Assembly (NCBI GenBank): GCA_945872185.1
Contig: CAMBZX010000008.1
Location: 1-39,248, forward strand
DNA: 39,248 nt
Direction of reading: 5' to 3'
DNA from: Synechococcus sp. UW140
GTDB lineage: Bacteria; Cyanobacteriota; Cyanobacteriia; PCC-6307; Cyanobiaceae
The notes beneath the pieces were generated by a model. The model did not search any database. It was not told where the DNA came from and was given only the letters and a program-made list of their open reading frames with translations. Positions within the stretch are counted from its first letter, which is position 1. Every line of letters starts with the position of its first letter. This document shows positions 1 through 39,248 of this stretch, one piece after another. Made by a program: the position numbers and the translations under genes.

Positions 1-1
1 G

Positions 2-1222
2 AGCGCAACAACCGAAACCACAGCCAAGCCGGCGAAGGCAACCAAAGCCACCAAGGCCACCAAAACCACCAAGGCTCGCAAGCCCGCCGCCGCCAAAGGT
101 GCGGCCAAAGCGGGTGCCGTTGTGGTGCTGAAGGCCGCCACCGATGGTGCGCCGGCTGCTGCCGGGGCCGAAGGGGAAGGTGATGACCTTGAGCTCGCCA
201 TCGGCGACGGGGCCGATAAGAAGGATGTCAAGTCCGCCAAAGCCCTGGCCAGCATCAAGGTGGGCCCGAAGGGGGTGTACACCGAGGATTCGATTCGGGT
301 CTACCTGCAGGAAATCGGCCGCATCCGCCTGCTCAGGCCCGATGAGGAGATTGAACTGGCCCGCAAGATCGCCGATCTGCTGGAGCTGGAGGAGAAAGCC
401 TCCGAGTTTGAAGCCGACAAAGGACATTTTCCCGATTCCAAGGAATGGGCGGCAATCTTTGAGATGCCGCTGATCAAGTTCCGGCGGCGCCTGATGCTGG
501 GCCGACGGGCCAAGGAAAAGATGGTGCAGTCAAACCTGCGCCTGGTGGTATCGATCGCCAAGAAATATATGAATCGCGGCCTGTCCTTCCAGGATCTGAT
601 TCAGGAGGGAAGTCTTGGCCTGATTCGGGCAGCAGAGAAGTTTGATCACGAAAAAGGCTACAAGTTCTCCACTTATGCAACCTGGTGGATTCGTCAGGCG
701 ATCACCCGGGCGATCGCCGATCAGAGCCGCACGATTCGCCTGCCGGTTCACCTTTACGAAACCATCTCCCGCATCAAGAAAACCACCAAGACCCTCTCGC
801 AGGAATTTGGCCGCAAGCCGACGGAAGAGGAGATTGCTGAGAGCATGGAGATGACGATCGAGAAGCTACGCTTTATCGCCAAATCGGCCCAGCTGCCAAT
901 CTCTCTGGAGACTCCGATCGGCAAGGAGGAAGACTCTCGCCTCGGTGATTTCATCGAAGCCGATATTGAGAATCCGGAGCAGGACGTGGCCAAGAATTTG
1001 CTGCGGGAGGATCTGGAAGGTGTGTTGGCCACCCTCAGCCCAAGGGAGCGGGACGTGTTGCGGCTGCGCTACGGCCTCGACGACGGCCGCATGAAAACGC
1101 TGGAGGAAATCGGCCAGATCTTTGATGTCACCCGCGAGCGGATTCGCCAGATTGAGGCCAAGGCTCTACGCAAGTTGCGCCATCCCAACCGCAACGGTGT
1201 TCTCAAGGAATACATCAAGTAA
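2..1222 (+). CDS. rpoD: Principal RNA polymerase sigma factor (group 1 sigma-70), 5' end outside window
   Basis: This is the housekeeping sigma factor that directs RNA polymerase to promoters. The frame is open to the window edge, so the true start lies upstream; the GTG at 122 is internal. The first 40 codons are a Lys/Ala/Thr repeat (units such as [14 protein letters not shown]), followed by an acidic linker. Region 1.2 is seen as [16 protein letters not shown]. Region 2 runs from [16 protein letters not shown] through [20 protein letters not shown]. Region 4 contains the helix-turn-helix [20 protein letters not shown] and ends [11 protein letters not shown]. All regions are intact and the stop is TAA at 1220. 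A group 2 sigma is possible, but the strong region 1.2, the full region 4 and the basic N-terminal extension favour the principal factor. Confidence 0.95.
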
Positions 1223-1539
1223 GGTCTGTACCGACTGCTCCCGACAAGCGACGCTTCAATCCAATCTGGGAGCTCTCACCTTCTACGGTTGTTGGCTGAA
1301 TCGATCATCGGCATCAAAGGCCAGGTCGACCGTTGAGGGCAACAATCGCCCCAGCGCCCACTTGCTTCAGGCGCCTGTCGGGATCAACTGCCGAGCCGTC
1401 TGTCCTGGCCATCCGCAGCGATGGTGTGGTGGCAGGAGCTGGGGGCATCCCATCGCAGGATCTTCAGACCTGAGCTGGCTCTGGCGGCGACGTTCGGCCG
1501 GCTCCTAAGTTGACCCTCCCTGCTGCGGGCAGCGTCCCC
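1223..1539. other. Intergenic region between rpoD and the first GT83 gene, no gene seen
   Basis: These 317 bases hold no frame that looks like a protein on either strand. I found no hairpin with a T-run that would end rpoD and no convincing promoter. A TTG at 1510 would add ten residues to the next gene, but the ATG at 1540 is preferred. Confidence 0.5.
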
Positions 1540-3306
1540 ATGGCCACGGACCGCATGGCGGCGTACTGGCAGCGCCATCCACACCGACTGCCCTGGCTGG
1601 TGGGCCTGGCCTTGGCCCTGCTCTGCTGGCTGGCTTTTTTTCATGGGCTCGGCGCCCTCGGGCTCATGGACAAGACCGAAGCCCTGTTCGTGGAGGTGGG
1701 CCATCAGATGGTGTTGCGCCAGGACTGGGTGACCCCCTGGTGGAACGGCGAACGCTTTTTCGACTATCCCGTCTGGGGCTACTGGATGGTGGCTCTGTCG
1801 TTCCAAGTGTTCGGTGTCTCCGAATGGGCCGCCCGCCTGCCCGTGGCCCTGGCGGCCTCGGCTGTGGTGATCGCCTCCTTCGCTCTGGTGGTGAGCTGGG
1901 CGCCCCCCCAGGAGCAGCGGGCTGACCGCTGGGGCCGGGGCCTGCTCGCCGCCTCGGTTTTGGCCACGACCCCGGGCTGGGTCGGCTGGGGCCGCACCTC
2001 CACCACCGACATGTTTCTGGCCAGTGCCATCACCCTGGCCCTATATGGCTTTCTGTTGGCCCATCGCCATCAGCACCAGCCCATGCTGGCTCCGATGGGA
2101 AGGGTGCTGTTCGCCCTGTTCTGTGGCGTGGCCGTGCTGGCCAAGGGCCCGGTGGGGCTGCTGCTGCCTGGGCTGGTGATTGCGGTGTTCCTCACCCTGA
2201 CGGCGCAGTGGCGCCGCTGGCTGCAGCCACTGCCGTTGCTGGCGATGCTGGGCCTGTTCCTCGGCGTGGCCATGCCCTGGTACGCCGCAGCGGCCCAGGT
2301 CAACGGCGTGGCCTTCCTGGGCGGCTTCCTTGGATTCAGCAATCTGCAGCGGTTCACCACAGTTCTCTATCAGCATCCCGGCCCACCCTGGTACTACCTG
2401 CCCTGCCTGCTGCTGCTGCTGCTGCCCTGGTCCCTGTTTCTGCCGGCGGCCCTCGCCTCACTGCGCTTCTGGCGTCTGAGCTCCTGGCGCCGTGCCGCGG
2501 CCGATCCCGCCTTGGAGTTGCCCCTGTTTCTGCTGTTGTGGCTGGTGCTGATCGTGGCTTTTTTCTCCGCCGCCGCCACCAAGCTGCCGGGCTACATCCT
2601 GCCGGTGGTGCCAGCCGGCAGCCTGCTGGTGGCCCTGGCCTGGAAGCCGTTCCCCACCGCCAGCCCCGCTCCGTCCGGCTGGCTGCGGCTGAGCGGCTGG
2701 ATCAATGGGGGCCTGTTGGCACTGTTGGCCGTGGCGGCAGCGATCGCCCCCCGCTGGGCCGCCACCGATCCGGCCCATCCGGAGCTGGCCAGGGCCTTGA
2801 ATCACTCAGGCTTGCCCCTGCTGCTGGCGGCCATCCTCGCTGCCTCTGCGCTGGCCCTGGTGTGGCTGCTGCGCCAACAGGGAGGGGAGGGGCGCCTATG
2901 GCTGCCGAATCTGCTGGGCTTCCTGGCGATTCTGGCCCTGGTGGTGCCGCCCCTGGCGCCGCTGCTGGATCGGGAGCGCCAGCTGCCCCTCCGCGAGCTG
3001 GCCCGTCAGTCCCGGCTCCAGGCCCTGGCCGATGAACCGCTGTGGGTGGTGGGAGCCAAGCGCTACAGCACCCTTTTCTATGGCGGCGAATCGGCGGTCT
3101 TTCTCTCCGGCCGGGGCAGCCTGCGCGATCGCCTCAAGGACGATCCCACCAGCCTCGGCCTGAAGCCCGGCACCCCCTCCGTGCGGCTGCTCGGCGACAG
3201 GAGCGATCTGGAGGATCTCGGACTGGCCGCAGGGGCGGTGCAACTTCTCGAGCGGCGCGGTCAGCAGCAACTGTGGCGCGTCGCTCGCGAGGATCTGCAA
3301 CCGTGA
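1540..3306 (+). CDS. GT83/ArnT-like membrane glycosyltransferase (PMT superfamily)
   Basis: Predicted polytopic inner-membrane glycosyltransferase of about 588 residues. The family transfers a sugar from a polyprenyl-phosphate donor to a lipid or protein acceptor on the outer face of the membrane. Many hydrophobic segments follow a short basic N-terminus (HPHRLPWLVGLALALLCWL). The first extracytoplasmic loop has GLMDKTEALFVEVGHQMV and a later FDYPVWGYWMV, which align with the donor-site loop of ArnT. The family's Asp-Glu pair is Asp-Lys here, and the Lys of the KPP motif is Tyr (see findings). ATG 1540 was chosen over the in-frame TTG at 1510 because it sits just before the basic, hydrophobic start. 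The stop TGA overlaps the next ATG (TGATG), so translation is probably coupled to the PAP2 gene. The family is clear; the substrate is unknown. Confidence 0.85.
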   Translation: MATDRMAAYWQRHPHRLPWLVGLALALLCWLAFFHGLGALGLMDKTEALFVEVGHQMVLRQDWVTPWWNGERFFDYPVWGYWMVALSFQVFGVSEWAARLPVALAASAVVIASFALVVSWAPPQEQRADRWGRGLLAASVLATTPGWVGWGRTSTTDMFLASAITLALYGFLLAHRHQHQPMLAPMGRVLFALFCGVAVLAKGPVGLLLPGLVIAVFLTLTAQWRRWLQPLPLLAMLGLFLGVAMPWYAAAAQVNGVAFLGGFLGFSNLQRFTTVLYQHPGPPWYYLPCLLLLLLPWSLFLPAALASLRFWRLSSWRRAAADPALELPLFLLLWLVLIVAFFSAAATKLPGYILPVVPAGSLLVALAWKPFPTASPAPSGWLRLSGWINGGLLALLAVAAAIAPRWAATDPAHPELARALNHSGLPLLLAAILAASALALVWLLRQQGGEGRLWLPNLLGFLAILALVVPPLAPLLDRERQLPLRELARQSRLQALADEPLWVVGAKRYSTLFYGGESAVFLSGRGSLRDRLKDDPTSLGLKPGTPSVRLLGDRSDLEDLGLAAGAVQLLERRGQQQLWRVAREDLQP

Positions 3307-3938
3307 TGCGCTTCAGCTTCCATCGCCGCGACTGGATCGTGCTCGGCGCCTGCGCTGGCCTGTTGGCTGTTCTGGCCGTCCTGATCGACCCGCGCCGTCC
3401 GCCCACTTTGGATGAGGCCGTGCTGCATTGGCTGGGGGAGCAGCTGCGCGGGCCGGTCGGCGATGTGCTGTTGATGGTCTATCGGCTCAGCGGGAAACAC
3501 TTCACCTCTTTCCTGGTGCTGGCAGCCCTGATCTTCGTACTGCTGAGGCATTGGTGGCGAGATCTACGCCTGCTGGTGATGGCCACCGGCGGCATTCTCG
3601 TGATCGTCGATCTGCTGCTCAAACCGCTGTTTGACCGCGCCCGACCGCCGGAAAAGTTGCTGCAGGTGGATGGCCGCAGCTTTCCGAGTGGCCATGCCGC
3701 CGGTGCCGTGGCCTTCTACGGCGCCATGGTCGTGATTCTGGCGGCCCACCATCCGCACTTGCGACGCCCCTTGGCCCTCGGCGCCGGGCTCTGGGTGCTG
3801 CTGGTTTGGCTGAGCACCCTCTATGCCCGGGCCCATTGGCCCACCGATCTACTGGCCGGTGGCGGGGTGGGGCTGGCCTGGTTGGTGGTCTGCATTGCAA
3901 CCTGGCGTCAGCCCCCTTCCCTGCCCCCCTCCCCATGA
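3306..3938 (+). CDS. PAP2-family membrane phosphatase
   Basis: A 210-residue integral membrane phosphatase of the type that dephosphorylates phosphatidic acid or undecaprenyl diphosphate. The first motif is KPLFDRARP (residues 106-114) and the second is FPSGH (126-130). The third is reduced to LYARAHWPTD, with the nucleophile His177 and Asp181 present. The Arg normally six residues before that His is a Thr; an Arg sits at 175 instead. Several transmembrane segments surround the motifs. The start overlaps the stop of the GT83 gene (TGATG) and the end overlaps the DUF1824 start (ATGA). The context suggests recycling of a polyprenyl phosphate carrier used by the neighbouring transferase; that is inference. 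Confidence 0.85.
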   Translation: MRFSFHRRDWIVLGACAGLLAVLAVLIDPRRPPTLDEAVLHWLGEQLRGPVGDVLLMVYRLSGKHFTSFLVLAALIFVLLRHWWRDLRLLVMATGGILVIVDLLLKPLFDRARPPEKLLQVDGRSFPSGHAAGAVAFYGAMVVILAAHHPHLRRPLALGAGLWVLLVWLSTLYARAHWPTDLLAGGGVGLAWLVVCIATWRQPPSLPPSP

Positions 3939-4345
3939 CCGCCAGCTTCCCCACCCTCTCCAGCCTGAGGGGCCTGCGCACGGCACCGGCCCTCGAGGCC
4001 GCCGAGCGCGCCCTGCTGCGCCAGGAGCTGCAAACGGCCCTGGACCGCTGCGAATGGTTCACCATCGGCGTGATGGCCCCTAACACCGCGATGGCCCTCA
4101 ACGTGCTGCGGCAGTGCGAAGCGGCCCTCGGCTGGCCGCCTCTGGATCCCCAGGACCCGGCCCCGGCCGAGCTGCCGGCCAACGCGGCCGTTTTCCTCAA
4201 GGGCAACCAGCGCAACGGCCGCTTCCTGATCCGCGCCGAAGCCGGATTGGGTGAAGGGGTGCTGATCACCGGGCACCAGCCTGCCGATGCCGAGCAGGAG
4301 GACACATGGGGCCCGCTGCCCCTGGATCTGTTCGCCGCCTCCTAG
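3935..4345 (+). CDS. DUF1824 family protein (cyanobacterial)
   Basis: A 136-residue soluble protein that I recognise as the cyanobacterial DUF1824 family, whose function is unknown to me. Visible landmarks are LRQELQTALDRCEWFTIGVM near residues 28-48 and a Pro/Ala-rich stretch in the middle. Later segments are AAVFLKGNQRNGRFLIRAEAG and GEGVLITGHQP. There is no signal peptide or membrane segment. The ATG at 3935 overlaps the PAP2 stop in an ATGA arrangement, so it is probably the third gene of a coupled operon. No catalytic motif is evident. Family identity is fairly secure; the role is not. Confidence 0.75.
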   Translation: MTASFPTLSSLRGLRTAPALEAAERALLRQELQTALDRCEWFTIGVMAPNTAMALNVLRQCEAALGWPPLDPQDPAPAELPANAAVFLKGNQRNGRFLIRAEAGLGEGVLITGHQPADAEQEDTWGPLPLDLFAAS

Positions 4346-4515
4346 AGGAGGGCCGCCTAGTCGGTCCCCCTGCCGAACGGGTGTTCCGGGGAGGGGCCCC
4401 GCAGCATGGCCAGCCCTGAGAGTCGCTTGCGGCGGCGGCCTAGGCTTGCTTTTTAAAATCCAACGGCTTCTCTTGCTGGAGTCGTACGCAGTCCCTCCTG
4501 CCGAACCATCAGCCC

Positions 4516-5493
4516 ATGTCCAGCCCAGCTTCCGGTTCTGCGAGCGCGTCGTCCTTACGCATCGCCTCCCGCCGCAGCCAGCTGGCCCTGGTCCAGACCC
4601 ATTGGGTACGCGATGAGCTGGTCAAGGCCCATCCGGGCCTGGAGATCAGCATCGAAGCCATGGCCACCCAGGGGGACAAGATTCTCGATGTGGCCCTGGC
4701 CAAGATCGGCGACAAGGGCCTGTTCACCAAGGAACTCGAAGCCCAGATGCTGCTGGATCGGGCCGATATCGCCGTCCACAGCCTCAAGGATCTGCCCACC
4801 AACCTGCCCGAGGGGCTGATGCTGGGCTGCATCACCGAGCGGGAGGATCCCGCCGATGCCCTGGTCGTCCACCAGAATCATCAGGACAAAACCCTGGCCA
4901 GCCTGCCCGAAGGCAGTGTGGTCGGCACCAGTTCCCTGCGGCGCCTGGCCCAGTTACGTCACCACTATCCCCAGCTGACCTTCAAGGATGTTCGCGGCAA
5001 TGTGATCACGCGGCTTGAGAAACTCGATGCCGGCGAGTACGACTGTCTGATCCTGGCGGCTGCCGGCCTCGGCCGGCTGGGCCTGGGCGCTCGCATCCAT
5101 GAGTTGATCGATCCCTCGATCTCGCTCCATGCCGTCGGCCAAGGCGCCCTCGGCATCGAATGCCGCCTGGGGGATCAAGCTGTTCTCGAGCAGATCAAGG
5201 TGCTGGAGCATCAGCCCACCGCCCGGCGCTGCCTGGCCGAGCGCGCCTTCCTGCGCCAACTGGAGGGGGGCTGTCAGGTGCCGATCGGCGTCAACACCGC
5301 GTTTGAAGGCGACGAACTGGTGCTCACCGGCATGGTGGCCAGCCTCGATGGCCTGCGCTTGATCCGCGACCAGAGCCGCGGCCCCCAGGACGATCCCGAA
5401 GCGATTGGCCTGGCCCTGGCCCACTCCCTGCGGGCCCAGGGTGCCGGCGAGATCCTGGAGGGAATCTTTGCAAGCGTCCGGCCCGAAGCCTGA
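4516..5493 (+). CDS. hemC: Porphobilinogen deaminase (hydroxymethylbilane synthase)
   Basis: This enzyme polymerises four porphobilinogen molecules into hydroxymethylbilane for haem and chlorophyll synthesis in the cytosol. The protein is 325 residues, normal for the family. The N-terminal core has [18 protein letters not shown], followed by [11 protein letters not shown] and [12 protein letters not shown], which carries the catalytic Asp92. Next come GTSSLRR and [14 protein letters not shown]. The dipyrromethane cofactor Cys is Cys253 in [11 protein letters not shown] -10-like TAAAAT lies at 4454, but I found no good -35. The 3' end overlaps the probable start of the CLC gene by 26 nt. Confidence 0.96.
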
Positions 5494-7480
5494 CACGGCC
5501 AGCACAGCCGAGCCGGCCAGCGCCGAGGTCCGCTCCCTGCCGTTCCAGTGGAACCTGCTGGCCTGGGCCGCCTTGGTGGGCACCCTCACCGGCCTGGCGG
5601 TGGTGGGCTTTCACGAACTGCTGGGCTTCATCAACAATTTTCTCTACGGCCCGTTCGTCGAATGGCTGCTTGCCGTGGGCAGGGCCTCGTCCTCGGGTCC
5701 GCCGGCTGAGTTGGCCACCATCGAACTGCCGCCCCTGGTGGACGAGGGAGGCACACCGCTCAAAGCACTGCTGCAGCTCGGCCTGGGCGGGATCGGCCTG
5801 CTGACGACGACACCACCGCCGCCGGCCCCGGTGGAACCGGCAACCATCGCCCTGCCCGCCAGCCTCGACTGGCTGGAACTCTGGCCGGTGGTGGTGGTGC
5901 CCACCCTGGGCGGCTTGGCGGTGGGTCTGCTGCGCTGGCTGGGAGGCACGATCGGGCCCGGCCTGGCCAGCCTGATGGCGATGGCCGATGGCGCCTTGAC
6001 CGCGGTGCCGCGGCTTCCCCTGTTGCGGCTGGTGGCAGCCTCTCTCAGTCTCGGCAGTGGCGCTTCGCTGGGCCCCGAGGGCCCGAGCGTGGAAAGCGGC
6101 GCCAATCTCGGCCTCTGGGTGGGCTTGAAGGCACGGCTTTCACCCCAGTCCCAGAAGGCCCTGGTGGCCGCTGGGGTGGCGGCCGGCCTGGCGGCAGGCT
6201 TCAAGGCACCGATCGCCGGGGTGTTCTTTGCCTTCGAAGGCAGCTTCAGTGCGATTCCCGGTCGTCCCAGTCTGCGGGCGGTGTTGATCGCGGCGGTGGC
6301 CTCGTCCCTGGTGACCCAGCTGTGCCTGGGGGATGAACCGATCCTGCGCTTGCCCGCCTATGAGGTGCGATCGCTGCTCGAGTTGCCGCTCTATCTGGGG
6401 CTGGGAGTGCTGGCCAGCCTGATGTCCTGGCTGCTCGTCAGCCTGATGGCGGCTGGGCGTGGGCCACGGATGCAGGCGCTGATCGAGCGCCTGCCCCCAG
6501 GCCTGGCGACGGCCCTCGGTGGTGCCACGGTCGGTGCCATGGCCCTGGCCTTCCCCCAGGTGCTGGGGGTGGGCTACGACACGATCGAAGCCTTACTCGG
6601 CAGCGATGGCGGCATCCCCCTGCTCACCTTGCTGGCCCTGATCGGGGTGAAGCTGCTGGCCACCGCCGTGAGCAATGCCAGTGGCTTTGTCGGCGGTGGC
6701 TTCGCTCCCTCTCTGTTTCTCGGGGCCGTGCTCGGGAGTTGCTACGGCCAGCTGCTGGGGGAAGGTTGGCTGCACCTGCCGGTGGCCGAACCCCCCGCCT
6801 ACGCCATGGTGGGCATGGCGGCGGTGCTGGCCGGCAGTGCCCGGGCACCATTGACAGCCCTGCTGCTGTTGTTCGAACTCACCCGCGACATCCGCATCGT
6901 GCTGCCGCTGATGGCGGCGGCTGGTCTCAGTGCAGCCCTGGTGGAGCGCTGGCAGGGCTACCGCGATCCGGGCCTGCTGGGTCCAGACCCGCTCGAAGAG
7001 GAACGGCGCCAGCGATTGGCCGACCTGCCTGTGGCGGAGGCCCTTGAGCCTTTCAGTCCCCTGGTGCTGATGGCCGACCTACCGGCGGCCGAAGCCCTGA
7101 GCCTGTTGATCGAAGCCCATGGCCACTGCCTGCTCATCCAGGAACATGGCACGGCGGTGGGCTTGGTGACCCTGGCCGATTTACAGCGTGCGCTTTCGGG
7201 GGCGGCGGTGTTTGGCGATCAGCCCTTGAGCCTGCTGGATTGCCGTCGCACCGACCTGATCTGGCTACCGCTGGCCTCGAGGCTTGACCAGCTTGAGGAT
7301 CAACTCACCCCGGATGGGCTGCGCCAGATTCCGATCTTTGAGATGCCGGCTAAAGCGGCGGGGTATCTCCCCCAGGGCTTGCCATCCGGTGGTCTGCCGA
7401 TCAACGCCCTACGGGGCCTGGCCAGTCGTGATGGCATGGCCAGGGCCCTCGCCGCACGGTTGCGGGTTCAGCCCTCGTAA
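5468..7480 (+). CDS. CLC-type chloride channel/antiporter with C-terminal CBS-like region
   Basis: An anion channel or anion/proton antiporter of the CLC family in the membrane, about 670 residues. The gating-glutamate motif is [12 protein letters not shown] with Glu204 (equivalent to GREGP), and the GxFxP motif is GFAP at 411-414. The usual GSGIP of the first anion-binding helix reads GPGLA (163-167). A Pro-rich loop ([12 protein letters not shown]) separates the first and second helices. The C-terminal part ([20 protein letters not shown], then [14 protein letters not shown]) resembles a CBS domain, a common regulatory module of CLCs. No ATG fits the start; the TTG at 5468, inside the end of hemC, gives the shortest cytoplasmic N-terminus, and a TTG at 5405 is the alternative. 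The transported ion is uncertain. Confidence 0.88.
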
Positions 7481-7632
7481 CGAGAGCTGAGCAGCGATTC
7501 GGCCACCGGATCCGCCTGAGACAGCAGATTGAGAATGCGCTGCAGATCGAGATCGGACAATTCGCCATCACGGCCCCACTTGAGCGCCGTGCTGTTGAGC
7601 TGATCGATGGTGTGGGTGGAGGAGTGGAGCAT
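7468..7632 (-). CDS. Small hypothetical protein, 54 residues
   Basis: A short reverse-strand frame from ATG at 7632 to TGA at 7468. It begins MLHSSTHTIDQLNSTALKWG, continues with an acidic amphipathic helix (ELSDLDLQRILNLLSQAD) and ends SSRYEG. Composition and codon use look like a real soluble protein. I see no signal peptide, membrane segment or known motif. Its end overlaps the end of the CLC gene by 13 nt in a convergent arrangement. I recognise no function. It could be a chance frame in GC-rich DNA, but the balanced amino-acid composition argues against that. Confidence 0.6.
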   Translation of the reverse strand: MLHSSTHTIDQLNSTALKWGRDGELSDLDLQRILNLLSQADPVAESLLSSRYEG

Positions 7633-7723
7633 GGGGTTGACGGCGTTAACGGCTTGCCGCCTGGAGCAGATGGAACGACCTTAGGTGTTTGTACCCAGAC
7701 AACACCAGGGGTTGGGGGGTGAT

Positions 7724-7743
7724 CTCCCGAATGTCTTCGGGAG
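7724..7743. other. Perfect 8-bp hairpin downstream of the L,D-transpeptidase gene
   Basis: CTCCCGAA and TTCGGGAG form an 8-bp stem with a 4-nt loop. It lies about 65 nt past the stop of the reverse-strand transpeptidase gene and upstream of the 54-residue gene. No T-run follows on either strand, so it may be a weak terminator or a transcript-end stabiliser rather than a classical intrinsic terminator. Confidence 0.4.
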
Positions 7744-7808
7744 TTACCGGCAGCGCCGATCGACTGGGCCAGCGGGGGGGCTCAAGCCGTCCCCCCAGCC
7801 GCCAGGAT

Positions 7809-8480
7809 TCAGTTTTTAACCACCACCAGCGTTCCCACTTCCACCTGATCAAACAGGGCTTGGACGTGGGGATTGAGCATGCGCACACAGCCGTGGGAAA
7901 CCGCAGCCCTGGTGTTCACCGCCCAGGCCCAGGCCGGTGGGGTGCCGTGGATGCCGTACTGGTCCTTGGCGGTGGTGTGAAAGCCAATCCAGCGATCGCC
8001 GAGCGGTCCATTCGGGCCGATGGTGGGATTGTTCTTGCCGCTCTTGGTGCTCTGGTATTGAGGATTGATCACCTTGTTGCGGATCTTGAAGCTGCCGGTG
8101 GGGGTGGGGGTAGCGGGGTCGCCGATCGCCACCGGCCAGCTGCCCAGCTTTTTGTCGCCGTCGTAGAGGCTGATGGTGCGGCGGCCCAGCTCCAGCAGGA
8201 TCCGGCGGCTGCTGGTGATCGCTGCGGTGGCAGGCGCCGGCAAGCTCGGGATGCCGGCGCCTGCGGGGGAGGTGGTGCTTGGGTTGGTCGTCGGCGGCCC
8301 TGGGATGCCCGTGGCCGTTGCAGCGCCCGTAGCGACTGGAGCGGGCAGGGGCGGCAGCGTGTCAAGGGCTGAGGCTGCTGCCCCTGCCAGCCCCAGCATC
8401 GCGCCCCAGCTCAGGATCAGGACAGCGGAGCGCGTCGCAAGGCGCAGCTGGCTGGACGCAACAGGGATGGGGGCGAACAT
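7809..8480 (-). CDS. Exported L,D-transpeptidase (YkuD domain)
   Basis: A cell-wall enzyme that makes 3-3 cross-links in peptidoglycan or attaches proteins to it, acting in the periplasm. The protein has 223 residues. A basic N-terminus and hydrophobic stretch (SAVLILSWGAMLGLAGAAASA) form a signal peptide, followed by a Pro/Ala/Thr-rich linker to about residue 88. The YkuD domain begins ILLELGRRTISLYDGDKKLG. The active site has His178 in IHGT and SHGCVRM with catalytic Cys198. ATG 8480 was chosen because it directly precedes the signal peptide; an upstream in-frame start would run into ppa. It is probably transcribed alone or with ppa, which lies upstream on the same strand. Confidence 0.93.
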   Translation of the reverse strand: MFAPIPVASSQLRLATRSAVLILSWGAMLGLAGAAASALDTLPPLPAPVATGAATATGIPGPPTTNPSTTSPAGAGIPSLPAPATAAITSSRRILLELGRRTISLYDGDKKLGSWPVAIGDPATPTPTGSFKIRNKVINPQYQSTKSGKNNPTIGPNGPLGDRWIGFHTTAKDQYGIHGTPPAWAWAVNTRAAVSHGCVRMLNPHVQALFDQVEVGTLVVVKN

Positions 8481-8532
8481 GGCGGAGCGGTAGGCAGGGG
8501 ACCGTGGCAGGGATGTTTTAAGAGATGGGAGC

Positions 8533-9120
8533 TCAGTTGACCAGCTTGGCCTCCATGGTGTCGAGGTAGCGCTGTTCGCAGTCTTTGACGATGCGCACGG
8601 CTTCACTGCTGTCAAAGAAGCCATTCACCTTGCAGGTGCCGGGCTTCTTGAGATCCTTGTAATGCTCCCAGTAATACTGGGTTTCCTTAAGCCAATGAGC
8701 CCCCAGTTGTTCATAGCTGCTGATGTGATCCATGCGCTTATCGTCAGCGAGCACGGCAATCACTTTGTCGTCCACTTCGCCACCATCATCGAACTTCATG
8801 ATGCCGATGATGCGGGCCTCCACTAGGGACCCAGGCACCAGAGGCTCCGTCACGCCCACGATTTCGATGTCGAGCGGATCGCCATCTTCATCCCAGGTGC
8901 GGGGAATACAGCCGTAGGCAAAGGGGTAGGCGAGGGAGGAGTAGCCGACCCGGTCGAGCTTGAGCTGGCCCGATTCGGTGATCAGCTCGTATTTGTTGAT
9001 GGTGTTGGAGTTGAGCTCCACGATGGCATTCAGCCGCAGCTCAGCCTCATCGGCAAAAGCGGGCAGCACGTGCAACAGGTTGAGCATCGTGCGGCTCGGT
9101 GCGTGGTCGATGTTCGCCAT
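8533..9120 (-). CDS. ppa: Soluble inorganic pyrophosphatase, class I
   Basis: Cytosolic enzyme that hydrolyses pyrophosphate and so drives biosynthetic reactions forward. The 195-residue length is close to that of other bacterial class I enzymes. The metal-binding signature is DEDGDPLDI (residues 77-85). Other family marks are KYELITESGQLKLDR, SSLAYPFAYGCIPRTW and FDDGGEVDDKVIAV, and the C-terminal KETQYYWEHYKDLK. A -10-like TAAGAT lies about 22 nt upstream of the ATG, with no clear -35. Confidence 0.97.
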   Translation of the reverse strand: MANIDHAPSRTMLNLLHVLPAFADEAELRLNAIVELNSNTINKYELITESGQLKLDRVGYSSLAYPFAYGCIPRTWDEDGDPLDIEIVGVTEPLVPGSLVEARIIGIMKFDDGGEVDDKVIAVLADDKRMDHISSYEQLGAHWLKETQYYWEHYKDLKKPGTCKVNGFFDSSEAVRIVKDCEQRYLDTMEAKLVN

Positions 9121-9204
9121 GGGCTCAGGAATCGCTTGGCCATCTTAAGGAGTGCCTCCGAAACCCAGCCCGCCGCCCCGTGACTGCGGCCCCCTTGGCT
9201 CTGG

Positions 9205-10728
9205 TCAGGCGGCAAGCCGGGCCAGTTTGTCCTTGAGGTGGGTGAGGAAGGCCTCGGCGCTGAGCGGCCGGCCCGTAACCTGAGCCACCAGCTGCTCCGC
9301 ATTAACCCTGCGGCCCAGAGACCAGACGTTGCGCCCCAGCCAGGCCAGGATTTCTGCTTCGTTGCCCGTGGCGATCAGCGTCTCAATCGGCCCCAGTTCG
9401 GCGGCCAGCGCTTCGCTCAGCTGGGCGCTGATCAGGTGCCCAAGGGCATAGGAGGGGAAGTAGCCGAAGAGGCCTTCACTCCAATGCACATCCTGAAGAC
9501 AGCCCTCGGCATCATGGCCCGGACGCAGCCCGAGCAACTGCTCCATGCCGCGGTTCCACCGTTCTGGCAGCTCCGCCACCGGCAGGCCCTGCTCGAGCAG
9601 TTCCAGCTCCAGCTCAAAGCGCAGCACGATGTGCAGGCAGTAGCTCAGTTCATCGGCCTCCACCCGCGTCAGGCCGGCCTGCATCGGATTGAGACCGCGC
9701 CAGAAGCGCCGACCATCGCCCCAGGAATCGCGACCCAGGGCTGAGCAGAAGCGGGGATACCAGCGCTGCGCGAAGGCGGCGCTTCTGCCCAGCCGGCATT
9801 CAAAGAAGAGGCTCTGGCTCTCATGGACCCCCATGGAGGTGGCCTCGCCAAGGGGCCAGGGGAAGAAGTGATCGCCACCGCGGGGCAGACCTTGCTCATA
9901 AAGAGAGTGGCCCCACTCGTGGGCCGTGGCCAGGAAAGCCGAAAAGGGACTCCCGGCCACGATGCGGGTGGTGATGCGGAAATCGGCCGGACCGATGGTG
10001 CTCGAGAAGGGATGGGGTGAACGGGAGCGCTGGCAACGGCTGGCGTCATAGCCCCATTGCTGCAGCAGCTCCTGGCAGAGCTGGTCCTGAACCGCTTCGT
10101 CCAGATCCCAGTCGGCAGGGGGCAACGGTGGCAGGGCAGCGGCCTGCTCCAGCAGCAGCGGCAGCTGCTCACGCAGCGGCTGGAATAGCTCTTGCAGACG
10201 CTGCTTGCTGATGTCCGGCTCAAACCCCTGGGCCAGGGTCTCCCAACAGCTGCGCGGCTCCGCCAGTTGCCGCGCCTGCTCCTGGCGCAGGCTCACCAGT
10301 TCCGCCAAAGCCGGGGAGAAGAGGCCATAGTTACGGGCCGCCTTGGCCTGTTGCCAGAGCGCGTAACCCCGGGCCTGGGCCTCAGCGATCCGGCCCACCA
10401 ACACCGGATCAAGCCGCTGCTGCCGTTCCAGCTCCTGCCGCAACAGCTCCAGGTTGCGCCTCGCGGCCGGCTCCGCCGCTGGACTCAGTTCTGATTCGGC
10501 TGCAGCCACCAGCTCGCTGTATTCAAGGCAGCTCTGCCGCCCATGCAGCTGCCGGGCCAGCAAGGCCAGCTGCTCACCGCGCCATGGCGCCCCGGCGGCG
10601 GGCATGACGGTGTTCTGGTCGTAATAGAGCGTGCTGTGAATCGAGCCCAACAGTTGGGTGCCATGGAGGTAGGACCGCAGGCGCTCGCGCGCGGAGGACT
10701 GGTCCCGAGAATCCATGGTGGTGTGCAT
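9205..10728 (-). CDS. M32-family metallocarboxypeptidase (carboxypeptidase Taq type)
   Basis: A zinc carboxypeptidase that removes C-terminal residues from peptides in the cytosol. The protein has about 507 residues from the ATG at 10728, and another ATG lies four codons later (10716). The zinc site is HEWGH at 270-274, and the family's second signature HESQS is at 302-306. The N-terminal helical part includes LHGTQLLGSIHSTLYYDQNT, typical of M32. An open frame continues upstream to 10950 but is low quality and overlaps the divergent gene, so it was excluded. The gene is divergent from the secreted HEATH-motif protein, with about 120 bp between them. Confidence 0.93.
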   Translation of the reverse strand: MHTTMDSRDQSSARERLRSYLHGTQLLGSIHSTLYYDQNTVMPAAGAPWRGEQLALLARQLHGRQSCLEYSELVAAAESELSPAAEPAARRNLELLRQELERQQRLDPVLVGRIAEAQARGYALWQQAKAARNYGLFSPALAELVSLRQEQARQLAEPRSCWETLAQGFEPDISKQRLQELFQPLREQLPLLLEQAAALPPLPPADWDLDEAVQDQLCQELLQQWGYDASRCQRSRSPHPFSSTIGPADFRITTRIVAGSPFSAFLATAHEWGHSLYEQGLPRGGDHFFPWPLGEATSMGVHESQSLFFECRLGRSAAFAQRWYPRFCSALGRDSWGDGRRFWRGLNPMQAGLTRVEADELSYCLHIVLRFELELELLEQGLPVAELPERWNRGMEQLLGLRPGHDAEGCLQDVHWSEGLFGYFPSYALGHLISAQLSEALAAELGPIETLIATGNEAEILAWLGRNVWSLGRRVNAEQLVAQVTGRPLSAEAFLTHLKDKLARLAA

Positions 10729-10850
10729 CGCTGCGGGGAGCCTGCCGCAGAAGAGGCTGCCCTGGGGCTGGAGCCGGCAAAGCCGGTGGGTGCGGCAACG
10801 AAGATCGTGGCCAGCACCGCAAACTGAGGCCAGGGTGGGGATGGTTGCCG

Positions 10851-11393
10851 ATGCCGGAGATGGCCGTGTCGATGTTGGGTGCCGCGACCCAGCTGCTGGC
10901 GATTGCTCTGCTGGGGTTGTCCCTGCTGAACCCGCCGGGCAGGGCTTCAAGCCTGGACGATATTCGCAGACTCGAAAACCTGATCAACGCCAGCGGCAGC
11001 GAAACGGTGGTGTCTGCCCAATGCCCCCCAGAGCACGCCGGCTATTACGAGAACGATGGCAAAGGGATCGACCGGCTGGTGATCTGCAGGCGTAATGTCG
11101 ATCTGGGCGATCTCGAGGCCGTGTGGGAGGTGATGGCCCACGAAGCCACCCACATCATGCAGTCCTGCACGGGCACCAGCGCCATCGCCGATGAACTGAT
11201 GCCTCGCACCTACCGGGAACTGCAGACGCTGGCACCCCACTACGCGAAGTTGCTGGGAACGCGCTATCGCAGTGCCGACCAGCGGCTGGAAGCGGAGGCC
11301 TTCTGGATGGAGCTGCAGACGCCGGAGCTGGTGCTGGCCCTATTTCGCAAAAACTGTGCGCGCTTCCTGGAGCGCAATGGGCACTCCCGTTGA
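10851..11393 (+). CDS. Exported protein with HEATH (HExxH) motif, putative metallopeptidase
   Basis: A protein of about 180 residues with an N-terminal hydrophobic signal (LGAATQLLAIALLGLSLLN), so probably periplasmic or membrane-anchored. The mature part has Cys58, Cys79, Cys106 and Cys169, which could form disulfides. The sequence VWEVMAHEATHIMQSC carries an HExxH zinc motif at 97-101. Downstream RLEAEAFWMEL offers a Glu (148 or 150) as a possible third ligand, as in gluzincins. Possible starts are TTG 10845, ATG 10851 and ATG 10860; ATG 10851 follows a G-rich stretch. I do not recognise a named family. The peptidase call is inference from the motif. Confidence 0.7.
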   Translation: MPEMAVSMLGAATQLLAIALLGLSLLNPPGRASSLDDIRRLENLINASGSETVVSAQCPPEHAGYYENDGKGIDRLVICRRNVDLGDLEAVWEVMAHEATHIMQSCTGTSAIADELMPRTYRELQTLAPHYAKLLGTRYRSADQRLEAEAFWMELQTPELVLALFRKNCARFLERNGHSR

Positions 11394-11982
11394 AGAAAAT
11401 GCAAGCCCTGATTCATGGGCTGCCTCCTGGGGCCAACCAGGCAGCAATGCCGCAACAAGTGAGCTGCTTGTACAGAAAGAGGGACTGAGCCACCGACAGA
11501 AATGGCAATGAGATGCCACGACGATATCTACAGAATAATGCCGATTCGGCGCACAAAGAATTGGAGATTCCGGCCCATCCTTTGCCAAGGCAGGGAGTGA
11601 ATCTCAAGAGCGAGATCGAGCAGAATTCAAGCGATTCGGACTGGCATCCAACACGGACCGATGCCTTCGAAGATTTGCCGGAGCGCCGAAGAGCCTCAAC
11701 CAGCAGTAGAGATCCAATCAGCCCGTTGTATCCCCAATAGTGCGGGAAGCTTCCGTAGAACTCAATGGCAAAATCAGGCGATCCAGGCAAACACAAGATC
11801 TTGGCCAACACCAGATCGCTCCCCATGGAGCGACATTGATGAACCGAGAATCAGCACAACTAACCAGGTGACGGGATGCACCGACCCGGCAGGAACGGAC
11901 AGCAACAAGCGAACAGACCAGCAGCCGACCCAGGACCCAGCAGCTCCTGCCCCCCAGAGTCGCTAAAACTAGTGACATCAGC
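11394..11982. other. AT-richer non-coding stretch before the orthocaspase terminator
   Basis: About 590 bases with visibly lower GC than the surrounding genes. No frame on the forward strand looks real. On the reverse strand, hydrophobic peptide-like segments appear in more than one frame (for example GSFPHYWGYNGLIGSLLLVE near 11700), with stops between them. This may be a decayed membrane-protein gene. No RNA gene was recognised. Confidence 0.4.
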
Positions 11983-12016
11983 AAAAGTATCGCCTTATTA
12001 GCGAACAAGGCGATAC
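11983..12016 (-). terminator. Intrinsic terminator of the orthocaspase gene
   Basis: On the reverse strand, GTATCGCCTT pairs perfectly with AAGGCGATAC (10-bp stem, 10-nt loop) and is followed at once by TTTT. It starts 33 nt after the orthocaspase stop codon. Position, stem and T-run all fit a Rho-independent terminator. Confidence 0.8.
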
Positions 12017-12036
12017 AACACATTAATGACTAAATT

Positions 12037-12050
12037 ATCAGTTGCTGATT
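12037..12050. repeat. Left copy of a 14-bp inverted repeat flanking the orthocaspase gene
   Basis: ATCAGTTGCTGATT here is the exact reverse complement of AATCAGCAACTGAT at 13394-13407. The copy includes two bases of the orthocaspase stop codon. It is also partly self-complementary (ATCAG/CTGAT). Confidence 0.5.
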
Positions 12051-12909
12051 AAGTGAAAACCCTCTCGGAAAGAGAAGTCTTGGTTCCTTCCAGCTGCGGA
12101 ACTTGAGCATATCCCATACCCCTCACATTCACCGTGACCTGGGCATCCAGTCGGAGACGGGTAATCGCCGGCCCGGCCCCTCTCAACACTTTACAAAAAT
12201 TATAGGTGAAAACACCACGGTAGATGCCACCAATCAGGGCCTCAGCGGATGTCTGGTTGTCGCGGCAGCCTGCCCACAACACATGGTTGAGACGATCCAC
12301 AACGACAGGAGTTCTGGCACGATCATCTGCCTCGGGCCGCAGAATGCCCCTCACAGGCAGCGAGGGATTGGCGTCCAGGAAAAATCCCCAATCAATCGGT
12401 GGCTCAATAAAACGATAAGCAACAGAACCTGAATCCGACGTTGCCGCCATCGCCGCCAACTCGCGAGTTCCGGTGCCAGAGTGACAAGAATCAAGAATGA
12501 TATCCAGATTCACTCCTGCCGGCAAACCAGCCAACAACGTCCGGAAGTCATCGTCTTTGATCATGCCAGCGGTGGCGTAATCATGGGGGCAAATTGTTTC
12601 ATCTTTTGCATCGAGTTCATCCCCGCCCACATCCGCCATCTGCGAGCCATGCCCCGAGTAGTGAAAAACGAGAACATCGCCTTTCTTTGCATCGGCAATC
12701 AACCATTTGACCCCCCTGAGAATCGCAGCCCTTGTTGCCCTCGAATCCGTGAGAATCTGCATGGTTGCAGGAGCCGCCGGCACGATACCAAGAGCACTGA
12801 GGGTATTGGCCATGTCACGGACATCATTCACACAGCCGCGCAAGTCTGGACCGCCAGGGCCAGCAGGGGCATAATCATTGATCCCAACAAGAAGCGCTTT
12901 CTTGGCCAT
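12049..12909 (-). CDS. Orthocaspase (type I metacaspase-like, peptidase C14)
   Basis: A caspase-fold cysteine protease, predicted to cleave after basic residues. The family is linked to stress responses and cell death in cyanobacteria. The protein has 286 residues and begins MAKKALLVGINDYAP. The catalytic His87 lies in FHYSGHGSQ and Cys142 in ILDSCHSGTG. The acidic S1-pocket segment GGDELDAKDETICPHD is at 95-110, and GGIYRGVFTYNF at 227-238 is a typical late p20/p10 feature. There is no signal peptide or extra domain. ATG 12909 was chosen over upstream in-frame codons because a GGAG lies 9 nt before it. The gene stands alone with its own candidate promoter and terminator in an AT-richer segment, which suggests accessory or transferred DNA. 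Confidence 0.92.
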   Translation of the reverse strand: MAKKALLVGINDYAPAGPGGPDLRGCVNDVRDMANTLSALGIVPAAPATMQILTDSRATRAAILRGVKWLIADAKKGDVLVFHYSGHGSQMADVGGDELDAKDETICPHDYATAGMIKDDDFRTLLAGLPAGVNLDIILDSCHSGTGTRELAAMAATSDSGSVAYRFIEPPIDWGFFLDANPSLPVRGILRPEADDRARTPVVVDRLNHVLWAGCRDNQTSAEALIGGIYRGVFTYNFCKVLRGAGPAITRLRLDAQVTVNVRGMGYAQVPQLEGTKTSLSERVFT

Positions 12910-12931
12910 GATACCAATCTCCATTAATTGA

Positions 12932-12958
12932 ATTAAAATGAACAAATCCAAAAGTCAA
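12932..12958 (-). promoter_or_regulatory. Candidate sigma-70 promoter of the orthocaspase gene
   Basis: On the reverse strand, TTGACT (12958-12953) is a near-consensus -35 and TTTAAT (12937-12932) a near-consensus -10. The 15-nt spacer is short. The -10 lies about 22 nt before the chosen ATG, leaving room for the GGAG ribosome site at 12922-12919. Confidence 0.45.
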
Positions 12959-13483
12959 GCAGCGGTAAAATCGCGCAAAAGCAATCCGCCTGACGCTCTA
13001 ACAGAAAGATAAGATTTCACCTCCAATATATGAAGCACCAACCTAACGACACAACGACAACCCACCAACTGGCATGCCATAAATGCTGCAATGGCGAAGC
13101 CATTGAGATGTCGCCCTTAAAATAATCCTTGAGGGAGCGAATAAGCACCCAGGAGAAAGACCCTCTCCCTTCAGTCACCATTCATGCCAACAGTCCTTTT
13201 CTCGCCCGCCCGCTCCCTGGCCCCACCGCTGCCGGTATCACTGACCGCCAGGGCCTCAATGAGGCCCCACCACCACCGATGACCGATGGGGACGGACAGG
13301 AGCCAGAAGCGCCGCTGGTGGCCGCACAACGGCTGGGCCCGAACAGAGGCTGAGCCCAGGAGCCACCAAGAAAGTTCGTCGCGAACCCGTGAAAATCAGC
13401 AACTGATCGCCAGCCCGCAGCAGGCCTGATGAGCAGACAGCAGCCGCAGCGCCGCGGTCTAGCCAGGCGCAGCTGACAGCAGC
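12959..13483. other. Gene-free stretch upstream of the orthocaspase
   Basis: About 525 bases between the orthocaspase and the end of ycf46. The first 170 bases are AT-rich; GC rises again after about 13150. A frame at 13129-13353 is Pro-rich and unconvincing. A perfect stem GGGCCTC/GAGGCCC with a 3-nt loop lies at 13251-13267, without a T-run. The right copy of the 14-bp inverted repeat is at 13394. No gene or RNA recognised. Confidence 0.45.
13394..13407. repeat. Right copy of the 14-bp inverted repeat
   Basis: AATCAGCAACTGAT, the exact reverse complement of 12037-12050. The two copies bracket about 1.37 kb containing only the orthocaspase gene and its upstream region. Confidence 0.5.
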
Positions 13484-14998
13484 TCAGACGGCTTGAACCC
13501 CAGAGCGCCCTGAGGCCAGCCGGGCCCGGCCACTGGAGGCCCAGGTGCGCAGGGCATCGAGTTGTTCGCGGGCGGTGCGGCTCAGGGGCACCACCTGGCT
13601 GGCGGCGGTGATCAGGTCCGCCTCGCCCAGCTCGCGGCCTTCGCCGAAAGCCAGATGCATCGCTTCGATCACCGTCTGCTCCAGCTCGGCGCCGGAGAAG
13701 CCTTCGGTGCGATCCACCAGCACCTCGAGCGGCAGCGTGTGGGCCGGCCGGCGGCGGCGCAATTGCAGATCCAGAATCGCCCGGCGTTCGCCGCCATCCG
13801 GAAGCTCCAGCAGGAAAATCTCATCGAAGCGGCCTTTGCGCAGCAGCTCCGCCGGCAGCCGTTCCACCGCGTTGGCGGTGGCCACCACGAACACGGCACT
13901 GGTCTTTTCCGCCATCCAGGTGAGCACCGTGCCCAGCACCCGCTGGCTGGTGCCGCCATCGCCTCCCCCCGAACCGGAGGCGCCGGCGAAGCCGAAACCC
14001 TTATCGATCTCATCGATCCAGAGCACGCACGGGGCCATCGCCTCGGCCCGCTGGATCATTTCGCGGCTGCGCGCCTCACTGGCCCCCACCAGCCCGGCGA
14101 ACAGGCGCCCCACATCCAGCCGCAACAAGGGCATACCCCAGCTGTGGGCGATCGCCTTGGCGGTGAGGCTCTTGCCGGTGCCCTGGGGCCCCACCAGCAG
14201 CACCCCCCGCGGCACGGGCAGCCCATAGCGCTGGGCCTCCTCGCTGAAGGCCCGATGCCGTTGCTCCAGCCAGTGCTTGAGCGCCTCCAGGCCGCCGATA
14301 TCCGCCGGGGTGGCCTCGCTGGGGCAGTACTCCAGCAGCTCACTGCGGGCGATCGCCTGACGCTTCTCCTCGAGCACCTCGGCCAGGTCTTCGGCCCCCA
14401 GCTGCCCGCGGCGGGCCAGGGCCCGGGCCGCCAGCTGCCGCACCCGCTGCTCACTGAGGCCATGGCAGGCGGCGGTGAGCTGCTCCAGCACCTCCGCCTG
14501 CAGCGGCCGGCCCCCGGCCACGGCGATCGAGCCCAGCAGGGCACCGATCTCAGCCGCCTCCGGCAGGGGCAGCTCCAGCATCGTGATGCAGTCCTCCAAC
14601 TCCCGCGGCAGGCGCCAGTCCGGCGCGCTGATCACCAGGGTGTGGGGCACCAGCGGCAAGGAGGCGGCCAGGTTGCGCAAGCGGCGGCAGATCCCCGGAT
14701 CCTCGCCGTAGCGGTGGAAGTCCTTGAGCAGCAGAATCGCCCCCTGCTCGGCCGGCACCGCCGCCAGGGCCTCCAAGGCGGCCATCGGATTGCGCGCCGC
14801 CTCCCCCTGGCGATTGGCACTGCCGCTGAGCCCCGCCACAAAATCCCAGCGCAGCAACAGCCGCCCCCCCAGACGTCGGGCGGCCTGCTCCAGCAGGGTT
14901 TCGACCCGCTGCTCCTCCAGGCTGCGAATCCAGAGGATCGGCGTGCGCGAGCGGATCAGCAGATCCAGCTGGTCAACCAGGGGGGTGGAATGGGCCAT
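13484..14998 (-). CDS. ycf46: Ycf46-type AAA ATPase
   Basis: A 504-residue AAA+ ATPase matching the Ycf46 family found in cyanobacteria and some plastids. It begins MAHSTPLVDQLDLLIRSRTP, a typical Ycf46 start. Residues 1-220 form an inactive-looking first half (GAILLLKDFHRYGED). The active AAA domain follows, with Walker A GPQGTGKS at 270-277 and Walker B VLWIDEID at 325-332. The arginine-finger region is LLRKGRFDE at 385-393. No membrane segment is seen. The start lies 5 nt after the yceD stop, so it is likely the last gene of the rpmH-yidC operon. Cyanobacterial Ycf46 has been linked to photosynthesis regulation and CO2 use; the client of this one is not evident from sequence. Confidence 0.92.
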   Translation of the reverse strand: MAHSTPLVDQLDLLIRSRTPILWIRSLEEQRVETLLEQAARRLGGRLLLRWDFVAGLSGSANRQGEAARNPMAALEALAAVPAEQGAILLLKDFHRYGEDPGICRRLRNLAASLPLVPHTLVISAPDWRLPRELEDCITMLELPLPEAAEIGALLGSIAVAGGRPLQAEVLEQLTAACHGLSEQRVRQLAARALARRGQLGAEDLAEVLEEKRQAIARSELLEYCPSEATPADIGGLEALKHWLEQRHRAFSEEAQRYGLPVPRGVLLVGPQGTGKSLTAKAIAHSWGMPLLRLDVGRLFAGLVGASEARSREMIQRAEAMAPCVLWIDEIDKGFGFAGASGSGGGDGGTSQRVLGTVLTWMAEKTSAVFVVATANAVERLPAELLRKGRFDEIFLLELPDGGERRAILDLQLRRRRPAHTLPLEVLVDRTEGFSGAELEQTVIEAMHLAFGEGRELGEADLITAASQVVPLSRTAREQLDALRTWASSGRARLASGRSGVQAV

Positions 14999-15003
14999 CG
15001 GCT

Positions 15004-16095
15004 TCAGGGCAGCAGCTGGCGCAGGGCCGCCCAGCGCGGATCGATCGGGGTCTGGGAGGGGCGAGGGTCGCCCCCGGATTCGCCGCGGCTGCCCTTGGTG
15101 GCCGCGCAGCCGGCCGGGAGCTTGGTGGCGTCGGGGGTGCCATCGACGGGGCTGGAGGTGTGGGCGCAGCCAGAGCCTTCGGAAGCGTCCAAAGCGACCC
15201 GTTGACCAGTCGGAGCCGGCGCCGGGGCGCGGCGGTCCTCGACATGGACGGCCTTGGGCTGGTTGGCTCTGGGCCTGGCTGCGCTGCCGTTCGCATTGGC
15301 CCCAGGCGAGGCCGGCCAATCCCCCAGGGGCAGTTGCGGTGGCCGTGGCAGTGGCAGTGGCGGGCCGGGGCAGTCGGCGCCACAGCGATTCACCACCGGC
15401 AGCTGCAAGCTGAGCTGCTCGAACAGCCAGCGCTCCGGATCAAAATCACCGCGCGGATCGAGGCGATCGTCGAGGACCTCGATCAGCAGCGGCTCCGGCT
15501 GGCTCCTGGAACGCGAGCCGCGGCGAGCCTGGCTGCCGGGGTTGGCGGCGTTGCCGGAACTGAGGCCATTGCCAGGACGGGATGCGTTGCCGGAACCGGG
15601 GGCCTGGCCCTGGCCCGAGGAGCGGCTGGAGGACAGGTCGCTGCCGGCTGCGGCGTTCTGCAGCCCCCGATCGCGCCCGGCGGCTGGGGGCCGGCCAGCA
15701 GCACGCCCGCCGTGGCCACTGGAGCCGGAGGCCCCTGAACCCGACCCCGTTGGCCTGAAACGAGCCCTTGGGGCGCCTGTGCCCGCCGCGCTGCCGGCCA
15801 TGGCCGTCAGATCGGAGCCCTCCAGCTCCAGAAGTTCATGCACCAAGGCCCTTAAGGGCCTGTTGAAGTGCTGCAGGCAGCGGTCACAGCAGACCGTGAC
15901 GATCGTTTCGGCCATGCCCTCCACCTCCAGCACGCTGCCGTGGTGCTGGGCTCTCACGTGGCCCCGCACCGGCGTCAGGCTGTCGAGGTCAGCGAGTTTC
16001 TGATCCACCGCCCACATCAGGGGATCGGCCCGCAGGCGCAGTTCCTGCAGGGGCACAGGCCGCAGCAGGGAGATGCCGCCGGCCTCCGGGTTCAC
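15004..16095 (-). CDS. YceD/DUF177 family protein with long low-complexity insertions
   Basis: DUF177 proteins affect 23S rRNA or L32/fatty-acid gene expression in other bacteria, and the chloroplast homologue aids 23S rRNA maturation. The family is usually 150-190 residues; this one has 363. Conserved blocks are separated. Residues 1-97 hold [14 protein letters not shown] and [20 protein letters not shown]. Residues 200-245 hold [13 protein letters not shown] and [20 protein letters not shown]. Residues 349-363 end [13 protein letters not shown]. Between them lie about 100 residues rich in Ser/Gly/Arg/Ala (98-199) and about 100 rich in Pro/Ala (246-348). The start is GTG at 16095, overlapping the yidC stop (GTGA). 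A distant upstream start is excluded because it lies inside yidC. Confidence 0.85.
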
Positions 16096-17225
16096 TTCTT
16101 GTTCTTGGGCTCGAACGGCAGCCGACCAACACCGGAACCGCCGGCTGTGGCCGTGACCGTGGTGGCCATCTGCTTGTCGAGGATCGCCTGCAGGTTGTCG
16201 GGCAGGGCCTCCCGGGTCAGCAGGTAGGTCTGCAGACCCTGGAAGATGTTGGCCACCACCATGTAGAGCAGCACCCCGGCCGGCAGCGGGAAGAACAGGA
16301 ACATCGCCGTGATCATCACCGGCGTGATCTTGTTGGCCGTGCTCTGCTGCGGATTGGCGGGCATGCCCCGGCCCGAAAGGATCTGGGAAGCGAACAGGCT
16401 GGCGCCGAAGGCTCCCACCAGGATGGCGATGTCCCAATTGACGGCCCCGTCGGTCATGAAACCGACCTGGCCTAGGGCCTTGATGAACAGGAAGCCGCTG
16501 CGGGCCGCCAGGCCGGGAATCTTGCCCTCCACCGTGGCATCGCCTGGTGCCAGGGCGGTGATCGTGCCGTTGGCATCGACACGCACCACGGCCTCACCTT
16601 TGGTGACGCTCCAGCTGGGCTGGAAGCTGTCGCCGTTCTCGACAGCCGCCAACACCGAAGCGAAGCTGTCGCCCGTGCGGGTGTGCAACTTGACGGTTTC
16701 GCTGTCGCCCACCCCGAGCTTGGTGCCGCCCTCGAGGCTGCCAATCACCGGCACATGGCTGGTGGCGGTGACGAAGATCGAATGGCTGGGGCTGTTGAAC
16801 GGCTTGGTTTCCACCGCCGCGATCTGGTCTGCCGGCAGCACCTTGAGATTGAAGGCGTAAGGCACATCGGCGAACGGTGAGCCCCGCAGCGTGGCGAACA
16901 GGGCGAAGAGAATCGGCATCTGCACCACCAGGGGCAGACAACCCGCCAAGGGGCTGCCGAACTCCTTCATCAGCTTGCCCAGCTCCTCCTGCTGCTTCTG
17001 GGGATTGCTGGCGTGCTTGGCCTTGATTTCGGCCTGGCGGGCCTGCATCACCGGCTGGGCGATGCGCATGCGGCGGGCGCTGCGGATCGAGCCGGCACTC
17101 AACGGGAACAGGGCCAGCCGGATCACCACCGTGAGGGCGATGATCGCCAGCCCGTAGCTCGGCACCAATCCGTAGAAGAAGTCGAGGATCGGCAGCAGCA
17201 GGTTGTCGGAGATGTAGCCGATCAC
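16092..17225 (-). CDS. yidC: Membrane protein insertase YidC/Oxa1 with Ig-like loop
   Basis: Inserts and folds membrane proteins, including thylakoid proteins, alone or with Sec. The protein has 377 residues and starts at GTG 17225. Residues 18-60 hold the first core helix with the conserved Arg36 ([12 protein letters not shown]). Residues 89-115 hold [22 protein letters not shown]. The loop at about 170-237 looks like a bacterial Ig-like (BIG2) fold: [20 protein letters not shown] and [15 protein letters not shown]. Two C-terminal helices follow ([15 protein letters not shown] and [21 protein letters not shown]). The basic tail FEPKNKK may contact ribosomes. It lies between a PH-domain gene and yceD, as expected for the rnpA-yidC cluster. 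Confidence 0.95.
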
Positions 17226-17428
17226 GGCAGGCAGCGCTCAGGGGTTAGGGAATCCGGGGCCAGTGTGCCCGAACGAGGGGGATTAATGCGGGCGGAGATC
17301 CGCCGACCCAGACGCAATGCTGGCGCAGGGGGCTGGAAAGGCAGTGAGAGACAGGAAGCAGGGGCTGGAATCCGGAGTCTGGTGAGCCGCCCAGCCTGGA
17401 GGACTCGGGACCCCAGGCCGTCAGCTCT

Positions 17429-17962
17429 TCAGGCCGCTGGCGCCTCCGGCTTGGCGAAGCCACTGCTGGGCTTGGCTGCCTTGGCCGCTTTGGCCTGGCG
17501 CAGCTCCTCGATCTTTGCCTCAATCTCGCGGAAGCGTGGGACGGAGCGCATCTCCAGTTTGGAGCCGTCGTTGAGCACCAGCACCATGTCGCCCCAGGCG
17601 CCGAAGCCCCTGGGCACCGAGCGCACCTCACGAATCTGGCTGTACACCACCTGACTGCGGTCGCGGCCGAGCCAGCCGCCATTGACTTCAATGCGGCGTG
17701 TGGTGATGCGATAGCGCAGCCACAGGGCCCGCACGATCGCCCCCACCGCCAGCGGAATGCCCACCAAGGTGATCGCCAGCACCAGGCCGAAGATCAGATC
17801 CCCCTTGGCGGGCCCGCCTTCGTAGATCACCGTTTCCTGGATCTGACCCTTGCCCGGGAGGCCCAGGCCGGCAACCGGGTTACCCGTAACGGTGCTGGCT
17901 GGCGCCGCCGCGGCGGGCCCGGACGGCGGCACGTTGCTGGACTCGGCACTTGCTGGGGTCAT
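17429..17962 (-). CDS. Membrane-anchored bacterial PH-domain protein
   Basis: A 177-residue protein of the cyanobacterial rnpA-yidC cluster. An N-terminal Ala/Pro/Ser-rich region (1-35) leads to QETVIYEGGPAKGDLIFGLV. A membrane hairpin follows (LIFGLVLAITLVGIPLAVGAIVRALWL, about 56-82). Then comes a bacterial PH-like domain: YRITTRRIEVNGGWLGRDRS, QIREVRSVPRGFGAWGDMVL and a Lys/Ala-rich C-terminal helix. The ATG at 17962 overlaps the rnpA stop (ATGA), so it is translationally coupled. Function is unknown; the position suggests a role in membrane-protein biogenesis, which is inference. Confidence 0.82.
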   Translation of the reverse strand: MTPASAESSNVPPSGPAAAAPASTVTGNPVAGLGLPGKGQIQETVIYEGGPAKGDLIFGLVLAITLVGIPLAVGAIVRALWLRYRITTRRIEVNGGWLGRDRSQVVYSQIREVRSVPRGFGAWGDMVLVLNDGSKLEMRSVPRFREIEAKIEELRQAKAAKAAKPSSGFAKPEAPAA

Positions 17963-18375
17963 GGGCTCAGACCTGCCTTACGCAACAGTTGCTGCCATTC
18001 TTCCAGCAGCTGGGCCGGGTCGGCCTCGGCGCAACCTGGCTTGAGGCTGAGCAGCAGCCATTGGGGGCTGATGCCAAGCGGTGCTGGATGCCGTTCCTGA
18101 GCCTGCCGCAACGCTTCAACCTGACGCAGCAGCTCAGCCTGCAGAAGGCGCCGCAGGCGATTGCGCCGCACGGCGCGCTTGTGGACCTTGCCACTCACCA
18201 CCACGCCAAGGCGCCAAGGGCTGGGCGGCAGGCGATCGGCCGGCGGTGGCAACAAGGAAGACTCAGCCGCCAGCACCCGCAGCACCATCAACTGTCCGTG
18301 CAGGCGACGGCCTTGGCGATAGAGGCGATCGAATACCCGATGGCCCCGAAGCCGATACTGCGGCGGCAGGCCCAT
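17959..18375 (-). CDS. rnpA: Ribonuclease P protein component
   Basis: Protein subunit that helps the RNase P RNA trim tRNA 5' ends. The 138-residue protein begins MGLPPQYRLRGHRVFDRLYR and has the family RNR signature HKRAVRRNRLRRLLQAELLR around residues 65-84. A Pro-rich insert (SSLLPPPADRLPPSPWR) precedes the strand LGVVVSGKV. The gene follows rpmH by 35 nt and overlaps the PH-domain gene. The order rpmH-rnpA-yidC is conserved across bacteria, which supports the call. Confidence 0.95.
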   Translation of the reverse strand: MGLPPQYRLRGHRVFDRLYRQGRRLHGQLMVLRVLAAESSLLPPPADRLPPSPWRLGVVVSGKVHKRAVRRNRLRRLLQAELLRQVEALRQAQERHPAPLGISPQWLLLSLKPGCAEADPAQLLEEWQQLLRKAGLSP

Positions 18376-18410
18376 CGGACTTCAGGGGGAGACGGCTTCA
18401 GCTGCGGTCT

Positions 18411-18548
18411 TCAGACCGCCAGGCGGGCACGGCCGCGGCGACGGCGGGTGCGGATCACACGGCGGCCGGTGTGGCTGCGCATGCGCACTCGAAATCCCGA
18501 GACGCGCTTGCGTTTGCGGCTGGTGCCTTCCAGGGTGCGTTTGGTCAT
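18411..18548 (-). CDS. rpmH: Large ribosomal subunit protein bL34
   Basis: A 45-residue, highly basic ribosomal protein of the 50S subunit. The sequence starts [20 protein letters not shown], continues with [20 protein letters not shown] and ends ARLAV, matching bL34 throughout. A strong ribosome-binding site (GGGAGG) lies 6 nt upstream of the ATG at 18548. First gene of the rnpA-yidC operon. Confidence 0.97.
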
Positions 18549-18621
18549 GGTGGCCTCCCGGCTCCTCGATTCGCTTCAGTCGCCCACCCTATCAGCTGGG
18601 GTCCAGCGCCCCTAACCCGGC

Positions 18622-19227
18622 TCAGTTGGGGTCGATCTGGATCAACCAGGAGCCCACGTAGCCCGACACCGGCACATCGCCGGGCGCCTGGATCAAGGCA
18701 TTGAACTGGTACATCCCGGTGTTGAACGGGTTGAAAGTGTTGATGTAGACACCGATCGTTTTCTTATCCGAAACCGGCACATCCGGGAACACCTCGATCG
18801 CCTTGCCATTCGGAGACACCTCGATCGTGGCTGGGATCTGCTTCTCGCAGCGGGTGCGCTTCATCATGCCGCCCTGGCTCATCTCACACAGCTTCATCTG
18901 CTTGGCATCAAAGCTGCCGTCCCAATAGCTGGGCACGGAGATCGCCAGCTTGAGGATGGCGGTTTTGCGATCCTTCGGCTTGAGAATCAGGTAGTACTCA
19001 GAGCGCTTCATCCGGACCGTCTCCGTCATGAAGAAATAGAGCCGTCGGAAATCTTTGTTGTTGTCCCAGCGAAACTCCATCAGGCCGGGTGTGCCCTGGG
19101 CCTGGGCACTCTGCAGCAGTCCGCTGTGCCGAGGCAGATCCATGGGGGCCAGGGCGGCGAAGGCGCAGGCGCCGGCAGCAATGGCAGCGCCAGAGGCGAG
19201 AACCCGAAGGCGCGGGAGGGGTGGCAT
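18622..19227 (-). CDS. Exported DUF2808 protein
   Basis: A cyanobacterial secreted protein of unknown function, about 201 residues from ATG 19227. An alternative ATG at 19260 would add 11 residues before the signal peptide. The signal runs through LRVLASGAAIAAGACAFAALAP and ends near QSAQAQG. The mature domain includes FRRLYFFMTETVRMKRSEYY, LKPKDRKTAILKLAISVP and the C-terminal NPFNTGMYQFNALIQAPG. Two Cys residues (in LCEMSQ and RCEKQ) could pair. The family match is by recognition. The gene lies between aroH and rpmH with no overlap. Confidence 0.82.
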   Translation of the reverse strand: MPPLPRLRVLASGAAIAAGACAFAALAPMDLPRHSGLLQSAQAQGTPGLMEFRWDNNKDFRRLYFFMTETVRMKRSEYYLILKPKDRKTAILKLAISVPSYWDGSFDAKQMKLCEMSQGGMMKRTRCEKQIPATIEVSPNGKAIEVFPDVPVSDKKTIGVYINTFNPFNTGMYQFNALIQAPGDVPVSGYVGSWLIQIDPN

Positions 19228-19284
19228 GGAGACAGCCGGAGGTGATGGGGCGATTCTCAACAGCTCCCAGGCCCACCTGCGCGC

Positions 19285-19755
19285 TCAGTGGTCGGCCGGA
19301 TCACCGGCCGGACTAAGGGGAGCCGTTCCGGCCGGATCCCAGGCCCCAGCTGGAGTTGTGACTGAGGTGTGACTGGCGTCCGCCAGGGCTCGGTCCGGAC
19401 GCAGTCGACTGGCCTCGCGCAGGTAGGGATGGACAGGGATCTGCTCCGCAGCCAGCCAGGCGTGGGCCAGCAGGCGGATGCAGCGCGGCAGATCCCCCTG
19501 CACCGCCATCTGCTGGCAATCCAGCAGGGCCACCCCCTCACAGCCGAGGCGCCGGCGGGCGATGCCGGCCGGAAAGCAGGCATCCAGATCGGCCGTCACC
19601 GAAAAGGTGATCGACAGCAACTGGCTGGCCTGCAGCCGGTTGTGGGCCATCAGCGCCGCGACCAGTTCGCTCACGGCGGCATCGATCGCCTCGGTGCTGT
19701 TGGCGCTGGCGGTGGTGGCCCCACGCAGGGCCCGCAGTTCGAGGGCAGGATTCAT
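19285..19755 (-). CDS. aroH: AroH-type monofunctional chorismate mutase
   Basis: Converts chorismate to prephenate, the first step towards Phe and Tyr, in the cytosol. About 156 residues from ATG 19755; an ATG at 19800 would overlap sppA and adds an unrelated N-terminus. The family start is LRALRGATTASANSTEAI, with the active-site Arg in RG. FSVTADLDACFPAGIARRR and VALLDCQQMAVQGDLPRCIR follow, with the second active-site Arg in the latter. The Bacillus AroH catalytic Glu appears to be Gln here (QQM versus QEM; see findings). The C-terminus is Pro/Ala-rich and probably disordered. It follows sppA closely on the same strand. Confidence 0.9.
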   Translation of the reverse strand: MNPALELRALRGATTASANSTEAIDAAVSELVAALMAHNRLQASQLLSITFSVTADLDACFPAGIARRRLGCEGVALLDCQQMAVQGDLPRCIRLLAHAWLAAEQIPVHPYLREASRLRPDRALADASHTSVTTPAGAWDPAGTAPLSPAGDPADH

Positions 19756-19781
19756 CGATCGGGGGCGGAGGGGATTCGAGT

Positions 19782-20594
19782 TCAGGGTCGATGCAGCCAT
19801 AGGGGCTGGCCGGCCCAGGCCAGCTCCAGGCTCAGGGCCTGCTGCAGCTGGCCCAGCAGGCGCCCGCCGGGGAGAAACCGGCTGAAGCGCTTCTGTGGCT
19901 TGCCGAAGGTGATCGGCTTGGCATGCTCCGGATCCAGACCCGCCAAGTCCGCGGCCAGCCGCCGGGCCGCCTCCTCATCGCCGAGGGCATCCACCAGCCC
20001 CAGCTCCAGGGCCTGGGCACCGGTGAACACGCGCCCGTCGGCGAAGCTGCGCACGCTGGCCTCGTCCAGGCCGCGTCCGGCAGCCACCGCCGCCACAAAC
20101 TGGCCGTAGCTGGCATCGATCAGGTCCTGCAGCAGCGTCCGTTCCGCCTCGGTGAGGGCCCGATCGGGGGAAAGGATGTCTTTGTAGAGACCACTTTTGA
20201 CTGTTTCAAAGCGGATGCCGATCCGCTCCAGCAGCCGCGAAAGATCGTTGCCGCGCAGGATCACGCCGATCGAGCCGGTGATCGTGCCGGGATTGGCGAC
20301 GATCTTTTCGGCCGCCACCCCGATGTACACCCCACCGGAGGCGGAGATGTTGCCGAAGCTGGCCACCACCCGGCAGCCCTTCTGCCGCAGCCTGCCGATG
20401 GCAGCGTGGATTTCCTGGCTGTCGCCAACGGTGCCTCCAGGGCTGTCGATGCGCAGCAGCAGGGCCGGGCACTCCCGTTGCCCCACCTGCTCCAGGGCCT
20501 TGAGCACCCGTTCACGGGTGGGGCCGGCGATCGGTCCTTCGATGGCGATCCGGGCCAAAGTGCGACGGGTCTTGCGGCGCCAGGGCCAGGGCAT
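19782..20594 (-). CDS. sppA: Signal peptide peptidase SppA, short form (family S49)
   Basis: Serine-lysine protease that degrades cleaved signal peptides at the membrane. The protein is 270 residues, the short one-domain form. It begins MPWPWRRKTRRTLARIAIEG with no clear transmembrane helix. Key parts are LLLRIDSPGGTVGDSQEI (46-63), the nucleophile segment NISASGGVYIGVAA with Ser86, and TVKSGLYKDILSPDR, which supplies the Lys. An open frame extends upstream to 20897, but it runs into the divergent transporter gene. The true start at 20594 fits the family. Likely co-transcribed with aroH downstream. Confidence 0.92.
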   Translation of the reverse strand: MPWPWRRKTRRTLARIAIEGPIAGPTRERVLKALEQVGQRECPALLLRIDSPGGTVGDSQEIHAAIGRLRQKGCRVVASFGNISASGGVYIGVAAEKIVANPGTITGSIGVILRGNDLSRLLERIGIRFETVKSGLYKDILSPDRALTEAERTLLQDLIDASYGQFVAAVAAGRGLDEASVRSFADGRVFTGAQALELGLVDALGDEEAARRLAADLAGLDPEHAKPITFGKPQKRFSRFLPGGRLLGQLQQALSLELAWAGQPLWLHRP

Positions 20595-20649
20595 CGGAAT
20601 CGGGTGTAGTGGTTGGATCTTAAAAAGGTGCCCCCCCTGAACCCTGCCC

Positions 20650-21675
20650 ATGCTTCCGGCTTCGCAAGGGTCCCTGCTGCGCTGGCCGCTGATGCTGCTG
20701 CCGTTTGCCCTGTGGGGAACGGCAATGGCGGCGATGAAACCCCTGCTCGCCGACGGCTCACCGCTGCTGGTGGCGAGCCTGAGGCTGCTGCCTGCCGGGC
20801 TGCTGCTGCTGCTGGTGGCCCGCCTGGTGGGGCGTCCCCAGGCGGTGGCGGCGGCCGACTGGCCCTGGCTGCTGCTGTTCGCCCTGATCGATGGCACCGT
20901 GTTTCAGGGCCTGCTGGCCCGCGGCCTGGAGCAGACCGGCGCCGGCCTCGGCTCGGTGCTGATCGATTCACAGCCGCTGCTGGTGGCGCTGCTGGCCCGC
21001 ACCCTGTTCGGCGAAGCGATCAACCCGGTGGGCTGGCTGGGTCTGCTGATCGGCCTGGCAGGCATCCTCTGCCTCGGCCTGCCGCCGGAGCTGCTGCGCC
21101 ACTGGTGGCTGGAGGGGCCATCGGTGATCGGCAGCCATGCCTGGAGCCATGGGGAGCTGTGGATGCTGGGCGCGGCGGCGGCGATGGCCGTGGGCACCGT
21201 GCTCTGCCGCTACGCCACCCGCTCCAGCGATCCCCTGGTGGTGACCGGCTGGCACATGGTGCTGGGCGGCATCCCCTTGGTTGTCGCCACCGTGCTGACA
21301 CCGATGCTGGCGGATGGCGCCGGGGCGAGCGCCGGACTGTTGGCCTTCTGGCCCGCCTGGACTGGACTGCAGTGGGGCTTGATGGCCTATGCCTCCCTGT
21401 TCGGCAGCGCCCTGGCCTATGGCCTCTTCTTCTGGTTCGCCAGCCGCGGTGATCTCACCGGCTTCACCGCCCTCACCTTTCTGACCCCGGTGTTCGCCCT
21501 GCTTTGCGGCATGCTGCTGCTCGATGAACGGCTGCGGCCCTTGCAATGGCTCGGTGCCGCCCTGGCCCTGGCCTCGGTGGTGCTGCTCAACCGGCGGCAA
21601 CAGCTCTGGGTGGGTGCCGCGGCCACTGCCAGCCCCGCCACACCAGCCGCCAGCCCATCAGAGCCCCCACCCTGA
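20650..21675 (+). CDS. DMT/EamA-family transporter, putative lipid-linked sugar flippase
   Basis: A 341-residue membrane protein with about ten transmembrane segments and two EamA repeats. The first repeat includes FALWGTAMAAMKPLLADGSP and the second YASLFGSALAYGLFFWFASR. Family marks such as LTPVFALLCGMLLLDERL are present. A polar Ala/Pro tail ends the protein. Its stop shares TGATG with the following GT83 gene, so the two are probably translated together. The known ArnE/ArnF flippases of aminoarabinose-undecaprenyl phosphate belong to the same DMT superfamily. That makes a flippase role plausible, but metabolite export cannot be excluded. Confidence 0.88.
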   Translation: MLPASQGSLLRWPLMLLPFALWGTAMAAMKPLLADGSPLLVASLRLLPAGLLLLLVARLVGRPQAVAAADWPWLLLFALIDGTVFQGLLARGLEQTGAGLGSVLIDSQPLLVALLARTLFGEAINPVGWLGLLIGLAGILCLGLPPELLRHWWLEGPSVIGSHAWSHGELWMLGAAAAMAVGTVLCRYATRSSDPLVVTGWHMVLGGIPLVVATVLTPMLADGAGASAGLLAFWPAWTGLQWGLMAYASLFGSALAYGLFFWFASRGDLTGFTALTFLTPVFALLCGMLLLDERLRPLQWLGAALALASVVLLNRRQQLWVGAAATASPATPAASPSEPPP

Positions 21676-23711
21676 TGCCGCCCTCACCCCGCCGTCAGCG
21701 CCTGCTGCTGCTGCTGCTCACCCTGGCCCTGGGGGCGCTCATCTTTTTATGGCAGCTGGGCAGCACCGGCCTGGTGGATGAAACGCCACCACTGTTCGCC
21801 GCCGCCGCCCGGGCGATGAGCGAAACGGGGGATTGGCTGATTCCCCGCGTCAACGGGCTGCCCCGCTACGACAAACCACCGCTGGTGTACTGGCTGATGG
21901 GGCTGGTGTATGCCCTGCCCGGCCAGGCCCAGTGGAACCCGCTGGGCACCTGGGCCGCCGCCCTGCCTGCGGCCCTGGCCTCGATCGGCGTGATGCTGGC
22001 CCTGGCTGACACCCTGCTGCTCTGGCCCCAGCCTGGTCTTGCCCTTGACGCTGGGGTGGTGACCAGGCCACAGCGCAGCGGTGAGCGCCGACTGGGGCCT
22101 GAGCCCGGCGCCAGCGGCGGGGACGCCACCGCCAGCACCGTCCCAGGGACCAACCCTGCAACCCCGGCCTCCCTCAGCGACTGGCTGGTGCCCCCGCTCA
22201 CGGCGGCCCTGGCCTTTGCCCTGGGGCCCCTGGTGCTGCTCTGGGGCCGGGTGCCGGTGAGTGATGGCCTGTTCAGCGGTCTGCTGGCCGGAGCCCTGCT
22301 GCTCTGCTGGCGGCGCTACGCCGATCAGCGCCAATCCTGGTGGGCGCCCTGGGCCCTCCTGGGGCTGGCGATGCTCACCAAGGGGCCGGTGGCGCTGGTG
22401 CTGCTGGTGCTCACCCTGCTGCTGTTCGGCTGGCTGCAGCACGACCTGGCCGACCTGGCGCGGCGGTTGCGACCGCTGCCGGGACTGCTGCTCTGCCTGC
22501 TGCTGGCCTTGCCCTGGTATGGCCTGGCCCTGTGGCGCGAGGGCCGCCCCTTCTGGGACAGCTTCTTCGGCTATCACAACCTGCAGCGCTTCACCTCGGT
22601 GGTGAACCACCACTTGCAGCCCTGGTGGTATTTCCTGCCTGTGTTGCTGATCGCCGCCCTGCCGGCCACGCCGCTTTTACTGCTGGGCCTGGGGCGGGCG
22701 CTGGGGCCCCTGCGGCTGGCTCTCTGGCCGGCCCTGCCCCAGCCAGCCGCCAGCTCCCTGGCCCGCTTCGCCGCCTGCTGGCTGCTGGTGGTGTTCGCCT
22801 TTTTCACTCTTGCCGCCACCAAGCTGCCCAGCTACTGGCTGCCGGCCACCCCCGCGGCGGCCCTGCTGGTGGCTCTGGTGGTCCAGGCGCGCCCCATGGA
22901 TCCCGGTGGGGAGGCTGGTGAAGCTGGCGCCGCAACCGGAACGGAGGACAGGGTTGGGGGCCGCGAGGCCCGGGCCTCGCTGGCTTGGGCGGATCGCTGG
23001 GCCTGGCGCCTCACCCTGCTACTCACCCTGCTGCTGGCCGTGGTGTTCCTGCTGGCTCCCCTGTGGGTGCATCTGATCGCGGATCCGGAGATGCCCACCC
23101 TGCCGGCCGAGCTGCTGCGGGGACGGCGTCTGATCCTGGCCGGCTTGCTCTGGGCGCTGGCGGCCCTGCTGGGCTGGCGGGCGACGCTGGGGCGCCCGCC
23201 CCTGCGCCTGCTGGCGTTGCAGCTGCCTCTGGTGCTGTTTGTGCCGGTGGCGTTGCTGCCCAGCTGGGGCCTGGGCGATCGCCTGCGGGGGCTGCCGGTG
23301 CGGCAGATGGCGGCGGAGATCAGGGCAACGGAGCCAGGCGCGGCGGGCGCCGAACCACTGGCGATGGTGGGAATCCTCAAGCCCTCGCTGCATTACTACA
23401 GCCGCCAGCTGGTGATCTACGAGGGCATCGAGCCCGAGGGGCTGCTGAATCTGGCCGAACGCCTGCGGCGGGAACACCGGCCCGGCCAGCTGCCCTCCAG
23501 CCCGGCCCAGACTCCCACCGTGCTGGTGGTGATCGACCGCACCACGGCCGCTTCCCCTTTCTGGCAGGGACTGCAGCCCCTGGAACTGAGCCGCGCCGGT
23601 CTCTATCGGCTCTGGCGCCTGGATCGGCGCCGACTCGAAACCCGGGCGGCCGAGCTGCGCGCCGCCGGCCATCGCCCCACCTGGGAGCGGCCGCGACCGG
23701 AGCGCTACTGA
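21675..23711 (+). CDS. GT83/ArnT-like membrane glycosyltransferase
   Basis: A 678-residue integral membrane transferase that should use a polyprenyl-phosphate sugar. After a basic start (MPPSPRRQR) and first helix, the loop GLVDETPPLFAAAARAMSET carries the catalytic Asp-Glu pair. RYDKPPLVYWLMGLVYALPG carries the conserved KPP. Further helices include LTKGPVALVLLVLTLLLFGW. HDLADLARRLRP and FFGYHNLQRF are typical family loops. A Gly/Ala/Thr-rich low-complexity loop lies near residues 116-170. Compared with the paralogue at 1540, the donor-site residues are canonical here. The coupled EamA gene upstream suggests a flip-and-transfer unit. The acceptor is unknown. Confidence 0.88.
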   Translation: MPPSPRRQRLLLLLLTLALGALIFLWQLGSTGLVDETPPLFAAAARAMSETGDWLIPRVNGLPRYDKPPLVYWLMGLVYALPGQAQWNPLGTWAAALPAALASIGVMLALADTLLLWPQPGLALDAGVVTRPQRSGERRLGPEPGASGGDATASTVPGTNPATPASLSDWLVPPLTAALAFALGPLVLLWGRVPVSDGLFSGLLAGALLLCWRRYADQRQSWWAPWALLGLAMLTKGPVALVLLVLTLLLFGWLQHDLADLARRLRPLPGLLLCLLLALPWYGLALWREGRPFWDSFFGYHNLQRFTSVVNHHLQPWWYFLPVLLIAALPATPLLLLGLGRALGPLRLALWPALPQPAASSLARFAACWLLVVFAFFTLAATKLPSYWLPATPAAALLVALVVQARPMDPGGEAGEAGAATGTEDRVGGREARASLAWADRWAWRLTLLLTLLLAVVFLLAPLWVHLIADPEMPTLPAELLRGRRLILAGLLWALAALLGWRATLGRPPLRLLALQLPLVLFVPVALLPSWGLGDRLRGLPVRQMAAEIRATEPGAAGAEPLAMVGILKPSLHYYSRQLVIYEGIEPEGLLNLAERLRREHRPGQLPSSPAQTPTVLVVIDRTTAASPFWQGLQPLELSRAGLYRLWRLDRRRLETRAAELRAAGHRPTWERPRPERY

Positions 23712-24019
23712 GGGGACCGCAGGAAGGCCCCAAGGCCAGGAGGCGGCAACCGAGGCCACAACCACAAAGGCTCCGCAATCGAACCACCGATCTGGCGGAA
23801 GGTCCGGGGCTGGACGCTGGCGGCAGGATTGTTCAGGCCCCTTGGGTCGATCACCGCGATGGGGCCTTGGCAGAATTGATGACGGGATTGCCACTCCCGC
23901 ACTCCTCGGCCAGAGCCAGCGGTCCGGATCGCCAGCCGCTGCTGCTGTCCACGGGCCATCCGCTCAGTTGGCTCCAGCCCTGACAGCCCCTTCCCGGCCG
24001 CAAGCCCTCCGCAACGTCG
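23712..24019. other. Intergenic region between GT83 and GT4 genes, no gene seen
   Basis: These 308 bases hold only low-quality frames on either strand, with no ribosome site or family signature. I saw no hairpin with a T-run and no clear promoter. Confidence 0.45.
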
Positions 24020-25249
24020 ATGGCCCGCACCATCCTGTTCATCCACCAGAACTTCCCGGGCCAGTACCGGCATCTGGCGCCGGCCCTGCGGGCAAGGGGC
24101 GAACGGGTGCTGGCGATCGGCGGGCCCACGGCCCGGGAGCTGCCTGGCATCCCCCTGCATCGCTACGACCCGATGCCCGCGGGGGGCGTGCCGGCCTGCC
24201 ATCCCTGGGTGTCGGATCTGCAGACCAAGGTGCTGCGAGCTGAGGCCGTGGGCCGCACACTCGAAGGGCTGCTGGCCCAGGGCCGGCAGCCCGATCTGAT
24301 CGTGGGCCATCCCGGCTGGGGCGAACTGCTGGCGCTCAAGGATCTGCTGCCGGCGGTGCCGGTGCTGCACCAGGTGGAGTTCGTCTATCAGCTCGAAGGC
24401 GGCGATGTGGGCTTCGATCCGGAGTTCCCGGACAGGAGCTGGCGCAACCGCACCCGCATCCGCCTGCGGCGCAGCACCCAGCTGCTCGCCTTGCAGGATC
24501 TGGACTGGGGTCTGGCGCCAACGCCCTGGCAAGCCAGCACCGTGCCGGCGGCGTATCGCCAGCGGCTGAGCGTGATCCACGAGGGCATCGACACCGCCGT
24601 GATCACCCCCGAGGGGCCAGCTGAGCTCAACCTGCAGCAGGCCGGGCTGCGCTTTCGGCCCGGCGCTGAGGTGGTGAGCTTCGTGGCCCGCAACCTGGAG
24701 CCCTACCGCGGCTTTCACCGCTTCATGCGCGCCCTGCCCTTGCTGCAGCAGCTGCGGCCCCAGGCCCAGGTGCTGATCGTCGGCGGTCTGGACGTGAGCT
24801 ACGGCGCCGCGCCAGCGGGCGGGGGCAACTGGAAAGACGTGCTGCTGGCCGAACTGGGGGGGCAGCTGGATCTCAGCCGCATCCACTTCGTCGGCAAGAT
24901 TCCCCACGGGCTGCTGCACCAGCTGTTCCGGGTCTGCGCCTGCCACGTGTATCTCACCTATCCCTTCGTGTTGAGCTGGAGCCTGTTGGAGGCGATGGCC
25001 TGTGGGGCCGTGGTGATCGGCTCGGCCACCCCACCGGTGCAGGACGTGATTGAGGACGGGGTGAATGGCCATCTGGTGGACTTCTTTGAGGCCGAGGCTC
25101 TGGCCCACCGCATCGCCGCCGTGCTGGCCGATCCCGCCGGCCAGCGGCCGCTGCGGGCGGAGGCGCGGCGCACCGTGGTGGAGCGCTTCGATCTGCAGAC
25201 GGTCTGCCTGCCCGAGCAGCTGGCGCTGGTGGATCGATTGCTGCGGTGA
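24020..25249 (+). CDS. GT4-family glycosyltransferase
   Basis: A 409-residue cytosolic glycosyltransferase with the GT-B fold. The N-terminal Rossmann domain starts ARTILFIHQNFPGQYRHLAP with Gly-rich RGERVLAIGGPTARELPG. The C-terminal donor domain has SFVARNLEPYRGFHRFMRAL and RIHFVGKIPHGLLHQLF. The nucleotide-sugar motif SWSLLEAMACGAVVIGSATP, with a conserved Glu, is at about 317-336, followed by PVQDVIEDGVNG. There is no signal peptide. The sugar and acceptor are not determined. It lies in the same surface-glycan region as the EamA-GT83 pair and is convergent with another GT4 gene. Confidence 0.9.
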   Translation: MARTILFIHQNFPGQYRHLAPALRARGERVLAIGGPTARELPGIPLHRYDPMPAGGVPACHPWVSDLQTKVLRAEAVGRTLEGLLAQGRQPDLIVGHPGWGELLALKDLLPAVPVLHQVEFVYQLEGGDVGFDPEFPDRSWRNRTRIRLRRSTQLLALQDLDWGLAPTPWQASTVPAAYRQRLSVIHEGIDTAVITPEGPAELNLQQAGLRFRPGAEVVSFVARNLEPYRGFHRFMRALPLLQQLRPQAQVLIVGGLDVSYGAAPAGGGNWKDVLLAELGGQLDLSRIHFVGKIPHGLLHQLFRVCACHVYLTYPFVLSWSLLEAMACGAVVIGSATPPVQDVIEDGVNGHLVDFFEAEALAHRIAAVLADPAGQRPLRAEARRTVVERFDLQTVCLPEQLALVDRLLR

Positions 25250-25297
25250 ACGGGTTTGGCCAGGGGCGCCAGGCTCCCCCGGATAGCGCCGACCCGC

Positions 25298-25336
25298 GGC
25301 CAGGCCGCTCAGCCTCAGGCCAGGCCGCTCAGCCTC
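25298..25336. repeat. Two tandem 20-bp units between convergent GT4 genes
   Basis: The 19-base unit GGCCAGGCCGCTCAGCCTC occurs at 25298-25316 and 25318-25336, with one base between. It lies in the short gap between the two convergent GT4 genes. A function such as termination cannot be shown. Confidence 0.5.
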
Positions 25337-25366
25337 GGGGCGGTTGGCAATCGGGGCGCCGACCCC

Positions 25367-26581
25367 TCAGGCCGCCAGCGGTTGGCGCATCAGGTCGCCG
25401 TAGAGGGCCTCCAGGGCATCGAGGTTGCGCTCCAAGGTGTAACGCTCCAGCACGCGTGCACGGGCACGACGACCCAGTTCAGCGGTGAGCACCGGCTGGT
25501 CGCGCAGCACCGGCAGCAGGGTGCGCAGCTGGGTGGTGACCCCCTGGGTGCTGATGACGATGCCCGCTCCCCCCTCCAGCACCTCACCATCGGCACCGGC
25601 ATCGGTGGCGACGCAGGCGGTGCCGCTGGCCATCGCCTCGAGCAGCGCCAGGCTCAGCCCCTCCACCAGCGACGGCAGCAGGAACACCTCCGCCAGCTGC
25701 AGCAGCGCCAGCCGGATTGCCCGCTCGCCCTCGTAACCCCACCAAATCACATCGTCCTCGCGGCCATCCTGCAGGGAGGGGCGCAGCGGCCCATCCCCGA
25801 CGATCACCAGCAGACAGCCCTGGGGCCGCACCAGCCGCCAGGCCCTGAGCAGGGCCTCCACATTCTTCTCGGTGGCGATGCGGCCCATGTACAGGAACAG
25901 CCGCCGACCGGCAAAACGCTGCCGCAACTTGGCCAGTTCGGCCGCCACCCCGTCCTTGGGATCCTCCTGGCCGGCTGGGGCCCACTGCTGGGGGTCAACC
26001 CCATTGGGAATCACCGCCAGCCGCTCCCGCCGCACCCCCAGCCGCTCCAGCAGATCGGCCTGCAGCTCTGAGAACACGATCACCCGATCAAAGCGGGCCA
26101 GCGAAGGCGCATACAGCTGATACGTGAGCTGCTGGGTGCCGCCAGCCAGGTTGCGCAGGGCGGCATCAAACGCCGGATGGAAGGTGGCCACCAGGGGCAG
26201 ACCCAGCTGCTGGCAGAGATCCGGCAGGCGGAAATCGAGCGGCGAGAGCGTGAGGCTGGCATGGACCAGATCGGGCTTGAGCCGCTCCAGCGACTCACGC
26301 AACTCCCGCTGGGCCCCGGGCGAAGGAATCGTGTACACCTGGGACTTGACCAGGTAGGGCAGGGCGACTTCCGGGTTGTCCAGGGCTGGACTGGGATGGG
26401 CTTCGAGGTTGCGGCCATCGCCACCCACCGACTCCTGCCGGCCCAGGCCCGCCGGCGGGGTGTCGAAGTGGATGAAGCTCACCCCATGGCCGCGGCGGCG
26501 CAGGGCTTCGGTGATGCTGAGTCCGTAGGTGACGTTGCCACAGAACGGGGATTTCTTGCCCAGCCAGGCAATGTGTGCCAC
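25367..26581 (-). CDS. GT4-family glycosyltransferase
   Basis: A 404-residue GT-B glycosyltransferase starting at GTG 26581 (VAHIAWLGKKSPFCGNVTYG). ITEALRRRGHGVSFIHFDTP is a classic acceptor-domain start. The donor domain contains FLYMGRIATEKNVEALLRAW and LVIVGDGPLRPSLQ. LPSLVEGLSLALLEAMASGT with the EX7E pattern follows, then GGAGIVIS. The frame is open upstream but has no protein-like sequence, and it would run into the MFS gene whose stop is at 26610. The gene is 28 nt downstream of that stop, so the two may be co-transcribed. Substrate not determined. Confidence 0.9.
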   Translation of the reverse strand: MAHIAWLGKKSPFCGNVTYGLSITEALRRRGHGVSFIHFDTPPAGLGRQESVGGDGRNLEAHPSPALDNPEVALPYLVKSQVYTIPSPGAQRELRESLERLKPDLVHASLTLSPLDFRLPDLCQQLGLPLVATFHPAFDAALRNLAGGTQQLTYQLYAPSLARFDRVIVFSELQADLLERLGVRRERLAVIPNGVDPQQWAPAGQEDPKDGVAAELAKLRQRFAGRRLFLYMGRIATEKNVEALLRAWRLVRPQGCLLVIVGDGPLRPSLQDGREDDVIWWGYEGERAIRLALLQLAEVFLLPSLVEGLSLALLEAMASGTACVATDAGADGEVLEGGAGIVISTQGVTTQLRTLLPVLRDQPVLTAELGRRARARVLERYTLERNLDALEALYGDLMRQPLAA

Positions 26582-26609
26582 CGGTTGCGGTTCGTTTCGA
26601 TACCAGAAA

Positions 26610-28058
26610 TTAGCAGCGGCGCCAGGGTTGCTCACTGAGGGCCGCCACCAGGGCCACCACCGCCAGGGCCCAGAGCACCGGCAACAGCCCATAACGGCTC
26701 ACCACCGCCCCGGCCAGCACCAGCGGCAGGCTCAGGGCGATGTTGATCAGGTTGTTCTGCAGACCGAACACCCGACCCCGTTGATCTTCGGGGGTGTCCT
26801 CCTGGATGGTGGTCTGGGCCGGGATTGCCAGCAAGGCCGCCCCCAATCCGAGCAGGCCGCAGAGCAGCAGGGTGACCGCAAGATTGCCGCGGGTCTGCCC
26901 CAGCAACACCAGACAAAAGGCAATTATGCCCAGGCCGCTGGAGCCCAGGCGGCGGCGGTTGAAGCGATCACCCAGCTGGGCCATCGCCACCGCCCCGATC
27001 GCCAACCCCATACCGGTCATCGCCAGCAGGGTGCCAAAACCCGTGGGTCCCAGGCCGACGATCGTGGCCGCCAGGCTGATCGCCAACACATAGAGGGCCG
27101 CCAGCAGGCTGTACAGCAGCACCAGCTGCAGCATGGCGCTGCGCACGCTGGGGCGTTCACGCAGCACCTGGATCCCCTCGCCGATCTCCTGCCAGACGGT
27201 GACGTTGCGGGGGGGCTTGACCGGTTCATCGATGGCGATCGCGGCGATCGCCACAGCGGCGATGCCGTAGCAGAGGGGCAGCAGCACGAACTCGCCGCCG
27301 CTGATGCCGAGGCGCTGCAGCAGGCCGTGCATCAGCCGCAGGATCGGATCGCCAAGGGCGAAGCCGACAATCGTGGCTCCCATGCTGGTCGCCTGGTACA
27401 GCGAATTGGCCGCCAGCAACTGGTGGGAGGGCACCAGCAGCGGAATGGCGGCCTGCTCCGCCGGGGCGAAGAACTGGGTGAGCACCGATTCGAGCACGGT
27501 CATCGCCACCAGCGCCCAGTAGCCCCAGCTCAGGCCCAGCCACTGGGGGCCGGGCAACAGCGCCAGGGGCGCCAGCAGCAGCAGGCCCGCCCGCAGAGCA
27601 TTGGAGGCCACCATCACCGCCCGCTTCGGCCAGCGATCGGCCCAGACCCCGGCCACGGTTCCCAGCAGCATCGCCGGGATCGTGTTAGCCACATAGATAC
27701 CCGTGGCCAGCAGGGTGATGATCTGGGCCCGGTTCTCCACGCCCATGCGGATCGCGGCCGCCGCCTCAGCCAGGGCCGGATCGGCCTGGGGGTTCTCGGT
27801 CACCCAGTACTGGGCGATCAGGAACACCATCAGCACGATGTAGAACTTGTCGGCCAGCTGGGAGAAGATCTGGCCGAGCCACAGCTGGCGGAAACCGGGC
27901 AGGGCCAGCACCGCCACCAGGCCGGTTTCGCCAGTTTGAACCGCCGCGCGCGCTGGCGCCTGGGCGCCCACGGGCTGCGCCGTGGCCTCGTCACCCTCGC
28001 CCGATCCGGTTGAACCCCTCCCCCCGGCAAGGGAGTGGGGTTTGTTGGCATCGTTCAA
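26610..28058 (-). CDS. MFS transporter (enterobactin-exporter-like MFS_3 type)
   Basis: A 482-residue transporter with about twelve membrane segments after a 40-residue polar N-terminus. The loop between helices 2 and 3 has GVWADRWPKR (137-146), the MFS motif A. Other marks are PGFRQLWLGQIFSQLADKFY and LTQFFAPAEQAAIPLLVP, followed by the long loop with PVKPPRNVTVWQEIGEGIQVLR and the C-terminal EDQRGRVFGLQNNLINIALS. The sequence resembles macrolide or siderophore efflux MFS proteins. Its cargo is unknown. It is downstream of recO by about 146 nt and upstream of a GT4 gene on the same strand. Confidence 0.88.
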   Translation of the reverse strand: MNDANKPHSLAGGRGSTGSGEGDEATAQPVGAQAPARAAVQTGETGLVAVLALPGFRQLWLGQIFSQLADKFYIVLMVFLIAQYWVTENPQADPALAEAAAAIRMGVENRAQIITLLATGIYVANTIPAMLLGTVAGVWADRWPKRAVMVASNALRAGLLLLAPLALLPGPQWLGLSWGYWALVAMTVLESVLTQFFAPAEQAAIPLLVPSHQLLAANSLYQATSMGATIVGFALGDPILRLMHGLLQRLGISGGEFVLLPLCYGIAAVAIAAIAIDEPVKPPRNVTVWQEIGEGIQVLRERPSVRSAMLQLVLLYSLLAALYVLAISLAATIVGLGPTGFGTLLAMTGMGLAIGAVAMAQLGDRFNRRRLGSSGLGIIAFCLVLLGQTRGNLAVTLLLCGLLGLGAALLAIPAQTTIQEDTPEDQRGRVFGLQNNLINIALSLPLVLAGAVVSRYGLLPVLWALAVVALVAALSEQPWRRC

Positions 28059-28204
28059 GGCTCCATCTCCCGGATCCGTGGCTTGTCTATCGGACCTGGA
28101 CTCATCGCAGCGGGCTCATCTCTGGTGGCGGATCAGTGGGTGCGAATCACTGCTGACGAATCACAGGGGGCCGATCAAGGCAGGACCTGGTCAACGCGGC
28201 CTGA

Positions 28205-29008
28205 TCACGGCGTCCTGCGGGGCGGAGCCATGGGCTCGAAAGCACTGCGCAGCAGTCTGAAGGCCCGAGGGCGCCGACTGAGATGTTCGCCGCACCAGGC
28301 CTCCACCAGATCCAGCAAATGCAGCCACACCGGCTCCGGGCCCATCAGCTCGCCGTCGCGGCGGCGTGGCAGGCCCGGCCTGGTCAGCCGCTGCAGCAAG
28401 GCCAGCTCCGAGGCATTGAGCACCACTCGGGCCCCCGGCAGCGCCCCGATCGCCAGCCCCTCCCCCGGCAGCAGACTGGAACGCCAGTCCCAGTTCCCCA
28501 GGGGGGGCTCGAGCGGCTCACCGCTGCGGGCGCATTGCTGCAGCGGCAGGGCATAGCCCCCCAGGGCCAGCAGATGCACACTGCCCTGCACCGCAATCGC
28601 CAGGGCCTCGAGCCGCTCGCTGCGCTCCCGCACCACCTGCTCCAAGCGGCCCAGCTGCATCAACAGATCGGCCAGCACGCCAGGGGCCGGAGCCTGCTCG
28701 GGCACCAGCTGCAGGCACAGCTCCCCCAGGGCCTGGGCCGCCGCCAGGGTTTCGAGCCGCTGGCCGAGGCCGCCGTAGTTGCGCACCACCGTCAGCTGCC
28801 GCACCCGCCGCAGGCCGCGACTGCCGCCCACCTGCAGGCGCAGATGGGCCAGGGGCACGGCAGCCGCCAGGCTGCTTTTCGGCCGACGCGCCCCCGGCAC
28901 CGCCAGCCGCGTCAGCCCCTCGCTCTCGCTCAGCAGGGTCAACAGTCGATCGTTCTCGCCCAGGGGGCGGCAGGTGAGAGCCAGGCCCTCCAGCAGGATT
29001 TCCGACAT
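28205..29008 (-). CDS. recO: DNA repair protein RecO
   Basis: RecO, with RecF and RecR, loads RecA at single-strand gaps. The protein is 267 residues. It begins MSEILLEGLALTCRPLGEND with the N-terminal OB-fold features LTRLAVPGARRPKSSLAAAV and HLRLQVGGSRGLRRVRQLTV. The C-terminal part has YALPLQQCARSGEPL. The zinc Cys cluster of many RecO proteins is reduced to one Cys in that segment. The ATG shares TGATG with a small overlapping frame that extends back into deoC. The order hpf-deoC-recO suggests one transcript. Confidence 0.92.
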   Translation of the reverse strand: MSEILLEGLALTCRPLGENDRLLTLLSESEGLTRLAVPGARRPKSSLAAAVPLAHLRLQVGGSRGLRRVRQLTVVRNYGGLGQRLETLAAAQALGELCLQLVPEQAPAPGVLADLLMQLGRLEQVVRERSERLEALAIAVQGSVHLLALGGYALPLQQCARSGEPLEPPLGNWDWRSSLLPGEGLAIGALPGARVVLNASELALLQRLTRPGLPRRRDGELMGPEPVWLHLLDLVEAWCGEHLSRRPRAFRLLRSAFEPMAPPRRTP

Positions 29009-29232
29009 CAGCAGCGCTCAGTCAGGCGAGCGCCCGCCGGCCGGGCCATCCCCAAGCCAACGGTCACGCTGCAGACCGCGGCCAGCGCCAGGATCACTGG
29101 TGGACCCACGATCACGGCTTCACCCCCCATCGCGGTGTTCGCCAGCGCCAGGCTCACCAGCGCCAAGATCACCAGCGCCGGATTCCCTGCGATCTTCGTT
29201 GCGTCCCGCCGCCTCGTCCCGGCTGGCGCCAC
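29008..29232 (-). CDS. Possible small two-helix membrane protein overlapping the deoC tail
   Basis: A 74-codon frame whose stop overlaps the recO ATG (TGATG) and whose first half overlaps the extended end of deoC in another frame. After a basic start (MAPAGTRRRDATKIAG), it has ALVILALVSLALANTAMGG and VIVGPPVILALAAVCSVTVG, both strongly hydrophobic. Part of this arises from a 15-nt tandem repeat. The coupling to recO argues for translation; the overlap and repeat origin argue for chance. I recognise no family. Confidence 0.25.
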   Translation of the reverse strand: MAPAGTRRRDATKIAGNPALVILALVSLALANTAMGGEAVIVGPPVILALAAVCSVTVGLGMARPAGARLTERC

Positions 29233-29908
29233 GGCCTGCCGCGGGTCGCCGCAGCGCCTGCATCAATGCCACACCACGACTGGTGCCCAGCCGAGTGGCG
29301 CCGGCCTCCACCAGGTCCAGGGCCTGCCCCAGGTCGGCGATACCACCCGAGGCCTTCACCGCCGCCCGCCCCCGCGCCAACTGGCGCAGCCGCCCCACCT
29401 GGGCGGCGGTCACCGGCGGGCCGAAGCCGCTGCCGCTCTTGAGCCAGCGCACGCCGGCATCGATGCTCACCTCCACCAGCAGCTCCAGGGCCTGGGGGTC
29501 GAGCCGCCCCGCCTCGACGATCACCTTCACCGGCAGACCCAGCTCGGTGATCGCGGCCAGATCGTCGAGCACCCTGGAGCTGTCGCCATCGGCGAGGGCA
29601 CCGAAATCGGGCACCACATCCAGTTCATCGGCACCGGCGGCGGCGGCGGCCTCAGCCTCGGCTCGCTTGATCGCGCTCGGCACAGCGCCGAAGGGGAAGC
29701 CCACCACGGAGATCAGCTTCACCCGATCGCCCAGCGGCAGGCGTTCGCGGGCCACGTCCACCCAGCGCGAGGCCACACACACCCCGGCAAAGCCGAAATG
29801 GCGAGCCTCATCGCAGCAGGTGATCACGGCCTGCCGGCCCCGGTGGGGGTCGAGCAGGGCGTGATCAATCAGCGGTGCCAGATCCGGTAAGTCGCGCGCC
29901 CTGGCCAT
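29120..29908 (-). CDS. deoC: Deoxyribose-phosphate aldolase with repeat-extended C-terminus
   Basis: Cleaves 2-deoxyribose 5-phosphate to acetaldehyde and glyceraldehyde 3-phosphate in nucleoside salvage. The protein has 262 residues. The aldolase core ends near residue 221. Marks are the Asp in ADELDVVPDFG (93-103), VKVIVEAG, and the Schiff-base Lys157 in WLKSGSGFG (family KTSTGF). The proton-relay Lys185 is in VKASGGI. After LGTSRGVALMQALR there are 40 extra polar residues including GAGDLGAGEPGAGEH, encoded by three 15-nt repeats. The ATG at 29908 lies 4 nt after the hpf stop, so co-transcription is likely. Confidence 0.93.
   Translation of the reverse strand: MARARDLPDLAPLIDHALLDPHRGRQAVITCCDEARHFGFAGVCVASRWVDVARERLPLGDRVKLISVVGFPFGAVPSAIKRAEAEAAAAAGADELDVVPDFGALADGDSSRVLDDLAAITELGLPVKVIVEAGRLDPQALELLVEVSIDAGVRWLKSGSGFGPPVTAAQVGRLRQLARGRAAVKASGGIADLGQALDLVEAGATRLGTSRGVALMQALRRPAAGRGASRDEAAGRNEDRRESGAGDLGAGEPGAGEHRDGG
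29140..29184. repeat. Three 15-bp tandem repeats in the deoC 3' end
   Basis: Units at 29140-29154, 29155-29169 and 29170-29184 share the core CCAGCGCCA with small differences. The unit length is a multiple of three, so both overlapping frames stay open. deoC gains GAGDL/GAGEP/GAGEH, and the other frame gains PALVI/LALVS/LALAN. Confidence 0.7.
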
Positions 29909-29912
29909 CGGC

Positions 29913-30500
29913 TCAGGCGTCCTTCGGCTGAATCACGCCGAAGCCACCGTGGTTGCGGCGATAGACCACCTGGACCTGGCCCGTGCCGGCATCGCGGAAG
30001 ACGTAAAAATCGTGATCCACCATTTCCAATTGATGCAGGGCCTCCTCCAGATCCATCGCCGGCATCGCGAAGTACTTGCGCCGCACGCCCCGATGGGGCA
30101 CCACCGGCTCCATACCCTCGGTGATCGGCGTGCCGGGGGGCGGCAGGTTGGCGGCGCCAGTCTCCTCATCGCGGGCGGAGCGGTGCACCGGACCTTGGGC
30201 GCGCTCCTGCAGGCGATCCTTGTAGCGATGCAGCTGACGGCTGAGCTTGCTGGCCACCAGATCGATGCTGGCGTAGAGATTTTCACTGCGCTCCTGGGCC
30301 CGGATCACGGTGCCATTGGCAAACATCGTGACTTCGGCGATCTGCTGGGGAACGCGGGGGTTGCGGGCCACGGACAGATGCACGTCCGCCTCCTTGACCA
30401 TGTCGCCGAAGTGATTGATGGCTCGGCTGATCTTGCTTTCGGTGTAATCCCGGATGGCCGGGGTGACATCGAGATTGCGGCCATGGATGAGCAGTTTCAT
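29913..30500 (-). CDS. hpf: Long-form ribosome hibernation promoting factor (LrtA type)
   Basis: Binds the 30S subunit and dimerises ribosomes into inactive 100S particles in darkness or starvation. The 195-residue protein has the N-terminal domain (1-105): KLLIHGRNLDVTPAIRDYTE, VHLSVARNPRVPQQIAEVTM and SIDLVASKLSRQLHRYKDRL. A linker follows, then the C-terminal dimer domain (about 140-195) with RRKYFAMPAMDLEEALHQLE and HDFYVFRDAGTGQVQVVYRR. ATG 30500 matches the family start; the open frame upstream is rejected. In other cyanobacteria the homologue lrtA is light-repressed at the transcript level. I could not see a defined element in the 96-nt space to lipB. Confidence 0.95.
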   Translation of the reverse strand: MKLLIHGRNLDVTPAIRDYTESKISRAINHFGDMVKEADVHLSVARNPRVPQQIAEVTMFANGTVIRAQERSENLYASIDLVASKLSRQLHRYKDRLQERAQGPVHRSARDEETGAANLPPPGTPITEGMEPVVPHRGVRRKYFAMPAMDLEEALHQLEMVDHDFYVFRDAGTGQVQVVYRRNHGGFGVIQPKDA

Positions 30501-30596
30501 CAGAATCTCAGGGCAGATGTCGACCGCCGGGAGTGGAGTCAGGCCTCTTTTCAGGCTGACCGCTCCCGGGTGCCTGCACGCTAGGAACACTCCGCC

Positions 30597-31310
30597 ATGC
30601 CCCCCAGGACCAGCGCAATTCTTTTTGAAGCGGCCGCACCGGTGCCCTTCGCCCTGGGCTGGCACTGGCAGCGTCAGCTGCAGGCCCGGCTGCTGGCCGA
30701 GCCCGGCGGCCCCGAAGCCTTGTTAATGCTGCAGCACGAACCCTGTTACACCCTCGGCCGCGGCGCCAGCAATGCCCACCTGGGCTTTGATGCCGCCGCT
30801 CCCCCCTTACCCCTGTTCCGCATCGACCGGGGCGGAGAGGTGACCCACCACGCCCCGGGCCAGCTGGTGCTTTACCCGGTGCTCGATCTCCAGCGCCATG
30901 GCGCCGACCTGCACCTCTACCTCAGGCAGCTGGAAGGGGTGGTGATCGATCTGCTGGCTGAGTTCGGCCTGGTGGCAGAGCGCTGCGCCGGCTTCACCGG
31001 GGTCTGGCTGGAGGGCCGCAAGCTGGCGGCGATCGGCGTCGGCGCCCGCCGCTGGATCAGCCAGCACGGCCTGGCCCTGAATGTGAACTGCAGCCTGGAA
31101 GGCTTCGAGGCGATCGTGCCCTGTGGCCTGGCGGACCGACCTGTGGGCCGCCTGAGCGACTGGTTGCCCGGGATCACACCGCAGCAGCTGCAGGCGCCGC
31201 TGCTGGCCGCCTTTTGCCGGCGCTTTGCGCTGGAACTACGGCCAGCGACGATCGCCGAAACCCTGCCGGATTGGCACCAGGCCCTTGATCCAGACCAGCC
31301 GCGGCAGTAA
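30597..31310 (+). CDS. lipB: Lipoate-protein ligase B (octanoyltransferase)
   Basis: Transfers octanoate from acyl carrier protein to lipoyl domains, the first step of lipoate synthesis. The protein is 237 residues. [14 protein letters not shown] (49-62), [20 protein letters not shown] (78-97) and [14 protein letters not shown] with catalytic Lys142 are present. The nucleophile is Cys176 in [16 protein letters not shown]. It is divergent from hpf. A lipoylated E2 gene lies nearby at 34146, which is a likely target of this enzyme. Confidence 0.96.
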
Positions 31311-31346
31311 TGCTTGGCCCGCGCTCCCTCGCCATCCCGCCCCGCC

Positions 31347-33311
31347 ATGACCGACCGCGCCGAGATCCACTGGAGCGGCAGCCCCCGCGACCACCAGGCC
31401 CTGGCGGAGCGCCACGACTGGAGTCAGCTGGCTGGCCTGGAGCAGCTCTGGCCCGAGCTGGAGCGCCTGCACGGTGACGCCATCGCCGTGGAGGCCCCCC
31501 ATGCCCGCCCGCCGGAAAGCCTCAGCTACCGCCAGTTGCGCCAGGGCATCGAGCAGGTGGCGGCGGCCTTCGCCGCGCTCGGGGTGACCGCAGGCGATGT
31601 GGTGGCCCTGTTCGCCGAGAACGGCCCCCGCTGGCTGCTGGCCGACCAGGGACTGATGCGGGCCGGCGCCGCCGACGCCGTGCGCGGCAGCAGCGCCCCC
31701 GTGGAGGAACTGCGCTACATCCTCAACGACTGCGGCGCCGTCGGCCTGGTGGTGGAGTCGGCCGCCCTGCTGCAGCGCCTGGCCCTGCCGGCTGCGGCCC
31801 TGGAGCGACTGCGCTTCGTGGTGCTGCTCGAGGGCAACGCCGAGCCAGCGGCCAGTGCTGCCGCCCGTACGGGGACCATGCCCTGCCTGGGCTGGCCGGA
31901 GCTGTTGGAGCGAGGCCTGCAGGCACCGCTGCCCCCCCTGCCCGCAGGCGGCACCGCCCGGGTGGCCACCTTGCTGTACACCTCTGGCACCACCGGCGAA
32001 CCCAAGGGGGTGCCGCTCACCCAGGCCAACCTGCTGCACCAGCTGCGTCACCTGGGGGTGGCAGTGCGGCCCCGTCCGGGGGATCGGGTGCTGAGCGTGC
32101 TGCCGATCTGGCATGCCTACGAGCGCAGCGCCGAATACTTCCTGCTCTCCTGCGGTTGCCGCCAGACCTACACCACGCTCAAGCAGCTGCGGCCCGATCT
32201 GCAGAAGGTGAAGCCCCAGTACTTGATCAGCGTGCCGCGGCTGTGGGAGGCGTTGCTCTCGGGCTTCGAGGATGCCCTGGCGGCCATGCCCGCCTCCCGC
32301 CAGCGGCTGCTGCGGGCCGCCCTGACCAACGGCCGCGTCTATGCCCTGGCCCGGCGCCTCGCCCAGGATCTCAGCCTCCAACCGCAGACGCCACAGCGGC
32401 GCCTGCTGGCCGCGGCCGAGGCGGCGGGCCGCTGGCCGCTGCAACGCCTGGCGGCCTCGCTGCTGTGGCCCAAGGTGCGCCAGCAGCTGGTGGGGGGCTC
32501 GCTGCGCACGGCGATCAGCGGCGGCGGCGCCCTCGCCAGCCACGTCGACGCGTTTTTTGAGACGATCGGCATCGAGCTGCTGGTGGGCTACGGCCTCACC
32601 GAAACCAGCCCGGTGCTCACCTGCCGCCGCCCCTGGAACAACCGCCGCGGCAGCTCCGGCCAACCCCTGGCAGGCACCGCGATCCGCATCGTCGATCCCG
32701 ACAGCCGCCGCACCCTGGCGATCGGCCAGCGGGGGCTGGTGCTGGCCAGGGGGCCCCAGGTGATGGGCGGCTACTTCGGCAAGCCCGAGGCCAGCGCCAA
32801 GGCCATCGATGCCGAGGGCTGGTTCGATACCGGCGACCTGGGGCTGCTGCTCACCGACGGCACCCTGGTGCTCACCGGCCGCGCCAAGGACACGATCGTG
32901 CTCAGCAGCGGCGAGAACATCGAACCAGGCCCGTTGGAGGAGGCCCTGGTGGAGAGCCCCCTGGTGGAGCAGGTGATGCTGGTGGGACAAGACCGCAAGC
33001 AACTCGGCGCCCTGCTGGTGCCGAAGCGGGAGGCCCTCGAGGCCCTGGCACGCCAGGAATCGCTGCCGCTGCCGCAAGGAACGGCAGCCGATCCAGCCCT
33101 GCGGCGCCTGCTGACCCGCCAGCTCAACGGCCTGCTGGCGGCCCGCCCCGGCGCCCGTCCCGACGAACGGCTCGGCGGCGTGGTGCTGGTGGAGCCGTTC
33201 AGCATCGAGAACGGCCTGCTCACCCAGACCCTCAAGCAGCGCCGCGATCGCATCGCCGCCCGCGAGGCCGGTGCAATCGCGGCGCTGTACGGCGAAGCGC
33301 CGCCGCACTGA
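31347..33311 (+). CDS. Long-chain acyl-CoA/acyl-ACP synthetase (AMP-binding family)
   Basis: Activates fatty acids to acyl-adenylate and then to CoA or ACP thioester. In cyanobacteria this family (AasS/Slr1609-like) recycles free fatty acids. The protein is 654 residues from ATG 31347; upstream in-frame codons give only a Pro-rich leader. The P-loop is YTSGTTGEPKG (211-221). The adenylate motif is YGLTETSPV. The hinge region contains WFDTGDLGLL (from 492) and LTGRAKDTIVLSSGENIEP. Later LVPKREALEALARQESLPLP belongs to the C-terminal domain. It follows lipB by 36 nt on the same strand. ACP versus CoA use cannot be told from sequence alone. Confidence 0.92.
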   Translation: MTDRAEIHWSGSPRDHQALAERHDWSQLAGLEQLWPELERLHGDAIAVEAPHARPPESLSYRQLRQGIEQVAAAFAALGVTAGDVVALFAENGPRWLLADQGLMRAGAADAVRGSSAPVEELRYILNDCGAVGLVVESAALLQRLALPAAALERLRFVVLLEGNAEPAASAAARTGTMPCLGWPELLERGLQAPLPPLPAGGTARVATLLYTSGTTGEPKGVPLTQANLLHQLRHLGVAVRPRPGDRVLSVLPIWHAYERSAEYFLLSCGCRQTYTTLKQLRPDLQKVKPQYLISVPRLWEALLSGFEDALAAMPASRQRLLRAALTNGRVYALARRLAQDLSLQPQTPQRRLLAAAEAAGRWPLQRLAASLLWPKVRQQLVGGSLRTAISGGGALASHVDAFFETIGIELLVGYGLTETSPVLTCRRPWNNRRGSSGQPLAGTAIRIVDPDSRRTLAIGQRGLVLARGPQVMGGYFGKPEASAKAIDAEGWFDTGDLGLLLTDGTLVLTGRAKDTIVLSSGENIEPGPLEEALVESPLVEQVMLVGQDRKQLGALLVPKREALEALARQESLPLPQGTAADPALRRLLTRQLNGLLAARPGARPDERLGGVVLVEPFSIENGLLTQTLKQRRDRIAAREAGAIAALYGEAPPH

Positions 33312-33496
33312 AGCGCGCAGCCGGCGGCCCACAGCGGGAGTTCACGGGGGCAGAAGCCAGGGGACAGAGGTGCGCACCACAGGCCTGGCAAAGGCTGCCC
33401 CGGCTCCGCAGGTCACGATCTGGCAGTCCCTGAATGGACACCGCGGTTGACCGAGGTGTCATCGCCTGACAGCCTGGGTCCTGATTTCGCTCCCCC

Positions 33497-33943
33497 ATGG
33501 CCGACGGCAGCACCCTCTCGATCAAGCGCACAATCACGGTGAGGGCCGTGGTGACCCCCCGCTGGAAGGAGGAGGCCGAGCGCGAACTCAGCAATGCCCT
33601 CAGCAATTTCGACGCCCAGCTGGCCCAGCTGGAACAGGAAGGGCAGCAGGTGATCGATCAGATCCGCCGCCAGAGCGCCAACCCGCTCGATCCCCGCGTG
33701 CAGGAGCAGGTGGGCTCGGTGCAGCAGCAGGTGGGTGCCAAGCGCGCCGAACTGGAAGAGCAGAAGCGCCAGGTGCTCGAGCAGCAGCAGCAGGTGCGTG
33801 AGCTGGAGATGGACGCGATCGTCGAGCAGGGGCAGATCGAGAGCTTCACCGAAGTGAGCGTGGGCGACAACCTGGTGCAGAAACTCCAGGCCGCCGTGCT
33901 GGTGCGCGACGGCGTGATCGAGGCGATTGAAGGGGCGGATTGA
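33497..33943 (+). CDS. YlqD-family coiled-coil protein
   Basis: A 148-residue protein matching the YlqD family, whose function is unknown. It begins STLSIKRTITVRAVVTPRWK. Two coiled-coil stretches follow (LAQLEQEGQQVIDQIRRQ and ELEEQKRQVLEQQQQVRELE). The end folds into a small domain (TEVSVGDNLVQKLQAAVLV, then RDGVIEAIEGAD). No signal peptide is seen. The 185-nt gap before it suggests its own promoter, but none is clear. It may be co-transcribed with the E2 gene downstream; a palindrome lies between them. Confidence 0.85.
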   Translation: MADGSTLSIKRTITVRAVVTPRWKEEAERELSNALSNFDAQLAQLEQEGQQVIDQIRRQSANPLDPRVQEQVGSVQQQVGAKRAELEEQKRQVLEQQQQVRELEMDAIVEQGQIESFTEVSVGDNLVQKLQAAVLVRDGVIEAIEGAD

Positions 33944-33959
33944 AGCCCGGTTCTGATGC

Positions 33960-33985
33960 CAGGCTCCAGCGATCGCTGGAGCCTG
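33960..33985. other. 26-bp perfect palindrome centred on HIP1
   Basis: A perfect 26-base palindrome follows the YlqD stop by 16 nt, with GCGATCGC (HIP1) at its centre (33969-33976). It could form a stem-loop and end the upstream transcript, but there is no T-run after it on either strand. Confidence 0.7.
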
Positions 33986-34145
33986 CGGGCGCCGACGGGG
34001 CCTGCAGGCAGTTCAGGGACAACTCTGGGCCAGGGACGTTGGGGGCGGCCCTGTGGCAGCGCTGAAGCTGGCAGCGGCTCAAAGCGAACCCAGGGCCCGA
34101 CCTTGTGCCACGTAAAATCACCCCCATTCAAGCGGGAACGCGACG

Positions 34146-35495
34146 TTGGCCACCCACGAAATTTTCATGCCCGCCCTCAGCTCGACGATGACGGAGGGCA
34201 AGATCGTGGAGTGGCTGAAAAAGCCCGGCGACAAGGTGGAGCGGGGTGAATCGGTGCTCGTGGTCGAGTCCGACAAGGCCGACATGGATGTGGAGTCTTT
34301 CAACGAGGGCTACCTGGCGGTGGTGCTGATGCCGGCGGGCGGTACGGCGCCCGTGGGGGAAACGATTGGCCTGATCGTGGAAAACGAAGCCGAAATCGCG
34401 GCGGCAGCGGCCCAGGCGCCGGCAGCCCCGGCCGCCGCGGCGCCGGCAACGCCCGCCCCAGCACCCGCCGCCGTTGCGCCCGCACCCGTCGCAGCGGCCG
34501 TGACGCCGGTGCGGCCTGCCCCGGTGGCGGCCGTGATCCCGGCGGGGGCGGCCAGCTCGCCCGCAGCGGCAGCCGGCCGGATCATCGCCAGCCCCCGGGC
34601 CCGCAAACTGGCCACCCAGCTCGGTGTGGCCCTCGAGGCCCTGCGCGGCAGTGGCCCCAACGGCCGCATCCAGGCCGAAGATGTCGAGAAGGCTGCCGGT
34701 CAGCCCGTGAGCATCCCGCGCATCGCCGAGGGCAGTGGGCCGGCGCTGGCAGCTGCCAACGGCAATGGCGCCTCCGCGGCGGCTGCGGCACCCGCCGGCC
34801 AGGCCTTCGGGCGGGCCGGCGAGGCCGTGCCCTTCAACACCCTGCAGAACGCGGTCAACCGCAACATGCTCGCCAGCCTGGCGGTGCCCTGCTTCCGGGT
34901 GGGCTACACGATCACCACCACCAAACTGGATGCCCTGTACAAGCAGGTGAAGAGCAAGGGCGTCACGATGACGGCCCTTCTGGCCAAGGCCGTGGCCGTC
35001 ACCCTCGCCCGCCATCCCCAGGTGAACGCCGCCACCAGCGCCGATGGCAGCGCCATGGCCTATCCGGCTGCGGTGAACGTGGCGGTGGCCGTGGCCATGG
35101 AAGACGGTGGCCTGATCACGCCGGTGCTGGCCGATGCCGACCGCACTGACATCTACAGCCTGGCCCGCAACTGGGCCGACCTGGTGAGCCGCGCCCGCAG
35201 CAAGCAGCTCAAGCCTGAGGAATACAGCACGGGCACCTTCACCCTCTCCAACCTGGGCATGTTCGGGGTTGATCGCTTTGATGCGATTCTGCCGCCGGGC
35301 ACCGGCGCGATCCTGGCGGTGGCCGCCTCCCGCCCCACGGTGGTGGCCGGCAAGGACGGTTCGATCCGGGTGGCCAATCAGATGCAGGTGAACCTCACTT
35401 GTGATCACCGCACGGTCTATGGCGCCCATGCGGCGGCCTTCCTCAAGGATCTGGCCCTGCTGATCGAGACCAACCCGGACAGCTTGGTGCTGTGA
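34146..35495 (+). CDS. Dihydrolipoyl acetyltransferase, E2 of pyruvate dehydrogenase
   Basis: Core of the pyruvate dehydrogenase complex, moving acetyl groups from the lipoyl arm to CoA. The protein is 449 residues. The lipoyl domain (1-78) has ESDKADMDVES with lipoyl Lys44. An Ala/Pro hinge runs about 85-147. The peripheral subunit-binding domain has ASPRARKLATQLGVALEALR and GSGPNGRIQAEDVE. The catalytic domain ends in CDHRTVYGAHAAAFLKD with His421. Tyr425 replaces the usual Asp of HRxxDG; I recall the same change in plastid E2 proteins. The start is TTG at 34146, which fits the family start MATHEIFMPAL. A -10-like TAAAAT lies at 34113. Confidence 0.94.
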   Translation: MATHEIFMPALSSTMTEGKIVEWLKKPGDKVERGESVLVVESDKADMDVESFNEGYLAVVLMPAGGTAPVGETIGLIVENEAEIAAAAAQAPAAPAAAAPATPAPAPAAVAPAPVAAAVTPVRPAPVAAVIPAGAASSPAAAAGRIIASPRARKLATQLGVALEALRGSGPNGRIQAEDVEKAAGQPVSIPRIAEGSGPALAAANGNGASAAAAAPAGQAFGRAGEAVPFNTLQNAVNRNMLASLAVPCFRVGYTITTTKLDALYKQVKSKGVTMTALLAKAVAVTLARHPQVNAATSADGSAMAYPAAVNVAVAVAMEDGGLITPVLADADRTDIYSLARNWADLVSRARSKQLKPEEYSTGTFTLSNLGMFGVDRFDAILPPGTGAILAVAASRPTVVAGKDGSIRVANQMQVNLTCDHRTVYGAHAAAFLKDLALLIETNPDSLVL

Positions 35496-35792
35496 AGCCC
35501 GCGGCCTGAGAAGGACCATGGCCGGCTTTCAGCCCCGACGCCTCAAGTCACGCCGTGATTCGGGCCGAGGTTGTGCCTGATCCGTAAATCAACGACCTAC
35601 CAGGCTCTGGCCTGCCGCAGGTGCCTCCTCAGACCGGCCACAGGCAGCCGATAACCGCTGGCTCGACATACCGGCTCCAACCTTGGTGACGAGCCTGACT
35701 CACCAGCCTCGAAGGCCCGGCAGGAGGAGTTTCCTGACGGATTCCGCTCACGGATTGTCCATCCCTGCAGACCTTGTGATTTCCCCTCTGCG
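35496..35792. other. Leader region of the potassium transporter gene, nothing defined
   Basis: A 297-nt gap with only a 20-codon frame at 35518-35580, preceded by AGAAGGA. A c-di-AMP (ydaO) riboswitch was looked for here because it precedes kimA in Bacillus. The conserved blocks GGGTGAATC and CTAACCTCGTAAGC are absent. No convincing terminator or promoter was seen. Confidence 0.4.
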
Positions 35793-37676
35793 ATGAGTTC
35801 CCGAAGCCTTCGGCGTGCCCTGAGTGAACGGCTCCTGGGCCAGCCACTGCCCACCAGCGCCAGCCAGCACGAACGCCTGCCCAACTCCCAGGCGATGGCA
35901 GTGCTGTCCTCCGACGCCCTGTCCTCGGTGGCCTATGCCACGGACCAGACCCTGGCGGTCCTGGTGCTCGCCGGCAGTGCAGCCCTGATCTGGTCGCTGC
36001 CGATCACCCTGGCGGTGGTGGCCCTGGTGGCCGTGGTCGTGCTGTCCTACCGCCAGACCCTGCACGCCTATCCGGAGGGCGGTGGCTGCTACATCGTCGC
36101 CCGCGCCAACCTCGGCAGCACGATGAGCCTGGTGGGCGCCTCAGCCCTGCTGATCGACTATTCCCTGACGGCCGCCGTGAGCCTGATGGCCGGCACCCAG
36201 GCTCTCACCTCTTACCTGCCGTCCCTGTTGCCCTGGCAGGTGCCGATTGCCCTGGTGCTACTGGTGCTGGTGGGTTGGGTCAATCTGCGGGGTATGAGTG
36301 AATCGGGTCGTCTGTTCTCCCTGCCCGTCTATGCCTTCATTGCCATGGTGGCCCTGCTGGTGGGCTTCGGGCTGGTGGATCTGGTGCTGCGTCACGGCTT
36401 CCATCCCGACCCGATGCCACCGGTGAAGGCGGTGGCTCCGCTTGGCCTGTTCCTGATCCTGCGGGCGTTCTCCTCGGGCTGTTCCGCCATGACCGGCATC
36501 GAGGCGATCGCCAACGGCGTCAAGGTGTTCCGCGAACCCTCGGATCTGAATGCCAGGGCAACAATGGCGGCGATGGGGGTGATTCTTTCGCTGATGTTCA
36601 TCGGCATCAGCCTGCTGGCCTGGATGTACGGCGTCGATCCCTCGTCCAGTCAGACCAGCATGGCGATCCTCGGCCAGCGCATCTTCGGGGCCACGAATCC
36701 CCTCTATCCGGTCCTGCAGCTGGTCACGCTGCTGATCCTGATGCTGGCGGCCAATACCGCCTTCGCCGACTTCCCCCGGCTCGGCGCCCTGCTGGCTGTG
36801 GATGGTCATCTGCCGCGGCTGCTGGCCTTCCGCGGTGACCGGCTGGTGTTCCAGAACGGCATCCTGGTGCTGATTGCCCTGGCCGGACTGATCATCGTCT
36901 TCTGCGGTGGCGACACCACGATGGCGATCAATCTCTATGCCGTCGGGGTGTTTCTGGCCTTCAGCCTCTCCCAGGCCGGCATGGTGCGCTACTGGCTGCG
37001 CCACAAGGGGCCGTTGTGGCAGCAGCGGGCCCTGATGAATGGCTGCGGCGCGGTGTTCACGTCCCTGGTGCTTCTGGTCATCGTCGTCAGCAAGTTCAGC
37101 TCCGGAGCCTGGCTGGTGGTGCTGCTGATCCCGCTGCTGGTGTTCGGCCTCGGCTGGATCCGCCGCCGTTATCGCCTGCTGGAGCAGGCCCTCGACATTG
37201 CCGGACTGCCCGATGTCGCCGGAGCTGCGGCAAACGTCACACTGAACTCGCCCCAGGATCCCGGATGCGGTCCAATCCTGGTCTGTCTGGAAAGTTTCGA
37301 TCGCGCCGCGGTCGCCGCCGTGCGCCAGGCCCTGAGCATGTCGCGCCGCGTGCGCGTTCTGTTTGTCTACGGCGAGCACCACGATCCGGTCAAGATCCAG
37401 GCCGACTGGGATCGCCTGTTCGCAGGGCAGCCGGCACTCCAGTTCAGTCTGAGCCCCAGCCCTTACGCCTCCTTCATCGATCCCTTGGTGAGCATGGTGC
37501 AGGACGTGGAACTGGAGGAGCCCGATCAACGTCTGACGGTGATGATGCCCGAGGTGATCGGCAGCCGTTGGTTCGATCGGTACCTTCTCAACCAGAGCAT
37601 TGATGTGGTGTCATCGGCTCTGGCCGATGAGCACTCGCGCCTGTTCACCCGCTACCGCCACTACCTGCCGGTCTGA
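35793..37676 (+). CDS. KimA-like APC-family potassium/amino-acid transporter
   Basis: A 627-residue membrane transporter with about twelve helices, most like KimA (YdaO) high-affinity K+/H+ symporters. The N-terminal signature SSDALSSVAYATDQTL has Asp41 and Tyr48, aligning with KimA ion-site residues. The third helix has SALLIDYSLTAAVSLMAG with Asp122. The segment RAFSSGCSAMTGIEAIANGV is typical of this APC subgroup. A soluble C-terminal domain (from about 465) contains GPILVCLESFDRAAVAAVRQ and RVRVLFVYGEHHDPVK, as in KimA-type proteins. In KimA this domain binds c-di-AMP; whether it does here is unknown. The substrate could also be an amino acid. Confidence 0.85.
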   Translation: MSSRSLRRALSERLLGQPLPTSASQHERLPNSQAMAVLSSDALSSVAYATDQTLAVLVLAGSAALIWSLPITLAVVALVAVVVLSYRQTLHAYPEGGGCYIVARANLGSTMSLVGASALLIDYSLTAAVSLMAGTQALTSYLPSLLPWQVPIALVLLVLVGWVNLRGMSESGRLFSLPVYAFIAMVALLVGFGLVDLVLRHGFHPDPMPPVKAVAPLGLFLILRAFSSGCSAMTGIEAIANGVKVFREPSDLNARATMAAMGVILSLMFIGISLLAWMYGVDPSSSQTSMAILGQRIFGATNPLYPVLQLVTLLILMLAANTAFADFPRLGALLAVDGHLPRLLAFRGDRLVFQNGILVLIALAGLIIVFCGGDTTMAINLYAVGVFLAFSLSQAGMVRYWLRHKGPLWQQRALMNGCGAVFTSLVLLVIVVSKFSSGAWLVVLLIPLLVFGLGWIRRRYRLLEQALDIAGLPDVAGAAANVTLNSPQDPGCGPILVCLESFDRAAVAAVRQALSMSRRVRVLFVYGEHHDPVKIQADWDRLFAGQPALQFSLSPSPYASFIDPLVSMVQDVELEEPDQRLTVMMPEVIGSRWFDRYLLNQSIDVVSSALADEHSRLFTRYRHYLPV

Positions 37677-37756
37677 GTCCTGCCGGGCTGCTGGCGCAGC
37701 ATCGTCGCCGCCCCGTCGCCTGGCCTCCTTAACCTCGTCGGGTTTGAGGCGCCGGC

Positions 37757-38971
37757 ATGAGCAAGCCTGAGGATCAGCGCCTGTCCAGCTATGGGTTCGA
37801 GCTGCCGGAACGGCTGATCGCCCAGAGGCCCGTGGAGCCCCGCCATGCCGCCCGCCTGCTGGTGGTGGAGCCTCAGGCCGCCGCTGCCGCCAACGGGAAG
37901 ACCGTGGGCTCAGGCAGCAAAGACGTGGTTCCAGACAATGGTCCCGGCCCCCTGGCGCGCCATCACACCGTCTGGGATCTGCCCCAGGAGCTGCGCCCCG
38001 GCGATCTGCTGGTGGTGAACGACACCCGGGTGCTGAGAGCTCGCCTGAGTGCCCGGCGCGCCAGTGGCGGCGCCGTGGAGTTGCTGCTGCTCGAACCCGC
38101 CGGCCTGGCCACCCCCCTGTCCGGCGACCTCAACCCCGGCCCCAGCGACTGGCTCTGCCTGGCCCGCCCCGCCAAGCGACTGCGGCCCGGCGAGGTGCTG
38201 CAGCTCGAGCAGGGCGACCTGCCGCCGGTCGCCCTGGAGGTGATCGCTGCCGATACCAGCAGCGGCGGGCGGGTGGTGCGCTTTCCCGCGACCTGCATCA
38301 GCCCCGAAACGATCGAGCCGCTGCTGCTGCGCTACGGCACGATCCCACTGCCCCCCTACATCCACGAGCACGACGCCAGCGACAACGACCGCTACCAGAC
38401 CCGCTTCGCCACCAGGCCCGGGGCCGTGGCGGCGCCGACGGCGGGGCTCCATCTCAGCGACGAACTGCTGGCCGCCCTGGAGCAACGCGGCGTTGCCCTG
38501 GCCCGGGTCACCCTGCACGTGGGCCTCGGCACCTTCCGGCCCCTGGAGGACGACGACCTCAGCCAGCTGGAGCTGCACAGCGAATGGGTGGAGGTGAGCG
38601 AGGAGCTGGTTGCGGCCGTGGCCGCCTGCCGGGCCCGGGGCGGGCGGGTGATCGCCGTAGGGACCACCAGCGTGCGCAGCCTTGAGGGGGTGGCGGCGCT
38701 TCACGGCGGCCGGCTGCAGCCCCACCGGGGTCCGGTGAACCTGGTGATTCAGCCCGGCTTTCGCTTCGCCGTGGTGCAGGGCCTGCTCACAAACTTTCAC
38801 CTGCCGAAGAGTTCCCTGCTGTTGCTGGTCAGTGCCCTGATCGGCCGCCAGCGCCTGCTGAGCGTCTACGCCGAAGCGATCGCCGCCGGCTACCGCTTTT
38901 TCTCCTACGGCGATGCGATGTGGATCGCGCCGGAGGCGGTGCTGCCCTCGGCACGGCCGCCGCTGCCCTGA
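37757..38971 (+). CDS. queA: S-adenosylmethionine:tRNA ribosyltransferase-isomerase
   Basis: Converts 7-aminomethyl-7-deazaguanine in tRNA to epoxyqueuosine using S-adenosylmethionine as ribosyl donor. The protein is 404 residues, longer than most bacterial QueA. The N-terminal part has [20 protein letters not shown] and, after an Ala/Gly-rich insert (about 41-68), [19 protein letters not shown]. Later blocks are [54 protein letters not shown] and the C-terminal [20 protein letters not shown]. The gene lies 80 nt after the transporter and is convergent with the transferase at the window edge (7 nt between stops). Confidence 0.96.
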
Positions 38972-38978
38972 TCCCGGG

Positions 38979-39248
38979 CTAACAGGCGGGTTCGCCTGAG
39001 GCTGGCTGCAGGGCGGCAGCCCCCTGATACCCCTCCGGCAACTGCAGCGGCCAGCAGCCATCAGCCCAGGGCCAGTTGCGAAGGCCGGTGTCGCCGTCCA
39101 GGGCACTGCCGACCAGATCGCTCAGGCCGCTGAGGCCGCGGCCATCGGCCTTGAGCCGGGCCTCCAGGCCGCACCAGAGCAGCAGAAAGGCCTGGCGTTG
39201 CCTGCGCTCATCGGCGTGATCCCGCTGCAACTGTTGCAGGATCGCTTC
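38979..39248 (-). CDS. 4'-phosphopantetheinyl transferase (Sfp/HetI-like), C-terminal part
   Basis: A reverse-strand frame open to the window edge, so only the last 89 codons are present. The segment FLLLWCGLEARLKADGRGLS matches the Sfp-type signature (W-x-x-K/x-E-A-x-x-K-x-x-G-x-G-L). The catalytic Glu and Lys are kept, though the usual Lys before Glu-Ala is Leu. The end LPEGYQGAAALQPASGEPAC fits a short C-terminal tail. The enzyme would attach phosphopantetheine to acyl or peptidyl carrier proteins. Family is inferred from one motif, so confidence is moderate. Confidence 0.65.
   Translation of the reverse strand, partial: EAILQQLQRDHADERRQRQAFLLLWCGLEARLKADGRGLSGLSDLVGSALDGDTGLRNWPWADGCWPLQLPEGYQGAAALQPASGEPAC

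Follow-up and report, generated by a model that had tools for sequence, protein, structure and literature searches.

How did a single caspase-like gene come to stand by itself among core genes in the chromosome of a freshwater picocyanobacterium, and what might its product do there? The gene lies in a window of 39,248 nucleotides (the whole stretch of DNA that was analysed), and the original prediction described it as a solitary orthocaspase in AT-richer DNA, a self-contained and recently acquired stress or cell-death module. Our account, to which we assign as a whole a probability of roughly 0.7, is that the gene was transferred across phyla, that it would encode a free-standing single-chain protease acting after Arg or Lys, and that this protease would play a conditional role in stress or protein quality. 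The gene, its homology, its transfer, the selection on it, its decay in one species and the conservation of its hairpin were demonstrated in the analysis.

Organization of the locus

The metacaspase gene stands alone between ycf46 on one side and a pair consisting of a hypothetical ORF and an M32 carboxypeptidase gene on the other (Table 1; the name ycf46 is that of the original prediction, and Pfam gives AAA). The flanking DNA was said to hold no core gene, which is true of the immediate spacers, but beyond them ycf46 is found in 40 of the 42 genomes of the genus and the M32 gene in all 42. The hypothetical ORF, which had no Pfam match, was seen in nearer relatives only, adjoining the M32 gene in G015, G011, G007 and G017 and not being found in G016, G028, G023 and G027. 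Four species (G000, G021, G032 and G022) carry the metacaspase gene, and the locus is common to all of them as far as the contigs show: the gene and the core genes on both sides lie on one contig in G000, G021 and G032, and G022 is split over contigs. In the caspase-less species of the genus that were examined, the ycf46 block and the hypothetical ORF/M32 block lie apart; the locus is the joining point of two blocks that are separate elsewhere in the genus.

Table 1. Features at and around the metacaspase locus (positions in the window)
Feature	Position	Strand	Remarks
M32 carboxypeptidase	9205..10950	-	Core gene; Pfam PF02074, E 1.7e-135
Hypothetical 182-aa ORF	10845..11393	+	HEATH stretch inside; other side of the gene from ycf46
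Non-coding spacer	11394..11986		Hypothetical 182-aa ORF to hairpin
Terminator-like hairpin, then TTTT	11987..12016	-	13-bp stem
14-bp inverted repeat	arms 12037-12050 and 13394-13407		Brackets the gene; one arm overlaps the stop codon
Metacaspase gene, p20-p10 (type I-like)	12049..12909	-	286 aa; complete ORF; His87 and Cys142
p10-like domain	12052..12306	-	About residues 202-286; conserved VFT tail at the end
p20-p10 linker	12307..12471	-	About residues 147-201; family-invariant Arg166
p20 catalytic domain	12472..12909	-	About residues 1-146; phmmer p20 match of 3-146 to metacaspases
Non-coding spacer upstream of the gene	12910..13483		Reaches ycf46
GGAG ribosome-binding site	12919..12922	-	GGAGA kept in the four-species alignment
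Promoter, proposed, weak	12932..12958	-	TTGACT (12958-12953), spacer 15, TTTAAT (12937-12932)
ycf46-type AAA ATPase	13484..15319	-	Core gene on one side; Pfam AAA and AAA_lid_3

The AT-richer character of the stretch was confirmed by its 1-kb windows, in which GC is 0.52-0.57 compared with 0.60-0.74 elsewhere, except for the first 1.5 kb at 0.58, and by GC3, which is 0.54 in the metacaspase gene against a mean of 0.795 (sd 0.055, minimum 0.692) in 25 other ORFs of the window that were picked mechanically and may include spurious ones. The predicted ribosome site is present and conserved in the four species. The hairpin of the predicted terminator was also confirmed: it has a folding z of -5.7 to -6.4 in all four carriers, one base pair of its stem has changed from T-A to G-C between species, and the exact stem pattern was found in 4 of the 42 genus genomes, the four carriers only, at one place each. 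The proposed promoter stood only in part. It is present in G000 and G021, but its -35 word is not kept in G032 and G022, boxes as good (at least 10 of 12 matches, spacer 15-19) appeared in 22 of 500 shuffles of the 300 bp upstream, and a scan with spacers of 16-18 did not have this box among its promoters. The long form of the spacer next to the hypothetical ORF occurs only in G000 and G021, this spacer being much shorter in G032; the alignment with G032 is poor in the far part of the upstream spacer, and the contig of G022 stops about 220 bp upstream. No RNA family (gathering threshold) and no tRNA was found within the window.

The encoded protease

The 286-aa ORF matched Pfam PF00656 (Peptidase_C14) with E 2.4e-35 and 122.8 bits, the curated cut-off being 21.4, and this match and the family alignment bear out the complete caspase fold with its His87/Cys142 dyad. 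C142 is present in 41 of 41 alignment rows and H87 in 40 (the single gap belongs to a truncated row), and the S1-pocket residues C26, D29, S85 and D140 are present in all rows that span them. The metal-site residues D103 and D119 and the linker residue R166 occur in 41/41 rows, Pro170-Pro171 of the linker is nearly invariant, and Arg149 occupies in 39/41 rows the position of CgMCA D245, a calcium-site residue taken from excerpts of PMC9622860. Pfam revealed no extra sensor or effector domain in the protein.

We assign the protein to the p20-p10, type I-like metacaspases because its p10 is recognized by profile alignment, by the AF2 model and by PDB fold matches. The family profile aligned positions 3-274 with yeast Mca1 (E 2.6e-48), phmmer gave a second, weak stretch at residues 202-275 against the Mca1 p10, and the structural matches together with the model span residues 1-286. 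In the AF2 model the ten-residue pLDDT means of p20 are mostly 80-94, with dips at residues 11-20 (63), 91-100 (66) and 121-130 (70); pLDDT is low across most of residues 145-207 around the linker, and the region 210-280 forms strands and helices. The best structural matches were plant type II metacaspases (Z 26-30), with fungal type I lower (Z 23-24), a ranking that leaves the type undecided. According to a rule in the excerpted text of PMC6426788, a p20-p10 distance of up to 66 aa denotes type I and a longer one type II; the distance here is about 55 residues (147-201), within the type I limit, as measured from alignment limits rather than with the HMMs of that survey. The name orthocaspase in its p10-less sense, as defined in excerpts of PMC5756287, had to be given up since a p10 domain is present. 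NCBIfam NF047832 (caspase, EACC1-associated) scored 49.6 bits, below its curated cut-off of 140.

Distribution and transfer

At 67-81% identity, relatives come from methanotrophs, Gallionellales, Burkholderiales, Chlorobiaceae and Desulfobacterota, and a search of genome contigs found 39 loci, 36 of them outside the four carriers and 48-81% identical where aligned. The next homologue in the same genus is 41% identical over its length, another is 48% identical over residues 1-163, and taken together the other same-genus matches are 27-48% identical, their open frames being 258 to 1,074 aa long; a C14 gene of some sort is present in 19/42 genus genomes. Among 386 Cyanobacteriota species sampled, E 1e-40 was reached by the source genome alone, and the other three carriers cannot have been included in this sample. 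At loci L076 and L081 papain-like proteases, which are not the same protein, adjoin the relative, as does an Agglutinin_C protein at L064.

In the gene tree the three intact cyanobacterial copies were grouped (100/99) inside a clade of 24 rows (98/99) that also holds 11 Pseudomonadota, 9 Chlorobiota and 1 Thermodesulfobacteriota, the row closest to them being a Methylococcaceae (83/80), and the four carriers formed one clade (98/97) among the 11 species compared. To judge from the sequences, acquisition across phyla is strongly supported by the gene tree, the patchy distribution, the composition and the rearrangement junction, in agreement with the original prediction that the gene was acquired.

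The tree resolves little of the order within the 24-row clade, so that the donor proposed below is only a probable one. Of 40 copies, the four of the carriers have the largest GC deficit relative to their flanks. The three methanotroph copies, which sit on short MAG contigs of 3.2-5.2 kb, are GC-richer than their own flanks (+0.053, +0.079 and +0.096), and methanotrophs may thus also have been recipients. Prevalence did not reveal a donor in the two families surveyed: in the family to which the methanotroph L066 belongs, 1 of 38 genomes had the gene, and in that of L067 a 69-76% identical form was present in 5 of 61, with 21 more having a 39-45% form only. As for a carrier, no IMG/VR stretch matched the peptide patterns used, which find close relatives only, the relative in the huge-phage record LR745208 is too distant (38% identity), and the 199 plasmid records that matched were all below 60% identity.

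Age, selection and decay

The gain had been called recent. Four species carry the gene, however, and synonymous divergence between their copies reaches 0.94-0.98, so on this sequence evidence the gain is not recent. The copies of G000, G021 and G032, with dN/dS of 0.05-0.09 among them, are, by the same comparison, under purifying selection; the ycf46 rows of G032, being out of frame, were excluded from it. The G022 copy is broken, having lost 170 nt across the active site and having additional indels, which indicates that the function is dispensable; an apparent 214-nt insertion in its row is untrimmed upstream sequence. Compared with its sister G032 it has a dN/dS of 0.40, and no stop occurs in the 226 aligned codons of the remnant. 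GC3 is still near 0.5 despite the synonymous divergence of 0.94-0.98, and weak selection on codons may thus account for part of the foreign composition. Synteny in all close relatives together with core-like codon use had been named as evidence against the original prediction; in the closest relatives the gene does sit at the same site, but most of the genus lacks it and its codon use differs from that of core genes.

Alternative explanations

It is unlikely, though deserving of attention, that the protein is an executioner of cell death or abortive infection, a triggered protease that cuts essential proteins and kills the cell to the benefit of its kin. Caspase homologues have been discussed in cyanobacterial death (excerpts of PMC7965980), the gene is patchily distributed, and a Chitinophagales relative (L095) has a non-specific endonuclease about 70 bp downstream. 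The generic "caspase" profile of PADLOC also matches the protein (E 2.3e-24), but the p20 fold that they share makes such a match unsurprising; moreover, the protein lacks an added Pfam domain of the sensor or effector kind, and no neighbour widely common across phyla was found among the 25 largest neighbour clusters listed, a result that, together with the conserved terminator-like hairpin of its own, upholds the description of the gene as self-contained. PADLOC on 93 neighbour ORFs from 28 loci matched 39 families, counted without a background rate; among the 25 families listed, mad3, mad8 and AriA had 3 ORFs each and mad2 had 2, besides single Cas1 and methyltransferase matches. A defence-island context is not favoured by these figures, as there was no consistent association and at most 3 of the 93 ORFs fell to any listed family. 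It is quite improbable that the gene is a neutral passenger being lost, as the broken and less constrained G022 copy might suggest, when the other three species keep the catalytic residues under low dN/dS, the hairpin is retained with a paired change, and even the G022 remnant is free of stops.

Vertical descent of an ancient cyanobacterial gene with massive loss in the genus would account for the C14 genes in 19/42 genomes, but we hold it to be highly improbable, given that identity is 27-48% in same-genus matches but reaches 81% in other phyla, and given the tree nesting, the composition and the junction. The 14-bp inverted repeat predicted to bracket the gene is present with perfect arms, and such a repeat was found in just 4 of 500 shuffles, which would suit a mobile cassette; however, both arms are altered in G021, the nearest species and one that shares the insertion, one of them overlaps with the stop codon, and the Pfam scan of ten window ORFs found neither a transposase nor an integrase. 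For these differences in G021 and the overlap we regard the repeat as probably a chance occurrence without meaning, and the cassette as scarcely credible. The chance of an assembly or binning artefact is close to nil: all four carriers are drafts of about 170 to 570 contigs and both single-contig genomes of the genus (G020 and G023) are without the gene, but the same arrangement with flanking core genes is found on one contig each in G000, G021 and G032, and two of these three assemblies are from differently named samples (Lac Pavin and Loc090519-5m).

Proposed origin and function

According to the transfer account, which we prefer, the ancestor of four related freshwater picocyanobacterial species would have received a complete metacaspase gene from another phylum. 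The donor was probably a proteobacterium of the shared habitat, the nearest known copies being in gammaproteobacterial methanotrophs, and the gene would have been fixed where the two chromosomal blocks joined, between ycf46 and the hypothetical ORF/M32 pair. It appears to be a free-standing unit of ribosome site, one coding sequence and its own terminator-like hairpin, with no evident partner. The predicted product is a single-chain Cys/His protease of p20 and p10, presumably cytosolic and cleaving after Arg or Lys, with R166 as a candidate self-cleavage site for maturation. Its control by divalent cations is probably altered, since this family has Arg where metacaspases have their third calcium-site aspartate. 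Its most likely use would be as a conditionally expressed protease for stress or protein quality.

A wider reading, which we consider possible but doubtful, is that a self-sufficient single-gene metacaspase family passes between phyla meeting in the redox gradients of fresh waters (methanotrophs, Gallionella, green sulfur bacteria, sulfate reducers and picocyanobacteria), where a metal site rewired from Asp to Arg149 and Arg166 self-cleavage might replace classical calcium control and might offer any recipient host a habitat-linked stress or death response.

Comparison with known systems

Excerpts of three surveys (PMC6426788, PMC5756287 and PMC3501461) state that Cyanobium and its marine relatives are without any caspase homologue and that cyanobacterial type I metacaspases occur in filamentous genera only; no p20 protein is reported in Cyanobium in the excerpted text of PMC6426788. 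Horizontal transfer of prokaryotic caspase homologues was proposed earlier (excerpts of PMC6426788, PMC5756287, PMC3501461 and PMC8283722), and our literature search for work on this metacaspase subfamily found nothing. We think that the genus of the four carriers is Cyanobium. If so, 19/42 of its genomes have a C14 gene against the published absence, four have, or once had, a p20-p10 metacaspase that came from another phylum, and the idea that streamlining simply stripped small unicellular cyanobacteria of caspase homologues is weakened. Three intact copies, one broken copy and sister species without the gene form a natural series of gain and loss in which the role of a solitary bacterial metacaspase could be studied.

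This is a known kind of protease, found in a lineage thought to be without such a gene. As in the type I metacaspases (yeast Mca1/Yca1, Candida glabrata MCA-I and Trypanosoma brucei MCA2), a single chain has p20 and then p10, the His/Cys dyad, Cys and acidic S1-pocket residues, and two of the three conserved calcium-site aspartates (D103 and D119), plus D120. Unlike those enzymes, it lacks an N-terminal prodomain, has Arg149 in place of the third calcium-site aspartate (CgMCA D245, TbMCA2 D220), and possesses a linker of its own family with invariant Arg166 and nearly invariant Pro170-Pro171. It resembles the bacterial type I metacaspases of PMC6426788, whose excerpted text counts 1,121 bacterial p10-bearing sequences, in being a prokaryotic p20-p10 protein with a short linker, whereas the cyanobacterial cases in those excerpts are restricted to filamentous genera, horizontal transfer being held probable there. 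Like the orthocaspases sensu stricto (MaOC1), it is a prokaryotic C14 protease for which basic P1 specificity would be expected; unlike the MaOC1-type proteins, which have no p10 in the excerpted account of PMC5756287, it has one. GSU0716 of Geobacter sulfurreducens (PDB 3bij), a structural genomics entry named "uncharacterized protein", shares the bacterial caspase fold and a similar length (profile E 3.4e-36, Z 24.9), with 29% identity in the structural alignment.

A solitary metacaspase gene

A complete caspase-fold protease gene with a His87/Cys142 dyad, standing alone in AT-richer DNA, had been proposed here, and the stretch indeed contains a metacaspase gene with that dyad, a complete 286-aa ORF matching Pfam Peptidase_C14 (122.8 bits). 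The gene is alone within ~2.1 kb, from the end of a hypothetical 182-aa ORF (11393) to that of the AAA ATPase gene ycf46 (13484), where GC in 1-kb windows is 0.52–0.57 vs 0.60–0.74 elsewhere in the window, except for its first 1.5 kb (0.58). Its GC3 is 0.54, whereas 25 other window ORFs, a mechanically chosen set of which a few may be spurious, average 0.795 (sd 0.055) and go no lower than 0.692. No second C14 match was found in the UW140 genome (2.9-Mb draft, 234 contigs, 86% complete). The 182-aa ORF, which adjoins the M32 carboxypeptidase gene also in nearer relatives, contains a HEATH (HExxH-like) stretch, has no Pfam match, and is a possible metallopeptidase.

Features of the metacaspase stretch (window coordinates)
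Feature	Position	Strand	Remark
Metacaspase gene	12049-12909	minus	complete ORF, ATG at 12909
Terminator-like hairpin	11987-12016		folding z -5.7 to -6.4 in all four carriers (UW140, G021, G032, G022)
Hypothetical 182-aa ORF	10845-11393	plus	HEATH stretch

Distribution and transfer

In a protein search of 37 same-genus genomes (G060–G064 not among them), matches at E 0.001 were found in 11, UW140 counted, with close copies in four: UW140 itself, G021 (96% identity), G032 (91%), and G022 (broken; 78–79%, two pieces). The next same-genus match by score was in G030 (41% over 1–284), G027 showed a match of 48% over residues 1–163, and a Pfam family search detected a C14 gene of some kind in 19 of 42 genus genomes. 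Among 386 sampled Cyanobacteriota species, the UW140 genome alone reached E 1e-40; copies in G021, G032, and G022 would have done so, and thus these genomes are absent from that sample. Searching genome contigs turned up 39 loci. The 36 that do not belong to the carriers show identities to the UW140 protein of 76–81% in Methylococcaceae, 69–76% in Chlorobiaceae, 72–74% in Gallionellales, 72–76% in Burkholderiales and another betaproteobacterium, 67–73% in Desulfobacterota bins, 74% in NC10, and, at the lowest, 48–49% in Nitrosomonadales. Occurrence is patchy outside the picocyanobacteria too: the metacaspase was found in 1 of 38 genomes of the methanotroph L066's family, while the 61 genomes of the Chlorobiaceae family (L067) include 5 with the close form and 21 more with a 39–45% form alone. 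A relative 38% identical over 97% of the protein is encoded in a 485-kb uncultured phage record (LR745208.1:345844-346608). The record of locus L100, titled Bifidobacterium breve (CALPNT02), holds the picocyanobacterial locus, on a contig of the same length as G022:C219, and its title looks wrong.

The three intact cyanobacterial copies form a single clade (100/99) in a tree of 41 rows (the UW140 protein and 40 relatives). They fall within a larger clade of 24 rows (98/99) whose other members are 11 Pseudomonadota, 9 Chlorobiota, and a single Desulfobulbaceae row, and whose deeper order is mostly unresolved. When the GC of each gene was compared with that of its flanks at 40 loci, the four cyanobacterial copies were the lowest (-0.094 to -0.134), the other 36 lying between -0.042 and +0.096 except L096 (-0.073); because they are the most GC-deficient against their own flanks, this points to the cyanobacteria as being on the receiving side of the transfer. 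The row nearest to the cyanobacterial copies is from Methylococcaceae (83/80). A simple version in which a methanotroph was the donor is argued against by the three methanotroph copies, whose GC exceeds that of the flanks by 0.053 to 0.096. We conclude that this is a real and solitary gene, horizontally acquired judging from tree position, GC deficit, and patchy occurrence.

Locus history, age, and decay

When a tree was built from the YidC, M32, and ClC sequences of 11 species (ClC missing for G022), the four carriers came out as one clade (98/97). Both flanking genes are genus-wide, ycf46 in 40 and M32 in all 42 of 42 genomes. In UW140, G021, and G032 they lie on a single contig with the metacaspase in the middle, and in G022 the metacaspase and M32 share a short contig, with ycf46 close to the end of a second one. 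In none of the remaining genus genomes were ycf46 and M32 found within 300 kb on the same contig; the distance is ~0.3 Mb (G020) and ~1.2 Mb (G023) in the two single-contig genomes. Separate draft contigs do not prove distance, and the G015 contig stops ~1 kb beyond ycf46. Other genes are shared beyond ycf46 in G011, G016, G027, and G028, and beyond M32 in G007, G011, G015, G023, and G028. Since elsewhere the two genes have other shared neighbors, the metacaspase stands at the junction of two blocks, which most simply arose in the ancestor of the carriers.

The dN/dS ratio is 0.087 (UW140–G021), 0.053 (UW140–G032), and 0.058 (G021–G032), with dS of 0.24, 0.94, and 0.98, respectively, and neighboring genes, the out-of-frame G032 ycf46 rows left out, give dS of 0.08–0.19 for the near pair and 0.29–0.50 for the far pairs. 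The protein is therefore constrained and its gain not recent on the dS scale, contrary to the original prediction of a recent acquisition. GC3 is still near 0.5 despite dS of up to 0.98, so the foreign composition may be due in part to weak codon selection. In G022, a 170-nt deletion removes the stretch with the catalytic Cys and further small indels are present, which may be a draft-assembly error; against its sister G032, dN/dS is 0.40, with zero stops in 226 aligned codons.

Expression signals and neighbors

The GGAG ribosome site is conserved, and so is the terminator-like hairpin at the predicted terminator, which shows a paired change across the four carriers, the second stem pair being T-A in UW140 and G021 and G-C in G032 and G022 (both sides altered). 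The exact stem pattern occurs at one place per carrier and in 0 of 38 other genus genomes, and its 15 matches among 131 fetched loci are all carriers' loci; the stem is followed by a short T-tract, either TTTT or TTT. The proposed TTGACT/TTTAAT promoter (spacer 15) is present but weak, with its -35 word changed in G032 and G022 and its equal found in 22 of 500 shuffles. The bracketing 14-bp inverted repeat is also present and was found in 4 of 500 shuffles, but it is gone in G021, for which reason a repeat-bounded cassette was rejected.

Apart from the metacaspase, the largest neighbor clusters are each confined to a single phylum (Chlorobiaceae or Gallionellales), and among the 25 largest clusters the cross-phylum ones comprise at most 3 loci each, one being an ORF antisense to the metacaspase gene itself. 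A PADLOC scan of 93 neighbor ORFs from 28 loci, out of 172 ORFs, gave matches to 39 families; among the 25 families listed (raw counts), only mad3, mad8, AriA, and mad2 had more than one ORF (at most 3 each), and single-ORF matches include Cas1 and a methyltransferase. Because no neighbor among them recurs widely across phyla, the enzyme looks self-sufficient, in agreement with the predicted self-contained module. At individual loci, a DNA/RNA non-specific endonuclease follows a metacaspase relative by ~70 bp on the same strand in a Chitinophagales bin (L095:6001-7909), papain-family (C1) proteins adjoin the metacaspase at L076:6970-9834 and L081:5005-5910, and an Agglutinin_C protein does so at L064:1665-2279. 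All nine Chlorobiaceae loci have a homologous ORF directly upstream (L067:4631-5839 and eight more), which in L067 encodes leucine-rich repeats and a zinc ribbon (Pfam).

Comparison with known caspase homologs

C26, D29, S85, H87, D140, and C142 are kept in all alignment rows covering them. C26, D29, S85, and D140 align with the residues of the TbMCA2 S1 pocket. Of these TbMCA2 residues, Cys92 is named as part of the pocket in the literature. From these residues we infer a basic P1 specificity, and linker Arg166, invariant in 41/41 rows, is a possible self-processing site. In G021 (L109:7390-8247), Tyr replaces the His right after the catalytic Cys (DSCYSG). According to PMC9622860, C. glabrata MCA-I (D198, D214, D245) and TbMCA2 have three metal-site aspartates in common; the first two correspond to D103 and D119 (41/41 rows), whereas the third is Arg149 here (39/41 rows), and cation control would probably be changed.

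Single-sequence searches matched PDB metacaspase p20 domains at residues 3–146 (E 3.4e-30) and, weakly, Mca1 p10 at 202–275, and the 41-row profile aligned end to end with yeast Mca1 (3–274, E 2.6e-48). The AlphaFold2 model (mean pLDDT 72.6, pTM 0.77) has a p20 mostly of high confidence, a well-predicted C-terminal part, and a poorly predicted linker (most of 145–207). Metacaspases ranked first among structural matches (Foldseek, VIA-align 2), led by type II enzymes from plants (AtMCA-IIf, Z 29.5) and followed by GSU0716 (Z 24.9) and fungal type I enzymes (Z 23–24). Because its linker of ~55 residues is under the limit of the 66-residue rule for type I metacaspases in PMC6426788, the UW140 protein is a bacterial type I metacaspase by that rule.

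Caspase homologs are described as lacking in Cyanobium and relatives in PMC3501461, PMC5756287, and PMC6426788, the last of which also places cyanobacterial type I metacaspases in filamentous genera only and suggests horizontal transfer there. We think that the carriers' genus is probably Cyanobium. A title-level literature search found no title on type I metacaspases in picocyanobacteria. The protein had originally been called an orthocaspase; in the p10-less sense of PMC5756287 this name does not hold, since orthocaspases lack the p10 that is present in the UW140 protein, where it is matched by the profile and the model includes the C-terminal part.
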